Shown here: piece by piece, positions 1 to 64,000 of the stretch
Position numbering within the stretch: position 1 is the first letter of the stretch
Layout: the number at the start of each line of letters is the position of its first letter
Source of the DNA: Thermoanaerobacterium sp. RBIITD
Lineage (GTDB): Bacteria; Bacillota; Thermoanaerobacteria; Thermoanaerobacterales; Thermoanaerobacteraceae
Assembly (NCBI RefSeq): GCF_900205865.1
Contig: NZ_LT906662.1
Coordinates: forward strand, 1,054,001-1,118,000
Direction of reading: 5' to 3'
Length of the DNA stretch: 64,000 nucleotides
Notes under the pieces: model-generated
The model's input: the letters and a program-made list of their open reading frames with translations, nothing else
What the model was told of the DNA's origin: nothing
The model's database searches: none
Program-made: the position numbers and the translations under genes

Positions 1-267
1 TCCCACAATTAACTCTTTATTTGAATCTATCAAAAAAGATTCTTTTACGTTATAATTATTTTTTAAAAAAAAGAAAAAGGCTCCTCCACCTACAAAAGGT
101 TCAATATAACTTTCTATCTCACGTTTCTGTATTATTGGTAATGGTAATCTACTATTTAGCTCGTTTAAAAGTTGAGTTTTGCCTCCAGCCCATTTTAAAA
201 ATGGTTTTGCATTAACCATAACACATTTCTTATTATCAATGCCATTTATTACAAGTTGCTCATTCAT
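1..267 (-). CDS. DNA adenine methyltransferase, D12/Dam family, N-terminal part
   Basis: An open frame runs from an ATG at 267 leftward to the window edge with no stop (89 codons visible), so the C-terminal two thirds lie outside. The protein shows the two N-terminal signatures of D12-class N6-adenine methyltransferases: PFLKWAGGKTQLL (about residues 22-34), and EPFVGGGAFF (about 58-67), the AdoMet-binding motif I. A D-x-N-x-E-L element follows. Family members methylate adenine in short sites and often sit in restriction-modification systems or as orphan enzymes in mobile DNA. The ribosome site is weak (GGATGGG about 9 bases upstream). The catalytic DPPY motif should lie beyond the edge and cannot be checked. 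The downstream neighbours (on the right) are remnants, which suggests an acquired region. Confidence 0.85.
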   Translation of the reverse strand, partial: MNEQLVINGIDNKKCVMVNAKPFLKWAGGKTQLLNELNSRLPLPIIQKREIESYIEPFVGGGAFFFFLKNNYNVKESFLIDSNKELIVG

Positions 268-350
268 TATAAAATCCCATCCATCCACTAAGTCACAATT
301 TTTCTTTTTTAATTATACCATCAAATAAATTTTATTCAAAAAAATATCAA

Positions 351-396
351 TTAACTTGTGAGTTATTAACTTTAAAGTTAGTAACTCATAAGTTAA
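351..396. repeat. 46-bp near-perfect palindrome between methyltransferase and rep-like remnant
   Basis: The left arm (351-370) and right arm (377-396) pair over 20 positions around a TTTAAA centre. On the + strand RNA all 20 pairs form, two as G-U wobbles; on the - strand those two become A-C mismatches. No T-run follows, so a plain terminator is not convincing. It could be an operator, or a recombination or replication scar. It lies just upstream of the methyltransferase start at 267. Confidence 0.6.
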
Positions 397-444
397 CAAA
401 TTACACTTGCTTATAGAAATATTTTTATAAAACCAAATAGACTA

Positions 445-855
445 TCACGTAAAAGACGGAAATATTTTGTCTTTACTAGCTCTGCCTGTCAAAATGTACC
501 TCTCTAGCTCGTCTATGTTATAGTTCCTCTGAGAATATGAATTAAAATAGTTCCGCGGTACTTCATAATTAGTTTTTTTATTCTGCGTGCTTTCTATTTG
601 TGAAAACAATTCTTTTTCTTTTACATAATTTTCTGCAACTTTATTTAGAAATTTTGCAGGGTACTTAATCTCTTTTCCCTTCATCCTTGATAAGCAAACT
701 TTTATATCGTCGTCATTCAATTTGTACTTGCTTTTTATAGCATCAATTATGGCGCTTGATATTATGCTTTCGTTTTTTGATTTAGTAAAATTTGATACTT
801 CATTTTTTGATTGCCCTATTTTATTGTATTTTTCTGCCTCTTCCTTGAGCTTCAC
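445..855 (-). pseudogene. Hypothetical protein, possible C-terminal fragment of a DnaD/Rep-like replication protein
   Basis: A 136-residue frame opens at a GTG (855) with no good ribosome site. The same frame continues upstream without a stop to about 897 but offers no ordinary start codon, overlapping the end of the GNAT gene. This looks like the 3' end of a longer gene. The C-terminus has an aromatic-rich stretch (FNSYSQRNYNIDELERYIL) that resembles the tail motif of DnaD-like, phage replisome-organiser and plasmid Rep proteins (F..[FY].QR.Y....LE..L). That resemblance is from memory and is the only functional hint. It is lysine- and asparagine-rich with no signal peptide. It may be a short real gene, but a fragment is more likely. 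Confidence 0.4.
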
Positions 856-880
856 ATACGATGGTACACTTTCTAACGTA

Positions 881-1447
881 TTAAAAATTTTTTTCGCTTA
901 CGATTTTTTTGATATAGACTGATTCATATTCGTCTTCCAATATGTCCATTATTATCTCATCGTATTTTTCTCCTGCTATTGTTTTTGCTTCTCTTATCCT
1001 CCCTGCCTCTTTGAAGCCAACTTTTTTGTAGCAAGATATAGCCGGTTTATTGTAAGAATAAACTCTTAAATAAATATTGTGCATATTAAGAATGCTGAAT
1101 CCAAAATCAAGTGCTAGATTAAGTGCCTCCTGACCATAACCCTTGCTCCAATATTCTTTATTGCCTATAAATAATCCTACTTCAGCAACTCTATTTATGT
1201 AATCTAGTTTAGGAAAGCCTAGATTGCCTATAAGCTCGTCTGTCTTAATGTCTACTATCGCAAAATTGTATTCTCTCGATAATGTTTCTAAAACTTCTTT
1301 TTCTTTAGATGAAGTGATCATTTTTGATGCGAATAACATTCCAGCCGCAACTTCCATGTCGTTTACCCATTCTGTGTACTTTTCGTAGTCATCGACATTC
1401 ATAGGCGATAAGTAACACTTTTCTCCTATTAATTTCTTGTAATACAT
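881..1447 (-). CDS. GNAT family N-acetyltransferase, RimJ/RimL type
   Basis: This 188-residue protein has the length and layout of RimJ/RimL-like acetyltransferases, which move an acetyl group from acetyl-CoA to an amino group of a protein N-terminus or small molecule. Visible features are the acidic N-terminal region (LSPMNVDDYEKYTEWVND), the strand IVDIKTDELIGNLGF, the acetyl-CoA loop region WSKGYGQEALNLALDFGF with its G-x-G, and the C-terminal YNKPAISCYKKVGFKEAG typical of the family. The ATG at 1447 is set by GGGGGAGA six bases upstream. It is a single gene with about 160 bp of AT-rich DNA upstream. The substrate cannot be predicted. Confidence 0.85.
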   Translation of the reverse strand: MYYKKLIGEKCYLSPMNVDDYEKYTEWVNDMEVAAGMLFASKMITSSKEKEVLETLSREYNFAIVDIKTDELIGNLGFPKLDYINRVAEVGLFIGNKEYWSKGYGQEALNLALDFGFSILNMHNIYLRVYSYNKPAISCYKKVGFKEAGRIREAKTIAGEKYDEIIMDILEDEYESVYIKKIVSEKNF

Positions 1448-1611
1448 GTATATCTCCCCCAGTCAAATGTAATATTAATACAATTTTATTTTTTCAAACT
1501 CCATATGTCAAGAAATTTCTATCATGCAAATATCTTTACAAATCTTCGAATAATTTGTAATTAACATTTAAAACTAATAATGTCAGTATTGAAATGTGAG
1601 GATGTAAGCAT

Positions 1612-2102
1612 ATGAAAAGCGTCACGCAAAAATAACTTTTATTCTCGATTTTTTTATTTGAAATAGGAAATACTATTTTATTTGCTCATGGAATATCAGC
1701 AAAACAGGATTCATGGATCGCAATCTTATTAGCAATGGCATCAGCACTGCCACTTTTATACTTGTACATTTTTTTGTATCAAAAATATAAGTTAAATTTA
1801 ACAGAAATACTGAAATTAAGTTTTGGAAAAGCAATAGGGAAAATGTTGTCGGCAGTCTATATGTTTTATTTTTTTTATATGGCGTCAAGAGTCACAAGAG
1901 ATTATCTGGAGCTTAGCATTGGCAGTATATATCCAATGTCACCTATTAAAGTAATAGCTATATTGTTATTGGTTGTAGTAACTTATTTTTTACTTTTTAA
2001 CATAAGTGTCACTTTAAAAGTTGCTAGTATTTTATTGCCAGGATTTATTAATTAATTTTAGTTGTATTTCTTTTTGCTTTTATTAATTACTTATTTAGTT
2101 AA
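1612..2102 (+). pseudogene. Broken spore germination permease (GerAB/endospore germination family)
   Basis: The frame starts ATG-AAA-AGC at 1612 and hits TAA at codon 8, exactly where homologues have Q in a (R/K)-x-QLLF segment, so this is probably a CAA to TAA nonsense change. Reading on in the same frame gives a typical GerAB N-terminus (FEIGNTILFAHGISAKQDSW), then four hydrophobic segments up to about 2045. A frame change near 2050 follows (residues LVVFLFAFINYLFS read in the next frame, 2058-2099), then a stop. Intact GerAB proteins have about 360 residues and 10 membrane helices; only the first third remains. GerA/GerC partners are absent. The gene is dead, not merely misassembled, unless both defects are sequencing errors. 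Confidence 0.8.
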
Positions 2103-2185
2103 AAAACGCAAATAATATCGTAAATTAGTGTATTCATTTAACAACCACTATCTTGAAATTAACTAGAATAAATTACATATTCATC

Positions 2186-2214
2186 TTGATTTTGCTATTT
2201 TTATGTTATATTAT
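2186..2214 (+). promoter_or_regulatory. SigA-type promoter before truncated aldo/keto reductase
   Basis: TTGATT (2186-2191), a 17-base spacer and TATTAT (2209-2214), followed by AAGGAG eight bases before the ATG at 2235. The promoter and ribosome site are intact although the gene they serve is truncated. Confidence 0.6.
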
Positions 2215-2234
2215 AGCCTCAAGGAGTGATATTG

Positions 2235-2405
2235 ATGATTAAAAGAACTTTAGGAAAAACTGGCGAGGAACTTTCGATTATTGGGTTTGGCGGAATACTA
2301 GTTATGAATATGGAGCAAAGTAAAGCTAACAATTTGGTATCTGATGCAATTGATCATGAAATTAAGAAGCGATTAACTTTTTCTAAGTTTATAAATTTAC
2401 TCTAA
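2235..2405 (+). pseudogene. Aldo/keto reductase, N-terminal fragment
   Basis: The first roughly 44 residues match the start of the aldo/keto reductase superfamily: MIKRTLGKTGEELSIIGFGG, then a segment ending in VSDAIDH, where family members continue with GINYFDTAxxYG. Here the next residues (EIKKRLTFSKFINLL) are unrelated and the frame stops at 2405. The NADPH-dependent reductase fold needs about 280-320 residues including the D-Y-K-H tetrad, none of which is present. The break point lies near 2365 and probably marks a deletion or insertion junction. Confidence 0.75.
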
Positions 2406-2719
2406 TTCATAGTTTTGTATGGCATACACTATATGGTAAATCCATTTTGATAATAAAATGCGAGAATCCATTTCGTTACATCCCATGCATTTGTATTTGC
2501 ATTTTAATTCAGTTTATAGTATTTCTTTTAAAACCTTACAAACATGATATTGGAAATAGAAGAACTAATCTAATTTTACTGTAGTCATGTATAATGCCAA
2601 ATAATTCATGTCAATGTATGTCCAAAGAACTTTAAAGTAATTTCTTGTGGTTGTATATTCAAAAATGCTAATGTATAATATATTAAAATAGCAAATTGTA
2701 TTTATTGGTGGTGAATAGA
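2406..2719. other. Gene-free stretch with no clear function
   Basis: This stretch of about 310 bp is AT-rich. On the - strand a stop-free stretch of some 38 codons ends at 2397 and contains three cysteines in C-x4-C-x2-C spacing, but it has no start or ribosome site and I do not recognise it; it may be another gene scrap. A possible promoter for the HEPN gene lies near 2670-2695 (AATGTATAATATATT). I see nothing else. Confidence 0.4.
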
Positions 2720-3151
2720 ATGGATATAGATGAATATAATAGATGGTTTAACCAAGCAATTCACACTTTTAAATCAGCTTATAGAGATTATAAAGATGGT
2801 GATTATTCATGGTCATGTTTTAAAGCGCAACAAGCCGCTGAATATGCCGTTAAAGCACTTTTAAGAGCGTTTGGCATTTCTATAGTAGGCCATTCACTAG
2901 TTAAATTAGCAAATGACCTTGATAATGCTGGAATTAATAAACCTGATGAATATAATAAGTGGGCAAGAAAACTTGACAGAGATTACATTCAACCACGATA
3001 CCCGGATGCTTACCCATCAGGAAGTCCTTACGAATATTATGATGAAAATGATGCTAAAATATCATTGGAATATGCTCAAAATATTCTAAATTATGTGGAG
3101 GAATACATAAATGAATGCAGCAATGATAATAAGGGAAAAGAAAAGGAATAA
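2720..3151 (+). CDS. HEPN domain protein, likely toxin of a HEPN/MNT pair
   Basis: HEPN-fold proteins of this family (PF05168 type) pair with minimal nucleotidyltransferases as toxin-antitoxin modules, with the HEPN partner acting as an RNase or RNA-binding toxin. The helix-rich protein (143 residues) has the family's FKAQQAAEYAVKALL helix (about 34-48), GHSLVKL (57-63) and a RYPDAYP segment (about 93-99). The ATG at 2720 is preferred over the upstream TTG at 2696 because GGTGGTG lies seven bases before it. The usual catalytic R-x4-6-H motif is not visible at its normal C-terminal place; the only match is R8-x6-H15 near the N-terminus. The gene overlaps the next by 41 bases, implying translational coupling. 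Confidence 0.85.
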   Translation: MDIDEYNRWFNQAIHTFKSAYRDYKDGDYSWSCFKAQQAAEYAVKALLRAFGISIVGHSLVKLANDLDNAGINKPDEYNKWARKLDRDYIQPRYPDAYPSGSPYEYYDENDAKISLEYAQNILNYVEEYINECSNDNKGKEKE

Positions 3152-3512
3152 TCTTATAGATATAGGTAAGAAATACTCAGAAATTATTAGTAATGTTTTA
3201 CATCCTATGTGTGCAATTATAATCGGTTCAGTTGCCAGAGGAGATTTTAACGATAGCAGTGATATTGACGTAATATTAATATCTGATGAAATGCCTGTTA
3301 ATTATAAGGAAAGAATGAAACTGTTATACGATCATGTTTTTGATGCAATCGAACCAAAAGGCTATAACACCGAGGAATTTAAAAAACTATATCTTAAAAA
3401 TAACCCCATTTCTATTGAAGCAATTGAAAAGGGTATTGTAATTTATGATGACGGAATATGGGATAAACTAAAAAAAGATATTCTTTCAGGTTATGTTGGA
3501 GAAATACAGTAA
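3111..3512 (+). CDS. Minimal nucleotidyltransferase (MNT), likely antitoxin
   Basis: The protein (133 residues) carries the pol-beta type nucleotidyltransferase signature GSVARGDFNDSSDIDV (about 39-54): G-S followed ten residues later by D-x-D, the metal-binding pair. In characterised pairs the MNT protein neutralises its HEPN partner by adding AMP to it. The start is fixed by GGAGG at 3097-3101. The gene lies in the +1-shifted frame inside the 3' end of the HEPN gene, an arrangement common in these modules. The third catalytic acidic residue may be the D or E in the segment VFDAIEPKGY. The pair sits among gene remnants, as mobile defence modules often do. Confidence 0.88.
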   Translation: MNAAMIIREKKRNNLIDIGKKYSEIISNVLHPMCAIIIGSVARGDFNDSSDIDVILISDEMPVNYKERMKLLYDHVFDAIEPKGYNTEEFKKLYLKNNPISIEAIEKGIVIYDDGIWDKLKKDILSGYVGEIQ

Positions 3513-3531
3513 AAAACGGCTATAATAGCCG
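3511..3531 (-). terminator. Rho-independent terminator of the zinc-ribbon gene
   Basis: Stem CGGCTA/TAGCCG with a 3-base loop (3517-3531). On the - strand it is followed by six T residues. It may also serve the MNT gene on the + strand, though the T-run there is poor. Confidence 0.75.
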
Positions 3532-3546
3532 CAATCTATACTTCTT

Positions 3547-3828
3547 TTAATTTTTTTTATTTATAAAATCACTTGGCGATTTTAGAATTTTAATAGGTAT
3601 TGAAAATAAAAATTTATTTAATTCGCTTATCAAGTCTTCTGTTATCTTAAAAGACTTTTCTAATAACCCATTATTTTTTGCAATAAAATCATCTTTTAAT
3701 TCTATTTCAGTTTTACATTGTTGGCATTTGATTCTAATGATTTTTCCGTCATTATTATAAAAAATAATGTGATTTGTGTTTTTGTTGCAATGTAAGCAAA
3801 ATAACTCTGCCTCCATATATTTAAACAT
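3547..3828 (-). CDS. Small zinc-ribbon protein
   Basis: The protein (93 residues) has two CxxC pairs, CLHC (about residues 11-14) and CQQC (about 35-38), separated by a short hydrophobic hairpin, the layout of a zinc ribbon. The C-terminal half is a charged, probably helical tail (LLEKSFKITEDLISELNKFLF). Similar small proteins are common in Thermoanaerobacterales and have no established function; nucleic-acid or protein binding is the reasonable guess. The ATG at 3828 has AGAGGTG eight bases upstream. It is a single gene with its own terminator. Confidence 0.7.
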   Translation of the reverse strand: MFKYMEAELFCLHCNKNTNHIIFYNNDGKIIRIKCQQCKTEIELKDDFIAKNNGLLEKSFKITEDLISELNKFLFSIPIKILKSPSDFINKKN

Positions 3829-3903
3829 ATAGACACCTCTTATAAACTATTCTTAATTTTTTAATATAATAAGAATAGTCAATAGTCTTTGTATCAAATA
3901 TAG

Positions 3904-4122
3904 CTATTCCCTTAAAACTTGAACCTAACAATGTCTGGTTCTTTCTCTGTTTTGGTCCCAAACAACAAAGTAAATATAACCAAGTTTACCAACTTGAAGC
4001 ACTGAATCTTGGACAATAAATGTTTTACTGGAGCCAATAAGAGTTGCTTTCATCTGAGCATCTGTATTTATTAATGCTCTGCAATCTCCGCTCGAAACAA
4101 ATTCCGCACCTAAAGTATCACC
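3904..4122 (-). pseudogene. Decayed partial copy of the yjbQ-like gene
   Basis: On the - strand, 4122 to 3904 reads as the C-terminal third of a YjbQ/UPF0047 protein. GDTLGAEFVSSGDCRALINT aligns with the same region of the intact neighbour (4160-4681), followed by DAQMKATLIGSS and KLGYIYFVVWDQNRERTRHC. An in-frame TAG replaces a residue near the end, and a TGA and TAG lie just upstream, with no start codon. It is a tandem duplicate or leftover of an older copy. The protein sequence differs clearly from the intact copy, so the duplication is old or the copy came from another strain. Confidence 0.8.
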
Positions 4123-4159
4123 AATTCAATACTATGTTATATATTTAAATTGTAAAGAA

Positions 4160-4681
4160 TTATTCACCTAATACGATGATTTTACATTTACGAGTGCGAG
4201 GTCTTGTACGATCAAAATCTACAAAATAAATATAACCTGTTGTTCCGACTCCCAATTTTCCATTATCAACCTCGAATACCTGGCTGGAGCCAATCAATGT
4301 TGCTTTTAGGTGTGCGTCACAATTTAAGAGGGCAGAACGATCACCATTTGGGAGATAGTCATCTGCATCTGGCCATGATAAAACAGCTTCGTAATGCTTT
4401 TCACCAGGATAGTTGTATTGCCCTTCTGCAATTTGGTCTGGAATGATTTTTTTAAGGACATTATTTAAGTCGGCTTGAAGGTATTCATCACCATTTTCAG
4501 TATAATCATGAACGAATTCTTCAAAGAATACAGAACAGGTGGTGTGGGGAGAAATAACAACACAGATACCATTTTGAATTTTACTTTTTTTAATTATTTC
4601 TTTTACGGAAGGAGTAATATTAAAAAAACTTGGAGTCCCTCCATGTGAGGTTAAATTAATTTGTTCTTTATAAATATTCAT
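4160..4681 (-). CDS. yjbQ: YjbQ family protein (UPF0047)
   Basis: YjbQ proteins are small trimeric enzymes of unclear physiological role; some have weak thiamine-phosphate synthase activity. Here the family's conserved blocks are present: VVISPHTTCSVFFEE (about 42-56) with the conserved His, the DRSALLNCDAHLKATLIGSS block (about 114-133) and the C-terminal GYIYFVDFD. The ATG at 4681 with GGAGG eight bases upstream is preferred over the ATG at 4717, which lies inside the preceding gene. It is the last intact gene of the sigma-54-driven PTS operon, 25 bases after the isomerase gene, so a role in handling a sugar phosphate or aldehyde by-product is possible but unproven. A decayed copy follows. 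Confidence 0.85.
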   Translation of the reverse strand: MNIYKEQINLTSHGGTPSFFNITPSVKEIIKKSKIQNGICVVISPHTTCSVFFEEFVHDYTENGDEYLQADLNNVLKKIIPDQIAEGQYNYPGEKHYEAVLSWPDADDYLPNGDRSALLNCDAHLKATLIGSSQVFEVDNGKLGVGTTGYIYFVDFDRTRPRTRKCKIIVLGE

Positions 4682-4706
4682 ACTATGACCTCCAATCTCT
4701 TTTAGG

Positions 4707-5393
4707 TTATTTTTCATTTTTAGCTTTCACAATTGCTTGTATCATTTCTTCTAATCTCTTTACTCTATTTGGAGCATTAATTATTCCACTTGTTGCTCCA
4801 GTTCCATCGGCACCATGTATTATTGTCTGGTAAACATCTTCACCAGAAGTTATTCCTGCAGCCTGCATAACTAAAATGTCTTTATTAATCTCTTTTATTT
4901 TACTTGTAGTTTCGTTTATATAGTCAAAACTACTAGTCTTTCCTGTTCCAATTAAATCAGTAGGTTCACATAATAGTATATCAGGACCTAACGTAGCAAT
5001 AGCCACAGCTTCTTCAATAGAATCTGCACAAACAATTGTAATAATTTCTAATTCTTTTGCTCTTTTTATTGCCTTAACTAAATCAGTTAATTTTAAAGAA
5101 TGTTCAGCATGATTTAAAAATACTGCATCCACGCCAACTGCTTTTAATGATTCAGGTAACACATATCCCATTCCACGTCCTGGAACTAATGAATCCATAT
5201 GTTGAGCCGTGATTTTAAGATTTTTTGTATGTGACTTGATATTAGCCAAATCTGCAAAGGGGGCAGTAAAAAACATATCTACATCATACTCTTCAGCAAG
5301 CTTGTCTGCAGCAAGAGCTAATTGCAAACTTTCTTCACCATACAAATAAGACTTTGGATTAACTACAAAAAACGGTGTTCTTATTTTTTTCAT
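4707..5393 (-). CDS. Triosephosphate isomerase family protein (short form)
   Basis: The protein (228 residues) is about 20 residues shorter than classic bacterial TIM. Catalytic elements can be placed: NPKSY (residues 12-16) with the substrate lysine, NHAEH (about 95-99) with the electrophilic histidine, and CEPTDLIGTGK (about 143-153) with the catalytic base glutamate and the start of loop 6, then GADGTGATSGI for phosphate binding. Short TIMs of this kind occur in sugar catabolic operons, where they isomerise dihydroxyacetone phosphate or a related short ketose phosphate. The gene lies between the class II aldolase (13 bases upstream) and yjbQ in a sigma-54 operon. It is probably not the housekeeping tpiA. 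The exact substrate is uncertain. Confidence 0.8.
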   Translation of the reverse strand: MKKIRTPFFVVNPKSYLYGEESLQLALAADKLAEEYDVDMFFTAPFADLANIKSHTKNLKITAQHMDSLVPGRGMGYVLPESLKAVGVDAVFLNHAEHSLKLTDLVKAIKRAKELEIITIVCADSIEEAVAIATLGPDILLCEPTDLIGTGKTSSFDYINETTSKIKEINKDILVMQAAGITSGEDVYQTIIHGADGTGATSGIINAPNRVKRLEEMIQAIVKAKNEK

Positions 5394-5405
5394 TCCCTCA
5401 TCTCC

Positions 5406-6257
5406 TTATATAGTTATAATTTGTCTAAATTTTTTTGTTTCAAATACATCATAATAATGTTCTAGGCACTCTTTCATGCCTTCTTTTTGTGCATTTAGTA
5501 ATTCATAATAATCATTGCATTTAGTATTTTTTACTTTGTTAAATGCAGCAGTTACTAAATCAGTATAGATATTTATCTTGCTTATTCCTTCAGTAGCACA
5601 CCTTTTGAGATTGTCATCTCCTGAAGATGAACCTCCGTGAAGTACTAAAGGAACATTTACAGCATTTCTAATTTCTTTTAATCTATTAAAATCAATAGCT
5701 GGTTTTCCTTTATAATGTCCATGGGCAGTTCCTATAGATACTGCTAGAGAATCTACATTTGTAAGTTCAACAAATTTCTTTGCCTCCTCAACAGTAGTAT
5801 AAACGCTGGCACTATTGTCATTGTTTCTATAATTCTCGCTATTGCCGACATGCCCAATTTCAGCTTCTACAACTACCCCTCTTAAATGGGCATATTTAAC
5901 TATTTCTCTTGTTTTTTTAACATTATCTTCAAATGAATCCATAGAAGCATCTATCATAACTGAGTTAAATCCTTCATCTATAGCTCTGATTATCAATTCT
6001 TTCTTAGTACCATGATCAAAGTGTAATACTGCTGGAATTTTAGCTTTTTCACCATAGTATTTCCCTAAATATAGTGCTTCATCAAATGATAAAAAATCCT
6101 CATGTGCTTCTGCATAAGCTAAAATAATTGGTAAATTTAATTTTTCTGCAACTTCAATATAAGCTTTAATAGAATTTTGATCCACGAAATTTGGAGCTGG
6201 TATAGCAAAATTATTTTCCCTTGCTACCTTAAATAATTCTGTTGATGATACTAACAA
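5406..6257 (-). CDS. Class II ketose-bisphosphate aldolase (GatY/KbaY/Fba type)
   Basis: Zinc-dependent aldolases of this family cleave ketose 1,6-bisphosphates or ketose 1-phosphates to dihydroxyacetone phosphate and an aldehyde. Visible motifs are LHFDHG (about 78-83, metal histidine), EAEIGHVG (about 131-138), GTAHGHYKG (metal histidine), LHGGSS (metal histidine) and INIYTDL (phosphate binding). The TTG at 6257 is chosen because AGGAG lies nine bases upstream; the ATG three codons earlier abuts the ribosome site. It follows the EIIC gene after a 200-bp gap with a hairpin, and precedes the isomerase. No sugar-phosphate kinase is in the operon, which suggests that the PTS product is cleaved directly. 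Confidence 0.88.
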   Translation of the reverse strand: MLVSSTELFKVARENNFAIPAPNFVDQNSIKAYIEVAEKLNLPIILAYAEAHEDFLSFDEALYLGKYYGEKAKIPAVLHFDHGTKKELIIRAIDEGFNSVMIDASMDSFEDNVKKTREIVKYAHLRGVVVEAEIGHVGNSENYRNNDNSASVYTTVEEAKKFVELTNVDSLAVSIGTAHGHYKGKPAIDFNRLKEIRNAVNVPLVLHGGSSSGDDNLKRCATEGISKINIYTDLVTAAFNKVKNTKCNDYYELLNAQKEGMKECLEHYYDVFETKKFRQIITI

Positions 6258-6405
6258 AAAAATCATCTCCTGATTAGAAAGATATATTATATTTTCAAAA
6301 ATTATCTATGGCAATGAAAAGGTACAATTTTACCTAAATATTAATCTTTTTATAGCTCAAGCTTTTAAGCATCGCTAATTTTTTGATACTTTGACTATTT
6401 CTATT

Positions 6406-6455
6406 GTGATTATAATCACTGAAGCTCAATGGAAATCAAGGAACTTCCATTGAGC
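6406..6455 (-). repeat. Intercistronic palindrome and hairpin behind EIIC
   Basis: A perfect 14-base palindrome GTGATTATAATCAC (6406-6419) sits next to a hairpin with 10-bp arms (GCTCAATGGA 6424-6433, complement 6446-6455) and a 12-base loop. It starts seven bases after the EIIC stop. No T-run follows on the - strand, so RNA processing or mRNA stabilisation, giving uneven expression of transporter and enzymes, is more likely than termination. Confidence 0.55.
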
Positions 6456-6461
6456 CATTTA

Positions 6462-7712
6462 TTATCTAAACAATTTCATAATTTTCAAAATTATCCATGT
6501 CAATGGATTAGCACCATCACATATACTTGATATTTGAGAAGCGCCACTTGGGAATTTAAACGCGGCATCTACCGCAGCATGTGTGAGAAGTGGTGCAACA
6601 TCAGTTGCAATCAAAAGCCCTACGCCTATTACTATTGCTCCGATTAATACCGATCTAAAAACATTTCCTTTTGTAATAGGTGCTATCATCGCTACCATAA
6701 ATGGTATAGTCGCTAAATCACCAAATGGCAAAACACTATTTCCTGGTAATATTATGGCAATCAAAATTGTAATAGGTACTAAAATTAAAGCTGTAGATAT
6801 AGCCGCAGGATGTCCAACCGCAACAGCTGAATCAAGTCCAATATAAAATTCTTTACCTGCAAATCTCTTTTGCATAAAGGACTTAGCAGCTTCTGAAATT
6901 GGTATAAGTCCTTCCATAAGTATCTTTACCATCCTTGGCATCAAAAACATTACGCCTGCCATTGACATACCAAGATTAAGAGTTGCCTTTGCGTCGAATT
7001 TTGCTAAAATACCTAAGATCAAGCCTAAAATTAATCCTAATACAACAGGTTCTCCAAATATACCAAATCTCTTATTAATTGTATCAGGGTCTGCTTCTAT
7101 TTTATTAATGTACGGTATCTTATCAATTAATTTATTTAATGGAATAGCTATCGGAACATAAGCTGCTGAAAAACCGTGCGGCAACGATATTCCCGGTAAT
7201 CCATAAAAATCCTGAACTGTTTTTGCTGTCCAGTCTGCAAGCTTTAATACTATAGCTGCATTAATTGCTGCTGCTATTAATCCTAATGTCAAATTTCCTG
7301 TTGCAGCTGCCACAAGTGCACCAGTAAATGCAAAGTGCCAGTAGTTCCAAAAGTCTACATTTACAGTTTTAGTAAGTCTTGTTGCAAGCATTATTATATT
7401 AATAGCAAGCCCTAGTGGAATTACAAAAGCTCCTACTTTTGATGCAAATGCAATTGCCGATGATGCCGGCCAACCAACATCTATGACATTTAATTTTACA
7501 CCCATGTTTTTAACCATTGCTTGTGCTGCTGGGCCTAAATTATTGACAAGCAAGCCTATTACAAGATTTATTCCTATGAATCCTATTCCAATCGTAATTG
7601 CTGCACGAAAAGCTTTGCCAGGCTTTTCACCTAAAATCAAACCAAGTATGAAGATTATTATTGGAAGCATTACAACAGCGCCAAGGTCTAACAAATATTT
7701 TATTACGCTCAT
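6462..7712 (-). CDS. PTS system galactitol-family EIIC permease
   Basis: The integral membrane sugar channel of a galactitol-type phosphotransferase system, 416 residues, with about 9-10 hydrophobic segments. The N-terminus (VIKYLLDLGAVVMLPIIIFI) and the region around FWNYWHFAFTGALV match the GatC family; a conserved GHPAAIS-type segment lies near residue 300. The ATG at 7712 (GAGG ten bases upstream) is preferred to the GTG three codons earlier, which overlaps the ribosome site. It is the third gene of the EIIA-EIIB-EIIC order, ten bases after EIIB. The sugar is unknown; galactitol-family systems also carry other polyols and some ketoses. No polyol-phosphate dehydrogenase is encoded here, which argues against galactitol itself. 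Confidence 0.88.
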   Translation of the reverse strand: MSVIKYLLDLGAVVMLPIIIFILGLILGEKPGKAFRAAITIGIGFIGINLVIGLLVNNLGPAAQAMVKNMGVKLNVIDVGWPASSAIAFASKVGAFVIPLGLAINIIMLATRLTKTVNVDFWNYWHFAFTGALVAAATGNLTLGLIAAAINAAIVLKLADWTAKTVQDFYGLPGISLPHGFSAAYVPIAIPLNKLIDKIPYINKIEADPDTINKRFGIFGEPVVLGLILGLILGILAKFDAKATLNLGMSMAGVMFLMPRMVKILMEGLIPISEAAKSFMQKRFAGKEFYIGLDSAVAVGHPAAISTALILVPITILIAIILPGNSVLPFGDLATIPFMVAMIAPITKGNVFRSVLIGAIVIGVGLLIATDVAPLLTHAAVDAAFKFPSGASQISSICDGANPLTWIILKIMKLFR

Positions 7713-7722
7713 TCTATACACC

Positions 7723-8007
7723 TCACTTTTTTAATTCATTTATAATCTCTTCTAGTACTTTTTCTTCTCCTATTCCTGTAATTAAGGAAAGAGCATTGAT
7801 GCTTTTTTTGCCAAAGCTATCCTTCAAAATGGTTGTTGTTACAATGAGATCTGCATTCTCTGCATATCCTTTGATTTCAGTAACCTTACACTGAATTATG
7901 TTTACATTGAGATTTTCTTTTTTACATGCTTCGGTTATTTTTTCTGCAACAACAGTTGATGTAGCAATTCCTGTCCCACACGCCACTATAACAGTTTTTC
8001 TTGTCAT
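7723..8007 (-). CDS. PTS system galactitol-family EIIB
   Basis: A cytoplasmic phosphocarrier of 94 residues that passes phosphate from EIIA to the incoming sugar. The active-site loop VACGTGIATST (about residues 7-17) holds the phospho-cysteine in the form typical of galactitol-type EIIB. The ATG at 8007 has AGGAG seven bases upstream; the ATG two codons earlier lies too close to it. It sits 21 bases after EIIA and 10 before EIIC. Confidence 0.9.
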   Translation of the reverse strand: MTRKTVIVACGTGIATSTVVAEKITEACKKENLNVNIIQCKVTEIKGYAENADLIVTTTILKDSFGKKSINALSLITGIGEEKVLEEIINELKK

Positions 8008-8028
8008 ATTCATTCTCCTTTCAATGTT

Positions 8029-8508
8029 TTAAACAGTTTCATCATTCAAAGTACAATTTTTTATAATCTCAATAATTTCATCACCTCCATCTTCTCTAAT
8101 AATCTTCTCCAGTAAAACGTCATTTTGAATTAATTGAATTAGTTGCTGCAGCATTTCAACTTGGCTATGTGCCTCATTCAATGCTATCATGAAAACTAAA
8201 CTAACTTCCACATCTTCCAACGGATTTGCCATGTTTTTAAATATAACCGGGTTTTTCAGCGTTGCGACGGCTATTGCAGGTTTTATTACATGCTCTGGAT
8301 CTGTATGTGGTATTGCAACATTGTATCTATTTAGCTGCAAACCAGTTGGAAAATTTTTTTCGCGTTTTTTTATTGCTTCTAAATAGCTCTCTTTAACAAA
8401 TCCATTTTCGTACAATTTTTTGTACAGTACATCAAAAACATCTTCTTTGCATTTGGCATCAAAATTTGTAACAACTAATTCTTTGTTGAAAAACTCTGAT
8501 ATCTTCAT
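8029..8508 (-). CDS. PTS system fructose/galactitol-type EIIA
   Basis: A 159-residue EIIA of the mannitol/fructose fold. The phosphorylated histidine lies in AIPHTD (about residues 65-70). The flanking NFPTGLQL element and the segment LVFMIALNEAHSQVEML are family features. The ribosome site GAGGAGGT lies eight bases before the ATG. It is the first gene of the operon; its leader starts at a sigma-54 promoter just behind the regulator gene (8544-8560). It is distinct from the EIIA-like domain at the C-terminus of the regulator. Confidence 0.92.
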   Translation of the reverse strand: MKISEFFNKELVVTNFDAKCKEDVFDVLYKKLYENGFVKESYLEAIKKREKNFPTGLQLNRYNVAIPHTDPEHVIKPAIAVATLKNPVIFKNMANPLEDVEVSLVFMIALNEAHSQVEMLQQLIQLIQNDVLLEKIIREDGGDEIIEIIKNCTLNDETV

Positions 8509-8543
8509 AGAATCTACCTCCTCATTGTTTACACCCTTATATA

Positions 8544-8560
8544 ATGCAAATACCGTGCCA
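8544..8560 (-). promoter_or_regulatory. Sigma-54 promoter of the PTS/aldolase operon
   Basis: On the - strand TGGCACGGTATTTGCAT: TGGCAC, five bases, TTGCAT, which fits the -24/-12 consensus (TGGCAC-N5-TTGCw) exactly. The expected start is near 8532, giving a leader of about 24 bases with the GAGGAGGT site. The -24 box directly abuts the regulator stop codon. A 25-bp near-palindrome (about 8551-8575) covers the -24 box and the 3' end of the regulator gene. Confidence 0.9.
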
Positions 8561-8561
8561 A

Positions 8562-11501
8562 TTAATTGGCCGGTATTGTATTTTTTAATATTATTTCTTT
8601 TATTTGTGCCGTATTTTTGGCTTCTCTCAATGCTTTTACTATATTTTCATCTGTCAGCACTTTATATAAATCAAGCATATAATCTTTGGAATCTTCTTTC
8701 AAAGCAATCATAAATATTAAATCCGTTTCTAAATCCCCTTCCCAGAAGATAGGCTCTTTTAGTTTTGCGATTGCTATGGCAGGTTTTGTGACATATTTTG
8801 TATCACCATGTGGGATTGCTATACCACCTTTCATCCATGTGGCTCCCATTGACTCTCTTTTATATACACTTAGCATAAATCTTTCATCAACATAACCCTT
8901 TTCTTCAAGAAGAGTAACCAAATTATCGATTATATCACTTTTCACACTGACATCGATGTCACATAATATCAGATCTTCTGTTATTACATCTTTAAGTCTA
9001 CTCTTAAGCTCTATATCCATACCTGCTATTTTTTTGAGTCTTTGTAGCCCTTCTCCATTCATTATCTCTTCTACTGGTATAAATGATACACTATCAATTT
9101 TTGGATCAATTGTTCCTACAAATGCTTGAATATTATTTTTGCCTCTTATCTTCTTTATTTCCTCATCTATTTCATTTTCATTAAATAGGCCTATCGGAAT
9201 TATTTTTAATCTATTTCTTATACCAGGTATTTTGTCTTCTATATACTTTTTAATCTTGAGTGCCGTTCCTTCACCAGTTATGCAAATCGTCACAATAGCT
9301 TTTGGAAGCTTATTTGAGTCTTTTACACCCTCAACATGTCCAACGTATGTTTTATTTTCGTCAAGCTCACCGGCTATCTCATCAATAGTCGCATCCGGAA
9401 TAATTGCTCTTCTTACGGCTTCTAAAACCATAACTGTGTCAACTCTTCCTATCGTCCTTGTCGGTATCCCCGTTCTTTTTGTGATTATTTCGCCAAAAGT
9501 TATAAGTGATCCCATATCGACAAGTATTACACAACCCTTACCTTCATCGACTTTTTTTACAACTTCTATAGTCCGCTCGAGTGCGTCTTCTGGGCTTTCA
9601 TCTAGTGCCATCTCTATGCCATGTGCTATATTGACACCCAAAAGTTTATTTGCAACATCTGCCATGCCACAAGCTACATGGCCATGTGTTAATACTATAA
9701 CAGCCACTCTTCCTTCACTTTTTTCTCTGCCGGTTGAAAATGTTCTTAAATACATTGCTACAAAACCAACCTCATCTTCTGTAAGCATTATATTAAGGTC
9801 TTGATTGATTCTATCTACCATTTGTTTTGCAACTGTATATTCCTTTGCATACTCTTTTTTTACATTATCAAGCTGAGGATTTATAATTGTCTTTCCGCTC
9901 TTTAGTCTTTCATATGCTGCACTTAAATGTATTGCAAGGGAATAAAAAAGATTGTCCTGAACATTTTTATAATTTTGTTTTGCAATATTAAATGCATCTT
10001 CTACAGCATACAAAATCTTTTCCCCGACAATTTCCCTTAATTCTTTTTTAGAGACTGAGATGTTTGATTTTGCATTATTTGCAAATCTTTTTAATTCTGT
10101 TTCTACTTGATTGCCGACTATCTTATATATATTATCCTTTGAAAGGCCTTGTTCTTTAAGCTCATTAAACCTGTCTTCTATAAATTGATATATCTCATCG
10201 GGAAGTATATATCTGTCTTCTTTCGGAAGAAGCTTATTTCTTTTATTGGGGTATACTACCATGTCTTTATCAACATATTTCTCTATATCCGGTTCCCTTT
10301 TGCTGACTTTAAGCAATCCCATTCTAACATGGTTCGGCAGATCTGATAAATTTATATTGATTGTATCTGTTTTACTATCGAGTGTATTTAAAAATCCCCT
10401 TGCACATGCAACTTGTATATCACTCCTCATCTGCCCAATGTTTCCAGGGCAATCGTATAACATTAATGCTCTTATTACATCAGACTTTATCCTTATAGAC
10501 CTATTAATTCTGAAGGCTTCTTTAGTAAAGAAGAAATTTATTATGTCATACCTTTCAGAATATGGCCTTTCATTAATTGGGGGCAATTCTATAACCATCG
10601 GTATTCTTCTTCTAAATGTAAGAAGTAGGGATGATTCTGGATTTTCCGTTGTCGCGGCAATTAACATTATCTTAGCTTCTCTTGTGTTTTCTGTCTCACC
10701 AAGCCTTCTGAATTTTCCCTTATCGAGTAAATAAAATAAAATTTCCTGTCCCTCGCTCGGTAATCTGTGTACTTCATCGAGAAATAGTACGCCTCCATCG
10801 GCTTTTTCTACTAACCCGGGCTTAGTTGTATCAGCACCTGTGAAAGAGCCTTTATTGTATCCAAATAACTGTGCAATAAGAAGCTGAGGGTTATCCGCAT
10901 AGTCTGCACAATTAAAGACAATAAAAGGGCTATCGCTTTTGAGCATGCCGGATTCTATCGCAAAATTATACATAGCTTCAGCAAGCTGGCTTTTGCCAAC
11001 ACCAGACGGTCCGAGTATCAATGTATGAAGACCATGTGGTGGATATAGTATTGCGGCTTTTGCCTGACTTATCTGTGCCTTTAAACTTCCATCATGTCCT
11101 ATGATTTCTTTAAATGATAATCCATTTTCTTTGCTTGTTTCATTGTCTTCTTTCCTATCTTCACAATCAACAGGCTCATCATGTATCTTAACAATATCTA
11201 CCGAGTTTAAAAGCTCTTTTTTTATTTGAGAAGCTACAAAGCGAGATATATCATATCCTAAATCATTTAACTCCTTAGTAAATTGTCTATCAGATATATT
11301 TCTATTTTTACTTAGAATCTTTTTAGCATCTTCATATAGATAGGGCTTTCTTCTCTCTCTTGAATCAGGTATATCATTTAAAAGCCTATATTGAGTAACA
11401 TCTTCTCTATTTATTTTTAATATTGAAGCTATTTTCTCATCTGTAAGCGGATTTTTCTTATCTTCATTCTGAATAACCTTTACAATTTCATCCACCATCA
11501 T
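8562..11501 (-). CDS. Sigma-54-dependent PTS regulator, LevR-like
   Basis: LevR-type activators drive sigma-54 promoters of PTS operons and are tuned by phosphorylation. Domains in order (numbered from the GTG/ATG at 11513): N-terminal helix-turn-helix region (about 1-110), AAA+ domain (about 135-400) with Walker A GPSGVGKS 168-175, sigma-54 contact loop GSFTGA 222-227 and Walker B GGVLFLDE 240-247, a PRD (about 490-597, His529), an EIIA-Man domain (about 602-735, THGH 609-612), a linker with CITGEGTA, and a C-terminal EIIA domain with IPHGD (His about 902). The ATG at 11501 is preferred because the sigma-54 promoter at 11522-11538 predicts a transcript start near 11512. It directly precedes its target operon. 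Confidence 0.92.
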   Translation of the reverse strand: MMVDEIVKVIQNEDKKNPLTDEKIASILKINREDVTQYRLLNDIPDSRERRKPYLYEDAKKILSKNRNISDRQFTKELNDLGYDISRFVASQIKKELLNSVDIVKIHDEPVDCEDRKEDNETSKENGLSFKEIIGHDGSLKAQISQAKAAILYPPHGLHTLILGPSGVGKSQLAEAMYNFAIESGMLKSDSPFIVFNCADYADNPQLLIAQLFGYNKGSFTGADTTKPGLVEKADGGVLFLDEVHRLPSEGQEILFYLLDKGKFRRLGETENTREAKIMLIAATTENPESSLLLTFRRRIPMVIELPPINERPYSERYDIINFFFTKEAFRINRSIRIKSDVIRALMLYDCPGNIGQMRSDIQVACARGFLNTLDSKTDTININLSDLPNHVRMGLLKVSKREPDIEKYVDKDMVVYPNKRNKLLPKEDRYILPDEIYQFIEDRFNELKEQGLSKDNIYKIVGNQVETELKRFANNAKSNISVSKKELREIVGEKILYAVEDAFNIAKQNYKNVQDNLFYSLAIHLSAAYERLKSGKTIINPQLDNVKKEYAKEYTVAKQMVDRINQDLNIMLTEDEVGFVAMYLRTFSTGREKSEGRVAVIVLTHGHVACGMADVANKLLGVNIAHGIEMALDESPEDALERTIEVVKKVDEGKGCVILVDMGSLITFGEIITKRTGIPTRTIGRVDTVMVLEAVRRAIIPDATIDEIAGELDENKTYVGHVEGVKDSNKLPKAIVTICITGEGTALKIKKYIEDKIPGIRNRLKIIPIGLFNENEIDEEIKKIRGKNNIQAFVGTIDPKIDSVSFIPVEEIMNGEGLQRLKKIAGMDIELKSRLKDVITEDLILCDIDVSVKSDIIDNLVTLLEEKGYVDERFMLSVYKRESMGATWMKGGIAIPHGDTKYVTKPAIAIAKLKEPIFWEGDLETDLIFMIALKEDSKDYMLDLYKVLTDENIVKALREAKNTAQIKEIILKNTIPAN

Positions 11502-11521
11502 ACCATCCCCCATAAATATAC

Positions 11522-11538
11522 ATGCAAATTTTGTGCCA
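11522..11538 (-). promoter_or_regulatory. Sigma-54 promoter of the LevR-like regulator gene
   Basis: On the - strand TGGCACAAAATTTGCAT matches TGGCAC-N5-TTGCw exactly. The start would fall near 11512, so the furthest upstream start codon at 11513 would not be in the message. The leader then holds GGGGGA and the ATGs at 11501 and 11498. This implies that the activator gene is itself sigma-54 dependent, possibly autoactivated. Confidence 0.85.
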
Positions 11539-11659
11539 TATTATGTGGTATGTTTTGTATATGTTATATAAATATTATATCATATTAATATATATATATA
11601 CTTGATAGGCAAAAATCATTAACCGAAATTCTACTTGATAGTTCCCTGAATGGACCGTA

Positions 11660-11722
11660 ATTAAAGAATGACAAAGGGTAGGTATTCCTTTCTAAAATTC
11701 TTCACGTTACTCAGAATGACAT
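11660..11722. repeat. Degenerate dispersed repeat (CAGAATGACA type)
   Basis: The segment ATTCTTCACGTTACTCAG followed by AATGACA (about 11697-11721) closely matches ATTCTTCGCTTCGCTCAG plus AATGACA at 46727-46755. A second AAAGAATGACAAAGGG lies at 11664-11679. This is a short interspersed sequence common in clostridial genomes, with no coding content. Confidence 0.6.
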
Positions 11723-11752
11723 GAATGTCAATAACCCCGCCCCTTGACAACA

Positions 11753-14245
11753 TCATTTGAAATACATGGCGTACATGAACTCCTCCTGGAATGCCGGCAT
11801 ACTTGATAGCTCTATATACTTTACCTTCTTCTTGATCAATGATGCTGTATTAAGCTCGTCATCTGAGAGAAGCGCCATAGATGCACCAGCTCCTGCAGCA
11901 TTGCCTATCTGCTCTACTCTATCTTTCAGTTCTTTTGGTATAAGGCCTAATGTTGCAGCACCTTCAACGCTTATATAGTTTCCGAATCCACCTGCAAAGT
12001 AAACTTTTTTGATGTCATCTACATTTATGCCCATTTCTTTTATCAAAATCTTGATGCCGGCAAATATAGCACCTTTTGCAAGCTGTATCTGCCTTACATC
12101 CTTCTGTGTCACATATATGCCGTTTTCATTGTCAAGAAAAAATGCCGCTTCACCATTGTACTCGACAATTCTATCGAGCAAATCTTCATCAATCCCTTGT
12201 GGAATTTCTTCTTTATCGACTATTCTACCTGTCGCATCTATTATTCCATGTTTTACAAGCTCTGCTATAACATCGACAACACCGGAGCCACATATTCCTT
12301 TTGGCTTTGCATTACCTATTGTAGTAAATATTGGTCTCTTTGTCAGATCTACATGATCAATCGCACCTATAACACCGCCTATGCCAAATGTAATGCCTGC
12401 ACCCTCAAATGCCGGGCCTGCCGCGGCCGAACACGCTACAAGCTTTTCCTTATTCCCAAGGACTATCTCGCCATTTGTACCAATATCAAGCAGTAGGCTA
12501 ATCTCATCTTTTTCATACATGCGGCTTGATAGTATTGCGGCAACTGTATCTGCTCCGACATATGATGCAACCATCGGAAGTGTAATTATATAACCTTCGT
12601 GATTTATAATAACGCCAAGGTCACGTGCCTTAACTTCTATCTTTGAAGTAAACCCTGGTATATATGGAGCACTTGCAATATTTTTAGAAGGCTCATTTAA
12701 TGCCAAGTGAATCATTGTCGTATTTCCAGCCAATGTTATTTCATATATATTTTCACTTGATATATTGTTTCTGTTGCAAAAATTATCGACAAGTTTATTT
12801 ATCTCATCTATTATTACCTTATGAATTTTATAAAGCCCATCTTCTTCTGTTATTGTATAATTTATCCTTGATATTACATCGGCGCCAAATACTTTTTGAG
12901 GATTTAAAGCTGAATACACATCTAGCCTTTTTCCAGTTTTAAGGTCATATAAATATGCAGCAATTGTCGTTGTACCTATGTCAATAGCTATACCATATAT
13001 TTTATCTATTGCATCCTCTTTTTCTATTGAGATTATCTCTTCACCGCGGGTAACTAATACAACATTGTAATTATAATTTTCTAAAATATCCGGAAGTTTA
13101 TTTAAAAGTTTTAAGGGCATTTTTGCATTATGTCCTAATGCATCAATAACCCTTTCATAATCTCCTCTCTGGTCTTTTAGCGATGGTTTATCTAAATTTA
13201 AGAATTTCTTATTAATCCTAGGCTTTAAAAATTTTAAAGAAAGTTTTCTACCATCGTCTGTCAATATTACTGCACCATTGTTTGTATCAGGTACTATAAC
13301 ATTTAAATCCCTATCAACTTTTACAAAGCAGGCTAATCTCATGCCCGCTTCTATATCAATGTCTTTAAGATGATATCTTTCCGCTTCACTTATATCAGTA
13401 TCTGTATCAACTACTACTTTGCATTTGCCACATGTACGTTGCCCACCACAGGCATTTTGTATATTTATTCCATTCTCTGTCAATGTTTTAAATAAATTTG
13501 TGCCGTCATCTACCGTTATTTCTCTATTTTGTCCTTCAAAACTAACTTTCACCTTATGTTTTGCCTTTTTTGTCCTATGACGATAAATACAATCTATCAA
13601 ATCACATTCATCGCAGTCGTGGTCAACAAGTGATGTTTTGACGTTTTTGCCTATTCCATATACTATTGACGATGATTTTATTGGGTTCATCATGTAACTT
13701 TCATTTAGAGTCACACCGATTGATGATGCATCAAGATTCTTAAATATTATCGCTTGGTCTTTTATATTCCACCTGCTGTCGCCCGGGCATAAACGATGTG
13801 TAATTCCAAACCCCCTGCTCATTGCCTCATTCATAAGGTCTTGCCATAAACTTTTACTTAAATATTCAAGAGCCGTACTTGCAATTGTATCATATACCAT
13901 ACCCTTCATGTAGTCACCATCGCTGAAGGATTGTGATATCTTCTTGTCTAAAGCATCTCCAATCGTTGTAACAGCCATAATAATGTAATCCGCATCTTTT
14001 AAGTTTCTTATCACATAGTCACCTTTAAATACACTTCCATCAGGCAATATGACTTCTTTTTTGTTGTCATCATACTTTATATTAAATTCTTCATAGCAGA
14101 TTTTGGGTTCTATCAGTTTATAAGATTCCTCAATGGATTCTTCTACTTCAGAAATAATATCTTCAGGAACATCCCCATCTTTGTATCCAAGATATTTTAA
14201 TACTAAATCTTTATCTATCTTTATTGGATATGATTTGATTTTCAT
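11753..14245 (-). CDS. ASKHA-family [2Fe-2S] protein, corrinoid reductive activase (RACo) type
   Basis: RACo-type proteins use ATP and a [2Fe-2S] centre to reduce an inactive corrinoid protein back to Co(I). This 830-residue protein has four parts: an N-terminal region (about 1-225) resembling the cobalamin-dependent methionine synthase activation domain (HRLCPGDSRWN, 150-160); a Cys cluster CDECDLIDC (211-219) that may bind iron or sulfur; a plant-type [2Fe-2S] domain with Cys266, 272, 275 and 306; and a C-terminal ASKHA ATPase/DUF4445 half (IDIGTTTIAAYLYD, LLDIGTNGEIVLG, AGGFGN). It is a single gene, divergent from nikR and the Ni/Co transporter. No corrinoid or methyltransferase gene is nearby, so its partner is elsewhere. 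Confidence 0.85.
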   Translation of the reverse strand: MKIKSYPIKIDKDLVLKYLGYKDGDVPEDIISEVEESIEESYKLIEPKICYEEFNIKYDDNKKEVILPDGSVFKGDYVIRNLKDADYIIMAVTTIGDALDKKISQSFSDGDYMKGMVYDTIASTALEYLSKSLWQDLMNEAMSRGFGITHRLCPGDSRWNIKDQAIIFKNLDASSIGVTLNESYMMNPIKSSSIVYGIGKNVKTSLVDHDCDECDLIDCIYRHRTKKAKHKVKVSFEGQNREITVDDGTNLFKTLTENGINIQNACGGQRTCGKCKVVVDTDTDISEAERYHLKDIDIEAGMRLACFVKVDRDLNVIVPDTNNGAVILTDDGRKLSLKFLKPRINKKFLNLDKPSLKDQRGDYERVIDALGHNAKMPLKLLNKLPDILENYNYNVVLVTRGEEIISIEKEDAIDKIYGIAIDIGTTTIAAYLYDLKTGKRLDVYSALNPQKVFGADVISRINYTITEEDGLYKIHKVIIDEINKLVDNFCNRNNISSENIYEITLAGNTTMIHLALNEPSKNIASAPYIPGFTSKIEVKARDLGVIINHEGYIITLPMVASYVGADTVAAILSSRMYEKDEISLLLDIGTNGEIVLGNKEKLVACSAAAGPAFEGAGITFGIGGVIGAIDHVDLTKRPIFTTIGNAKPKGICGSGVVDVIAELVKHGIIDATGRIVDKEEIPQGIDEDLLDRIVEYNGEAAFFLDNENGIYVTQKDVRQIQLAKGAIFAGIKILIKEMGINVDDIKKVYFAGGFGNYISVEGAATLGLIPKELKDRVEQIGNAAGAGASMALLSDDELNTASLIKKKVKYIELSSMPAFQEEFMYAMYFK

Positions 14246-14571
14246 TTCGCGCCTCCAGTGTCAATGTAATTTCGGCTTGATACTATTTATTATAATATTG
14301 TTGATTGAATTTGTGTCGTGAACCATGTCCCTTTGTCACATCCTATAGGTTACAATATCTCTTACATGAGCATTTTGTAATGCTTCTATGACTGTCTTCA
14401 TCTGTAGCATCGTTAAATTACTGCTCAAAAATCACCATTCTATTTATGTGATATATTATTATGAATTAAATTATAATTTATAAATGTTTGTTTTTCAACG
14501 TTATCAAATCAAAGAATTATTTTGTGATGTTTTATTTTCTTAAAGTTTTTGAGCAATCTTGGAAATCTTTA
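14246..14571. other. Divergent intergenic region with a short unexplained frame
   Basis: Between the ASKHA gene and nikR. On the - strand 14410-14336 encodes 24 residues (MLQMKTVIEALQNAHVRDIV and four more), preceded in frame by SNLT. This reads like a real protein N-terminus, faintly like ribosome silencing factor RsfS, but it stops at once; it may be a gene scrap. I looked for a cobalamin or SAM riboswitch before the ASKHA gene and saw none. The rest is plain AT-rich DNA. Confidence 0.35.
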
Positions 14572-14620
14572 TTGATTATTTCACTGAAAAGTGCTATTAT
14601 TTTTATAAAAGTAGCACTTT
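14572..14620 (+). promoter_or_regulatory. nikR promoter and overlapping NikR-type operator dyad
   Basis: The promoter is TTGATT (14572-14577), a 17-base spacer and TATTAT (14595-14600). A perfect dyad with 9-base arms, AAAGTGCTA (14588-14596) and TAGCACTTT (14612-14620), 15 bases apart, covers the -10 box and start region. The half-site spacing resembles that of NikR operators (E. coli GTATGA-N16-TCATAC), although the half-site sequence differs. This predicts metal-dependent autorepression of nikR and the transporter genes. Confidence 0.8.
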
Positions 14621-14642
14621 GGTAATTAAGGAGGTAATCAAA

Positions 14643-15059
14643 CTGGAGGAAATTACTCGTTTTGGAGTTTCGATGGAGGCAAACCTTCTTACACAATTTG
14701 ACAAGCTAATTGAGAGAAAAAATTATAAAAACAGATCTGAGGCCATAAGGGACTTGATACGAGATTACATAGTAGAAAACCAATGGGAATCCGGCAATGT
14801 CGAAACTGTCGGTACAATTACATATGTGTATAGTCACGAAGTAAGGGAAATAAGCGATAAACTCATTGATATTCAGCACGGGCACCATAAAAATATTATC
14901 TCAAGCATGCATGTACATCTTGATGAGCACAACTGCCTCGAAGTAATGGTTGTTATAGGTACTCCCAACGATATATCAAAAATTGCGGATGAAATCATAA
15001 GTACAAAAGGCGTAAAGCACGGCAAGCTGACAATGACAACTACAGGAAAAAATTTATAA
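14643..15059 (+). CDS. nikR: Nickel-responsive regulator NikR
   Basis: NikR is a tetrameric ribbon-helix-helix repressor that binds DNA when nickel fills its C-terminal ACT-like domain. The N-terminus [20 protein letters not shown] is the RHH domain. The metal site is clear: HGHH (about residues 76-79) and [10 protein letters not shown] (about 87-96), giving the His-His-Cys set and the His from the neighbouring subunit. The best start is the CTG at 14643: AAGGAGG sits eight bases upstream and it gives a normal 138-residue protein; upstream in-frame starts add a sequence overlapping the promoter. It heads an operon with the CbiMNQO-type transporter, 14 bases before cbiM. Confidence 0.9.
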
Positions 15060-15073
15060 GGAGGAAAATATTT

Positions 15074-15766
15074 ATGCACATTCCAGAAGGATATCTTAGC
15101 CCCGAGACATGTGCCGTCATGGGAGCGGCAATGGTACCAATTCTCGCAACTGCTACAAAAAAGGTCAATAAAACATTTGATAAGAAAGATATTCCGACTA
15201 TGGCAATAGGTTCTGCATTTGCATTTACTGTAATGATGTTCAATGTGCCAATACCAGGTGGTACAACAGCACACGCAATAGGTGCAACACTTCTTGCTAT
15301 TACATTAGGTCCATGGGGGGCAAGCATTTCACTTACAATTGCACTTTTGATACAGGCATTATTTTTTGGTGATGGAGGAATTTTAGCACTTGGTGCAAAT
15401 AGCTTTAATATGGCATTTTTAGCCCCATTTGTAGGATATGGAATTTATAAGCTTTTGCTCAGGCTTAAAGCTAACAAGGTTATATCCTCTGCCATAGGAG
15501 CTTATGCCGGAATTAATGCAGCAGCACTTGCAACAGCAATAGAGCTGGGCATACAGCCTATACTATTTTACGCATCAAATGAGCGACCACTTTATTTTCC
15601 ATATGGATTAAGCCAATCGATACCGGCAATAATGTTTGCACATATAACAATAGCTGGGCTCGTTGAGGCAGGTTTAACTGGATTTGTTGTATTTTATCTT
15701 ATGAAAATCGGTGAAGGTAGCTTATTATATAGGCTTTCATATAGGTTAAGAGGTGATGTTAAATGA
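15074..15766 (+). CDS. cbiM: Nickel/cobalt ECF transporter substrate-binding subunit CbiM/NikM
   Basis: The S component of an energy-coupling-factor transporter for Ni2+ or Co2+, 230 residues with about 6-7 membrane segments. The mature-type N-terminus MHIPEGYLSP holds the His2 that, with the amino terminus, binds the metal in this family. A second conserved block is NVPIPGGTTAHAIG with its His. The ribosome site AAGGAGG is optimal. It overlaps the next gene by four bases. NikR control points to nickel, but the sequence alone does not exclude cobalt. Confidence 0.93.
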   Translation: MHIPEGYLSPETCAVMGAAMVPILATATKKVNKTFDKKDIPTMAIGSAFAFTVMMFNVPIPGGTTAHAIGATLLAITLGPWGASISLTIALLIQALFFGDGGILALGANSFNMAFLAPFVGYGIYKLLLRLKANKVISSAIGAYAGINAAALATAIELGIQPILFYASNERPLYFPYGLSQSIPAIMFAHITIAGLVEAGLTGFVVFYLMKIGEGSLLYRLSYRLRGDVK

Positions 15767-16080
15767 AAAAGCTATATATAGCGGCAGCAATAATAATACT
15801 GCTGACACCTATAGGGCTTATTGCTCCAGGTACTGCATGGGGTGAATGGGGACTTGATGAAATAAGAAATATGGTAGGATATATCCCAGAGGGTATGGGC
15901 CGTTTTTCAGAAGTTATCAAGGCAATTCTTCCAGATTACAGCATACCAGGCTTCAGCAATAACTTTTTGCAGTCTGCTGTGGGATATATTTTTTCAGCAG
16001 TCGTCGGCATCGGGACTATATTAATAATATTTTTTATACTCAGTAAAATAATGGGAAAAACTGAGGGAAAAAATGAGTAA
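15763..16080 (+). CDS. CbiN/NikN-like membrane subunit (PDGLE domain)
   Basis: A small two-helix membrane protein of 105 residues, with a hydrophobic segment at about 4-22 and another at about 75-95 around an external loop. The loop carries the PDGLE-domain features (TAWGEWGLDEI, PDYSIPGF). In Ni/Co ECF systems this accessory protein works with CbiM and is needed for metal loading. It overlaps both neighbours by a few bases, so it is translationally coupled in the operon. Confidence 0.85.
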   Translation: MKKLYIAAAIIILLTPIGLIAPGTAWGEWGLDEIRNMVGYIPEGMGRFSEVIKAILPDYSIPGFSNNFLQSAVGYIFSAVVGIGTILIIFFILSKIMGKTEGKNE

Positions 16081-16903
16081 TTTTATAGAAAAAACGGTTT
16101 TAAGTATACAGAATACTTTTGAAGATATGTTTTTATCAGATACAATTGCAGATAAAAAGGGTGTAATGCAAACACTTGACCCAAGAATAAAGCTTATAAC
16201 AACTATAGCTTTTATTATAATTGTAAACTTTGGTAAATCTATATCTTTTATGGCGGTAATGCTTGTCTACTCTCTTTTATTAGCTATATTATCAAGAATT
16301 CCCTTAAAAATGTATCTTTTTAGAGTATCGACAATATCCATAATATTCTCAGGTATTGTTTTGATACCATCCCTTTTCAATATTGTAAAGCCTGGTGAAC
16401 CGCTTTTATTTTTGACCCGAAATATATACATAACAAGAGATGGCATATATAGCGCTATAATTTTCATAATGCGGTCTTTTATTTCATTATCTTTTGTATA
16501 CATATTGATACTGTCTACAAAATGGGTAGAAATACTGAAAGCTCTGAGAGTATTTAGATTTCCAAAAATCTTTACTGCAACACTTGATATAGCTTTAAGG
16601 TATATCACTTTACTTTTGGAAATTTCATCAAATATGTTTTTAGCGAGAAAAAGCAGGAATATTGGAAAAAGTAACAGCAGTAACGGCAGGAAATTTGTCG
16701 CATCGTCAGTAGGCAATCTCTTAATAAGGTCTGAATCCTTAAGCAATGATGTATACAATGCGATGACTTCTCGTGGTTACATTGGTGAATACATAACTAT
16801 AAATAAATTTAAAATAGGGCCATTTGATTATCTTTGGATAATTTTCAACATAGCATTTGTAATTTTAGCGTCACTTTTAAAAGGAGGCATACATTGGATA
16901 TAG
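16073..16903 (+). CDS. cbiQ: ECF transporter transmembrane subunit CbiQ/NikQ
   Basis: The T component, 276 residues, which couples the ATPase to CbiM. It has four to five hydrophobic segments and the two conserved Ala-Arg-Gly-type coupling motifs expected in T components: the cytoplasmic segment SSNMFLARKSRNIG, and NAMTSRGYIG near residue 232. LDPRIKL at the N-terminus (about residues 36-42) is another family hallmark. It overlaps the CbiN-like gene by 8 bases and the ATPase gene by 10. Confidence 0.92.
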   Translation: MSNFIEKTVLSIQNTFEDMFLSDTIADKKGVMQTLDPRIKLITTIAFIIIVNFGKSISFMAVMLVYSLLLAILSRIPLKMYLFRVSTISIIFSGIVLIPSLFNIVKPGEPLLFLTRNIYITRDGIYSAIIFIMRSFISLSFVYILILSTKWVEILKALRVFRFPKIFTATLDIALRYITLLLEISSNMFLARKSRNIGKSNSSNGRKFVASSVGNLLIRSESLSNDVYNAMTSRGYIGEYITINKFKIGPFDYLWIIFNIAFVILASLLKGGIHWI

Positions 16904-17622
16904 TATTTGAATTAAAAAACATCTATTATTCATATATAAAATCAATTCCCGCACTTGTAGATATAAATTTTGCTGTAAATAAGGGTGAAAAACTTTTTAT
17001 CCTAGGTGCAAACGGCTCTGGTAAATCAACACTTCTTAAGTTTATGGACAATTTATTATCACCAGACAGTGGTGAAATTTTGGCATTTGGTAAATCAATT
17101 TTGGATATGAAAAACTATAATGAATATGAATTCAGAAGAAGAGTAGGTTTTGTATTCCAGGATTCTGATGTACAGCTATTTAATACTAATGTATTTGATG
17201 AAGTTGCTTTTGCACCACTACAGATGGGTTTAAAACCAAACGATGTGCAAAAATTAGTCAATGATACATTAAATTCATTCGGTTTAACAAAATTAAAAGA
17301 TAGACCTCCACACAGATTGAGCGGCGGCGAAAAGAAAAAAGTCGCACTTGCATCTGTCATTGTCATGAATCCCGATGTTTTGCTTCTCGACGAACCTACA
17401 AACGGACTTGACCCAAGGTCAAGAAAGTGGCTTTTAAATAAACTAATTGAGCTTAATATGAGTAGTACAACATTGGTCATCGCAACACATGACTTAGATT
17501 TAGCAAGAAGCCTTGCAGATAGGGTAATAATAATGAATGAATCACACAGCATCGAAGCTATTGGGAATCCTTTAGAAATACTTGATAATCTTGATTTACT
17601 GTCAAAAGTAAATCTTATATGA
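16894..17622 (+). CDS. cbiO: ECF transporter ATP-binding subunit CbiO/NikO
   Basis: ATPase of the metal transporter, 242 residues from a TTG start at 16894, chosen because AAGGAGG lies six bases upstream; the ATG at 16834 would add 20 residues read from the cbiQ tail. Walker A is GANGSGKST, the Q-loop lies in VGFVFQDSDVQLF, the ABC signature is LSGGEKKKVALAS, Walker B is VLLLDEPTNGLD and the switch His is in ATHDLDLA. It is the last gene of the operon and is followed by a strong terminator. Confidence 0.93.
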   Translation: MDIVFELKNIYYSYIKSIPALVDINFAVNKGEKLFILGANGSGKSTLLKFMDNLLSPDSGEILAFGKSILDMKNYNEYEFRRRVGFVFQDSDVQLFNTNVFDEVAFAPLQMGLKPNDVQKLVNDTLNSFGLTKLKDRPPHRLSGGEKKKVALASVIVMNPDVLLLDEPTNGLDPRSRKWLLNKLIELNMSSTTLVIATHDLDLARSLADRVIIMNESHSIEAIGNPLEILDNLDLLSKVNLI

Positions 17623-17684
17623 AAGAGTGAGATCTCAAATAGTATATTTAAAAATACAAATTTCATGCTATTATTTTAAGTAAC

Positions 17685-17720
17685 TCCTGATACAATAGTA
17701 TCAGGATGATTTGTTTTGAT
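17685..17720 (+). terminator. Terminator between cbiO and the MFS gene
   Basis: Perfect 9-bp stem TCCTGATAC/GTATCAGGA (17685-17693, 17698-17706) with an AATA loop, followed by TGATTTGTTTTG. The stem can serve both converging transcripts. Confidence 0.8.
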
Positions 17721-17726
17721 TAACTT

Positions 17727-18875
17727 TTATTCAGTATATCTCTTACTATACGAAATAGACAATGTTTTAAGCATTATAATGACAAGAGCCATAAAAATAA
17801 CTACAAATGAAAAACCTATAAAAACGCCAAATAGGTCGCTAAGTTTTCCAATAATAAAATTAGCTAACATATTTATGGATGAGCTTATTGTGACAATAAC
17901 GCTTATTACAACACCTGTATTCTCTTTAAATTTCTTCATCGCTAAAGCTATTGTCGTAGGATATATTATTGAATAAAACAAACCTGCAATAGACAAGAGA
18001 AATGCTAAGTCTTGATTAATCATGCTTCCTGCAACAGATGCTAGTGCCATGAATGCGAAAATATAAATGCACCTAATATATCCTATTTTTTCTACTATAA
18101 ACCCTCCAAATAATCTGCCAATAGTGAATGTGGCAAAGAACAATGAAAGATATAATGAACTCCTAATGCTGCTCATACCATATGCGCCCTTAAGGTATGT
18201 AACAGCCCAGCTTCCAATTCCCACCTCAGATGCAATATAAAATCCTAACATAATAGAAAATAAGATTACATATTTATTCTTCAATATTTCAAAATAGTTC
18301 GCTTTATCTTTATTTACATACCTAGCCACACCAGGAAACTTTGTGAATAACACTACGATTAATAACATAATAGTAATAAATGCACCTATAAGGTATATGT
18401 TCTGCCATGGAATTTTCAATTGAACAAGCCTTCCTACAGCATTTGGTGAAATTGTCGCACCTACTCCATAAAAAAAATGCAGAAGATTCATCATAAGTGC
18501 TTGATTTACAACAAATGTAATTGCTGCGGTCGCATTTATACCTATCTCTAGCATTCCTAAGCCAAAATTCATGATAAAAAAGAACGTGATAAATACGGGA
18601 AAAATAGTCGATATAAAATATCCCAATATACCAGCTATAATTGCTGCAAGACCACCCATGAGAGCAGTTTTGCTGCCATATTTATTTACAAATATCCCTC
18701 CGATAAATGATGCTATTATAAAGCCGAGATTCCCAATAAAAAGCAATAGGCCTATATCTGTATAATCAATATGGTAAAATATTTTTATAGGTGCTATTAC
18801 CGGCCCCTTTATATTATCAATTATTCCAATAAGCATCATTAAAAGATAATTTAGTATGATAACAAATATTTGCAT
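17727..18875 (-). CDS. MFS transporter, probably sugar permease
   Basis: A 12-helix major facilitator protein of 382 residues, slightly short for the superfamily. The loop 2-3 motif lies in GGIFVNKYGSKTAL (about residues 59-72) and a second copy in GRLFGGFIVEKIGYIRC. The general pattern resembles the fucose/galactose permease branch. The start ATG at 18875 has GGGAGG six bases upstream. It sits alone between terminators. The remnant of a Gfo/Idh oxidoreductase immediately upstream suggests a once larger sugar or inositol-type locus. Substrate unknown. Confidence 0.8.
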   Translation of the reverse strand: MQIFVIILNYLLMMLIGIIDNIKGPVIAPIKIFYHIDYTDIGLLLFIGNLGFIIASFIGGIFVNKYGSKTALMGGLAAIIAGILGYFISTIFPVFITFFFIMNFGLGMLEIGINATAAITFVVNQALMMNLLHFFYGVGATISPNAVGRLVQLKIPWQNIYLIGAFITIMLLIVVLFTKFPGVARYVNKDKANYFEILKNKYVILFSIMLGFYIASEVGIGSWAVTYLKGAYGMSSIRSSLYLSLFFATFTIGRLFGGFIVEKIGYIRCIYIFAFMALASVAGSMINQDLAFLLSIAGLFYSIIYPTTIALAMKKFKENTGVVISVIVTISSSINMLANFIIGKLSDLFGVFIGFSFVVIFMALVIIMLKTLSISYSKRYTE

Positions 18876-18939
18876 CAGTAACCTCCCACATTAAGACATC
18901 CTTATAAATTATATAGCATAAAAGAGAGGAATACAACGA

Positions 18940-18970
18940 AAAAACCATGGTATATAACCATGGCTTTTTT
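18940..18970 (-). terminator. Terminator behind the Gfo/Idh remnant
   Basis: On the - strand GCCATGG, a 7-base loop, CCATGG, then TTTTTT. It directly follows the remnant stop codon. The A/T flanks make it usable in both directions. Confidence 0.8.
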
Positions 18971-19053
18971 ACATTTTCATAAATTTATCTATATCAATAA
19001 CTTTATGTTTAAGCCTTGACTCTTCAGCTGCGCTATGTGCAAAACGCCAATAT
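18969..19053 (-). pseudogene. C-terminal remnant of a Gfo/Idh/MocA oxidoreductase
   Basis: The - strand frame ending at 18969 reads IAYWRFAHSAAEESRLKHKV followed by IDIDKFMKM and a stop. This is the usual extreme C-terminus of Gfo/Idh/MocA NAD(P)-dependent sugar dehydrogenases (FAHAAAESSR...VIDL). The rest of the gene (about 330 codons) is missing, and the next gene begins 50 bases upstream, so a deletion has fused this tail to it. The native terminator is preserved. Confidence 0.7.
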
Positions 19054-19102
19054 GCTATATTTTAGATTTAAATCAATTGGTCAGAAAGACACTTTACAAA
19101 AT

Positions 19103-20176
19103 TTATATATAATTAAGCCCGTATGTCCAAACAAAATTGAGAGGAAGCACTTTATTTAAAAGTTCATTCTCTTTAACATCTTCTGTATCACAAAACATCA
19201 ATTCAGTAAATTCTGAGGGATTTTGTTTATAACTTTTTACTAGATTAAGGAAATTATTATAATCATCATCTTTTAAATTTTCTTTAAGATATAAAGACAT
19301 TTTCTCTAAAAATCTTTCTTTATTGATAATTTTTACAGTCCCTGGTAGACTTTCTTCTTTTGCATCAGATATGTTGAGAAGTCTAAAATCATCTTTAAAA
19401 AACCAAAATTCTAATTTATCAATATCATCATTTTTCATTATATACGATATTGCAGACATTACTCCATCTATATTTCCCACATACTCAATCATCTGCCCCT
19501 TTTTGTCATCAAGTCTCGAATATATTATATATGACACGGGAATATCATTCTTATATGCAATATATATCCTTTGTTCACCCATTATAACATTTGAAAAAGA
19601 AGCGGCTTTTAATAAATCTTCAAATTGCGTCAATGGCCTTACAAATCTTATTGGCTCATTCTCATATATTTTATGAATTATTCTAACGGAATCTTCGTTA
19701 ATATCATCTATTTTTTTGATGTCATATCCGGAATCATTAAATTCACATTCTTTATTAAATGTCACGTGATACACCTTGCCAATCTTCTTATAGCCGTTAT
19801 TTACATACAAGCCTCTGCCACCGGATATTATGCATATATCAATGTCATCATTGTCCATCTTATCTTCGCAGGCTTTAAGAAGCTTTGTCGCAAGACCATT
19901 ACCTCTATACTCCGGATCTGTACAAACAGAGCCAAGACATGAAATTTTTAAATTGCATCCATAATAAATCATATCATAGTAATACATTGCCATCATTGAG
20001 GCAACGTTATTATTATCAAAAAAAGCCATTATATTTCCTGCATTATCCTTACTAAAAAGATGCGGAAACTCTAAATGCATTGTAGGCTTTCTACCAGCAT
20101 TTATCCTAAAAACACTGTTAGACAAATTAATAGCACTGTTTAGCTCATTAAATTTTATCGTACGTGGACCTTCCAT
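19103..20176 (-). CDS. GNAT family N-acetyltransferase with C-terminal extension
   Basis: A protein of 357 residues: an N-terminal GNAT domain (about 10-150) with the acetyl-CoA loop CTDPEYRGNGLATKLL and the strand ICIISGGRGLYVNNGYKKIG, followed by a roughly 200-residue second domain with no motif I recognise. This two-part layout and length recall Eis-like and related acetyltransferases that act on small amines or protein lysines. The ATG at 20176 has AAAGGATG about eleven bases upstream and is preferred to the ATG at 20194. It is a single gene; the substrate is unknown. Confidence 0.75.
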   Translation of the reverse strand: MEGPRTIKFNELNSAINLSNSVFRINAGRKPTMHLEFPHLFSKDNAGNIMAFFDNNNVASMMAMYYYDMIYYGCNLKISCLGSVCTDPEYRGNGLATKLLKACEDKMDNDDIDICIISGGRGLYVNNGYKKIGKVYHVTFNKECEFNDSGYDIKKIDDINEDSVRIIHKIYENEPIRFVRPLTQFEDLLKAASFSNVIMGEQRIYIAYKNDIPVSYIIYSRLDDKKGQMIEYVGNIDGVMSAISYIMKNDDIDKLEFWFFKDDFRLLNISDAKEESLPGTVKIINKERFLEKMSLYLKENLKDDDYNNFLNLVKSYKQNPSEFTELMFCDTEDVKENELLNKVLPLNFVWTYGLNYI

Positions 20177-20224
20177 GTATTGCCATCCTTTCATATATAA
20201 TAAGGAAATAGTTAAATTTCTAGT

Positions 20225-21493
20225 TTAATTAACAGGATATACATAAGCGTTTTGCTCTAATTGTTCATCGCTTATTTGGCCAATCAGCCAACCGGGACTT
20301 GTAGTTTCCGCAAAATAATATTTTGCTCCATCATATTCATAGTATGTTAAATTGTAATTGAGATCATGCGGAATATCACTATCAGTAAAAGCTATTCCTA
20401 CTGCCATATGACCGGCTTGTTGTCCCTGCAGTGGAGAAAACATAAGCAGAGCCACTTTATAACCCATATTCTTTAAGATAGAAGCTAAAAGAATTGACTT
20501 GTCTTTGCAATCTCCGCCATCAACCAAAGTTTGTGCTGAGAGTTGAGGGATTGCTGTAATTTTATAGGGAATAGCACTTTCTACAAAGCTTTGTACAAAT
20601 TCCGCAGTATGAAAACTATCATACCTATCTGTTTGCGCTTGCTGTAATAAATATTTTGCAAGATTTCCACTATAAGTGTAATTAGATTCTTCGCTAACCC
20701 AAGGAGTATAATTGCCATTTGCAAATTCTGAACAAGAAAGAACTAAAGTTTTAATTTCATCAGGCATGTATGAAAGCTGAAGTGATTGTTCTTCTCCATT
20801 ACTATTATAAAACTTATTTATTTCTTCTGGTATTTTTCTATCCCACTCTAAAAGCTCAGAAGGTATTCCTACTTGCCAATTGTAAGTTTTATTATCATAC
20901 TGCCAATTAAAATCTTTGCTTACTTTATTCACCGTAGTGTCATTAGATATTGAAGGAACCGTCATAGAATTATTTTCTAATGTATAAGGGTTATATGTAC
21001 TGCTGCTTTTATTGTCACTGCTATTATTACTAGCACTTTTGTTATCATCTATTATTACAGTATTAGTTGATGGATCCCAGTTTATATTAATATTTAAAGC
21101 TTTAGAAATCCAATAAACAGGCAGCATTACCCGATCATTTATAATTTCTGGTTTTGTATCCATATCGACCGTGTTTCCATCTATATTTAAAATATTACTA
21201 TTTATATACAATTTTATCGTTTTATTATTTTTAACCAAAGTTATAGTACCATTAGTATTATCATATACTATATTTTGAGGTTCTACTCCAACGGCATAAG
21301 CAATATAACGTAACGGCAAAAATGTTCTATCATCCTTTATATATGGCGCAACATCCATTGTATAAGTTTGCCCATTTATGCTGTATTCATTTTTCCCAAT
21401 AGTAAATATTGCTGTGAAATTTGTTTCTGCCAAGGCTGAAGAAATATTAAATAAAATAAAACAAATGCAAACTATTGCTATTATCTTTTTCAT
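20225..21493 (-). CDS. Secreted stalk-domain protein with transglutaminase-like cysteine peptidase domain
   Basis: The 422-residue protein starts with a clear signal peptide (MKKIIAIVCICFILFNISSA, cleavage likely after ALA-E). Residues about 30-150 hold two copies of the copper amine oxidase N-terminal type stalk domain (DDRTFLPLRYIAYAVG and NDRVMLPVYWISKAL), an envelope-binding module in Thermoanaerobacterales. A Ser/Asn-rich linker follows (about 152-180). The C-terminal domain has transglutaminase-core elements: GGDCKDKSILLASIL (Cys), AGHMAVG (His) and a D/E-rich YYFAETT. The likely role is cell-wall-associated peptide hydrolysis or crosslinking. It is monocistronic; a SigH-like promoter element lies about 190 bp upstream. 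Confidence 0.8.
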   Translation of the reverse strand: MKKIIAIVCICFILFNISSALAETNFTAIFTIGKNEYSINGQTYTMDVAPYIKDDRTFLPLRYIAYAVGVEPQNIVYDNTNGTITLVKNNKTIKLYINSNILNIDGNTVDMDTKPEIINDRVMLPVYWISKALNININWDPSTNTVIIDDNKSASNNSSDNKSSSTYNPYTLENNSMTVPSISNDTTVNKVSKDFNWQYDNKTYNWQVGIPSELLEWDRKIPEEINKFYNSNGEEQSLQLSYMPDEIKTLVLSCSEFANGNYTPWVSEESNYTYSGNLAKYLLQQAQTDRYDSFHTAEFVQSFVESAIPYKITAIPQLSAQTLVDGGDCKDKSILLASILKNMGYKVALLMFSPLQGQQAGHMAVGIAFTDSDIPHDLNYNLTYYEYDGAKYYFAETTSPGWLIGQISDEQLEQNAYVYPVN

Positions 21494-21677
21494 TTTTACA
21501 CCCCTTTTCTATATATATTTAAATGTATGCAAATCTCAAAAACCTTTCTTTAAGCAAATTTCAAGACATGAATTTTTACTTCACTTTTAAATTTTTTATT
21601 TTAAAGTAAGGATTTCCTCATTGTGGTATTAAAAATATCCAATATTAAAGAATGAAAACCTCCATATATCAGCTATT

Positions 21678-21709
21678 TATTTCTACACACCTCATCAAAA
21701 ATCCTTCTT
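21678..21709 (-). promoter_or_regulatory. SigH-like promoter element (copy 1)
   Basis: On the - strand AAGAAGGATTTTT, about ten bases, then GTGTAGAAATA. It shares both blocks with 31343-31374 and 39906-39937. It points toward the stalk/transglutaminase gene starting at 21493. The -10 block is the weakest of the three (GAAAT instead of GAATA). Confidence 0.4.
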
Positions 21710-21738
21710 TTTACGCAAAAAAATTTTAAAGGACGGTC

Positions 21739-22593
21739 TTAAACCGTCCTCTTTGAACTACCTAATACATCTATTTTATTTTCAATAACCTTCTGAACGG
21801 CATAATTTGAAGGTATTAATAGATCTCTACAGGAGTCATTAACTTTTGCCTTCCCGAAATTTTCCTTTGCTGCAGTAACCCATGCCACATTTAGCTCAGT
21901 TCCTACATTAACCTTAGATATTCCACCTAAAATACATTTTTTTAAATCCTCATTAGAAACGCCAGTTCCTCCATGAAGTACTAGTGGAATATTTGTTACA
22001 TCATAGATTTCTTTTAATACATTGAAATTAAGCTTTGCTTTTGATTTATACTGTCCATGTGAAGTACCAATAGCTATTGCTAAAGCATCTATACCTGTTG
22101 CTTCTATAAATTTTATTGCATCTTGTGGACGTGTATATATAATTTTTCCATCATTAAGAGCTACCCCTTCTTCAGTACCTCCAATAGTTCCTAATTCTGA
22201 TTCCACTGATACACCATGTTTCGATGCATATTCCACTACTTCCTTCGTCTTCTCAATGTTTTCCTCTAAGGGCAGTGCTGAAGCATCAATCATTACTGAA
22301 GAAAACCCATTATCAACGGCTTCTTTAATTGTATTAAAATCCTTTGCATGATCCAAATGCAGTGTGACATTAATATCAGCTTTATTAGCTAAATATTTTA
22401 CTAGATTGCTTAGCAACGAAGCACCTATATATTTACATGTAGTTGGCGATACTTGTAATATGATTGGTGAATTTTTAGCTTTAGCAGCTTCTATCATCGC
22501 AGGAACCATTTCCAGGCAATGTATATTAAATGCACCTACTGCAAACTTATATTTTCTAGTATTTTTCAAAATTTCTTTTAGCGTTACATACAT
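21739..22593 (-). CDS. Class II ketose-bisphosphate aldolase, second copy
   Basis: A zinc aldolase of 284 residues, clearly related to the one at 5406-6257 but diverged. Motifs: LHLDHAKD (about 80-87, metal His), VESELGTIGG, GTSHGQYKS (metal His), LHGGTG (metal His) and VNVGTELN (phosphate binding). The ATG at 22593 with GGAG eight bases upstream is preferred to the TTG three codons before. It lies downstream of the ascorbate-family PTS genes and of a phosphofructokinase on the same strand, so it probably cleaves the bisphosphate that the kinase makes. The 330-bp gap upstream, with a hairpin, leaves room for separate control. Confidence 0.87.
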   Translation of the reverse strand: MYVTLKEILKNTRKYKFAVGAFNIHCLEMVPAMIEAAKAKNSPIILQVSPTTCKYIGASLLSNLVKYLANKADINVTLHLDHAKDFNTIKEAVDNGFSSVMIDASALPLEENIEKTKEVVEYASKHGVSVESELGTIGGTEEGVALNDGKIIYTRPQDAIKFIEATGIDALAIAIGTSHGQYKSKAKLNFNVLKEIYDVTNIPLVLHGGTGVSNEDLKKCILGGISKVNVGTELNVAWVTAAKENFGKAKVNDSCRDLLIPSNYAVQKVIENKIDVLGSSKRTV

Positions 22594-22924
22594 ATTAAAC
22601 AACTCCTTAATATTTTTTCTATCTCTAATTAAATCCTTAATAAATACATAAGATCATTAATTTTAATCATGTATTCATTAGTAAATTATATATTTTCCAA
22701 ATTGAGGATAAGCTTAGCCAGATATGAAGATTTACTCCAAGCTTTGTTCAACGTTGCACAGTTATTTATTAGCACACTTTTATCAGTTTAATGACATTTG
22801 TGTGCAAAAGAAGGTACTACCTCAGTTTATTTGAGGTAGCAAAACCATCTTCTGCACCGCCATATCCATATCTTCCCTACTACAGAAAATATTGCATTGT
22901 ACTAGATTTTATATATTTTTAATC
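22594..22924 (-). other. Intercistronic region with hairpin before aldolase 2
   Basis: A stem CTACCTCA/TGAGGTAG (22817-22824 and 22832-22839, 7-base loop) lies about 80 bases after the TPR gene stop. On the - strand it is followed by TACCTTCTTTTG, and flanking bases (GAAGATGGT against ACCTTCTTT) can lengthen it. It is a partial terminator or a processing site. The rest is AT-rich with no clear promoter. Confidence 0.5.
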
Positions 22925-23317
22925 TTAAACTCTTCCACGAATTACATCCTTCGATAGTTGCAGTAAACTATCAATTTTCTCTATATAATGCTTCATGCTC
23001 TCATCATCTTTTTTGCTTATGGCTTCTTTTCGTTTGATATTATACAGCTTTACTAATTCTGTATATGCTTTGCCAAGAGACTTATTTTCGCTAATGCTAA
23101 TTTCATAGTACTTTATAGCATCATCTATTTTATCTGCTTCAAAATACAAACTTCCAATCCTGTTTAATACTTTAATCCTCTCATCACCTGACACTGAATC
23201 GATAGTATTGATTAAATTTTCTGCTTCATCTATTAATTCCTTTTTATCTAATTTTTTAGTATCTTCTCCATTTGCCATTGATGAAGTTTCTTTTTTCTTA
23301 TTTTTCTTAAAAAACAT
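22925..23317 (-). CDS. Small TPR-like protein
   Basis: A 130-residue charged protein: a lysine-rich N-terminus (FFKKNKKKE), then helical hairpins that look like about two tetratricopeptide repeats (RIGSLYFEADKIDDAIKYYE, about 55-74, followed by SLGKAYTELVKLYNIK). It has no signal peptide. The ATG at 23317 has AAGGGG eight bases upstream. It lies 17-20 bases after the PTS EIIC gene, so it is co-transcribed with the transporter, an unusual companion. A scaffold or regulatory contact with PTS proteins is conceivable but only a guess. Confidence 0.65.
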   Translation of the reverse strand: MFFKKNKKKETSSMANGEDTKKLDKKELIDEAENLINTIDSVSGDERIKVLNRIGSLYFEADKIDDAIKYYEISISENKSLGKAYTELVKLYNIKRKEAISKKDDESMKHYIEKIDSLLQLSKDVIRGRV

Positions 23318-23336
23318 CAATATCCCCTTCTATATA

Positions 23337-24617
23337 CTATAATGCTTTAAGAATTGGAGTAATAATCCATGCATAAAGTAGTGCTGCTGTTACAGTATCT
23401 ACATCTGTTGCTGTTGCATTAATAAAGCCCATTTTATTAAAGCTTATCACTAATAATGCTGGAAGCAATGTTATAAAGAATCCATGAGCTATGGTAGAAA
23501 TTATAGCCCCTCTTCTACCTCCAGCTGCATTAGCAAAGACACCTGCTGTACCACCAGCGAAAAAGTTTGTTAGCATTCCTGGTAATATCATTGCTAACCC
23601 AAACATAGGCAAAACGAACATTGCAATAACACTGCCTATTGTCGTTCCTACAAAGCCAATCGTTACAGCATTTGGTGCATACGGGAATAATACTGGGCAA
23701 TCAAGTGCAGGCTTAGCATCTGGTACAACTTTTAATGCAATTCCTCTAAATGCTGGGACAATTTCAGCTAACAAAAGTCTAACACCCGCTAATAACACAT
23801 AAACTCCTACAATAAATTGAACTCCTTGTAAAAATGCATATACAACATAGTTGACATTTCCTGAAAGCTGAGAACCAAATTTAGCTCCTGCAAATAAAGC
23901 TGTTACAATGTAAAGAGGTATCATAACAAGTCCAACAGAAAGGTACGTATCTTGTAAGAATTCAAATCCTTTTGGTAATTGGATATCTTCAGTTGACTTA
24001 GTTTTATCACCAACCAGTTTGGACACTCCGGCTGCAAAAATATATCCAATTGTGCAAAAATGTCCTAATGCAATATCATCGCTACCAGTTATTTTGCGAA
24101 CAATAGGTTGAGCGATAGCTGGCATCGCTACTGCAAAAATTCCTCCAACTATTCCACCGACAATTACTAATGGTGCTCCGCTTAATCCAGCAAATTTTCC
24201 GAATACAGTAGTCATCGTAGCCATCCACAGTATAGCTTGCCCAGTTAAGAATATATATTTCCATTTGGTAAATCTTGCAATGATTATATTAACAATGAAT
24301 ATTGCTAGAAACGTTAAAGCAATCTCATTTCCAAGATGTAAATTATTCATTGCTTGCCCATTAATTGCTTCGATAGATGGCACTATGCCTTGAAGTCCAA
24401 ATCCCTTTGTAAATATTTTGCCAAAATAGATTAATGATTGTACTATTATCCCAGATCCGGCAGATAATACTAAGAAGCCTAACAATGTTTTAAATGTCCC
24501 AGATATAATTTCTCCTACTTTTTTCTTTTGTAGAATTAACCCAATTAATGATATTAATGCAATTGTAATAGATGCTTGTGTTAAAATGTTTTTAATTATG
24601 AAATTTACTATTACCAT
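23337..24617 (-). CDS. PTS system ascorbate-family EIIC permease
   Basis: A membrane channel of 426 residues with about 10-11 hydrophobic segments, similar to UlaA/SgaT. The family-typical start (IIKNILTQASITIALISLIGL), the GHFCTIGYIFA region and the re-entrant segment CPVLFPYAPNAV (about residues 300-311) are visible. The ATG at 24617 follows GGGGGA by six bases. It is 20 bases after EIIB. Ascorbate-family permeases also carry other sugars. The attached kinase and aldolase make a hexose or hexulose more likely here than ascorbate, because no ascorbate-pathway gene (lactonase, decarboxylase, epimerase) is present. Confidence 0.87.
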   Translation of the reverse strand: MVIVNFIIKNILTQASITIALISLIGLILQKKKVGEIISGTFKTLLGFLVLSAGSGIIVQSLIYFGKIFTKGFGLQGIVPSIEAINGQAMNNLHLGNEIALTFLAIFIVNIIIARFTKWKYIFLTGQAILWMATMTTVFGKFAGLSGAPLVIVGGIVGGIFAVAMPAIAQPIVRKITGSDDIALGHFCTIGYIFAAGVSKLVGDKTKSTEDIQLPKGFEFLQDTYLSVGLVMIPLYIVTALFAGAKFGSQLSGNVNYVVYAFLQGVQFIVGVYVLLAGVRLLLAEIVPAFRGIALKVVPDAKPALDCPVLFPYAPNAVTIGFVGTTIGSVIAMFVLPMFGLAMILPGMLTNFFAGGTAGVFANAAGGRRGAIISTIAHGFFITLLPALLVISFNKMGFINATATDVDTVTAALLYAWIITPILKAL

Positions 24618-24637
24618 GATTATCCCCCTTATTAAAT

Positions 24638-24928
24638 TTATAATTCGCCTTTTTCTTTTAAAACAGGAATCAGCTTCTCTTTTATTTCCCTTTTATCAAC
24701 TAGCCCGTTTAAAAATATAACGGTAGCGTCAGTGTTGTATCTTTTTACCTGTGGTTCAAAGTTTTTTGCAGAAATAATGATATCTGCATTTGAACCGCCA
24801 ACTGAAGAAATATCAGCATGATCTAATATTGCAGAAACATTAAGCTCCTTTAATACAGATTCGACACTCATTTGGCAAGCAAAGCTACTTCCTAATCCTG
24901 CTCCACAAACCATTAGTATCTTTAACAT
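24638..24928 (-). CDS. PTS system ascorbate-family EIIB
   Basis: A cytoplasmic phosphocarrier of 96 residues. The active-site cysteine is in LMVCGAGLGSSFACQM (about residues 5-20), the pattern of lactose/ascorbate-type EIIB. The ATG at 24928 has GAGGAGG seven bases upstream and is preferred to an ATG 12 codons earlier. It is followed closely by EIIC. No stand-alone EIIA gene is in the cluster; phosphate must come from the EIIA domain of the regulator or from another system. Confidence 0.88.
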   Translation of the reverse strand: MLKILMVCGAGLGSSFACQMSVESVLKELNVSAILDHADISSVGGSNADIIISAKNFEPQVKRYNTDATVIFLNGLVDKREIKEKLIPVLKEKGEL

Positions 24929-25234
24929 TTTCTTACCTCCTCGTATAATTATCATTAAAGACAATAAATTTATCTTGCATCTTAAAATTTAATAAAATGC
25001 ATTAATAATTCTACTTAATTTTAAATAATTATATTATTTTTCATTTATAAGTCTACTAACACTTCCTTTAGCTCTTTAAATTTTTTTCAGTTTAATTAAT
25101 TCCACTTCTCCTCTATATCTTTAATAATATTGTGATAAATCTGTAAACATTTAATTCTTAAATTGATTTTACAAGTAGTATTTCATCATCAAAATTGCTG
25201 CCCAATCCATTCAATCTAAAATAAATAGTTCAAG
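24929..25234. other. Gap between phosphofructokinase and EIIB genes
   Basis: About 300 bp of AT-rich DNA. I see no gene, no clear hairpin and no convincing promoter. Its length would allow a separate promoter for EIIB-EIIC. Confidence 0.4.
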
Positions 25235-26254
25235 CTACGTAATTTTCTTTCCAATTATCATTCCTTTTTCTAAAGCTATTTTTAACAAATTATTATCAAG
25301 TTCTTTTCTATTTGATACTACCTTAAATAGCGGAACCAAAACGCACCTGCCACGATCCCATCCAACCATATATCCTGACTTTCCATTCTTGATACTTTCT
25401 ATTGCAAAACTACCCATTTGTAATGCTAACAATGAATCAGCTGGATCCGGATCTCCTCCTCGTTGAAAATATCCTAACACTGAATGTCTTACCCTCATGC
25501 CTGTAAGTTCCTCTATTTTTTTGCCTATTTGCAAGGATATTCCTTGATCACCAGGAATATAATCTCTGGTATCATATACAGACTCTGAACAAACTATTAT
25601 TACATAATCATTTTTACTTTTTAGTATTTCATTGATCCTATTTACAATATCTTCAGGCCGTCTAGTCATTTCGGGAATTATAGCAATGTCTGCCCCACCC
25701 GCTAGTGCACTGGCTAATGCAATGTGTCCTGAATTTCCCCCAAAAACCTCTACCATAAAAATTCTTCCGGGCATATTATGAGCTGTCTGATGCAAACTAT
25801 ACAATACATCTGTAACTCTTTTAATTGCTGTATTATAGCCAATTGTACATTCTGTTCCATATATATCATTATCAATAGTCAATGGAATTCCTAAGCATGG
25901 CATTCCTTGCTCAGTCAATAATTCGGCCGCTTTGAAAGAACCATCTCCACCACATACAATAAGTGTATTTATACCAAGAGATTTAAGACGTTTAATTATC
26001 TTTGCCCTGCCTTCTTCAGTTCTTGGTGCAGTACTTCTTGAAGTTTGTAAAATATAATTGCCACTTACATTAGCTTGTCTTAAATTAATATCTTTAAAAT
26101 AAATTGGTTCTGAATTTAATATGCCATCATATCCGCCATTAAATCCACATATTTCAATGTCGGTATTTTTACTGATCATCCCAAATAATGCAGAATTAAT
26201 ACCTGGCGCATCTCCTCCACTAGTTATGACAGCAACTTTTTTAATAGGTTCCAT
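25235..26254 (-). CDS. 6-phosphofructokinase, PfkA family
   Basis: It transfers phosphate to fructose 6-phosphate or a related ketohexose phosphate. At 339 residues it is slightly longer than PfkA. Motifs: TSGGDAPGINSAL (about 11-23), CGGDGS (about 101-106), PLTIDNDI (about 124-131, catalytic Asp), MVEVFGG (about 168-174) and GYFQRGGDPDPADS (effector-side loop). The Gly in GGDGS points to ATP rather than pyrophosphate as donor; the residue before TIDND is Leu, where ATP enzymes have Gly and pyrophosphate enzymes Lys, so this is an unusual subtype. It is encoded between a PRD regulator and PTS genes, so probably a dedicated catabolic kinase (for example tagatose- or fructose-6-phosphate). Confidence 0.88.
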   Translation of the reverse strand: MEPIKKVAVITSGGDAPGINSALFGMISKNTDIEICGFNGGYDGILNSEPIYFKDINLRQANVSGNYILQTSRSTAPRTEEGRAKIIKRLKSLGINTLIVCGGDGSFKAAELLTEQGMPCLGIPLTIDNDIYGTECTIGYNTAIKRVTDVLYSLHQTAHNMPGRIFMVEVFGGNSGHIALASALAGGADIAIIPEMTRRPEDIVNRINEILKSKNDYVIIVCSESVYDTRDYIPGDQGISLQIGKKIEELTGMRVRHSVLGYFQRGGDPDPADSLLALQMGSFAIESIKNGKSGYMVGWDRGRCVLVPLFKVVSNRKELDNNLLKIALEKGMIIGKKIT

Positions 26255-26300
26255 ATCTACAATCGCTCCTTGATTTAATCCTCATTAAAATTTTTATTGA

Positions 26301-28415
26301 TTATAACACAGTTAGTACTTCTTCAATTTTTTTAGCTTTAATTATTTTTTCAATCATTTTGTCGTCGCCAATTAATTCTACCAGCTCCGATAATGCTTTT
26401 AAGTGTGATGAATGGTCTATTGCACATAGGCATACGACAATTTTTACTGGATCGTTTTCTTTGTTGCCGAAATTTACGGGATTCTTAAGAGTGATCAAAC
26501 TCATACCTATCTTTTTTACTCCTGCTTCCGGCCTTGCATGTGGCATCGCAATGCCTGGTGCTATTACAATATATGGCCCTATCTCTTTTACAGAATTTAT
26601 CATAGCGTCTATATATCTATGCTCTATGGCATCATCCTTTTCTAAAAGCTCACCACCTATCCTCACTGCGTCTTCCCAATCTTTCGCTTCTATATTTAGT
26701 TTAATAGTTTTTTCTGTCAAAAGGTCTTTTAACAACGGTTCAGCAACTCCTCTCTCTTCACCAACATTTGCAACATTTAAATATTCTGATAGGTCCTCTA
26801 TTAATTTTTGTCTATCTGCAATATTACAATGTTTTTCGATTATTTTAACTATATCATCAAGTTTCGCCACATTTGATTTTACATTTTTAATAAATCCCTT
26901 TAGTTTTTCAATATCCATTTCAGTTAATAATGGATTTACAATAACTGTTTTAACATTTTTTATATCAACGGGTACTGTAGATACAATTAAGTCGACATGT
27001 TTTTCTTTTAATATATCTTCAACCTGATGGTATGCTGCGGTTCCTTTTATATTTACATCGAAGACTGATTGAAGCCTTGAAGACAACATCTTTGCTGTCC
27101 CTATTCCTGTACCGCATACAACCAAAATGTCCGGCTTCGATATATTTAATGATTTAATCTTCTCAATTGCCGCGCCAAAGTGCATCACAATGTATCCTAT
27201 TTCTTCATCGTTTAATACATTATCAGTATACTCTTCTAGAGGTTTTAAGCTCCGCTTTACAATTTCAAAAAGTTTACTGTAATTTCTCTTTATTTCATCA
27301 AGTATAGGATTTTTTAAATCAAGTCCATGTTTAAGCCTGTATATCGCTGGCCTAATATGCTCTATAAGTCCTTCGAAAAGCTGCCTATCTTTTGACAGAT
27401 CTAATTTGATTTCATTTTCTACATTTTTTATTATTTTTTCAGTTATTAGCTCTAATTCAAGCCAATTTTCTTCTTTAATCTTTCTTTTATTTGTAACATT
27501 ACTCCCCAATAAATGCACTGTAATATAACCAATTTCATCAATCGGTATATTAACCTTAAAATGTTTTTCAAGCATCTTTGCTATATTTGAAGCAACGCTG
27601 AATTCCTTTGTCATCTCCAACGATTTAAGCTCATCAGTTGGCATTACTATGTCTCTTCCAAGCTCTATTCTTTTTATTGCAATTGCAATGTGTATTACAA
27701 GCCCTGTAAAGGCTGCATCTGAAAATACTGTCTCCAGTTCACTTTCTGCAGTTTTAATACACTCTTCGATGTATGATAAATCTATATTCTCAAAAAGTTT
27801 TTTAATTTCATTATCCATGCCAACATTGATTCTTGTGTACATAGGCATTTTTACTATATCAAGTGCCTTCTCTATATCAATAGTCTCTGTAAGAAGCTCT
27901 ATCGCAGCTTTTCTAAGTTTCTTTTCGTCCCCTAAGACTTTGATCCCATACTTTGGTGCTGATTTTAGCTCAAGTCCATGATCAGAAAGCCATTTCCTTA
28001 CTTTATCGAGGTCATTTATAATAGTGCTTCTAGATACCATAAGATTATCTGCAAGTGTATTAATTGTTGTGTAATCCTTCTGACCAATTAGATTGCTTAA
28101 TATAATGTTTACTCTTTCCTTCTGTGATAGTGCATAATGATAAATGCTAACGTTATCTAAAAGTTCTAATACCTTATCTTTGTCTTCTAATGATTCAGAA
28201 AATTTCACACCTACATTAGGCTTTCTTATTAATTGTGGCAAATTATTGTACTTTAAGAATTCATCAATTGTATCAAGGTCGTATCTTATAGTCCTTGAGC
28301 TAACTTTAAATGAACTGGCCAGTTCATTAATTTTTATGGGGAGGCTTGTATTTACAAGCTTTGTCAATATTTTAGTACATCTTTCATTGAGTATGATAAT
28401 TATCACCTCTTTCAT
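26301..28415 (-). CDS. BglG-type transcriptional regulator with two PRDs, EIIB and EIIA domains
   Basis: A PTS-controlled activator of the MtlR/LicR type. Domains (numbered from the TTG at 28421): N-terminal winged HTH (KINELASSFKVSSRTIRYDL, 30-49), a second HTH (about 105-165, NTLADNLMVSRSTIINDL), PRD1 (about 205-310; His244, His303), PRD2 (about 325-420; His355, His414), EIIB-Gat domain (VVCGTGIGTAK, Cys436) and C-terminal EIIA (AMPHARPEAG, His628). The true start is unclear: the ATG at 28415 lacks a ribosome site, while GAGGTG about 9 bases further in would suit a non-ATG start near 28395. It is the first gene of the cluster, 46 bases before the kinase. Its EIIA may double as the phosphate donor for EIIB. 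Confidence 0.9.
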   Translation of the reverse strand: MKEVIIIILNERCTKILTKLVNTSLPIKINELASSFKVSSRTIRYDLDTIDEFLKYNNLPQLIRKPNVGVKFSESLEDKDKVLELLDNVSIYHYALSQKERVNIILSNLIGQKDYTTINTLADNLMVSRSTIINDLDKVRKWLSDHGLELKSAPKYGIKVLGDEKKLRKAAIELLTETIDIEKALDIVKMPMYTRINVGMDNEIKKLFENIDLSYIEECIKTAESELETVFSDAAFTGLVIHIAIAIKRIELGRDIVMPTDELKSLEMTKEFSVASNIAKMLEKHFKVNIPIDEIGYITVHLLGSNVTNKRKIKEENWLELELITEKIIKNVENEIKLDLSKDRQLFEGLIEHIRPAIYRLKHGLDLKNPILDEIKRNYSKLFEIVKRSLKPLEEYTDNVLNDEEIGYIVMHFGAAIEKIKSLNISKPDILVVCGTGIGTAKMLSSRLQSVFDVNIKGTAAYHQVEDILKEKHVDLIVSTVPVDIKNVKTVIVNPLLTEMDIEKLKGFIKNVKSNVAKLDDIVKIIEKHCNIADRQKLIEDLSEYLNVANVGEERGVAEPLLKDLLTEKTIKLNIEAKDWEDAVRIGGELLEKDDAIEHRYIDAMINSVKEIGPYIVIAPGIAMPHARPEAGVKKIGMSLITLKNPVNFGNKENDPVKIVVCLCAIDHSSHLKALSELVELIGDDKMIEKIIKAKKIEEVLTVL

Positions 28416-28580
28416 TACCAATTATATTATCATTTGTTGTATTTGAAAAGCTTAACATTTTTCACTGCAAATGTGGCAAAACTGTACTATAACCAATGCC
28501 TTACTAATATATTTCCCCGAACTAAATTTATTTTTTCCTGTTATTTTCTATAAAATCTTTCGCTTTCGTATTTTTGAACA

Positions 28581-28616
28581 TAAAAATACCGCCTCGACTT
28601 ATTATGTCTTAGCGGT
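28581..28616 (-). terminator. Terminator of the kdg operon
   Basis: On the - strand ACCGC-TAA-GAC, a 7-base loop, GTC-GAG-GCGGT, then ATTTTTATG (stem 28588-28616). It lies about 30 bases behind the kdgK stop. Confidence 0.7.
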
Positions 28617-28646
28617 TTAGTTTATCTATCGTGAGAAGGCTCATAT

Positions 28647-29582
28647 TTAATCTTCTTTCATAAACTTATCGAGAGTTTCTCTATCCGGCAGTCCATCGTT
28701 GTCACCTGGTGACATGATTATTATTGCTCCTATTGCATTTCCCCTTTTTACTGCATCTTTAAGTGTAAGCCCTTCTAATAGTCCGCTTATTACACCTGTT
28801 GCAAATCCATCTCCGGCACCAACCGTATCAACTATTCTTTCCACTTTATAGCCGTTCACAGTAAAGCTCTCACCTTTTGTCTTAACATATGCTCCTTTAT
28901 CGCCGATCTTGATTATGACAGTTTCTACGCCTCTACCTAAGTAATAATCAGCTATATCGTCTGGATTTTCCGATCCTGTCAAAATAAGGCCTTCTTTTAT
29001 GCCCGGCATAACTATGTCGCATTTAGATGCGATGTCGTTTAATGTAGACACCATCTCATCTTCGCTTTGCCAAAGGCTCTTTCGTATATTGGGGTCAAAT
29101 GATATCCTTATGCCGTTTTCTTTTCCAATCTCAATCATTCTATATACCGTATCCAATGTGTCCTTTGAAAGGGCCGCTGTTATGCCTGTAATGTGTATAT
29201 GCTTCAACTCATCTAAATCACAATCAATGTCATTCGGTGTCACGTGTGATGCCGCCGAACCCTTTCTAAAGTAAAATATATCCGGATCACCTTGCGATGT
29301 TTTCGATTTAAGCATGAACCCTGTTGGATATTCATCGGTAAACTTTATAGATGAAACATCAATTTTTTCTTCCAACAATTTTTCATAAATGTACTTCCCG
29401 AAAGGGTCATTGCCAAGCTTTGACACATACTTTACAGTGTGTCCAAGTCTCGACAACCCTATTGCAACATTAGCTTCTGCTCCTGCCAATGCCTTTGTAA
29501 ACTTATTTACTTTATCAAGTGTCCCTTCTTCCTCAGCTATAAATAATGCCATGGGTTCTCCTACTAATAAAACTTCTGCCAA
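28647..29582 (-). CDS. kdgK: 2-keto-3-deoxygluconate kinase
   Basis: A PfkB/ribokinase family sugar kinase of 311 residues that phosphorylates KDG to KDPG with ATP. Visible are the N-terminal GEPMALF, the conserved AGAEANVAIGLSRLGH (about 33-48, PfkB signature 1) and DTVGAGDGFATGVISG (about 248-263, signature 2 with the catalytic Asp and anion hole). The start is a TTG at 29582 with AGGTG seven bases upstream. It is the third gene after the LacI regulator and eda, 21 bases behind eda. The set forms the lower branch of pectin/hexuronate degradation. Confidence 0.9.
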   Translation of the reverse strand: MAEVLLVGEPMALFIAEEEGTLDKVNKFTKALAGAEANVAIGLSRLGHTVKYVSKLGNDPFGKYIYEKLLEEKIDVSSIKFTDEYPTGFMLKSKTSQGDPDIFYFRKGSAASHVTPNDIDCDLDELKHIHITGITAALSKDTLDTVYRMIEIGKENGIRISFDPNIRKSLWQSEDEMVSTLNDIASKCDIVMPGIKEGLILTGSENPDDIADYYLGRGVETVIIKIGDKGAYVKTKGESFTVNGYKVERIVDTVGAGDGFATGVISGLLEGLTLKDAVKRGNAIGAIIIMSPGDNDGLPDRETLDKFMKED

Positions 29583-29603
29583 AATATCACCTACTTATCC
29601 AAT

Positions 29604-30224
29604 TTACTTTACTGCATTTACGAGCCTCTTTGCTCTTTCTTCTAAAAGGTCCAGATTGTCAAAATTTATTCCCTTTGTCAAATATCCACCAACACCAACC
29701 GCATATGCGCCATTTTCAAACCATTCATTAATATTCTCGTCATTTACACCACCTGTCGGCATAAATTCAAGAAATGGAAATGGCCCTTTAAGAGACTTTA
29801 TTATCTTGGAATCTACAAATTCCCCAGGGAAAAGCTTTATAACTTCTGATCCCATTTTATAAGCTTTAAACATCTCTGTCGTCGTTGCAGCTGCCATTGA
29901 GAAAAATACATCATTTTTCTTGCAGTACGATGCAACTTCCTCAACAATGCACGGCGTCACAACGAAATCTGCTCCATTTCTTATAGCTTCCTCTGCCTGG
30001 CTTAATTCTAAAACAGTACCTGCGCCTATTATTTTATCAGGATATTTCTTTTTTAGCTCCTTTATTAATTTTCCAGCGCCTTCAACGGTATATGTTATTT
30101 CTATTATGTTTATACCGCATTCTATTACCTTTTCTGCCATCTTCATTCCTAATTCATAGTCTTTACACCTTATAACCGAAAATATCCCTTTTTTTGTTTT
30201 TTCTTTTATTTCCTTGATACTCAT
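29604..30224 (-). CDS. eda: KDPG/KHG aldolase
   Basis: A class I aldolase of 206 residues that splits 2-keto-3-deoxy-6-phosphogluconate to pyruvate and glyceraldehyde 3-phosphate. The Schiff-base Lys is in VIKLFPGE (about residues 128-135) and the phosphate loop in PTGGV (about 155-159). GAGTVL (about 67-72) and the Glu of IEITYT are conserved. The Arg that E. coli Eda has four residues after that Glu (EVTLRT) is replaced here; this substitution is common among clostridial members, so activity is still expected. The ATG at 30224 has GGAAG upstream. Confidence 0.88.
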   Translation of the reverse strand: MSIKEIKEKTKKGIFSVIRCKDYELGMKMAEKVIECGINIIEITYTVEGAGKLIKELKKKYPDKIIGAGTVLELSQAEEAIRNGADFVVTPCIVEEVASYCKKNDVFFSMAAATTTEMFKAYKMGSEVIKLFPGEFVDSKIIKSLKGPFPFLEFMPTGGVNDENINEWFENGAYAVGVGGYLTKGINFDNLDLLEERAKRLVNAVK

Positions 30225-30254
30225 AATCTTCTTCCTTTCATAATTAATATATAT

Positions 30255-31283
30255 TTAATAGGATTTTGTTGATCCCCTGATTACAAGAGTAGCATTGAGT
30301 ATTAATTTTTGAGGTTTATCCTCTATATTCTTATTTATCCTTGACATAAGCCTTTTAGCTGACTCAACTCCCACTTCATATGAAGGCTGTGATATAGTCG
30401 TAATACCCGGCGGTATAAGAGATGCCCATCCCCAATCATCATATCCACACACTGCAATATCCTCAGGTATTTTTAAATTCAACTTGTTAATAACCTGAAG
30501 CACATTTAATAATACCATCCCATTAACTGCAAATACAGCCGGCCTAGCACCTTTATTGCTATTTATCATCGCTTTTAATTTTTCTTCAATTGAATTTAAA
30601 TGATTATCTATTTCGAATATCAAATTACATTCATCTTTCTTTAAATATTTTTTACACACATCTATAAAAGCTTGTTTTCTTTCTGTTCGTGTACTTATAT
30701 TTCCTATTTTTCCCGTAAAAAAGCCGATTTTGCTATATCCATTACTAATAAGATGCAGTATAAGCTCTGTTGTAACTTCATAATTATTTACAACAACAGT
30801 GTCAAATACTGTATTTTTAATGCTTCTATCAGCAAGTACGATTGGCAGTCCTTTTTTTGATAATCTTATTAAGAAGTCGTCATTTCCTCCGGCAGTATTG
30901 ATAATCAGCCCATCAACACTGTTGTCAAGCAATGATAATATATATTCTCTTTCTTTTAATGGGTCATTATCGGTGCTGGCGATTATCAAATTATATCCAT
31001 TTTCTTTGCATACATCACCTATTCCTTTAACGAGAATAGATGAAAAATGGTTACTTATATCAGATACAAGAACACCGATAAGCCTTGATTTATTAGATTT
31101 TAAGCTTCGTGCTAAATTATTCGGCCTGTAATTGAGCTCTTCAATGACTTTCTCGATATTCTCCCTTGTTGCATCTGACATGTATTCATATCGTCCATTA
31201 AGAAAGCGGGATATTGTTGTCTTTGAAACACCTGCCTTTTTTGCTACATCGTCAATTGTTATCTTAAAATTATCATCACTCAT
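30255..31283 (-). CDS. LacI family regulator of the kdg operon
   Basis: A repressor of 342 residues. The helix-turn-helix is VAKKAGVSKTTISRFLNG (about 13-30), with the hinge RPNNLARSLKS, followed by a periplasmic-binding-protein-like effector domain (GVLVSDISNHFSSILVKG; PDDW-type region VCGYDDWGWASLIPPGITTI). As the first gene of regulator-eda-kdgK it probably senses KDG or KDPG and controls its own operon (KdgR role); this is inferred from position. The ATG at 31283 has GGTGG upstream. Confidence 0.87.
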   Translation of the reverse strand: MSDDNFKITIDDVAKKAGVSKTTISRFLNGRYEYMSDATRENIEKVIEELNYRPNNLARSLKSNKSRLIGVLVSDISNHFSSILVKGIGDVCKENGYNLIIASTDNDPLKEREYILSLLDNSVDGLIINTAGGNDDFLIRLSKKGLPIVLADRSIKNTVFDTVVVNNYEVTTELILHLISNGYSKIGFFTGKIGNISTRTERKQAFIDVCKKYLKKDECNLIFEIDNHLNSIEEKLKAMINSNKGARPAVFAVNGMVLLNVLQVINKLNLKIPEDIAVCGYDDWGWASLIPPGITTISQPSYEVGVESAKRLMSRINKNIEDKPQKLILNATLVIRGSTKSY

Positions 31284-31308
31284 TAGACCACCATCATATA
31301 TATTTATA

Positions 31309-31374
31309 GAAACCAGTTTACGAAACCGGTATATATAATAATTATATTCTACACAAATTTTAAAAATCCTTCTT
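31309..31374 (-). promoter_or_regulatory. kdg operon promoter with SigH-like element and candidate operator
   Basis: On the - strand AAGAAGGATTTTT, then GTGTAGAATA (31343-31374), copy 2 of the element. Downstream, between it and the gene, lie two similar half-palindromes, ACCGGTTTCG (about 31321-31330) and AACTGGTTTC (about 31309-31318), plausible LacI-type operator sites. A further AACCGGTT palindrome lies at 31457-31464. Confidence 0.5.
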
Positions 31375-31483
31375 TTTATAAAAATATTATATAATAAAAA
31401 GCACTGATATTACCAATGCATTTATCACATAGTCAATATATTCAGCTGAAATATACAACCGGTTTTATGTCATCTCATAATTT

Positions 31484-33100
31484 TTAATTTAATTTTCTTT
31501 TTAATCTCGTCATGGCATCATTAAAAGCTGCTAAATCTCCATCAATATTATGGATGTTACCCTTATTTTGCTTTAATATATCCTGGATTTTTGATAGTAC
31601 CTTTTCGTTTTCAATCTTCATTTCCTCTATTTTATTTATGAGCTCATTTTCTACAGCTTCGTTTGAAATTTCAGCAATATTAATTTTTTGAGCATCAAAA
31701 TCAAATGTATCATACTTGGAAGGTATTATAGTATCAATATTTAATTCTGATTTAATCTTATCTGATAGAACTATCTGTGCTTCATCTTCACCATGTACTA
31801 TAAATATTTTTTCAGGCTTCTTTTTAAAGTTGCTGATCCATGTCATTATACCTTTTTGATCAGCATGATTTGAAAAGCTCTCTATATATTCTATATCTGC
31901 TTTAACTGTTATTTCTTCACCAAAAATGTTTACTGTCTTTTCACCATCTAAAATCCTTCTTCCAAGAGTACCCTTTGCTTGAAATCCAACAAATAAAATT
32001 GTACAGTTTTTTCTCCATAAATTGTGCTTTAAATGGTGCTTAATTCGTCCAGCCTCACACATTCCGCTGGCGGAAATAATTATTACAGGTTCTTTTATGT
32101 CATTTAATGCCTTTGACTCTTCCATTGAATGTGTAAAATGCAGATTTGGAAAGTCAAGAGGATAATCACCTTTTTTAATGTATTCCTGAGCTTCTTCGTC
32201 AAAATACTCAAGATGTCTTTTAAAAACACCAGTGACAGATGTAGCAAGTGGGCTATCTACATATACCGGTACTTTGTTTATAAACTCTATTTCATCTTTG
32301 TATAGTTCTCTATCTTTATGAATTTCATATAATAATTCTTGTGTTCTTCCTACAGCAAATGAAGGTATTATTACATTGCCGCCTCTTTTTATTGTCTTTA
32401 TGATAATTTCCATCAGCTTTTTAGCTTTGTCGCCTACATCCTCGTGAAGTCTGTCACCATATGTTGACTCACATATGAGATAATCAGCATCATCAATATT
32501 TGTAGGATTTCTTAAAATCGGTATATCGCGATTGCCGAGGTCACCTGAAAATACCAATTTGGTTTCTTTGCCGTCTTCATTTACCCATATTTCAAGTATT
32601 GCAGAACCGAGCATGTGACCGGCATCATTGAATCTGACTTTTATATCCTTTGATGGAGTGAATATTTTGTTATATTCAATTCCGCAGAAAAGCTTCATTG
32701 ATGCTTTTCCTTCATCTGCAGTATATAATGGCATTCTCAAAGACTTTCCTGCCCTTTTTCTCTTGCGGTTTTTCCACTCATTCTCTATCTGCTGTATATG
32801 TCCGCTGTCCTGCAGCATGTATTCGCAAAGATCTACAGTACCTTTAGTTGCATAAATCTTCTTTTTATAACCTCGTTTATATAGAAGCGGAATCCTTCCG
32901 CTATGATCTATATGTGCGTGTGTTAAAAGCATAAAGTCGATTTCATCTACATCAAATGCAAATTCCTGATAGTTGAATTCATCTTCTATCTCGCTTCCTT
33001 GAAACATACCACAATCTACCAGAAATTTCGTACTTTCAGTTTCTACAAGATAGCAAGAACCTGTTACTTCTTTTGCAGCACCTAAAAATGTAATCTTCAT
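31484..33100 (-). CDS. MBL-fold beta-CASP ribonuclease
   Basis: A zinc metallo-beta-lactamase/beta-CASP nuclease of 538 residues, similar to bacterial CPSF-like RNA-processing exonucleases. Motifs: THAHIDHSGRIP (motif 2, about 52-63), SGDLGNRDIPIL (about 175-186, motif 4 Asp), the beta-CASP Walker-like segment FAVGRTQELLYEIH, IIISASGMCEAGRIKHHL (motif A/B region) and FSNHADQ (motif C His). The ATG at 33100 has AGGAGAG about six bases upstream; frames beginning at 33181 run through the promoter region. It is monocistronic. The last 90 residues are charged and may be a coiled coil. Confidence 0.87.
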   Translation of the reverse strand: MKITFLGAAKEVTGSCYLVETESTKFLVDCGMFQGSEIEDEFNYQEFAFDVDEIDFMLLTHAHIDHSGRIPLLYKRGYKKKIYATKGTVDLCEYMLQDSGHIQQIENEWKNRKRKRAGKSLRMPLYTADEGKASMKLFCGIEYNKIFTPSKDIKVRFNDAGHMLGSAILEIWVNEDGKETKLVFSGDLGNRDIPILRNPTNIDDADYLICESTYGDRLHEDVGDKAKKLMEIIIKTIKRGGNVIIPSFAVGRTQELLYEIHKDRELYKDEIEFINKVPVYVDSPLATSVTGVFKRHLEYFDEEAQEYIKKGDYPLDFPNLHFTHSMEESKALNDIKEPVIIISASGMCEAGRIKHHLKHNLWRKNCTILFVGFQAKGTLGRRILDGEKTVNIFGEEITVKADIEYIESFSNHADQKGIMTWISNFKKKPEKIFIVHGEDEAQIVLSDKIKSELNIDTIIPSKYDTFDFDAQKINIAEISNEAVENELINKIEEMKIENEKVLSKIQDILKQNKGNIHNIDGDLAAFNDAMTRLKRKLN

Positions 33101-33231
33101 CGTATCTCTCCTCTCGTAAAAAAGCTTCAAATTGATAAAAATATTCATCTTTTTAATAATAGTCTTAATTATATTATACAATATTTTTCATAATTTTTAT
33201 CTTAATATTTAATCTAGTCAAATACAAAAAA

Positions 33232-33275
33232 ATACGGAGCTTATGCTTGACAATGACAAGCATAAGGCCCCGTAT
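33232..33275 (-). terminator. Terminator of xylR
   Basis: A long hairpin: outer ATACGG paired with CCGTAT and inner 10-bp CTTATGCTTG/CAAGCATAAG with a 7-base loop. On the - strand it is followed by TTTTTTT. It lies right behind the xylR stop at 33279. Confidence 0.85.
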
Positions 33276-33278
33276 ATA

Positions 33279-34481
33279 TTATAATCCTGGATATGAAAAA
33301 AGTTCTGATATTACAAGCGTCACAGCGCCTACAGCACGATCCAACATTCCCAATTTTGATATTTCAACCGCAACATCATAGTACCTTGATACAAGACATT
33401 TACTATTTATATATTCCCTTATCGTATTTAACAAAGAATTGCCAATTCCAGATAACGTATTTCCTACTATGACTAAGTCTGGGTTGAAAGTATTTACAAT
33501 ATTTACTATACCTATGCTTAAATTTCTTGATATCTCCTCAATCGATCTTTTTGCAAGGCTGCTGCCCTTTTCAGCAATATCCACAATGTCATTTATATCT
33601 AAACTATTTATATTTTTAATATTCAAATAATCATCTTTTTCGCCAGATTCTAATCTTTCCTTAATATAGTTAAACAGCGCTTTTTCAGATGCGTAGTTTT
33701 CCCAGCACCCTCTATTGCCGCAAGTGCATAGATGATCATTTATATCTATCGTCATATGGCCCATCTCACCTGCTAAGCCAACAGATCCCCTGTATAATTC
33801 ATTATTAATAATTATTCCTGTGCCAATCCCTATACCAGCGCTTATATAAATAAAATTTCTGGCGTTTTTACCTACACCGAACCATTTCTCAGCAATCGCG
33901 CCTGTATTAGCTTCGTTATCAATATAGACATTTAGATGAAACTTTTCTTCGATAATCTTTTTGAGCTCAACATTTTCCCACTTGAGATTTGGAGCTTTTA
34001 GCACAATTCCTCTCTTATAGTCCGTAATCCCTGGTACGCCTATGCCTATTCCCAATATGCCTTTTACAGTCTTTGGCGAGTTTGATATAGCCTCTTCTAT
34101 AAGGTCAATTATCTTGCTTATTATGTCTTCTTTCTCCTCGCCAATCTTTAGATTTATACGCTTCTGCCACAATATATTGGCAAGTATGTCTGTCAAGATC
34201 ACAAGTATATAATTTACATCAAGGTCAATGCCGACAACACAGCCAGCGAGGCTGTTTATCATGAGCATTATAGGCTTTCTGCCGCCCTTTGACTCACCAG
34301 GCCCTTCTTCTTCTACAAAACCATCTTTTATAAGCTCATCGACTAAAGATGATATTGTTGATTTATTTAATCCTGTTATATTAGCTAAATCAGCCCTAGA
34401 TATTATAACTTTTTTGCGTATTGTATTAAGTACAATAGATTTGTTAATCTGCTTAATTAATAGCTGGTCACCTGTTATCAT
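33279..34481 (-). CDS. xylR: ROK family xylose repressor XylR
   Basis: A regulator of 400 residues: an N-terminal winged HTH (ISRADLANITGLNKSTISSL, about 27-46) and a C-terminal ROK sugar-kinase-like domain. It has GIDLDVNYILV, the glucose-binding GEMGHMTID (about 234-242) and the ROK zinc motif CTCGNRGCWE (about 247-256). It probably represses the xylose genes without xylose. The ATG at 34481 (AAGGTG six bases upstream) is preferred to the TTG one codon before. It lies downstream of the GH3-xylB-xylA genes on the same strand with its own SigA promoter. Confidence 0.88.
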   Translation of the reverse strand: MITGDQLLIKQINKSIVLNTIRKKVIISRADLANITGLNKSTISSLVDELIKDGFVEEEGPGESKGGRKPIMLMINSLAGCVVGIDLDVNYILVILTDILANILWQKRINLKIGEEKEDIISKIIDLIEEAISNSPKTVKGILGIGIGVPGITDYKRGIVLKAPNLKWENVELKKIIEEKFHLNVYIDNEANTGAIAEKWFGVGKNARNFIYISAGIGIGTGIIINNELYRGSVGLAGEMGHMTIDINDHLCTCGNRGCWENYASEKALFNYIKERLESGEKDDYLNIKNINSLDINDIVDIAEKGSSLAKRSIEEISRNLSIGIVNIVNTFNPDLVIVGNTLSGIGNSLLNTIREYINSKCLVSRYYDVAVEISKLGMLDRAVGAVTLVISELFSYPGL

Positions 34482-34527
34482 CAAATCACCTTACATTACT
34501 TCGTTTTCACCAACAACCTAATTTCAT

Positions 34528-34557
34528 ATTATACCATATTAGAATGTGTTGTCTCAA
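34528..34557 (-). promoter_or_regulatory. SigA-type promoter of xylR
   Basis: On the - strand TTGAGA (34552-34557), an 18-base spacer and TATAAT (34528-34533), about 45 bases before the xylR ATG. Confidence 0.7.
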
Positions 34558-34663
34558 TGATTTTGCCTTAACATAATAATCGAAAATCGCAGTAGAAAGT
34601 TTAACAATTTGACGAAAATTTTCCTATGAAACTGCACATTCTTTTTATCTTCATTAAAAATTT

Positions 34664-36778
34664 TTATAATGTTACCTTCCCAATTAATAAATCCTTATTT
34701 GAGCTGCTGTTGCCAATGTAAACTTCATAATCCATATGTTCAAGTTCCCATTCATTTGTATCTGGGTTAAACCACTTTAGCTTTTCGATTGGGCATCTGA
34801 TTTCTACTCTTATCTTCTCGCCTGGATTTAGCGTAATACGTTTAAATCCTCTCAAAAGTTTTACAGGCCTATCTATAGATGAATTTTTAAATCCAACGTA
34901 CATCTGTACAACTTCGTCACCTTTCATACTGCCAGTATTCTGAACATCGCACGATGCAACAACTTCATCTCCATCTACACTAAATTTTTCATTTGAAAAG
35001 CTAAATGTCGTATATGAAAGGCCAAACCCGTAAGGCAGCAGAGGCTCTATGCCTTCCTTTTCCAGTTTAGCATATCCGTGATAGTAGCCATAGTGCTGCT
35101 CTTTAGTATCCCAATCTACATGAGGAAGGTCGCTTTCCCTGTATGGGACGACAAATGGCAATTTCCCGCCTGGATTTACATCGCCAAAAAGCGTCTTAGC
35201 TATTGCGGTCCCACCTTCCATTCCAGGATAATATGCCATTAATATTGCGGACACATCGTCTTTCCATTCATTTATCATTATCATATTACCACCAATCAAG
35301 ACGACGGCAGAATTTTTGTTTATAGGTCCTACAGCTTTTATAAGCTCTATTTCATCTTTGTGAAGGCCCAGCGACTTTACTCTGTCCCCGCCATATCCCG
35401 TCTGAGAACCTACACTTATCTGCCCTCCTGCCTCTTCTACTGACTTTAACATAGGATCATCTTTTCCGAGGATCTCATCAGCTATCGTATCTGAGTATTC
35501 TCCTTCATCGTGTGGACCATATCCAACGACAAATATCACAGCATCCGACGCCTTTGCTATCTCCTTTGCTTTCTCTAAGTCATCGCCATCGTAAAAGACT
35601 ACTTCAGAATCAGGCAGAAGCTTCTTTACCCCTTCTAATGGCGTAACAACATATTTTGGGTATACTCTGCTGGAGCCGTAATCACCTATATTGCCTAGAT
35701 TTCCGAGCTTTCCAAGTACAGCTACACGCTTTGACTTATCCTTTGAAAACGGAAGCACGCCGTCATTTTTCATAAGTGTCATGCATTTTTCAGCAGCTTC
35801 CAAAGCTAAATCTATATGCTCTTTGCAACTTATGACATCTTTGCTGTACTCTTTATCGTCTACTTCAGTAAATGCCAAAAGAGTCCTTACAATCCTCAGT
35901 GCTGCATCATTTATCCTGTCTTCGCTTACTTTCCCTTCCTTAACTGCCTTGATTAGCTTATCTCCAAAGTACAATGTGTGACACATCTCTATGTCCATTC
36001 CGCCATTTGCTGCTTCTACTGTGTCTCTTACACCTAAGAAGAAGTCGCTAATTACAAAGCCATCAAAATCCCACTCTTCTTTTAATACTTTGTTTAAAAG
36101 GTAGTCACTGTGGCCACAGTGTTTGCCTTGATAGAGATTGTACGCACTCATAACAGAAGCAGCTCCTGCATCAATGCAGTCTTTAAAATGTGAAAGGTAT
36201 ACTTCTCTTTCAGTCCGCTTGTCTGCAGTGACATTCACCTTGAATCTGGACCTTTCCATGCTGTTGAAAGCAAAATGTTTTATGCATGCTATGACATTCT
36301 CCTCCTGTACACCTCTTACAAGTGCAGATCCCATTTGTCCTATGTGAAAGGACTCCTCGCCATAAGTCTCTTGACTTCTCCCCCATCCGGGATTGTACGG
36401 CAAATTTATACACACACCGCCAAAGAGGTTCCCGCCGTGTGCTCTAATCTCTCTTCCGATTGCCCTCCCTATGCGCTCCTCCAAATCTGTATCGAATGTC
36501 GCACCTCTTGCCATCGACACAGGAAAACATGTGCTATTCCCCTGCACTGCTCCTCTTGGTCCATCGCAAAACTTCATCTCAGGCACTCCGAGCCTCTCAT
36601 TTCCACCTGCAGGATATGGCACATAATTGTAATGATTTCCATTTGCTTCATCATTTATCAAATCCTTAAGGCTCACTTTGCCGCTCATAAGATGCACTTT
36701 CTCTTCCAGAGTCATCTTTTCCACTATCTCTTTTGCCCTCTCTGTGTAAGACAAACGGTACTCCTTTGTGCATTTCAT
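34664..36778 (-). CDS. Glycoside hydrolase family 3 (beta-xylosidase/beta-glucosidase)
   Basis: A cytoplasmic GH3 enzyme of about 704 residues with no signal peptide. Domain A (TIM barrel, to about 300) holds FCDGPRGAV, ACIKHFAFNSME (substrate Lys-His) and the nucleophile Asp in DGFVISDFF (about 240-248). Domain B (about 330-560) includes MTLMKNDGVLPF and the GPHDEGEYSD loop; a C-terminal Fn3-like domain ends the protein. It probably splits xylo- or gluco-oligosaccharides taken up by the cell; the link to xylB-xylA favours xylosides. The start is either ATG 36778 or GTG 36787, with AGGGG close to both. It is third in the xylA-xylB-GH3 order, but a terminator-like hairpin precedes it. Confidence 0.88.
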   Translation of the reverse strand: MKCTKEYRLSYTERAKEIVEKMTLEEKVHLMSGKVSLKDLINDEANGNHYNYVPYPAGGNERLGVPEMKFCDGPRGAVQGNSTCFPVSMARGATFDTDLEERIGRAIGREIRAHGGNLFGGVCINLPYNPGWGRSQETYGEESFHIGQMGSALVRGVQEENVIACIKHFAFNSMERSRFKVNVTADKRTEREVYLSHFKDCIDAGAASVMSAYNLYQGKHCGHSDYLLNKVLKEEWDFDGFVISDFFLGVRDTVEAANGGMDIEMCHTLYFGDKLIKAVKEGKVSEDRINDAALRIVRTLLAFTEVDDKEYSKDVISCKEHIDLALEAAEKCMTLMKNDGVLPFSKDKSKRVAVLGKLGNLGNIGDYGSSRVYPKYVVTPLEGVKKLLPDSEVVFYDGDDLEKAKEIAKASDAVIFVVGYGPHDEGEYSDTIADEILGKDDPMLKSVEEAGGQISVGSQTGYGGDRVKSLGLHKDEIELIKAVGPINKNSAVVLIGGNMIMINEWKDDVSAILMAYYPGMEGGTAIAKTLFGDVNPGGKLPFVVPYRESDLPHVDWDTKEQHYGYYHGYAKLEKEGIEPLLPYGFGLSYTTFSFSNEKFSVDGDEVVASCDVQNTGSMKGDEVVQMYVGFKNSSIDRPVKLLRGFKRITLNPGEKIRVEIRCPIEKLKWFNPDTNEWELEHMDYEVYIGNSSSNKDLLIGKVTL

Positions 36779-36838
36779 AATTTTCACGTTCCCCTCTCAT
36801 TTTTAAAGGCGATATCATTTTTCCATAATATAATTAAG

Positions 36839-36887
36839 AGTTCACCTCTAAAGATTTTGTATCAATATTACGCATATGAGGTGAACT
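36839..36887 (-). terminator. Terminator-like hairpin between xylB and GH3
   Basis: Perfect 10-bp arms AGTTCACCTC (36839-36848) and GAGGTGAACT (36878-36887) with a 29-base loop. On the - strand only a weak T-rich stretch follows (CTTAATTATATT), so it probably reduces rather than stops readthrough from xylB into the GH3 gene, or pauses RNA decay. Confidence 0.6.
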
Positions 36888-36912
36888 TCTTTTTTGAAGA
36901 ATTTATACCTTT

Positions 36913-38415
36913 TCAATTTAACTTCGCTATCTCTTCAAATGTACCTTTTAATTTTGAATACAAGCTTACGTAAATCGGATATAGCTTATTGTATTTTTCA
37001 ACATTTTCTTGTACCGGATATACGCTGTCTGTTACTTTTATAAGCTTGCTGCAGGCGTCAAAAACATCTTTAAACAGTCCATAACCTACAGATGCCATTA
37101 TAGCAGCGCCAAATGATGGTCCTTCTGTAGCATTTATCATGTCTATCCTTACATTGAATATATCTGCAAGGATCTGCCTCCAAAGCTTGCTCTTAGCACC
37201 GCCGCCGCTTACTCTGACTTCATTGACCGGTATATTTAAAGCTTTAATAAGCTCTAGAGAATCTCTTAATCCAAATGCAACGCCTTCCAATATGGACCTT
37301 GTCATATGACCTCTGTTGTGAGTTATGCTTAATCCTACAAAGCTTCCTTTTGCATAAGGATCGCTATATGGCGTACGCTCTCCCATTAGATACGGCAAAA
37401 ATACGAGTCCATCACTTCCCGGCTGTGCTTTTTCTGCTTCCTCAAGAAGTCCATCAAATGTCATACTGTTGCTGCTGTAATTATTTACATTGTCTACCCA
37501 CCATTTAAGGCACGATGCTGCTGATAACATTACCCCCATCACATGCCACTTGCCGTTTGCATGACAGAATGAATGAAGCCTCAATTCTTCATCTGCTGCA
37601 TACTTATCCTGTGATGCAAATACGACGCCAGATGTGCCTAATGCAACTGAAACTATACCGCTTTTCACTGTTCCTGTACCGACAGCACCGCTAGCCTGAT
37701 CACCACCTCCTCCTACAACAATAGTTCCTTCTTCAAGTCCTGTCAAATCCGCCGCTTCTTTTGTCACATGTCCCGTGACATCAGTCGATTCATAGCACTT
37801 AGGAAGCGCATTTTCAGGTATATCAAATGCGTCTATCATATCCTTTGACCATCTTCTATTGCTGACATCAAATAGGAGTGTGCCTGATGCATCAGAAACC
37901 TCTGTGGCATATTCGCCTGTAAGCTTAAATCTTATATAGTCCTTTGGTAAAAGGATGTGGGCAATTCTGCTGTACACATCTTTAAGGTGTTTTCTCACCC
38001 ACAAGATCTTTGGAGCAGTAAAGCCTGTCAATGCCTTATTACCTGTATACTTCAAAAGACCTTCTTTCCCTATTTTCTCTGTAATGTAGTCACATTCCTC
38101 CTGTGTCCTCTGGTCGCACCATAGTATTGCTGGCGTTAGAACTTTATCGTCTTTATCCAGAAGTACAAGTCCATGCATCTGGCCGCTTAAGCCGACGCCT
38201 TTTATATCATCGCTTTTTACACCACTTTTTGCAATAATCTCTTTTATGCCATCTTTTGTCGCATTCCACCAGTCCTCTGGATTTTGTTCTGCCCACCCAG
38301 GTTCCGGATAATACACAGGATACTCCTTTGATACACTTGATACAACTTTTCCACCATCATCCATAAGTATTATCTTTACTGACGATGTACCTAAATCTAT
38401 TCCAAGAAAATACAT
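36913..38415 (-). CDS. xylB: Xylulokinase
   Basis: A FGGY-family kinase of 500 residues that phosphorylates D-xylulose to xylulose 5-phosphate. Motifs: GIDLGTSSVKIILMD (ATP phosphate 1, residues 5-19), LSGQMHGLVLLD (about 75-86, substrate His/Met), CDQRTQEE, GGGGDQASGAVG (about 232-243, catalytic Asp) and RVSGGGAKSKLWRQILADI (about 395-413). The ATG at 38415 has GGAGG upstream. It follows xylA by 120 bp with a small hairpin between. Confidence 0.95.
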   Translation of the reverse strand: MYFLGIDLGTSSVKIILMDDGGKVVSSVSKEYPVYYPEPGWAEQNPEDWWNATKDGIKEIIAKSGVKSDDIKGVGLSGQMHGLVLLDKDDKVLTPAILWCDQRTQEECDYITEKIGKEGLLKYTGNKALTGFTAPKILWVRKHLKDVYSRIAHILLPKDYIRFKLTGEYATEVSDASGTLLFDVSNRRWSKDMIDAFDIPENALPKCYESTDVTGHVTKEAADLTGLEEGTIVVGGGGDQASGAVGTGTVKSGIVSVALGTSGVVFASQDKYAADEELRLHSFCHANGKWHVMGVMLSAASCLKWWVDNVNNYSSNSMTFDGLLEEAEKAQPGSDGLVFLPYLMGERTPYSDPYAKGSFVGLSITHNRGHMTRSILEGVAFGLRDSLELIKALNIPVNEVRVSGGGAKSKLWRQILADIFNVRIDMINATEGPSFGAAIMASVGYGLFKDVFDACSKLIKVTDSVYPVQENVEKYNKLYPIYVSLYSKLKGTFEEIAKLN

Positions 38416-38457
38416 AAATTTACCTCCATAAAACGTTTTATTAATCTTTATAATATA

Positions 38458-38476
38458 GGGCAGGCAATATCTGCCC
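38458..38476 (-). repeat. Intercistronic hairpin between xylA and xylB
   Basis: GGGCAG/CTGCCC stem with a 7-base loop. The T-run lies on the + strand side only, so for the - strand operon it is more likely an RNA-processing or stability element than a terminator. Confidence 0.5.
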
Positions 38477-38535
38477 TTTTGTATTTCTTATGAATTGGAA
38501 GGTGGCAAACATAACGTCCCCATACCACTCTTCAC

Positions 38536-39855
38536 TTATTCAGTAAATAAATACTGGTTAAAGATCGATTCGAGCAATTCTTGTCTGCCTGATTTGTTGA
38601 CTATCTCGCTATGCTCTAATGCATATTTCTCTAAGCTCTTGAAGTCTGCTTTGCCGCTTACAATCTCAGCACCGATGCCTTCTTTGTAGCTTGCATACCT
38701 TTCCTCAATAAACTTATCAAATACTCCGTCTTTTACTAACTTATGAGCGACTTTGAAGCCTTTTGCAAAAGCATCCATACCTGCTATATGTCCTAAGAAA
38801 AGATCTTCTGGTTCAAATGAGGCTCTTCTGACTTTTGCATCAAAGTTGAGACCGCCTTTTTCAAATCCACCCATTTTTATGACTTCATACATTGCAAGTG
38901 TCGTCATGCGTATATCTGTCGGAAACTGGTCCGTATCCCATCCTAAAAGCATGTCGCCTGTATTTGCATCTATTGATCCTAATGCTCCATTTATCCTTGC
39001 ATATCTGAGTTCATGCTGGAAGTCGTGAGCTGCTAATGTTGCATGGTTAGCTTCGATATTTACTTTGAAATATTTATCAAGATCGTATTTTCTTAAGAAT
39101 GCTAAAACATTTGCTACATCAAAGTCGTATTGGTGTTTTGTAGGCTCCTTTGGCTTTGGTTCAATCAAGAATTGTCCTTCAAATCCGATTTCTTTTGCGT
39201 AGTCAACAGCCATGTGCAAGAATCTTGCAAAATTGTCCAGCTCTAACTCCATATCTGTATTAAGGAGTGTCTCGTATCCTTCTCTTCCACCCCAGAATAC
39301 GTAGTTTTGTCCTCCAAGCTCTTTTGTAATTTCAAGTGCTTTCTTAACCTGTGCTGCAGAGTATGCAAAAACGTCAGCATTGCACGATGTTGATGCACCA
39401 TGTACAAATCTCGGATTTGAGAAGAGATTTGCTGTTCCCCACAACACTTTTGTCTTGCTGGTCTTTAGGTAATCTTTTATCATAGCGACGATAACGTCGA
39501 GGTTTTTATTCGTCTCTCTCAATGTATCTCCTTCCGGAGCTATATCTCTGTCATGGAAGCAGAAGAAAGGCGCATTTATCTTCTCAAAGAATTCAAATGC
39601 TGCTTCAACTCTAGCTTTTGCTATGTCCATAGGATCTGTAAGATGATTCCACGGCCTTTGCATTGTTGCTTTTCCGAATTGGTCTGTTCCATCAGCTGTA
39701 AACGTGTGCCAGTAGGCTATAGAAAAGCGAAGGTGCTCCTCCATTGTTTTGCCATCGATTACTTCATCTGGATTGTAAAATTTAAATGCATATGGATTAT
39801 TCGATTTTGGTCCTTCATAATTAATCTTTGATACTTTCTCAAAATATTTGCTCAT
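38536..39855 (-). CDS. xylA: Xylose isomerase
   Basis: A class II xylose isomerase of 439 residues that converts D-xylose to D-xylulose with two divalent metals. The N-terminus ([20 protein letters not shown]) is the class II type. Catalytic elements: [12 protein letters not shown] (His101-Asp104 pair), [18 protein letters not shown] (metal Glu and substrate Lys, about 229-246), [16 protein letters not shown] (metal Glu/His) and [11 protein letters not shown] (metal Asp). The very high recalled similarity to Thermoanaerobacterium enzymes is the main clue to the organism. The ATG at 39855 has GGAGG eight bases upstream. It is the first gene of the operon, under a xyl-type operator. Confidence 0.97.
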
Positions 39856-39875
39856 TTTATGTCCTCCTTTTTATT

Positions 39876-39937
39876 TGTTTGTCTATCCAACAAACTTATA
39901 TATTATATATTCTACACAAAATTAAAAAATCCTTCTT
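39876..39937 (-). promoter_or_regulatory. xylA control region: XylR-type operator and SigH-like element
   Basis: The dyad TGTTTGT-N7-ACAAACT (39876-39896) matches the half-sites and spacing of known Bacillus xyl operators (AGTTTGT...ACAAACT). Upstream on the - strand lie AAGAAGGATTTTT and GTGTAGAATATA (39906-39937), copy 3 of the shared element, overlapping a TATAAT-like box. XylR binding would sit between start site and ribosome site. Confidence 0.7.
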
Positions 39938-40029
39938 AAAAATAAAAAAATTTTTTAGAAAGATTTTAAATGACATAGTAGTAATGGTTAATCCATATCA
40001 AGCACTATCTTAAAATGCTATGATTTGAA

Positions 40030-40070
40030 TAAAAAAATAACTGCCCTAATGCTAAAAGAGCGGTTGTTAT
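40030..40070 (-). terminator. Probable terminator of the lipoprotein gene
   Basis: On the - strand ATAAC...GTTAT arms around a loop, then seven T residues (40031-40037). The stem is imperfect. Confidence 0.45.
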
Positions 40071-40144
40071 AAAATTTATAATTGTACTCTTGAAAACTGC
40101 ATTTTTCAGACGGTTAACTCTTTTTTATTGATTTTTTATAAATG

Positions 40145-40765
40145 TTAATCATTTTTTAATGGGTTGATCTCTAATGGATAAACTATTTTTTGACCGTCAA
40201 TTGTAGAATTATATCTAGTCATATCGATTTCGCTGTTAAAATATTTAGTGTCAACTTTTGCAATTTTCCACCCATATCCGTCTTTAGTAAAAGTATATTT
40301 CTTCACTGAATACAAATAGCGATAACTTGATTTATAATTAGCCATTATTTTTGTCTTTGTAAACACATATTTATAGTCTCCAATGCTGTATACATCAGAT
40401 ATCTGAGTGCTTATATCTATAGTAAACTTTTTGGACAAATTAACTATTTTGCTTCGCTCATCATCTGATAGTTCATGTCCTTTTTCTTTAATAATATTTA
40501 TTAAATCTTGAGATAAAACAATATACGGTGGCATATATGCTCGTGCTAAATGCTCTCCAATAAAATAGTTTTCTACAAACATATTATTAAGTTCTTTAAT
40601 GTATTCATCCCAGTTTATATAAAAATTTGAATACTTATTGTCTAATATTTCAACTTTTTTCACTGCTCCAATTAATTCTTTATTTAAGTCTTCCTTTGTA
40701 CACGAAGATAAAAGAGTAGAAAATAAAAATACTGATAAAATTAATACAAAGATTGTTTTTCTCAT
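40145..40765 (-). CDS. Putative lipoprotein of unknown function
   Basis: A 206-residue exported protein. The N-terminus is a lipoprotein signal (KTIFVLILSVFLFSTLLSSC) with a lipobox LSSC, so Cys20 or so would be lipidated. The mature part contains no motif I recognise; its C-terminal half (SYRYLYSVKKYTFTKDGYGW) has alternating aromatic/charged strands like small NTF2-like or stress-sensor domains. The ATG at 40765 has AAGGTG seven bases upstream and is preferred to the ATG at 40783. It is monocistronic, lying 140 bp behind another exported protein on the same strand. Confidence 0.7.
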   Translation of the reverse strand: MRKTIFVLILSVFLFSTLLSSCTKEDLNKELIGAVKKVEILDNKYSNFYINWDEYIKELNNMFVENYFIGEHLARAYMPPYIVLSQDLINIIKEKGHELSDDERSKIVNLSKKFTIDISTQISDVYSIGDYKYVFTKTKIMANYKSSYRYLYSVKKYTFTKDGYGWKIAKVDTKYFNSEIDMTRYNSTIDGQKIVYPLEINPLKND

Positions 40766-40830
40766 AAAATAGCACCTTCCCATTATTTTACATTTCTAAA
40801 TTTTACTTTGAATATACTTAAACAAATAAA

Positions 40831-40880
40831 TAAAATAAAGGGGTAGCTATAAATTAAAAAACTATTTCATTCTACCCCTT
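40831..40880 (-). terminator. Terminator of the secreted hypothetical gene
   Basis: 9-bp arms AAGGGGTAG/CTACCCCTT (40838-40846, 40872-40880) with a 25-base loop. On the - strand TATTTTATTTATTTG follows. Confidence 0.7.
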
Positions 40881-40923
40881 GTTGAAAATCTAATTACACG
40901 TTTGAAACATATATATGAGTTTA

Positions 40924-41457
40924 TTACGTACTTGGTTTTGGTAATTGTGTCGCATAAGTTGTCGGACTTATAATGTTTGTATATGATATACCTGTATTTG
41001 GTTCCGTATATAATATTTTTACAACAGTTTCATAGTAAGAACCATCTGGTGCAATCTCCTCTTTTGTAACATCAACAACCGCCATTGCATTTAAAGTATA
41101 AGAACCATCATATATTTTGGGAGTTGTCGATGATACTAATCTAATTTTCGCTCCTGTCACTGCATTTACTTCCCAAGTTTCATCCCAACTATAACTAACA
41201 ATATGAGTTAAGTTTCCAATTTTTAGATTAAGTTGACGTATCATTAAGTCGTAATTTACAAACCAAGTAGACGTTCTATGTTCTGTGACATACGCAATTT
41301 GAATTTCAGGTTTTATCAAACTATTACTTATTAAATTGTTCTTATCTTTATTTTCATCATTGGTTTGTTTATATACATCAGTCGCAGCAAAGCCAATGGT
41401 CGTAGGAAAAATTAACGTCAAGCACAAAATAAGTAATACTAGGATCTTTTTCATCAT
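40924..41457 (-). CDS. Secreted hypothetical protein
   Basis: A 177-residue protein with a signal peptide (KKILVLLILCLTLIFPTTIG, cleavage likely after FAA). The mature part has no motif I recognise; it contains a W-rich stretch (VSYSWDETWEVNAVTGAKIR) suggestive of a beta-sandwich. There is no anchor, so it is released or wall-bound. The ATG at 41457 has AAAGGAGA five bases upstream. A distinct promoter is not clear. It neighbours a lipoprotein gene but has its own terminator. Confidence 0.65.
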   Translation of the reverse strand: MMKKILVLLILCLTLIFPTTIGFAATDVYKQTNDENKDKNNLISNSLIKPEIQIAYVTEHRTSTWFVNYDLMIRQLNLKIGNLTHIVSYSWDETWEVNAVTGAKIRLVSSTTPKIYDGSYTLNAMAVVDVTKEEIAPDGSYYETVVKILYTEPNTGISYTNIISPTTYATQLPKPST

Positions 41458-41707
41458 AACATCTCCTTTTAAAAATTTTATCGTCAAAGGTCATCGATAA
41501 CCTTCTTATAATTAATTATATGTTTACCAAAAATTATGTCAATTGACCAAAAGTACTAATTTATTAACATTTTTATACTAAATTAGGATAAAATGTATTA
41601 TTATTTCTCTATATGCTTACTAAAAAATAAGTCAGCTATACAAAAGCACTAATTTTGATGTAGTAGTGCTTAATTTTACATATATCAATTTGTATTTTTC
41701 GTTTAAA

Positions 41708-43936
41708 TCATTCCATGTAGTATAATTTAAGTTTGTGAAGTGGTCTCGTTATTGCAACGTAAAACAATTTAAGCTCTAGTTCTGTATCATTGTATGAATC
41801 TGCATCAGGAATCATCACCGTATCGAATTCCAATCCTTTAGACAAATACGAAGGTATCACGATTTTCCTGCCTTTATATACTTCCGTTTTATCGCTAATC
41901 AATGCAATGTCATCTATATCCTTTTTTAAACTTTCATATATCTTTTTCGTCATTTCATCTGTCTTACAAATTATCGCTGTCGTAAGCTCATCATTCTGCA
42001 AATTATTTAAAATATCATGAATCAGTTCGTCATAGTCTCTTATTCTAACAATCTCTGGTACATCACCGTGCCTCATAATAGGCTCTGCTTTTACTATACT
42101 TTTATTCTTGCTTTTGTCAATTACACTGTTGGCGTATTCCATTATTTCAACAGTCGTTCTATAGCTTTTCTTAAGCATCTTATACGTCGCCTTGCCATTT
42201 AACACATGATTGTTTAAGTCATCCCATGATTTTATTCCTCTATACGAGTATATGCCTTGTGCAACATCTCCCACTATCGTTATAGAATCGCCCTTCACGA
42301 TTTCTTTTATTAAATAGAATTTAAATTCACTAAAGTCCTGTGCTTCATCGACGACTATATGGGTAAATTTGCCTGCATCATCTAAACCAAACAAATACTT
42401 GTGTATGTACAAAAGCGGCGCTAAATCCTCGTTTTCTATTTTGTCTTTGTCAAGCATCGCTTTTGTATAATCACATATATACGAGATTTTTTCGTCTTCG
42501 ATTTTACCATGCGAAAGTTTCTTAATGGTCTCAAAATTCATTATATCTCTGTAAATTTTAACTGTATCTAATTGGGTCCATTTTTCAGAATAATCATTAA
42601 TCGCTTTGTCGATTTTAGCTGGTATATCTCCTACTTCTCTATCTCTAAGATCATACAGTTCAATTACCTTAGACTGCCTTAACTCATTGTCATCAATATT
42701 TTCCTTAACATATCTGATTTTTTCGCTATACGCCCTTTCAATACCGTCTGCAATTAATTCCTTATTTTTCTTTAGTCTATTCTTCAAATACGATATAAAC
42801 TGCTCTTTCCTTTTCTGTAATGGCAAGTAGACAAAATTTTCAATAAATAACTTTTTAAGCTCTATTGATGTAAAAATAATGTTTCCATCAATATTTATAT
42901 CACAGTCAGGAATGTACTTATATAAAAACTGTTTGAAATAGTTATCGATAATTGATTTAAATAACAAGCTTCCCTTGAATCTTGATACCATCATAGTCTT
43001 TCGTTTTTCGTCGATGGGCGCATCTCCTAAAAGATATGATATTTTATCATTTGCCACTGTTAGCTTTCCTTTTATCCCTGTAATTTTTAATGCATAATCT
43101 TCAAATGTCGTCTGCAGGACATCATCAGCGCCAAGATCCGGCAAAATATCAGATATGTAATTAAGAAAAAGTTTGTTTGGAGCTATTACCATGTAATAAT
43201 CTTCTCTTCCTTTATTTCTCTGATTTTGGTAAATAAGATATGCCATCCGGTGAAGTGCAATTGTCGTCTTTCCACTTCCTGCAACACCTTGTATAATCAA
43301 AGCCTTATCTAATGATGCCCTTATAATATCATTTTGCTCTTTTTGTATCGTTGCAACTATGTCTTTAAGTCTATTATCAGCACTCTTCTCAAGAGACGAC
43401 GTTAAAAATTCGTCATCCAAGATCATCTCTTTTAATTTCTCATCAAAAATATTGAGAAGTTCACCTTCTTCTATTTCGTACCTCCTCTTTAACTTTATTT
43501 CGCCAGATATTTCGCCACTAGGTGATTTGTAAGATACTGCACCAGCTTCACCACTGTAATAAATATCTGCAATAGGAGATCGCCAATCGATGACGACAGG
43601 TTCATCGTGCTTTTCATCGCTTAAACCGTATTTGCCAATGTAGAGTTTTTTTATCTTATCATCACCGTCTTCCTTAAAGTCGACACGCCCAAAGTACGGT
43701 TTGCTCTTCGATTCTTTATACCTTCTAAGTTTTCTTTCATTGCTCATCTTAAGCTGCTTCTGTAAAACTATCCTTTCGTCAAGTGCTGACTTCACTTCCT
43801 TTCGAGTTTCAGATATCTTTTTCTCTAATATCTTGCCTTCCTCTTCACTTTTTGCTATCTCACCTTCAATCCACTCTATAGTTTTTTGAAGCTTCTGTTT
43901 TTCTTCGCTGTACGATGGATGTTCTAATGCTCTCAT
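41708..43936 (-). CDS. UvrD/HelD-like superfamily I helicase
   Basis: This 742-residue protein resembles HelD (helicase IV-like), which removes stalled RNA polymerase from DNA in Firmicutes. There is an N-terminal coiled coil (about 5-75, EEKQKLQKTIEWIEGEIAKS), a short conserved YFGRVDF segment, Walker A GVAGSGKTTIALHR (about 218-231), Walker B VVDEAQDFS (about 524-532), GDVAQGIYSYRG (about 549-560), motif IV-VI elements SYRTT, KGLEFDTVMI and VAITRPLHKL near the C-terminus. The ATG at 43936 has AAGGAGG eight bases upstream. It is monocistronic. Confidence 0.87.
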   Translation of the reverse strand: MRALEHPSYSEEKQKLQKTIEWIEGEIAKSEEEGKILEKKISETRKEVKSALDERIVLQKQLKMSNERKLRRYKESKSKPYFGRVDFKEDGDDKIKKLYIGKYGLSDEKHDEPVVIDWRSPIADIYYSGEAGAVSYKSPSGEISGEIKLKRRYEIEEGELLNIFDEKLKEMILDDEFLTSSLEKSADNRLKDIVATIQKEQNDIIRASLDKALIIQGVAGSGKTTIALHRMAYLIYQNQRNKGREDYYMVIAPNKLFLNYISDILPDLGADDVLQTTFEDYALKITGIKGKLTVANDKISYLLGDAPIDEKRKTMMVSRFKGSLLFKSIIDNYFKQFLYKYIPDCDINIDGNIIFTSIELKKLFIENFVYLPLQKRKEQFISYLKNRLKKNKELIADGIERAYSEKIRYVKENIDDNELRQSKVIELYDLRDREVGDIPAKIDKAINDYSEKWTQLDTVKIYRDIMNFETIKKLSHGKIEDEKISYICDYTKAMLDKDKIENEDLAPLLYIHKYLFGLDDAGKFTHIVVDEAQDFSEFKFYLIKEIVKGDSITIVGDVAQGIYSYRGIKSWDDLNNHVLNGKATYKMLKKSYRTTVEIMEYANSVIDKSKNKSIVKAEPIMRHGDVPEIVRIRDYDELIHDILNNLQNDELTTAIICKTDEMTKKIYESLKKDIDDIALISDKTEVYKGRKIVIPSYLSKGLEFDTVMIPDADSYNDTELELKLFYVAITRPLHKLKLYYME

Positions 43937-44166
43937 TGTTTTACCTCCTTGCATGACGGTAAAATTCATTTTATCGCAATATCTTTTAATTTACAAATGT
44001 ATTAATGCAATATCACATGTTTTCCATCAAAAACAGTTATAATTAGCTGCTTTTCTCTCAAATTTGCATCTTTTATCTTGTCAAATAACCGATTGTGTGA
44101 TAAAATTATGTTGTTTAGTGTAAGTAAAATTTATGTAATGTTTATGAATATTAATGAATAAAATTA

Positions 44167-44193
44167 ACCTGTTCTTTATGCAAGAACAGGTTT
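44167..44193 (-). terminator. Terminator of the alpha/beta hydrolase gene
   Basis: Perfect 11-bp stem AACCTGTTCTT/AAGAACAGGTT with a 5-base loop, then TTAATTTTATTC on the - strand, about 50 bases behind the stop. Confidence 0.75.
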
Positions 44194-44241
44194 TATCATA
44201 TTTATTAGTTTAATTTTGTATATGCATAATCATATTTGCGT

Positions 44242-44832
44242 TTAAGTTTGATTTAAAAATTCAATCAATTCATTAGAAAATATATCAGGTTTATCAAAGT
44301 AGCAAGTATGACCTAGAACATCGAATGTATACAGTTTTGCATTTTGTATATTTTGTTTTAGCATCATTGCAAATTCGTACGGCGCAACATCGTCCTTATT
44401 GCCCCATACTATGAGTGTCTTAACTTTTATTTCTTTTAGCCTTTCTTTGTATTTGTCAACATTTATACTGTCTACAATAACAAGAGATTTTAGCATATCC
44501 TGATATTTTAATGCAAATTTTATCGATATCTCACCGCTGAAAGATGGTCCAACAATATGAAATTTATCAAGATTTAAATCATCAGCAAATTTTTTTATAA
44601 ACTCTTCATAAGGAATATCAAGCATTTCAGACTTTCCATAGCCTGGCACTTCGACAGCAAGTACTTTATAACCTTCATTAATAATATAATCAATTATCCC
44701 AGCGTTTCTCCAATCATCTGCTGTAAATTTCTTACCGTGCAATAGAAGAACAGTATCTTTTTCGCCATCACCACTTATTAGATAATGAATCTTAGCACCG
44801 TCAATGTCAATATATTTATCATCTATTGCCAT
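44242..44832 (-). CDS. Alpha/beta hydrolase
   Basis: A small serine hydrolase of 196 residues. The core strand LLLHGKKFTADDW (oxyanion loop after HG), the nucleophile elbow GPSFSGE (small residue-x-Ser-x-Ser form), the acid WGNKDDVAP and the histidine LGHTCYFDKP are all present. It lacks the usual cap domain. The ATG at 44832 has AAGGG eight bases upstream. It follows the flavin reductase gene after 25 bp on the same strand and is probably co-transcribed with it. Substrate unknown. Confidence 0.82.
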   Translation of the reverse strand: MAIDDKYIDIDGAKIHYLISGDGEKDTVLLLHGKKFTADDWRNAGIIDYIINEGYKVLAVEVPGYGKSEMLDIPYEEFIKKFADDLNLDKFHIVGPSFSGEISIKFALKYQDMLKSLVIVDSINVDKYKERLKEIKVKTLIVWGNKDDVAPYEFAMMLKQNIQNAKLYTFDVLGHTCYFDKPDIFSNELIEFLNQT

Positions 44833-44856
44833 AAATATCACCCTTTCTGAATAATT

Positions 44857-46668
44857 TTATATAACAAGTGAAAGTTCTGCGCCATCCCTTATTGCCTCTA
44901 CTGCTGTTGCAACATTTTTACAATCTCCAATGAAATAGTATTTATCACCATTTTCTATATCTTTAAATGTATTGTCAGAAATATTGCCAATTGCAATTAC
45001 TACATCATCAATATCAATTGTATTATCTCTATTGTACACCAACTTGTTGCCTTTTATCTTATCTACTTTTGCATCTGTAATAATATTTACGCCATATTTT
45101 TTAAGCCTTTCAAGAAGAATTTTCTTTATCATAGGATATATATCTTTCCCGACATCATCAAGTAATTCTATGATTGTGATACTTTTACCCACTGTAGCAA
45201 GATATTCAGCAGTTTCAAGCCCTGTTAAACCACCACCTATGATTGCAACATTATCACCCGTCGGTATTTTGCCATCTAAAACGTCTATAGCTCTTAATGG
45301 TACTATATCCATTTCAATATCCAATTTCTTTGGAATTGAGCCTGTCGCGATAATCACCTTGTCATAATTCATCTTCTCTAATTTATCATGTATCACTTCA
45401 TGATTTAAATTAACTTTTACGCCGTACTTCTTTAAATCCATCTCAAGGTAGTCAATTACTTTTCCTATCTCAGCCTTATATGGTGGTACTTTTGCAATAT
45501 TCAATTGACCACCAAGGTAATTGTTTTTCTCAAATAATTCTACGTTATGACCTTTTCTCGCAAGATATTTGGCAGCCGCCATACCAGCAGGTCCACCGCC
45601 TATTACAGCTACATTAAGCTTATCTTCTGCAATTACATCAAATTCTTTTTCCCTGCCTACAGTAGGGTTCATCATGCATGATACAGGAAGTCCTTTTTGT
45701 ATATACGCAATACATGCTTGGTTGCAATGGATGCAGTATTTTATCTCATCAGTTCTTCCTTCGATGTATTTAACAACACAGTCAGGATCACCAATTAATC
45801 CTCTTGCAATCCCTATAAAATCTGCATAGCCTTGTCTTACTATGCTCTCCCAGTCATCTGCAACACCAAGTTTGTCAGCCGCTATAACAGGAATAGACAC
45901 GTTGTCTTTAATTTTCTTAGTAAATTCAATGAGCGGTCTATCATCTATGGCCATTGGCGATATGTGGTACTCTGACGTTGAGCCTACGCCTGATGAAATA
46001 TTTAGTGCATCTAAGCCGTACTCTTCTAAAAGCTTCGAAAGTTCTATGCTCTCTTCTATGTCAAATCCCCCATCCGTGTAGTCGCTTCCATTTATACGGC
46101 ATATCACAGCCATATCCGGCACTTCGCCTTTTACATTCTTTAATATCTCTAGTGCAAATCTCGCTCTTCCTTCAAAGTCTTTGCCATATTCATCATCTCT
46201 TTTATTTACATTTGGAGACAAAAATTGATTTACAAACCATCCATGGGCAAAATGAAGCTCTACTGCGTCAAATCCCGCTTTCTTTGCTCTAATAGCAGCA
46301 TCTACAAAGTCCTTGACAAACCCTTTTATGTCTTCCTTTGTAAAATCAGTCGGCTTATACTTAGGATTGTGCATAGCAAGCTGAACTGCCGCCTTTGCTC
46401 CATTTCTATGAAGTACATCAGAAAGCTTTTTAAGCCCCTCTATCTTATCATCTTCGTCTATGCCCAACTGATTTTTAAAGAACTTGCCAAATTTATTTAC
46501 ATAACAAGCTTCAACTATCACCAAAGCAACATCTTTTGACCGTCTATCGTAATAGCCTATCTCCCCTTCGCTAACAAAACCATCATTTGATAAATTTGTG
46601 ACAGTCGGCAGCATGACAAATCTGTTTTTTAATCTCATATTTCCTATTTTTCCTTCACTGAATAGCAT
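44857..46668 (-). CDS. NADH:flavin oxidoreductase, 2,4-dienoyl-CoA reductase type
   Basis: A 603-residue enzyme with three parts: an N-terminal old-yellow-enzyme barrel (about 1-340; VELHFAHGWFVNQFLSP with the active-site His pair), a 4Fe-4S site CIHCNQACIAY...C (C-x2-C-x3-C-x11-C), and a C-terminal FAD/NAD(P)-binding half (VIGGGPAGMAAAKYLARKG and AIIGGGLTGLETAEYLA). Such proteins reduce enoate or dienoyl substrates with NAD(P)H. The ATG at 46668 gives the family's normal MLFSEGKIGNM start. It is divergent from a LysR regulator and followed by an alpha/beta hydrolase, a likely inducible two-gene unit for an unsaturated carbonyl compound. Confidence 0.88.
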   Translation of the reverse strand: MLFSEGKIGNMRLKNRFVMLPTVTNLSNDGFVSEGEIGYYDRRSKDVALVIVEACYVNKFGKFFKNQLGIDEDDKIEGLKKLSDVLHRNGAKAAVQLAMHNPKYKPTDFTKEDIKGFVKDFVDAAIRAKKAGFDAVELHFAHGWFVNQFLSPNVNKRDDEYGKDFEGRARFALEILKNVKGEVPDMAVICRINGSDYTDGGFDIEESIELSKLLEEYGLDALNISSGVGSTSEYHISPMAIDDRPLIEFTKKIKDNVSIPVIAADKLGVADDWESIVRQGYADFIGIARGLIGDPDCVVKYIEGRTDEIKYCIHCNQACIAYIQKGLPVSCMMNPTVGREKEFDVIAEDKLNVAVIGGGPAGMAAAKYLARKGHNVELFEKNNYLGGQLNIAKVPPYKAEIGKVIDYLEMDLKKYGVKVNLNHEVIHDKLEKMNYDKVIIATGSIPKKLDIEMDIVPLRAIDVLDGKIPTGDNVAIIGGGLTGLETAEYLATVGKSITIIELLDDVGKDIYPMIKKILLERLKKYGVNIITDAKVDKIKGNKLVYNRDNTIDIDDVVIAIGNISDNTFKDIENGDKYYFIGDCKNVATAVEAIRDGAELSLVI

Positions 46669-46726
46669 CTTAACTATCATTCCTTTCATTTATTAAAACT
46701 CAAAAACCTGTAATCCTCTAAAATCC

Positions 46727-46755
46727 GAGATTCTTCGCTTCGCTCAGAATGACAA
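46727..46755. repeat. Dispersed repeat copy (TTCTTCGCTTCGCTCAG)
   Basis: GAGATTCTTCGCTTCGCTCA followed by GAATGACA, the canonical form of a short interspersed sequence also found, degraded, at 11697-11721. It lies upstream of the reductase gene. Confidence 0.6.
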
Positions 46756-46807
46756 CGGTGTATTTTTATTAATATTGCCTCACACATTATTGTAAGGCTT
46801 GTTTTTG

Positions 46808-46856
46808 CATAAGTAAAATAATATAATATTATAAAATATATAAGTTTTTACTTATG
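46808..46856. promoter_or_regulatory. LysR-type operator region
   Basis: Perfect 11-bp arms CATAAGTAAAA (46808-46818) and TTTTACTTATG (46846-46856) lie 27 bases apart, and the right one is also half of a compact palindrome ATAAG-N6-CTTAT (46840-46855), close to the LysR T-N11-A box. It lies directly before the lysR start and between the divergent genes. Confidence 0.65.
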
Positions 46857-46867
46857 GTGATGAAAAA

Positions 46868-47755
46868 ATGAATTTAAGAGAATTAAATATTTTTTTAACA
46901 GTATGCGGCTGTGGAAGCATGTCAGAAGCAGCAAGAAAACTTTATATGACACAACCAGCTATTAGCCAATCTATATCTGATTTAGAAGAAGAATATAATA
47001 TTAAGCTATTTGATAGAATCGGAAAAAAGCTTGTTTTGACATATGCAGGGGAAATACTGAAAGATTATAGTAAAAAAATCTTGGTACTTATAAATGAAAC
47101 ACAAAATACATTAAAAAATATTTCAAATATGAAGATGGGAAGACTTAGAATCGGTGCCAGCAGAACAGCAGGTACATACCTGGTCCCTACTATAATTGGT
47201 AAATTTATTAATGTTTATGAAAATATTGAGTTGCCTTATTTTATTGATAATACATCTGAAATTGTAAAAATGATATTGGATAATGATATAGATTTAGGAA
47301 TCGTTGAAGGCCCGATACATTCAAGTAATATCATTGTTAGGCATTACTTAAATGATGAACTATATCTTATATGTTCAAAAGATCACCATTGGGCGAAAAA
47401 TCCAATTGTTAATGTAGAAGAAATAGCATCAGAAAATATGATTATCCGTGAAAGGGGAAGTGGAACAAGAGAGGTATTTGAAAATACCATGAAAGAACAT
47501 AATGCAAATTATAACATAAAGCTTGAATTAAATAGTATTGAGGCGATAAAAAAAGCCGTTGAGGCCAATATCGGTATTTCCGTAATATCTAAGCTTGCTA
47601 TAAAAGATGAATTAGAAAGCGGAAAGATTGTAAAAGTAAAGATAGAAGGTGTAAGGTTTTTAAGAAATTTCAATATTATCTATCATAAAGACAAATACTT
47701 GTCAGAGCTATTTAAAAAATTTGTCGATTTTCTCTATAATAATATATGCCCTTAG
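46868..47755 (+). CDS. LysR family transcriptional regulator
   Basis: A 295-residue LysR-type regulator: N-terminal winged HTH (CGSMSEAARKLYMTQPAISQ, about 16-35) and a C-terminal substrate-binding domain (about 90-290, with RIGASRTAGTYLVP and NIGISVISKLA). It resembles the CysL/CysB-like branch. The ATG at 46868 has GGTGATG six bases upstream. Divergent from the flavin oxidoreductase gene, with an operator-like dyad between, it most likely controls that gene and itself. Its 3' end overlaps the converging SGNH gene by four bases. Confidence 0.9.
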   Translation: MNLRELNIFLTVCGCGSMSEAARKLYMTQPAISQSISDLEEEYNIKLFDRIGKKLVLTYAGEILKDYSKKILVLINETQNTLKNISNMKMGRLRIGASRTAGTYLVPTIIGKFINVYENIELPYFIDNTSEIVKMILDNDIDLGIVEGPIHSSNIIVRHYLNDELYLICSKDHHWAKNPIVNVEEIASENMIIRERGSGTREVFENTMKEHNANYNIKLELNSIEAIKKAVEANIGISVISKLAIKDELESGKIVKVKIEGVRFLRNFNIIYHKDKYLSELFKKFVDFLYNNICP

Positions 47756-48486
47756 ATTTGTGGGTTTTTAAGTAAAAAATTATAGTGTGTTTTAACATAA
47801 TCCATTATCTTTTCTGCTATGACTTTGTGCCCTTCTTCATTTGGATGTATGCCGTCATCACAAATGAGCTGTCTATAATCAGGGTTTTCAAGAAACGCAC
47901 TTCTTATATCAATAACTCTTGTCCTTGTGCTACGGGCAATACTCAAAATAGCAGAATTATACTTTTCCTGCCACCAGTATATCTTCGTAACGCTTCCAAG
48001 CCATGTTAGAATATTTTTTGCCATATCAACATTGTTTTTACTGATCCATTTAAAATATCTATCTGCATCAATGGGTGGTAATGTTAAAAGTACTGGAATA
48101 ATCTTTGATTTTTTAAGAGAATCTATTAATTCATTAAGGGAATTTTTAAATACATTAAAATCTGTGTTTGGCATATGCTCACTATGAGGATTTTCCGCTA
48201 CCTTATCCCAGTTAAAATCACAATCATTTCCGCCAAACTCAATAAGTACTACATCAGGTTTGACTTTTATGAGTTCCTTCTTCAGTCTGTCAATTCCTTT
48301 TAAAATGGTGCTGCCGAATTTCGCTACATTGTCTATGGTGCCTTTTAAGCTTCCTTCAAGCAAATTAGTATATGAATCTTTCAATAGTACATATTTATTT
48401 TTGCTTTTATCAAATACAACACCTTTTGATATTGAATCACCACATACTAAAAAATTATAACTGTCTTTTAGATTGAGAAGTTCCAT
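47752..48486 (-). CDS. SGNH/GDSL-family hydrolase
   Basis: An esterase-type enzyme of 244 residues without signal peptide. Block I is VCGDSISKGVVFD (Ser about 17), block III is IEFGGNDCDFNW (Asn), and block V is DDGIHPNEEGHKV with the Asp-His pair. Such enzymes deacetylate or de-esterify sugars, lipids or polymers. The ATG at 48486 has GAGGAGG eight bases upstream and is preferred to a start 14 codons before. It is converging with lysR (4-base overlap). It could remove acetyl groups from xylo-oligosaccharides, but nothing in the context proves it. Confidence 0.82.
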   Translation of the reverse strand: MELLNLKDSYNFLVCGDSISKGVVFDKSKNKYVLLKDSYTNLLEGSLKGTIDNVAKFGSTILKGIDRLKKELIKVKPDVVLIEFGGNDCDFNWDKVAENPHSEHMPNTDFNVFKNSLNELIDSLKKSKIIPVLLTLPPIDADRYFKWISKNNVDMAKNILTWLGSVTKIYWWQEKYNSAILSIARSTRTRVIDIRSAFLENPDYRQLICDDGIHPNEEGHKVIAEKIMDYVKTHYNFLLKNPQI

Positions 48487-48580
48487 GAATTGCACCTCCT
48501 CATAGCTTTGTAATTTATTATAGCACATTATAGAAAATATTAAACAATTTTTCTGTAAATTTTTTTAACAGTGGTAAAAA

Positions 48581-48603
48581 AATGCCGATATTAAATCGAC
48601 ATT
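48581..48603 (-). terminator. Terminator overlapping the stop of the beta-propeller-like gene
   Basis: Stem AATGTCGAT/ATCGGCATT on the - strand (one G-U pair, 5-base loop), followed by seven T residues. It starts on the stop codon at 48602-48604. Confidence 0.7.
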
Positions 48604-49618
48604 ATTGTAATTTCAAAATAATTTTATTGTTATTCATATACATTATATAATTTGCATTTACACCTATTATTTTACCATTTCCATTTATAGTATCACCTGT
48701 ATTGACATCAATCAAATCCATATCATTAAAAGTAACGGCAATAACATTGTTTTTCGGAAGTATCATAATTTTATCCGTCTCAATTGGATGATTTAGTGTT
48801 ATATGATTCCAATTTTTCATCTTCGTATCAATAGAACCATAGTATATTTCTACGACCTTACCATTTTCAAGTTTTCCGACATAAATATTATCTTTATTGT
48901 CAATACCTATTAATGAATATCCACCATCTAAAAATGTATATCCACTGCCATTTTTTATTACTCTAACAATGCCATTTGATGATTCATAAAAAAGTACATC
49001 TTTTCTTTGAACTTCATACATTCTCGTTATTCTCTTAATCGGAAGTTTCAAGTTTGCTATTTGCCCCATTATGTCGACACGATAGAGATAACTATATCCG
49101 TTTCTATCAACAATATTTATATATATCATGTTCGTCAATGGCGACAATGTAACATTGTCAATATGACTATTTCGTGGTGCATATATTAGCTTGTCAATTT
49201 TTATTTTATTATTTATATCAAGGTCATATGCTTCTAATTGTATGGCTTCTCTGCCTTGACTATATGTTTTGTAAAAATAGACAAGTCTGTTTCTGTCGTT
49301 TAACCATGTATAATAATCAATAAAATTGCTTGCTGCAACTACTTTCTTTATATTTTGTGTCTTTGTATCTACAATAATAATTTGATGATTTAATAAATAA
49401 GATACATAGCTTCCATCATATGATGCTTTTACACTTTGAGCACCCTCCGGTATATCCACTTCAATTGTCTTCTTCAACGTATCATTTTCTGTATATATCT
49501 TTTTTATATGAAAAGTGCTTGTTGACGATAAATAAAAATTATTAATATAGTATAATATCCCCATCTCTATTAACAATGGGATTATAATCCAAGTAAATGT
49601 TCTTTTTAAAATTCTCAT
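48602..49618 (-). CDS. Membrane-anchored protein, probable beta-propeller, unknown function
   Basis: A 338-residue protein with one N-terminal membrane helix (about 8-27, TWIIIPLLIEMGILYYIN) and a long extracellular part. That part shows repeated strand patterns like a six- or seven-bladed propeller (VKASYDGSYVSYLLNHQIII; VTLSPLTNMIYINIVD; MILPKNNVIAVTFNDMDLID). There is no catalytic motif. It starts 15 bases after the phosphodiester glycosidase gene, so the two form an envelope operon; a role in exopolysaccharide or wall-polymer handling is likely by association. Confidence 0.65.
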   Translation of the reverse strand: MRILKRTFTWIIIPLLIEMGILYYINNFYLSSTSTFHIKKIYTENDTLKKTIEVDIPEGAQSVKASYDGSYVSYLLNHQIIIVDTKTQNIKKVVAASNFIDYYTWLNDRNRLVYFYKTYSQGREAIQLEAYDLDINNKIKIDKLIYAPRNSHIDNVTLSPLTNMIYINIVDRNGYSYLYRVDIMGQIANLKLPIKRITRMYEVQRKDVLFYESSNGIVRVIKNGSGYTFLDGGYSLIGIDNKDNIYVGKLENGKVVEIYYGSIDTKMKNWNHITLNHPIETDKIMILPKNNVIAVTFNDMDLIDVNTGDTINGNGKIIGVNANYIMYMNNNKIILKLQ

Positions 49619-49632
49619 AATACCTCCACATT

Positions 49633-50607
49633 TTATTTCGCAAAAAATATTGTCGGGACTGTTCTTTCACCAAGGGGATTTGATGGATTGTTTATTACCT
49701 TTCCTTTGTAGTAAAGTGTTGTCGATGATCCACCATCAAGATTTGCGGCATTGTATGCTCCATAATCAAGCATTATATTTTGGACATCCTTTAATGTCGC
49801 ACCTACACTTGATATTGCCCTTCCATCGATAGCCAAGAATATTACCGTACCATCTTTTCTCTGCCCTATAGCTGTCCTTGGAGCAATACCCCAACCGCCG
49901 TCACTATTTTTAGGGATCATCGGCTTTCCATTTACTATTAATGCCGGTTTAAAACTAACGGCTTCTTTTATTCCCATATTTTTAATCTCGTCTAAAGTAT
50001 ATTTCCCAACAAGAAGTTTACCATCGCTTGTAAAACCTATAAGATCTATTTTGCCATCTTTGCTATATGCATTGTTATATAAAAGCTTTCCATTGTGTAT
50101 AATGATTCCGCCTGGTGTTCCACCACTACCTGTCCAGTTTCCATCTACAAATCCGATAAAGCCACCCGCATTTATAGCAGCTATAGCATCATTGTTTTTT
50201 GCAATCTCACTTACAGTTTCGCCTTCCTTAGGCAGTTTGCTTGACATACCTACCTGTATCCTTGTGGGGTCATGTATCAAAACTACCTTTCCTTTAAATT
50301 TGTTGCTTGATATATCATTTACTTCAATTGTGCTGTCATGATTGTTTTTAAAATTTAATAAACTGCTATTGCTACTTCCAGAACCAATGTTATTCATATT
50401 TTTCATTATCTCATCTATCTTGCTTTGCGGCAAAAATAATGTTGCAAGATATTTATGGCTAAATGTCGTCATTGCCGTGGAAACTAAAGTATTTCTTATA
50501 TTTGTAAATGGTCCATAAAATATTAATACTGGCATAACTATAATTGCTAAAATCAGTTCAAATATTATATAAAGCATAATTCGCTTCATTGAAATCTTCT
50601 CTCCCAT
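49633..50607 (-). CDS. Membrane-anchored phosphodiester glycosidase (NAGPA family)
   Basis: Phosphodiester glycosidases (exopolysaccharide biosynthesis protein/NAGPA family) cut sugar-1-phosphodiesters. This 324-residue protein has a membrane anchor (about 7-30, RIMLYIIFELILAIIVMPVL), a linker, and the domain from about 95: AAINAGGFIG, GGTPGGIIIHNG, APRTAIGQRKDGTVIFLAIDG, and NAANLDGGSSTTLYYKG with the conserved D-G-G-S. The ATG at 50607 has GAGGTG seven bases upstream. It is co-transcribed with the propeller-like protein. A related domain begins the large dockerin protein at 55432-59790. Confidence 0.82.
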   Translation of the reverse strand: MGEKISMKRIMLYIIFELILAIIVMPVLIFYGPFTNIRNTLVSTAMTTFSHKYLATLFLPQSKIDEIMKNMNNIGSGSSNSSLLNFKNNHDSTIEVNDISSNKFKGKVVLIHDPTRIQVGMSSKLPKEGETVSEIAKNNDAIAAINAGGFIGFVDGNWTGSGGTPGGIIIHNGKLLYNNAYSKDGKIDLIGFTSDGKLLVGKYTLDEIKNMGIKEAVSFKPALIVNGKPMIPKNSDGGWGIAPRTAIGQRKDGTVIFLAIDGRAISSVGATLKDVQNIMLDYGAYNAANLDGGSSTTLYYKGKVINNPSNPLGERTVPTIFFAK

Positions 50608-50706
50608 TTTGCACCTCACAATTTTTCTTATACTTTTGTACATATTTATATTATACATGACAAATATTAAATTTTTATTAATAAAATATAAATATGCACA
50701 AAAAAT

Positions 50707-50746
50707 ATATCCTGATAGTGAGTTTTTCTACTCAATATCAGGATAT
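50707..50746 (-). terminator. Terminator of the alcohol dehydrogenase gene
   Basis: 11-bp stem ATATCCTGATA/TATCAGGATAT with an inner GAGT/ACTC stem. On the - strand the stem runs into ATTTTTTGTG. Confidence 0.85.
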
Positions 50747-50760
50747 TTTTATATATCACT

Positions 50761-51930
50761 TTATTTTGCAATGTTATATATGTTGATTATATCATCTTTA
50801 TTAAGTTTTACGAATTGACCGACAGTCACTTTGCCATTCACTGTACATTTGTCTGCCATCTCTTCTATCCTGTCAGCATTTATTCCTGCATCTTTCAATG
50901 ATGTTGGAAGCCCTATGCTTTTAAAGAAGCTTTCAAGCCTTTTTATACCTTCAAGTGCAATAGCTTCTGAATCTTCAAATGACAAATCAACATTCCATAC
51001 CCTTACTGCAAACTGTACAAATCTATTAATATCGTGCTTATAAACATATTTCATCCATGCTGGAAATATTATTGCAAGTCCTGCACCATGTGCGATATCG
51101 TATATTGCGCTTAGTTCGTGCTCTATCTTATGTGATGCCCAGTCACCGACTCTTCCAGTATCGAGTAAGCCATTGTGGGCAATTGTACCAGCCCACATCA
51201 CTTCTGCTCGCGCATTATAGTTTTTAGGATCTTCCATTAATAAGGGTACATTATTTATGACAGTCTTCAGTGTTGCTTCACAAAGTCTATCTGTAAGGTC
51301 TACATTTCGCACATTCGTAAAATACCTTTCCATGATATGTGCCATAATATCGGCTGCGCCTGCTGCTGTTTGATATGGCGGTAATGTATATAAAAGCTCT
51401 GGATTCATTATAGCAAATTGCGGTCTTATTAAATCTGAATGTATCCCTTTTTTGTACCAACCATTTTCATTAGTTATAACAGCACTGTCGCTCGCTTCAC
51501 TTCCTGTTGCCGCGAGTGTCAATATTACACCTACTGGAAGTGCCTTTTCTATCACACTTTTTCCTATAAATATATCCCATACATCACCATCATAAAGTAC
51601 ACCAACTGCTATAGCCTTTGCGGTATCTATTACACTACCACCGCCAACTGCTAATATAAAGTCTATATTATTTTCACGGCATATCTTGATACCTTCATTA
51701 ACCAAGCTTAACCTCGGATTAGGCTTAACACCAGATAGTTCTATGTATTCAATGTGATTTTCTTTTAATGAATTTATAACTTTATCGTAAAGTCCCGTCC
51801 TTTTTATACTGCCACCGCCATATATAAGCATTATCTTGTTTGAATATTTCTTAACTTCTTCGCCGACTCTATTCTCAGTATCTTTACCAAAAATAATTTT
51901 TGTTGGGCATACAAAATCAAAATTCTCCAT
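50761..51930 (-). CDS. Iron-containing alcohol dehydrogenase (BdhA-like)
   Basis: An NAD(P)H-dependent dehydrogenase of 389 residues, similar to clostridial butanol dehydrogenases, reducing aldehydes to alcohols. The dinucleotide site is GGGSVIDTAKAIA (about 95-107); the iron ligands lie in AADIMAHIMERYF (Asp and His, about 196-208) and in WASHKIEHELSAIYDIAHGAG (His residues about 265-285). The ATG at 51930 has AAAGGATG upstream. It is monocistronic with a strong terminator. It probably serves ethanol or butanol formation or detoxification of aldehydes. Confidence 0.9.
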   Translation of the reverse strand: MENFDFVCPTKIIFGKDTENRVGEEVKKYSNKIMLIYGGGSIKRTGLYDKVINSLKENHIEYIELSGVKPNPRLSLVNEGIKICRENNIDFILAVGGGSVIDTAKAIAVGVLYDGDVWDIFIGKSVIEKALPVGVILTLAATGSEASDSAVITNENGWYKKGIHSDLIRPQFAIMNPELLYTLPPYQTAAGAADIMAHIMERYFTNVRNVDLTDRLCEATLKTVINNVPLLMEDPKNYNARAEVMWAGTIAHNGLLDTGRVGDWASHKIEHELSAIYDIAHGAGLAIIFPAWMKYVYKHDINRFVQFAVRVWNVDLSFEDSEAIALEGIKRLESFFKSIGLPTSLKDAGINADRIEEMADKCTVNGKVTVGQFVKLNKDDIINIYNIAK

Positions 51931-52217
51931 AAAAACACATCCTTTTATGAAAATATTTCCTACATAAATAATTATAGCACTGTTTTTATTAATTAAATAA
52001 TGTTATTTATTTAAAATTTGTGTCAAGCATTTAATGGCAGCGGGAAGTTAAATATTTTGCCTTAAGGAAATAGAAAAATAGCTAATGAATGGACACTTAG
52101 ATTCTTTCAAACAATAATGGCACATGAAAATGATTCGATACCTGATGTAGAATAAAGGAAAAGGTAAAAATAGTTATTGGGTTAAAATATTGTTATATTA
52201 AATTTACATTTTTTATT
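51931..52217. other. Intergenic region with a possible gene scrap
   Basis: On the + strand 52066-52155 is a stop-free frame (GNRKIANEWTLRFFQTIMAH then nine more residues and TAA). The residues look protein-like, but it has no start or ribosome site, and I cannot name the family; it is probably the tail of a lost gene. Otherwise the DNA is AT-rich with nothing clear. Confidence 0.35.
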
Positions 52218-52871
52218 TTAAAAATTATATTTATTTAAATCTATAACTTTTGTGGCATATTCTGCTACATCCATATCATGTGTAACAATCAGAACACTGA
52301 TTTTTCTTTCATTAACTAACCTTGTCAGCATGTTCATAAAATTAATTGTATTATCTTTGTCAAGATTGCCTGTTGGTTCATCAGCTAATATAATCATCGG
52401 TTTTAGAATCAAAGCCCTTGCAATTGCAACTCTTTGTTGTTCGCCACCAGATAACTCCAATATATTGCTTTTTATCTTATTTTCTAAATGCAATTCTTTT
52501 AACAATCTTATTGCTTCGTCTTTATACTCTTTGACACTTTTCTTCAATAAAACAACAGGTAATAATACATTATCTAACACATTTAAAAATGGTATCAGAT
52601 TATAATTTTGAAATATGTATCCTAATTTTGATAATTTGAAAGTCTCGGCATCTCTTTTATTCAACTTATGTATATTAACATTATCATATAAAACTTCTCC
52701 TTTGGTAGGTTCTATTATTCCACCAATAATGTTTAGTAGAGTGCTTTTCCCACTGCCAGAAGCACCTATTATTGCAATAATTTCTCCTTTTTCAATTGTC
52801 AAATTAAAATCCTTTATTATAAAATTTATCATATCATATGAATGGCTTACATTCTTTACATTTATTAGCAT
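52218..52871 (-). CDS. ABC transporter ATP-binding protein (MacB/LolD type)
   Basis: A 217-residue ATPase: Walker A GASGSGKST (about 36-44), Q-loop in GYIFQNYNLIPFLNVLDNV, signature LSGGEQQRVAIARAL (about 142-156), Walker B IILADEPTGNLD and switch His VTHDMDVA. The sequence is typical of the MacB/FtsE/LolD branch that works with a FtsX-fold permease, often for antimicrobial peptide resistance or lipoprotein/peptide release. The ATG at 52871 has GGGAGGAG nine bases upstream and follows the permease stop directly. Confidence 0.9.
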   Translation of the reverse strand: MLINVKNVSHSYDMINFIIKDFNLTIEKGEIIAIIGASGSGKSTLLNIIGGIIEPTKGEVLYDNVNIHKLNKRDAETFKLSKLGYIFQNYNLIPFLNVLDNVLLPVVLLKKSVKEYKDEAIRLLKELHLENKIKSNILELSGGEQQRVAIARALILKPMIILADEPTGNLDKDNTINFMNMLTRLVNERKISVLIVTHDMDVAEYATKVIDLNKYNF

Positions 52872-52874
52872 CAA

Positions 52875-54680
52875 TTACTCCTCCCTCCCTATTAGTTTCG
52901 TTCCTACTTCACCATTTGAAAATAAACTTAATATAAATGTAGCAATTATAGTAACAGCTTGAGCACATACAACAATATCAAATAATAATGTCCATGGAAT
53001 AAAGTTGCGCATTCTTATTCCGTATGAACTTTCTACAAATGACGGCAATCCATTAGTCAATATAGTTCCAAATATTAACCCTAATATGCTACCAGCTATT
53101 ATTATAAATATCCCCTCAAAAGTATTCATCAAAATGATCCTTAGTTTTCTCATGCCTATCAACTTGAATGAATTATTATATCTACTTCTCTCTTCTAAAG
53201 ACATTAGAAACATATTAATAATCATAAATATGCTTATAACTAAATAAATATATAAAAAAGTATCAATCATTTCTGTCCCTTTTAAAATTCCATTCTTATA
53301 TTCTTCGATAAGTCTATCTCTACTTATTACATCATATTTTATATCTAATTCATTTAGCTTTTTAGTTATATTATCAATATTTCCAATAGCATAATATGTA
53401 TTACTAACTCCTTCAGCGCCGAGTATTTTTTTGCTGAGTACATTTTTATTAATGTATATCTGATTTATATTGTATGTATATATGCTACCAACAACTTTAG
53501 CATTGACAGTCTTTTTTAAAATCTTAAGCTCTATAGTATCACCTATTTTTATTCCATTATTTATTTTCATAAGTTCAGGAATTATACATACCAAATTGTT
53601 ATTATTGTTAAATAGATTTGAAAGTGATCCATTCTTTATATCGAGATTTTCAAATTTCACATAATCATTATCTATCCCAGTTGCTAATAACTTCATATTA
53701 TTTTTTGTATATACAGCATCAAATGACAAAGCCTTATAAACATTATTCTCATTTATCTTATTATCTGGAACGATTGTGTTAAGCTGAATAAGTTGATTGA
53801 ATTTCATATTCTTTTTTGAATATTCTATTCCACTCATTTTTACAGAATTATACATAGTAAATAATAATACTATTAATACGATTGAGATTGATACATTATT
53901 TATAAGGGATGAAGCCTTCTTAAAATTAAATTTTATTTGTTTTATAGAAACATAAATTGGCGGTACCGAGCTTTTAAAAATTGTTTCTAAAACATTTAAA
54001 ATAAAATATAAAGCGGGGTTTACTAAAATAGCAGCACCTATTATAAAACATCCTAACTTTGCTATATTATAGCTTATAAAAAATGAGACTACAATAAAAA
54101 CTGCTCCAACTATTATTTTCGATAAATAATTGCTACTTTTAATTTTTGCATTTTTCTTGATTATGTGTTCTAATAAAACTTTTCTAAATTGTAAAATACC
54201 TATTATTAGGAATATTAAATAACTTAATAACAAAAATTCAGCCATTACACCTATTTCTTGATTAATATTAACATCATAATAATTAAAAAATTCGTGAGTA
54301 ATGATAAGTCCTAAAATCAGACTTGTAATACTTATTATTAAACTTAATAACGATAATTCTCCAATAAAAATCTTACTGATTGTTTTGTTGTTAGCTCCCA
54401 ATGTCTTCAATATATGCATTTCATTCTTTCTCATTTTATAAAAGATATGTAAGACTGCCGATATTATCATAACTGCAAAGAATACAAATACCACGATAAA
54501 AGTGATCATTAATACATTAAAATTGATATCTGCTTTTACCTCACTATTTCCTTTTTTAGATACATAATCTAAAACTTGAAGTATAAAATATACAAAACCA
54601 AATGCAATAGTACTTAATATACCTAATATTATATATTTTTTTTTATTGTAATATAGACTCTTTAAACTATATAAGATCAT
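52875..54680 (-). CDS. FtsX-like ABC transporter permease
   Basis: A permease of 601 residues with the two-part FtsX/MacB architecture: a TM segment at about 15-35, a cluster of helices (about 50-245), a large extracellular domain (about 290-460) and C-terminal helices (about 460-595) with ELSLLSLIISITSLILGLII and TFEGIFIIIAGSILGLIFGT as the conserved FtsX repeats. The ATG at 54680 has GGAGG eight bases upstream. It sits directly upstream of its ATPase; no sensor kinase or response regulator is beside it. The substrate is unknown, with peptide antibiotics a common case. Confidence 0.85.
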   Translation of the reverse strand: MILYSLKSLYYNKKKYIILGILSTIAFGFVYFILQVLDYVSKKGNSEVKADINFNVLMITFIVVFVFFAVMIISAVLHIFYKMRKNEMHILKTLGANNKTISKIFIGELSLLSLIISITSLILGLIITHEFFNYYDVNINQEIGVMAEFLLLSYLIFLIIGILQFRKVLLEHIIKKNAKIKSSNYLSKIIVGAVFIVVSFFISYNIAKLGCFIIGAAILVNPALYFILNVLETIFKSSVPPIYVSIKQIKFNFKKASSLINNVSISIVLIVLLFTMYNSVKMSGIEYSKKNMKFNQLIQLNTIVPDNKINENNVYKALSFDAVYTKNNMKLLATGIDNDYVKFENLDIKNGSLSNLFNNNNNLVCIIPELMKINNGIKIGDTIELKILKKTVNAKVVGSIYTYNINQIYINKNVLSKKILGAEGVSNTYYAIGNIDNITKKLNELDIKYDVISRDRLIEEYKNGILKGTEMIDTFLYIYLVISIFMIINMFLMSLEERSRYNNSFKLIGMRKLRIILMNTFEGIFIIIAGSILGLIFGTILTNGLPSFVESSYGIRMRNFIPWTLLFDIVVCAQAVTIIATFILSLFSNGEVGTKLIGREE

Positions 54681-55257
54681 ATTTGCCTCCATCGTTTTAA
54701 TTAATTACAGCTATTTTTTCAGCTTTGACATCTTCATTACTTACTTCTGTTTTACATCTACAGTCACTTTCCTATAAAAGGCAATTTTATTTGCATCTAA
54801 GGCTTTTACAATCCTTTATTTTTTAGCCTCTTACTATTTTCATTGTAATTTATGACAATTTTAAAAAATTGCAAGCAATAACACCAATAACTGTATTGGT
54901 TATTTATTACATTAATGGTTTCACTTTGATATTTTTTCTAAATTTCTAATTAAATAATATATCGCAATTGTTAAACAAATATTAAATTGTTGTTAAAATA
55001 ATATTAAATTTATCCATGGGATATATTATATTAAAGTTTTATAGAGTTTAGATTTCTTGAATATTCTTATTAATAAATTTGATATATCATCTTCATATTA
55101 TTATTCTATAGAACCTTTTAAAATCCTTATAAAAATCCTAGAAATATTTATCTTCAATTCGGATGAAATCAATTAAAATTAAAAAGTATTTCCTCCTATA
55201 TCCTGAAAAAATTAACAAATTTTTATTATAACTTTGTGATATATAAAGGATGTTACA
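54681..55257. other. Long gene-free region before the small ORF
   Basis: About 580 bp, very AT-rich, with no gene of note. A dyad CCAAT-N6-ATTGG with flanking AATAA/TTATT pairs (about 54877-54903) may be a weak hairpin. The part before the ABC permease should hold its promoter, but I see no clear -35/-10 pair. Near 55219-55247 there are TATA-rich candidates for a promoter of the small ORF at 55258. Confidence 0.4.
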
Positions 55258-55380
55258 ATGGACAATGATGAAAAAGGATTAATTATTATTGTAGGCAAAA
55301 AAGATGTTTCGCATTTTACGGAAAGTAAAAAACTATTTAAAGAAAATATAAAAATGTTGAAGAATTGTCCCATATTATAA
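55258..55380 (+). CDS. Putative 40-residue small protein
   Basis: A 40-codon frame with ATG at 55258, a ribosome site AAAGGATG six bases upstream, and a stop that runs straight into a strong terminator hairpin. Its sequence starts MDNDEKGLIIIVGKKDVSHF and ends in a lysine/asparagine-rich part. There is no signal peptide or known motif. The paired translation and termination signals make a real small gene plausible, although no homologue is known to me. It points away from the ABC genes and toward the converging dockerin gene. Confidence 0.5.
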   Translation: MDNDEKGLIIIVGKKDVSHFTESKKLFKENIKMLKNCPIL

Positions 55381-55413
55381 AATAAGAACAGGTCTATTAC
55401 CTGTTCTTATTTT
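55379..55413. terminator. Bidirectional terminator between small ORF and dockerin gene
   Basis: Perfect 14-bp stem AAAATAAGAACAGG/CCTGTTCTTATTTT with a 7-base loop, A/T-rich at both ends, so it works for transcripts of both strands. Confidence 0.9.
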
Positions 55414-55431
55414 ATAATATTGTTTTTGATT

Positions 55432-58400
55432 CTAGTTTAAAATAAGTTTAGCTACAGTCACAAGATCGTCGATATCTATACTGCCATCATTATTTAAATC
55501 TTCGAAATTTATTTTATCCCAATCCGGGCTTTTACTGTCTTTTCCATAATCCCTTGCCAGTATTCCTATATCACCTATTGATATTTTCCCATCCCCATTT
55601 AAATCTTCCTTTACTTTTGGTACATCGACTTTTATAGCGTAACTTTTTCCAGAAACATCGACATTAATATAAGCTGTCCCAGGTTTATTTGCTGTTATTA
55701 TTCCGTCACTTGATACAGATACTATGTCAGGTTTATCTGAACTCCACTTTGCTGATATATCCTTAAAATTACTTAATGATATTATATAGTCTGAATATAG
55801 AATCGAAAAATCTCCAACTAAATTTAATTTTTTCGTCGCACCAAGTGGGAGTTCTAAAATACCATCTTTAAGTGAGTTATCTTTGATAGATACATTCTTT
55901 ACAAGTGGTATAAACTCATGTGATACTTTGTCGCCACTTACATTAAACTTGGTATAAGCTAATATTCCGCCATCTTCTGGTTTTACATATTGTTTACCAG
56001 CTTCATCACCTGATACAGTATATGTTACTCCATTTAAGTCCCAGCTTTGTACTGAATGTATATGTCCGAATATGACATTAATATTTTTATCAGGATTTGA
56101 TTTTTTATAATCGCTTAAAATACTTTCTAATTCGTCAGCATCTGATTTAAGCATTTGGTGCTGTGTTCCAAAATTATCTCTTGTAAGAACATGTGTATAT
56201 ATAAACACATTCTTTTTATTGTTTTTTTCAAGAACTCTTTTTAAATAGTCAAATTGAGTAGGGTCTGATGCACTTATACTTTGGCCTAATGCACTATTTA
56301 ATGATATAAATAATGAATTTCCATATTCGAAGCTATATGTCGGTAATCCATAATAATTTATAAAATTATTAAGATTTCCTTTAAATGCCTCATGATTTCC
56401 CGGTGAGAAGAATATAGGTTTATCTATTAATTTTAGCTGGTCATTTGCTTTTGACCATTGCTCAGGCAAATCATTATCAACTAAATCCCCATTTTGTATT
56501 ACAAAATTTGATCCATCATTATTAATCATATTAAAGAAATAATTTGTATAGTCTGTCGCATGTGTATCAGATGTCACCGAAAACGAGAAATTATTCGGAT
56601 CTTTTGGTACTGCAATAGGTTCAACAGTAAATGTTGATTTTAAACCATCAGGATATTTTTCATTTAATTCATCATTAAAATATTTGAAGAAAGCTTGTTT
56701 TAAAATACTTAATGGAGCATACGTCGTACTATCAATTAGCGTTACAGGTATCTTCAATGCAATACTATTTCCATTTAATAAAGCTATATTGCTATCTATT
56801 GTCAACACTAAATTAATATCGTCCTTAGCAACTGTCAGCTTTCTTGCTGCTCCATCCCATGAAAGTGATGCACCTATATCTTGTGCGACATCTTTTACTT
56901 TTATCAATGTTTCCGATTTATTTCCGGCTTTATCATATGCGCTTGCAATAACAGTATGCTGTCCTGGCGATAATTGATCTGGTATTATATATGCAATACC
57001 TGATGATTCATCGTAATATGGTGTTACTTTTTTCCCATCTAATATTATTTCAATGTCTTTTACATCTACGCCTGATTGAATATCTCTAATATTTACTGAT
57101 ATCCTTGGTGTTGGAGTATTTACAATACTTCCATTTATTGGTAATATATTTGATATAATAGGTGGTTCATTATCTTGTTGTAAGTTTACCGTAAATGTCT
57201 TTGTAAATGGAGGATTTGCATAATTTCCTGCTAAATCTTTAGCATCTACTTCAAAAGTATGTTTCCCTTCACTTAAGTCTTTTGCAAAATATACAGCTTT
57301 TCCAGTCGTTTCATCATAATTTACATTAACAATATTTCCATCAAGTTTAGCATTAATACTATTTTTATCGACACCTGATTTATCGTCAGATATATTTACT
57401 GATAATTCTACATCTTTACTGTATACTATATTATTTGATGGTGATGGATTTGAAAATGTCGGCCCTTGTAAATCCTCATCGTCAGTATATACAAATCTTA
57501 TATCATCAAAATACACTGTTCCCTTATAGTGCAGACTTTTATCTGTCTCAACCATATAGACATAATATAAAGATAATGGAAGTGGCACATCTTGTGGAAT
57601 TGAAACATCTACGTATTTCCATCCAGTCCAGTTAATTCGCGACGCTAAATCATATGTACGCTTTTGTCCATTTCCATCAACAAGGATTACTCGAAGCCAT
57701 GGAGCATGCCCGTCTCCATATACCCACATTCCGAATTTTTTAGGTCTTATATTAGTAATATAGTTATTTTTTATATCATTGCCATTTTTATCAACATATG
57801 AAGGAATAAAATTTATAGTTCCATTATACTTTCTCGTCCAGTTTTTATCATAGTCATATGATATCTTATAGCTATATTTACCGCTCTTTGCTTCTTCATC
57901 GGATATTTCACCTTCACCACCGACATATCCCGATATAGGTTTATATCTCGCATTATCATTATGTTCAAAATCATCAATCATCATTTCTTTTCGGCCTACA
58001 ACTACTTTTACAGATACACTTTTACCATCTAATGTTGCCGTAATAGAACCTTCGCCTTGTGAATTACTTGCTGTAAATAGTCCATTTGCATCAATGCTGC
58101 CAATATTTCCGTCTACACTCCATGTAGCAGCACTATTATCAATAACAATAGGCGTACCATCAGCAGTTGCCGCTACTATATTGAATTGCCTCGTTTTACC
58201 ATTATCTATCGTGACAACACCACTATCTGTTAAATTAATTGAATATACACTATCAATTACTTTTACATTCGCACTGCCAGAGACATTATCAATTGTTGCT
58301 GTAACAATGCCTTCTGCACTACTATTGCCTGCAGTAAATAACCCGTTAGAATCGATATTTCCAATTTTATTATCTGATGTCCATATAACTTTTCTATTCG

Positions 58401-59790
58401 ACAGGTCTATAGGATTAGAATTAGTGTCTGTAGCTTTTACTTTAAATTGATATTTTGAATTTTTATATATTGTAATATTGCTATCTACTCTAATATTTCC
58501 TACAATACCAGTTGTAGGCGCCTTACTTACGAATAAAAGTGCATTTGTTATAGCCCTCTCACTACCATCAGAAGGCCTATTAACAATACTAACATCACTA
58601 TCTCCAAATCTTTTAACCATCATTTCGGTAGAACCGCCGCCATCAAGACTTAATGCTTGTACTGCTCCTAAATTTGCCATTATTTGCGCCATCTGGGTTA
58701 GTGTTACACCGTCACTTATACCATATGATGGCTGGCCACCATCAACTGTTACTGCAATGACTTTTTTATCACTTGTGATACCTATTGCGGTTCTTGGTTT
58801 TATGCTATTTATTAATGCATCTGATGCTCCTTCGGCTTTCATCTCATCTACACTTAATGGATGCCCATTTTTAACAAATAATAAGTAACCTGATAATGCT
58901 TCTTTTATGTTATTTCTATTTATATCGATAGAAAATCTTATCTTATCGCCACTTTTAATATGGTCTTTGACCCAATCTGCTTTAGAACCTGTACTTGCAA
59001 GTACTATACCATCTTGTGGAATATCCACACTATTTATACCGTATCCGACAGATTCTACAATACCTTCATAAATGTTTCCGGGAACTATGGGAGATTTAAT
59101 TCCTTTAATAACTGTAAGTGCTGCTTTTTTGCTTGTTACTGCCTGACCTGTCGCCTTATACTGAGGTGTTATGATTAAAATTCCATTACTATATGCATCA
59201 ATTGTTCTATTTATACCATCAATATTTATCGTATCTAAAGGTGCTTCTTTACCATATACACTTTCATATACAGAATCTATTACTGTCAATATTGAGTTAG
59301 ATGTAACTTTATCTATAAAAGGATTTTTCGAACTATCAATTCCAAACATAGGATAACTTGTGTTTAAAGGTGCAGAAATAATTGAACCATCTTTTATTTG
59401 CATTCCCATACTATCGCCAAGGTACATATCAAACATATCGGCATTTATACCGGCTATAACATTATTTCCCTTAAATTCTTCTCTTCTAATTTGCTGTGAC
59501 AATGGTTCAAGAGCTACACCTAAATCCTTAGGTTTCGAAGTTATTATATCAACGCCTGAATTGTTGAGATCTGCTGTAACAATATTTATACGCTGATTTG
59601 AACCGTTTCTATTACTTAATGCCATTTCAGTATAATTTGTTCCAATAGCAATATTCTCATTTGTTAAAACTTTCTCGTTATATCCATCAATTAATGAAGC
59701 AAATATCGGTGTCGCAGATGAAAATATAATCAAAACTGTAATCAATGCTGCAATATATTTACGAATATGAATTATGTTTATTCTTTTCAC
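55432..59790 (-). CDS. Secreted multidomain phosphodiester glycosidase/metallophosphoesterase with dockerin
   Basis: A 1452-residue exported protein. In order: signal peptide (about 1-32); phosphodiester-glycosidase (NAGPA) domain (about 40-430; AGINADMFDMYLG, RTAIGITSDKKVIAVTVDGG, LSLDGGGSTEMM); two Big-type Ig repeats (about 435-595); a carbohydrate-binding-like domain (about 600-760, MIDDFEHNDNARY); two further Ig-like domains (about 765-955); a stalk-like segment (about 965-1030); a calcineurin-type metallophosphoesterase (about 1050-1270; SDTHATDY, NGDLVDND, GNHEAF, THVLTRDN, GHIHS); a last Big domain (about 1300-1385); and a C-terminal dockerin. The start is GTG at 59790 with GGAGGGG upstream. 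It lies 90 bp behind the nucleotidase/cohesin gene, apparently co-transcribed. Confidence 0.87.
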   Translation of the reverse strand: MKRINIIHIRKYIAALITVLIIFSSATPIFASLIDGYNEKVLTNENIAIGTNYTEMALSNRNGSNQRINIVTADLNNSGVDIITSKPKDLGVALEPLSQQIRREEFKGNNVIAGINADMFDMYLGDSMGMQIKDGSIISAPLNTSYPMFGIDSSKNPFIDKVTSNSILTVIDSVYESVYGKEAPLDTINIDGINRTIDAYSNGILIITPQYKATGQAVTSKKAALTVIKGIKSPIVPGNIYEGIVESVGYGINSVDIPQDGIVLASTGSKADWVKDHIKSGDKIRFSIDINRNNIKEALSGYLLFVKNGHPLSVDEMKAEGASDALINSIKPRTAIGITSDKKVIAVTVDGGQPSYGISDGVTLTQMAQIMANLGAVQALSLDGGGSTEMMVKRFGDSDVSIVNRPSDGSERAITNALLFVSKAPTTGIVGNIRVDSNITIYKNSKYQFKVKATDTNSNPIDLSNRKVIWTSDNKIGNIDSNGLFTAGNSSAEGIVTATIDNVSGSANVKVIDSVYSINLTDSGVVTIDNGKTRQFNIVAATADGTPIVIDNSAATWSVDGNIGSIDANGLFTASNSQGEGSITATLDGKSVSVKVVVGRKEMMIDDFEHNDNARYKPISGYVGGEGEISDEEAKSGKYSYKISYDYDKNWTRKYNGTINFIPSYVDKNGNDIKNNYITNIRPKKFGMWVYGDGHAPWLRVILVDGNGQKRTYDLASRINWTGWKYVDVSIPQDVPLPLSLYYVYMVETDKSLHYKGTVYFDDIRFVYTDDEDLQGPTFSNPSPSNNIVYSKDVELSVNISDDKSGVDKNSINAKLDGNIVNVNYDETTGKAVYFAKDLSEGKHTFEVDAKDLAGNYANPPFTKTFTVNLQQDNEPPIISNILPINGSIVNTPTPRISVNIRDIQSGVDVKDIEIILDGKKVTPYYDESSGIAYIIPDQLSPGQHTVIASAYDKAGNKSETLIKVKDVAQDIGASLSWDGAARKLTVAKDDINLVLTIDSNIALLNGNSIALKIPVTLIDSTTYAPLSILKQAFFKYFNDELNEKYPDGLKSTFTVEPIAVPKDPNNFSFSVTSDTHATDYTNYFFNMINNDGSNFVIQNGDLVDNDLPEQWSKANDQLKLIDKPIFFSPGNHEAFKGNLNNFINYYGLPTYSFEYGNSLFISLNSALGQSISASDPTQFDYLKRVLEKNNKKNVFIYTHVLTRDNFGTQHQMLKSDADELESILSDYKKSNPDKNINVIFGHIHSVQSWDLNGVTYTVSGDEAGKQYVKPEDGGILAYTKFNVSGDKVSHEFIPLVKNVSIKDNSLKDGILELPLGATKKLNLVGDFSILYSDYIISLSNFKDISAKWSSDKPDIVSVSSDGIITANKPGTAYINVDVSGKSYAIKVDVPKVKEDLNGDGKISIGDIGILARDYGKDSKSPDWDKINFEDLNNDGSIDIDDLVTVAKLILN
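55435..55605 (-). other. Type I-like dockerin module of the multidomain phosphoesterase
   Basis: The last 57 residues hold two calcium loops, DLNGDGKISIGD and DLNNDGSIDIDD, each followed by a helix (IGILARDYG; LVTVAKLIL) and separated by a linker containing DWDKINFE. This is the classic duplicated F-hand dockerin layout. Positions 10-11 of the loops, which set cohesin choice in type I systems, are IG and ID. Confidence 0.88.
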
Positions 59791-59812
59791 AAATGCTCCC
59801 CTCCATAATTTT

Positions 59813-59849
59813 CGGATATTACTTAATTTTTTAAGTTAAGCAATACCCG
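59813..59849 (-). repeat. Intercistronic hairpin between the cohesin and dockerin genes
   Basis: 14-bp arms (59813-59826 and 59836-59849) with a 9-base loop. As - strand RNA all 14 pairs form, two as G-U. No T-run follows, so readthrough into the downstream gene is expected. Confidence 0.5.
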
Positions 59850-59880
59850 ATTATTTATTTTTTATTATTTCAATAATTAT

Positions 59881-62800
59881 CTATGCAATTTTCTTGAAAT
59901 CTGCTAACATCTGGTTTACCGATACATTTTGATTATGAATTTGTCTTGCTAAAATCACAAGGTCCTCAAGACCAATAGTTCCATCATTATTTAAATCAGC
60001 AATTTGTGCTTCATTCCATTTTGCACTATCTTTAGTTAAACCATAATATTTAGCAATAACACCAAGATCGCCAAAACTTATTTCTCCATCATTATTTAAG
60101 TCATATCCCATTGAAACATTGACTGTAACTTTAGAGGCTAAAGCTTCAAATTCATTTTTGCCGTCATCTGCCATAACTGCTTTGCTTATCGAAATATCAC
60201 TATTGCCAGCTGTCCATTTTGCTCTGAATTTAAGGTCAAACAAGTGTGAATCTTTTGTAATTGCATTCCCTCCGCCTTTACTTACTAAGAATATGCGGAT
60301 ACTTCCGGGTTTTGCATAAACGTACTGTGCTACATTTTCGTTGACATTATCGAGCCCATTAAAGTCAAACATATTTGCATCATAGTTCATTGTAAAATCC
60401 TGTGCATATACAGCCTGTGAAACGCCTGCTAAGGCGACTGAAACAGTAAAATCACTATCTTTATTTACTGATGTAGGCCCTGTCATTACAGTGCTTAAGC
60501 CTGAAGTAGATACGGGAGTTTCAGATATCGTCCAGTAGTTGTCAACTGTTGGATCTATTGTGCCTTTTTCTTGAATGTACTTTGTCATTAAATTTCTAAC
60601 CTGTCCATCATCACCATATGCTTTTGCTGAATCAAAGACTACTTCTGGATTTGTTATTCCTGCTGCTTTCATGAATCCACCGCCACCATTAAACCTGTAG
60701 TTATTAATAGCAACGGTAAATACGTCACTGTCTTTGACAGGTTTGCCATTAACAGATAGATTTTTTATTCTGCTTCCTGCTGGCTGTGTTAAATCTATTG
60801 TATATGATGCACCATATAACTGGTCGAGATTATAATCTGGTATATTCAATGTCTTGTCCTTTGTTATTGGATCTTGTGGTGATTTTACCTGCTGATAATA
60901 CCTTACTGACCATTCCATCCAATCCTTCAATTGCTTACCTGTCATCTTTATTCCATATAAGTAGTTTTCATATACATAGACTCTCATCATATCCTGTATT
61001 GTTACATCGCCTTTTAGTATCTGCGCTGAACTGCTAAGTGGTGCTGCAATTGAAAGGTCAGTCTTTGCATAGTATTTCTGAACTTTGTTTATAAGGTCCA
61101 TCAAAGCTGTCTCTTTTGTTAATTGATCTGTTCCAAGAAAATCGCCAGATGCCACACCTATCTTTGTCCCTATGTATTTTAATGTTGCATCTTGATAAGA
61201 TTCTGCAAGCTGCATTATTGTTGGATCTGCTTGTATTGAATCATCCATTTTTACGGCTTTACTTGTCTTATTGTCTATTACCCATTTACCGTTTGAATCT
61301 TTCGAGATATTGAAGTCTATTTGCGATACATATTGACCCCATTTGCCTGGCTCGGTTACTATAACATTTTGTCCAGCTGGGTTTTTGTAGGTATCCTGCT
61401 GTATAACCGCATGTGTATGTCCTGCTATGATTGCGTCAATACCATTCACGCCAGTCGCTACTGCCTTTACCTGGTTTTCTGGTATTGTATCTGATGCAGA
61501 TTCTTCGCCTGAATGCATTGCAACAACTACTATATCTGCACCCGCGGCTCTTACCTTCGGTACCCATTTGTTTGCTTCTTCTACAAGGTCATTGAAGTTC
61601 AGCCCTGCATAATGTGCCTTGTCTTCCCATGACGGTATTGTCTTTGTTGTAAGACCAAGTATGCCTACTTTAACATCACCTTGTGGTGTTGTAATTGTCT
61701 TAATGTAATACGGCTCTACAAAGTTTGTTCCATCATCTTTATAAGTATTTGCTGATAATACATGTATATTTTCTTTCTGCATATCTTTTATAACTCGATT
61801 TAATACATCAAAGCCGTAGTTGTACTCGTGGTTTCCAAGTGTCCATGTATCATATTTCATAGCACCCATTGCTTTTGCCATTGGATATTCTGTGGTTGTA
61901 TCTATTTTATCGTAGTAGTATGAGAGGGGGGTTCCCTGTATTGTGTCGCCATTATCAACTAATACTACATTCGGATTTTGAGACCTTACCTGATTTACAT
62001 ATGTAGCTACTTTTGCAAGACCTTGATTTGCTGATTTTGCACTGCTGTAATCCCAAGGTACCAAGTTTCCGTGTAAGTCTGATGTTGCAAGAACGGTCAC
62101 TGTTGTACCGTTTGATACAGGCATCGTAGCCGGTGCTATTCTTCCATCCGTGCTTGCTGTAATATGATGTGCTGCTTTTATTGCCTCAACAAAAGCATCT
62201 CTTACAAGCTTCTGTGTATCGACATAACTTGATGCTACGGCTGGATCTTTAAATTCATCGAATTTATCTCCACCTGTACCCATGAAGTTATTTGTCGCAA
62301 CAAGATATTTTGTATTCATATCAATAGGAGTACCATCAGATTTTTTCATATCAAATACTCTTTGCATTGATGGTTTAGATGGATCATATTTAAATTTTAG
62401 TCCTGCTACCTGTATGCCTTTTCCACCATCCTGTACTGCCTGTTCAAGAACTGTTTTAATCTGTGAACCTGTCATGCTGAGTGTAACTATCGTATTGTCA
62501 AATGGCATTAAGGTATACATTGTCCCAAGTGTTATATCACCTTTTGGAACATCTATTCTTAATCCACCATTATTTCCAAAACCGAAATCAGCATAAACTG
62601 CGTCTTTAACAACTTCTGATGTCCAATTACCAAGTGCTGAATCGCCATATGGACTTGAACTTTGATTTCTTGTTAAGTCAACATCTGCTGTTCCTATAAC
62701 TTCACTAAATTTCTGTCCAACTTCCTGATTTGCTTTATCTACAATTGCCTGTACATCAGGGTCTACAACTGGGTTCGCAGTATTATATAGATTATAATCA

Positions 62801-64000
62801 TCATTCCATGTCATATCACCTGTTGTAACTGTTCCATCAGGATTTAATGTTATTTTCAAATCTATAAATCCATATCCAGAACTCATCGCGATTCCAACAG
62901 GAATGTTGTTTATTTTTGTTGTAACTTTACTATGTGTATGCCCACCGAATATTGCATCAACACCATGTACTTGATTTGCAAAGTCTACGAGGTTTCCCGT
63001 TGTTGTACCATTGTTTGTAAATGCTCCCATATGTGCGAGAACAACGACTATTTGTGCACCCTGTTGTCTTAACTTAAGCGCGAGGTTATTTACTATAGGT
63101 GCAGGGTCTTTAAAATCTACATCTTTTACAAATGCTGGTAGGATTATATTAGGAAATTCTTTATTGTCAACAATACCGATAATGCCTATTTTGACCCCAT
63201 CTTTTTCAATCATTACATATGGTTTTGTATAACTTACTGGACTACCAGTTGTTTTGTCATATACATTAGCTGCCAATACTGGTATTGATGAATTTTTAAG
63301 TGTAGCATTCTGTGTATCTATTACTTTGTCAAGGCCCCAATCATATTCATGGTTTCCAAGTGCCATCGCGTCAAAGCCGATACTTTTCAACATATCTATA
63401 ACAGGTTGTCCATAAAGTACATTTGAAAGCGGTGTTCCCTGGAACATATCACCGCCTGATAATATAACCGTATTAGGGTTAGCTGTTTTTATATCCTTTA
63501 TTTGTTTTGCAAGCACTGCGCCTCTTTGCTGTTTTATAGCTGTACCATCGCTTAATTTTGCATCTGCCTGAAGATTTCCGTGAAAATCTGTTACTTCTAT
63601 AAAATCAAATGTTTTAGAATTTTGCTGGCTTGGTTGTGAAGGTGTAATACTGCTTTCATCTATTGGCAATAATTCTAATTTATCATTAAAACATGAACTT
63701 ATTGCAACAATATCATATTTACTATTTTGACCTTTTGTTAGACCTTGAAGATATGTTTTTAATGAAGCACCAGCTTGTGCATATACAATTGCACTATTTG
63801 TGCCATCAGTTGTAATATAAACACCACCAGAACCAGAATTATAATCTCCTGTTATCCATGCATTCTTAACCTTAATTAACTGTCCTTGATGCTGTGAAAT
63901 TTGATCTAATGTAACTTCAATAGGTGTAACTGCGGGAAATTTATTTGTTTGTAAATATGTAAAGTTACTTACTGTTATTTCCTTATCATTCTTATAGCTT
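59881..64000 (-). CDS. Secreted double 5'-nucleotidase/cyclic phosphodiesterase with cohesin and dockerin
   Basis: The frame is open from 59881 to the right edge (about 1373 codons), so the N-terminus with the signal peptide is outside; the TTG at 63669 is internal. In order: an OB-fold-like domain (63650-63990, VTPIEVTLDQISQHQGQLIK); nucleotidase unit 1 (about 62150-63610; DFHGNLQ, GGDMFQGTPLSN, LGNHEYDWG, LAHMGAF, FGGHTHS, then 5'-nucleotidase C-domain with MPFDNTIV and NNFMGTGGDKF); unit 2 (about 60500-62100; SDLHGNLV, NGDTIQGTPLSYY, LGNHEYNYG, AMHSGEE, AGHTHAV, FNGGGGFM), closer to CpdB; then cohesin-like module and dockerin. It should release phosphate from extracellular nucleotides and cyclic nucleotides. 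It is upstream of, and probably co-transcribed with, the dockerin phosphoesterase. Confidence 0.88.
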   Translation of the reverse strand, partial: SYKNDKEITVSNFTYLQTNKFPAVTPIEVTLDQISQHQGQLIKVKNAWITGDYNSGSGGVYITTDGTNSAIVYAQAGASLKTYLQGLTKGQNSKYDIVAISSCFNDKLELLPIDESSITPSQPSQQNSKTFDFIEVTDFHGNLQADAKLSDGTAIKQQRGAVLAKQIKDIKTANPNTVILSGGDMFQGTPLSNVLYGQPVIDMLKSIGFDAMALGNHEYDWGLDKVIDTQNATLKNSSIPVLAANVYDKTTGSPVSYTKPYVMIEKDGVKIGIIGIVDNKEFPNIILPAFVKDVDFKDPAPIVNNLALKLRQQGAQIVVVLAHMGAFTNNGTTTGNLVDFANQVHGVDAIFGGHTHSKVTTKINNIPVGIAMSSGYGFIDLKITLNPDGTVTTGDMTWNDDYNLYNTANPVVDPDVQAIVDKANQEVGQKFSEVIGTADVDLTRNQSSSPYGDSALGNWTSEVVKDAVYADFGFGNNGGLRIDVPKGDITLGTMYTLMPFDNTIVTLSMTGSQIKTVLEQAVQDGGKGIQVAGLKFKYDPSKPSMQRVFDMKKSDGTPIDMNTKYLVATNNFMGTGGDKFDEFKDPAVASSYVDTQKLVRDAFVEAIKAAHHITASTDGRIAPATMPVSNGTTVTVLATSDLHGNLVPWDYSSAKSANQGLAKVATYVNQVRSQNPNVVLVDNGDTIQGTPLSYYYDKIDTTTEYPMAKAMGAMKYDTWTLGNHEYNYGFDVLNRVIKDMQKENIHVLSANTYKDDGTNFVEPYYIKTITTPQGDVKVGILGLTTKTIPSWEDKAHYAGLNFNDLVEEANKWVPKVRAAGADIVVVAMHSGEESASDTIPENQVKAVATGVNGIDAIIAGHTHAVIQQDTYKNPAGQNVIVTEPGKWGQYVSQIDFNISKDSNGKWVIDNKTSKAVKMDDSIQADPTIMQLAESYQDATLKYIGTKIGVASGDFLGTDQLTKETALMDLINKVQKYYAKTDLSIAAPLSSSAQILKGDVTIQDMMRVYVYENYLYGIKMTGKQLKDWMEWSVRYYQQVKSPQDPITKDKTLNIPDYNLDQLYGASYTIDLTQPAGSRIKNLSVNGKPVKDSDVFTVAINNYRFNGGGGFMKAAGITNPEVVFDSAKAYGDDGQVRNLMTKYIQEKGTIDPTVDNYWTISETPVSTSGLSTVMTGPTSVNKDSDFTVSVALAGVSQAVYAQDFTMNYDANMFDFNGLDNVNENVAQYVYAKPGSIRIFLVSKGGGNAITKDSHLFDLKFRAKWTAGNSDISISKAVMADDGKNEFEALASKVTVNVSMGYDLNNDGEISFGDLGVIAKYYGLTKDSAKWNEAQIADLNNDGTIGLEDLVILARQIHNQNVSVNQMLADFKKIA
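59929..60105 (-). other. Dockerin module of the nucleotidase protein
   Basis: Two calcium loops DLNNDGEISFGD and DLNNDGTIGLED with helices LGVIAKYYG and LVILARQIH, separated by the linker SAKWNEAQIA. It ends about 15 residues before the C-terminus. Loop positions 10-11 are FG and LE, different from those of the neighbouring dockerin. Confidence 0.88.
60115..60495 (-). other. Cohesin-like module
   Basis: About 127 residues between nucleotidase unit 2 and the dockerin: TGPTSVNKDSDFTVSVALAG, AQDFTMNYDANMFDFNGL, GSIRIFLVSKGGG, LFDLKFRAKW and ASKVTVNV. The pattern (vkpGdtFtVsV, a YDp.v.efn strand, a.G.irif..., lf.lkFka, g.v.V) is that of cohesin/CBM2-fold modules. It could also be a cohesin-like domain without dockerin binding; sequence alone cannot decide. 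Confidence 0.75.

Follow-up and report, generated by a model that had tools for sequence, protein, structure and literature searches.

The window analysed here, a 64-kb stretch of DNA, carries a gene for a LevR-like sigma-54 activator, referred to as REG, and a galactitol-type PTS operon (Table 1). The operon encodes EIIA, EIIB and EIIC of the galactitol family, a class II aldolase, a TIM-family protein and a YjbQ protein, exactly the attached genes listed in the original prediction. A TGGCAC-N5-TTGCAT site, which the prediction had located at 8544-8560, is present there on the minus strand and is called P1. Its placement between REG and the operon proved right; the distances were slightly off, as the gap to the REG stop codon is 1 base instead of 2 bp, and the gap to the EIIA start codon is 35 bases instead of 36 bp. 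Three features go beyond what had been predicted: a second promoter (P2) before REG, an upstream motif common to P1 and P2, and catabolic genes that differ between relatives. The start of REG was placed at MVDEIV because orthologues align from there.

Table 1. Positions of the genes, protein domains and predicted regulatory sites of the locus in the window.
Feature	Position	Strand	Remark
YjbQ/UPF0047	4160..4717	-	
TIM-family isomerase	4707..5393	-	PRK04302, over cut-off
Class II aldolase	5406..6266	-	
PTS EIIC	6462..7721	-	TIGR00827, over cut-off
PTS EIIB (galactitol-like)	7723..8013	-	
PTS EIIA	8029..8508	-	
P1, predicted -24/-12 sigma-54 promoter of the PTS operon, TGGCACGGTATTTGCAT	8544..8560	-	predicted start ~8534
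REG, sigma-54 activator	8562..11498	-	978 aa, start set to MVDEIV; ORF to 11513 (983 aa)
P1-proximal motif ACAATACCGGCCA	8567..8579	-	11/13 to ACAAAAYMTGYCA; TGG 6 bp away; shares bases with the REG stop region
REG C-terminal EIIA (Mtl/Fru type), replacing PRD2	8583..8987	-	His in IPHGD
Candidate intragenic UAS, tandem ACAAAATATGTCA / ACAAAACCTGCCA	8777..8801	-	period 12; inside REG, ~240 bp upstream of P1
REG EIIA-Man domain	9405..9701	-	His in LTHGH
REG PRD1	9744..9983	-	
REG AAA+ sigma-54 interaction domain	10611..11105	-	with GSFTGA
REG RpoN-like HTH 2 (weaker)	11196..11345	-	residues 52-101
REG RpoN-like HTH 1	11346..11498	-	residues 1-51
P2, predicted -24/-12 sigma-54 promoter of REG, TGGCACAAAATTTGCAT	11522..11538	-	predicted start ~11512
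P2-proximal motif ACAAAACATACCA	11546..11558	-	12/13 to ACAAAAYMTGYCA; 7 bp from TGG

P1 features a GG-N10-GC core with TGGCAC and TTGC. The exact TGGCACN5TTGCAT pattern occurs twice in the window, as opposed to 0.013 occurrences expected from 300 first-order Markov sequences. In the whole genome, exact TGGCACN5TTGCWW matches occur nine times, and two of these, P1 and P2, are found at this locus. With two mismatches allowed, the promoter pattern is found 12 times in the window versus 10.2 expected, which is chance level; therefore, weight is placed only on exact matches, and the relaxed scan was not used. A reversed-pattern control of the genome scan (84 vs 14) was discarded as unfair, since the reversed pattern contains CG. 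The predicted starts of P1 and P2 are anchored on the -12 GC, and both leaders are plausible, with a GAGGAGG or GGGGG stretch ahead of the start codon. The genome carries one clear rpoN gene (G000:C1:2681088, E 1.4e-63). A dyad at 8549-8577 (minus strand) spans the REG stop codon and the -24 element of P1; as RNA, it forms a hairpin with a z of -3.4 and no T run. Elsewhere in the genome, an exact -24/-12 site (L009, G000:C1:579167-579183, minus strand) precedes crotonase and acyl-CoA dehydrogenase-like genes (named by eye), recalling the crt-bcd operons placed under sigma-54 in a passage of PMC6615313.

At E<=1e-100, REG is found in 20 of the 24 genomes of the order, 18 of which are among the 20 genomes of the family and two in another family. 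Complete copies are 65-81% identical. P1 and P2 are kept with small changes in all 18 REG-bearing family genomes. A P1-type site is located 1-20 bp after the REG stop codon in 17 of the 18 loci; in L093 (G012), a -24/-12 site occupies the same place, within a shifted REG frame that extends beyond it. P2-type sites precede REG in 18/18 family loci, the second genus featuring TGGTAT in place of TGGCAT. An orthologous EIIA gene follows the P1-type site in 17/18 family loci, and an EIIC gene comes first in L092. Stop codons or a frame change disrupt REG in L082, L081 and L093 (G016, G020 and G012), and both promoters remain in these loci.

The comparison was extended to 16 REG-type loci beyond the order. 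A -24/-12 match lies at most 30 bp from the REG stop codon in nine of these, three of them with TGGAAT. EIIA follows REG in nine loci, eight of which have P1, the exception being L191; in L184, P1 is present and no EIIA gene was found in the 1.3 kb available. Six of the 16 loci have neither P1 nor EIIA. A search with the REG N-terminal profile identified 22 REG-type open frames, 961 to 1033 aa in length, in 21 of 299 phylum genomes, and the weaker matches are nearly all rpoN-sized. In L029 (Clostridium beijerinckii HUN142), two similar sigma-54-like promoters are found in a row between REG and EIIA (L029:11086 and 11332), apparently as a result of local duplication. In L190 and L193, an HPr-like gene directly follows the REG-type activator instead of a PTS operon (by eye).

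The AAA+ domain of REG matches PF00158 at 136.8 bits and carries GSFTGA at residue 217, which literature passages accept as a variant of GAFTGA. PRD1 and EIIA-Man are present (PF00874 and PF03610). The EIIB-Gat stretch has no Pfam match; it is covered by the DagR model and contains the Cys motif ICITGEGT. A C-terminal PRD2 is absent according to Pfam, and residues 843-977 match PTS_EIIA_2 instead (110.5 bits). Some LevR-like regulators of Clostridiales likewise have an EIIA of this kind in place of PRD2, as stated in a passage of PMC10864463 citing Deutscher 2014. The description of the regulator as LevR-like consequently applies to the middle of the protein only; the ends depart from it, with an RpoN-like N-terminus lacking the winged helix, a C-terminal EIIA of the Mtl/Fru type and no PRD2. 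Sigma-54 control by a LevR-related activator, as originally proposed, is well supported by the site, its spacing and conservation, the adjacent activator with its AAA+ domain and GSFTGA, and the rpoN gene in the genome. As far as sequence can tell, P1 is confirmed as a predicted sigma-54 promoter of the PTS operon, which in itself is ordinary.

The N-terminus of REG is related to the RpoN domain of sigma-54. PF04552, the sigma-54 DNA-binding domain, matches REG above the cut-off at model positions 105-160 only, and a match at E<=0.1 is obtained for all 14 aligned REG N-termini. Whole-genome matches to PF04552 number four at E<=10; rpoN and REG alone exceed the cut-off, and neither of the two LevR-type paralogues is included. 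The N-termini of these paralogues, judged by eye to be winged helices, differ from that of REG, in which PF04552 is found in place of such a domain. When a profile of the 14 N-termini was compared with solved sequences, 23 of the 24 matches at E<=1 were sigma-54, the best being the RpoN domain 2o8k/2o9l (E 9e-11), which according to the structure title is bound to the -24 element. The AlphaFold model has a pLDDT of 87.7, and its Foldseek ranks 1-10 are all sigma-54 structures, with 2o8k superimposing at 1.5 A over 55 columns, every E-value being at least 0.001. Aligned with RpoN, HTH 1 gives 99.1% and HTH 2 gives 97.4% over 33 columns; HTH 2 has no direct resemblance to HTH 1 (17%). The RpoN-like domain is apparently present twice in tandem.

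VIA Z values for the N-terminus are near 7, middling values that homeodomains share. Kinship with homeodomains, FapR, LexA and AhrC (VIA-align Z 6-7) was set aside as a common HTH arrangement. The second Arg of the RpoN box, which comes after the first and is an important residue, is not conserved in REG. The activator-interacting and core-binding domains of sigma-54 have no Pfam match in REG at E<=0.01. No description of an RpoN-like domain in an activator was found in a literature search covering titles, abstract openings and passages of the papers listed.

A motif, ACAAAAYMTGYCA, is common to P1 and P2 and ends 4-7 bp before the TGG. Its core, TGYCA, resembles the TGGCA of the -24 element. 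Only two matches without mismatches exist in the 64 kb, and together they form the one tandem at 8801-8777, which we read as a putative REG binding site and as a candidate, and likely, enhancer. With two mismatches, the motif is found 24 times in the window versus 19.6 expected, as by chance, and the P1 copy itself has two mismatches. Similarly, a two-mismatch search of 20 family genomes was noisy among the matches listed and was set aside. A first test of within-genome similarity between P1 and P2 gave mostly weak results and was replaced by the fixed motif, which was tried on nine P1 loci retrieved afterwards. The motif is found at p<0.05 in seven of these nine loci, six with a gap of 4-7 bp and L182 with a gap of 18; L195 has a p of 0.053, and L188 fails. 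Among the four P1 loci inspected earlier, L094, L096 and L036 pass and L029 fails, which brings the total to 10/13. These counts exclude L095, which nearly duplicates L094, and include both of the near relatives L184 and L186. At P2, p<0.05 is reached in only three of 11 loci outside the family; support for autoactivation through the motif therefore comes mostly from the family itself. In the window's genus, the tandem reaches 25-26 of 26 in 7/7 loci tested, and in the next genus 21-24 of 26 in eight loci tested. In most other, distant loci, it is not the top-scoring tandem. By eye, no such motif occurs at the -24/-12 sites near the genome's two other LevR-type genes.

The tandem encodes TKYVTKPAI of the C-terminal EIIA domain of REG. 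We compared synonymous identity along REG in six of the nine genomes of the window's genus and in seven of the nine of the next genus; excluded were G016 and G020, whose REG frames are broken, G018, where REG is spread over several contigs, L093/G012 with its shifted frame, and L086, which nearly duplicates L085. In the window's genus, the tandem codons have the highest synonymous identity of all 914 nine-codon windows of REG (0.969 vs 0.623 overall), and when codon columns were permuted, this value was reached anywhere in 11 of 2000 trials. The tandem ranks 3 of 943 once the window's genome is removed, and 2, 2, 1 and 6 with all six genomes and windows of 7, 8, 10 and 12 codons. Other windows of high synonymous identity include the two ends of REG, the 5' end and the 3' end next to P1, both of which overlap regulatory DNA; further ones lie near residues 102 and 585. 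In the next genus, the synonymous identity of the tandem is unremarkable (113/137 vs 0.717 overall). The counterpart peptide of the operon EIIA, PEHVIKPAI, is also encoded by motif-like DNA, scoring 19-22 of 26 in several loci; its synonymous identity in the same six genomes is below average (ranks 93, 114 and 124 of 139).

The regulator, the promoter and mostly EIIA are constant across L076-L096, whereas EIIB/EIIC and the catabolic genes differ. The tail found in the window (EIIB, EIIC, aldolase, TIM, YjbQ) is present in six loci, namely the window, L077-L080 and L082. The tail of L081 contains two dehydrogenases, a split transketolase, a transaldolase-like protein, an epimerase and RpiB, and those of L085-L087, L093 and L076 contain altronate-dehydratase-like and dehydrogenase genes (most tail-gene functions, here and in the loci below, were assigned by eye). 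L089-L091 carry an EIIC 84-90% identical to that of the window, with PDH-like E1/E2 genes further on, which in L090 and L091 lie behind an opposed regulator gene; these genes may hint at the substrate. Transposase-like genes are found in the tail of L076 and before the aldolase gene in L083 (by eye). In the window, a gene for a RACo-like corrinoid-activation ferredoxin (11753-14245) lies directly upstream of REG, and a different, opposed gene takes this position in the genus mates (L076-L082). A HEPN/MNT-like gene pair located downstream (2696-3512; named by eye) is also present in those genus mates that share the tail of the window.

EIIC exceeds the galactitol cut-off (566.6 bits for 542.2), EIIB (78.8 for 95) and EIIA (80 for 139) remain below theirs, and neither a polyol-phosphate dehydrogenase nor a sugar-phosphate kinase is encoded in the operon. 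At E<=1e-25, the TIM-family protein is found in 12 of 398 phylum genomes, and a YjbQ gene adjoins in 12/12. The neighbours of this pair vary and comprise a galactitol PTS, a glucitol PTS with a SAF-domain oxidoreductase-like protein (no NCBIfam match for the latter), or an ABC transporter with a sugar kinase (partly by eye). Judging from sequence, TIM and YjbQ (4160-5393 in the window; L109-L116) are a portable catabolic module. A single substrate is not supported by the tail genes, as the neighbours point to several import routes; tagatose 1-phosphate, tetrulose phosphates and 1-deoxyketoses were considered and not adopted. YjbQ overexpression relieves a pdxB mutant according to a passage of PMC7954711, a rescue from which no YjbQ function follows. 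The view that the catabolic set does not correspond to a described pathway is uncontradicted by our literature search (titles and abstract openings of the papers listed), in which the window's operon set was not found. Galactitol is named among the PTS types under sigma-54 in a passage of a 2025 survey (PMC12316311); taken alone, sigma-54 regulation of a PTS of this type is therefore no novelty.

We consider it probable that the locus is a self-amplifying, sugar-sensing sigma-54 switch in which REG binds -24-like half sites through its tandem RpoN-like end. REG would be a PTS-controlled AAA+ activator, the DNA-binding end of which is a tandem relative of the sigma-54 RpoN domain. It would bind TGYCA-type half sites, both at the direct tandem located in the 3' part of its own gene, some 240 bp ahead of P1, and at single copies 4-7 bp upstream of -24 elements, and would drive sigma-54 polymerase at P1, for the PTS operon, and at P2, for its own gene. 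Transport of the operon sugar would remove an inhibitory phosphate from the C-terminal domains of REG, and HPr-type phosphorylation of the EIIA-Man/PRD part would keep REG competent. This logic (C-terminal inhibition, EIIA-Man stimulation) is carried over by analogy from LevR and CelR, as presented in passages of PMC10864463. The two HTH repeats of REG are matched by the 12-bp direct repeat, and TGYCA is similar to TGGCA. Binding of such repeats by the RpoN-like domains is the simplest reading. More tentatively, REG may have acquired and duplicated the domain with which its own sigma factor reads DNA, and may now recognise tandem -24-like elements. At P1 and P2, the distance from such a half site to the true -24 element downstream of it is 9-12 bp; activator and sigma could then occupy adjacent positions in one register, or could compete, and the enhancer proper would be part of the REG coding sequence.

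Several other explanations, not mutually exclusive, were weighed. P1 could be a chance sequence and the operon could be read from another promoter, for instance from a sigma-70-like match (11 of 12) before the aldolase gene at 6314-6286. Such matches occur in the region at shuffle level (39 vs 38.9), and the exactness, position and conservation of P1 make this explanation very improbable. The tandem, in turn, could be a coding artefact if EIIA domains keep an HVxKPAI-type peptide, the codons of which are motif-like. The scores of the operon EIIA peptide and the lack of a synonymous excess in the second genus agree with this; yet the EIIA copy ranks in the lower part of its gene, whereas the REG copy ranks highest, and we regard a coding artefact as unlikely.

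Motif and tandem could also be the site of another protein, such as a repressor or a catabolite regulator, which would block sigma-54 at the -24 element. The motif is indeed nearer to the -24 element than usual enhancers, most Clostridiales UAS being placed 100-250 bp upstream in a passage of PMC6615313. Nevertheless, it accompanies REG across families while the downstream genes differ, and it is missing (by eye) from the sites near the two other LevR-type genes, which renders a foreign binding protein improbable. Finally, control could be of the ordinary LevR type, REG acting through another enhancer, with an N-terminus that is a reused HTH of unrelated specificity and a motif without a role. 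HTH domains are widely reused, the residue after the first Arg of the RpoN box is not kept, fold Z values are middling and the motif is weak at P2 outside the family. Against this stand the recurrence of the motif at most of the later P1 loci, the synonymous constraint on the tandem and the similarity of TGYCA to TGGCA, and we doubt that ordinary control is the answer. If, as we favour, REG reads -24-like DNA with a sigma-derived domain, the locus would illustrate how one recognition code can serve both an activator and its sigma factor. It would also provide a natural case for studying discrimination between TGGCA and TGYCA, as well as a site-level rule for locating REG regulons. The stable regulator-promoter head, combined with differing catabolic genes, hints at the way in which these Clostridia re-use one sugar switch for different sugars.

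Among known systems, the galactitol PTS/tagatose (gat) pathway resembles the operon in that the EIIC passes TIGR00827 and the aldolase is GatY-like, although below the cut-off; unlike gat, the operon has EIIA and EIIB below the galactitol cut-offs and lacks the dehydrogenase and kinase mentioned above. According to the abstract and section titles of PMC10101011, a PTS sugar phosphate is likewise cut by a class II aldolase in the retro-aldol tagatose route evolved in E. coli; the PTS is a different one, and these parts of the paper mention no TIM/YjbQ module. LevR/CelR-type PRD activators (type II EBPs, such as B. subtilis LevR and Bacillus thuringiensis CelR) share with REG the central AAA+ domain, PRD1 and EIIA-Man, as well as a sigma-54 promoter beside the gene and PTS control, whereas REG differs in its RpoN-like N-terminus and in having an EIIA (Mtl/Fru) for PRD2. 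DagR (NCBIfam NF047795) is the best whole-protein model for REG, matching residues 92-842 of 983 at 504.6 bits, far below the 1400-bit family cut-off and with both ends of REG outside the match. The sigma-54 RpoN domain (PDB 2o8k, 2o9l and 2ahq) is like REG residues 1-51 in sequence and fold, including the RpoN-box stretch and an SRERR end. Unlike sigma-54, REG is without the rest of the sigma factor, has a second HTH of this kind and does not keep the second Arg of the box. The EIIA-for-PRD2 variant is already in print; what raises interest here is the combination of a sigma-like DNA-binding end with matching -24-like sites.
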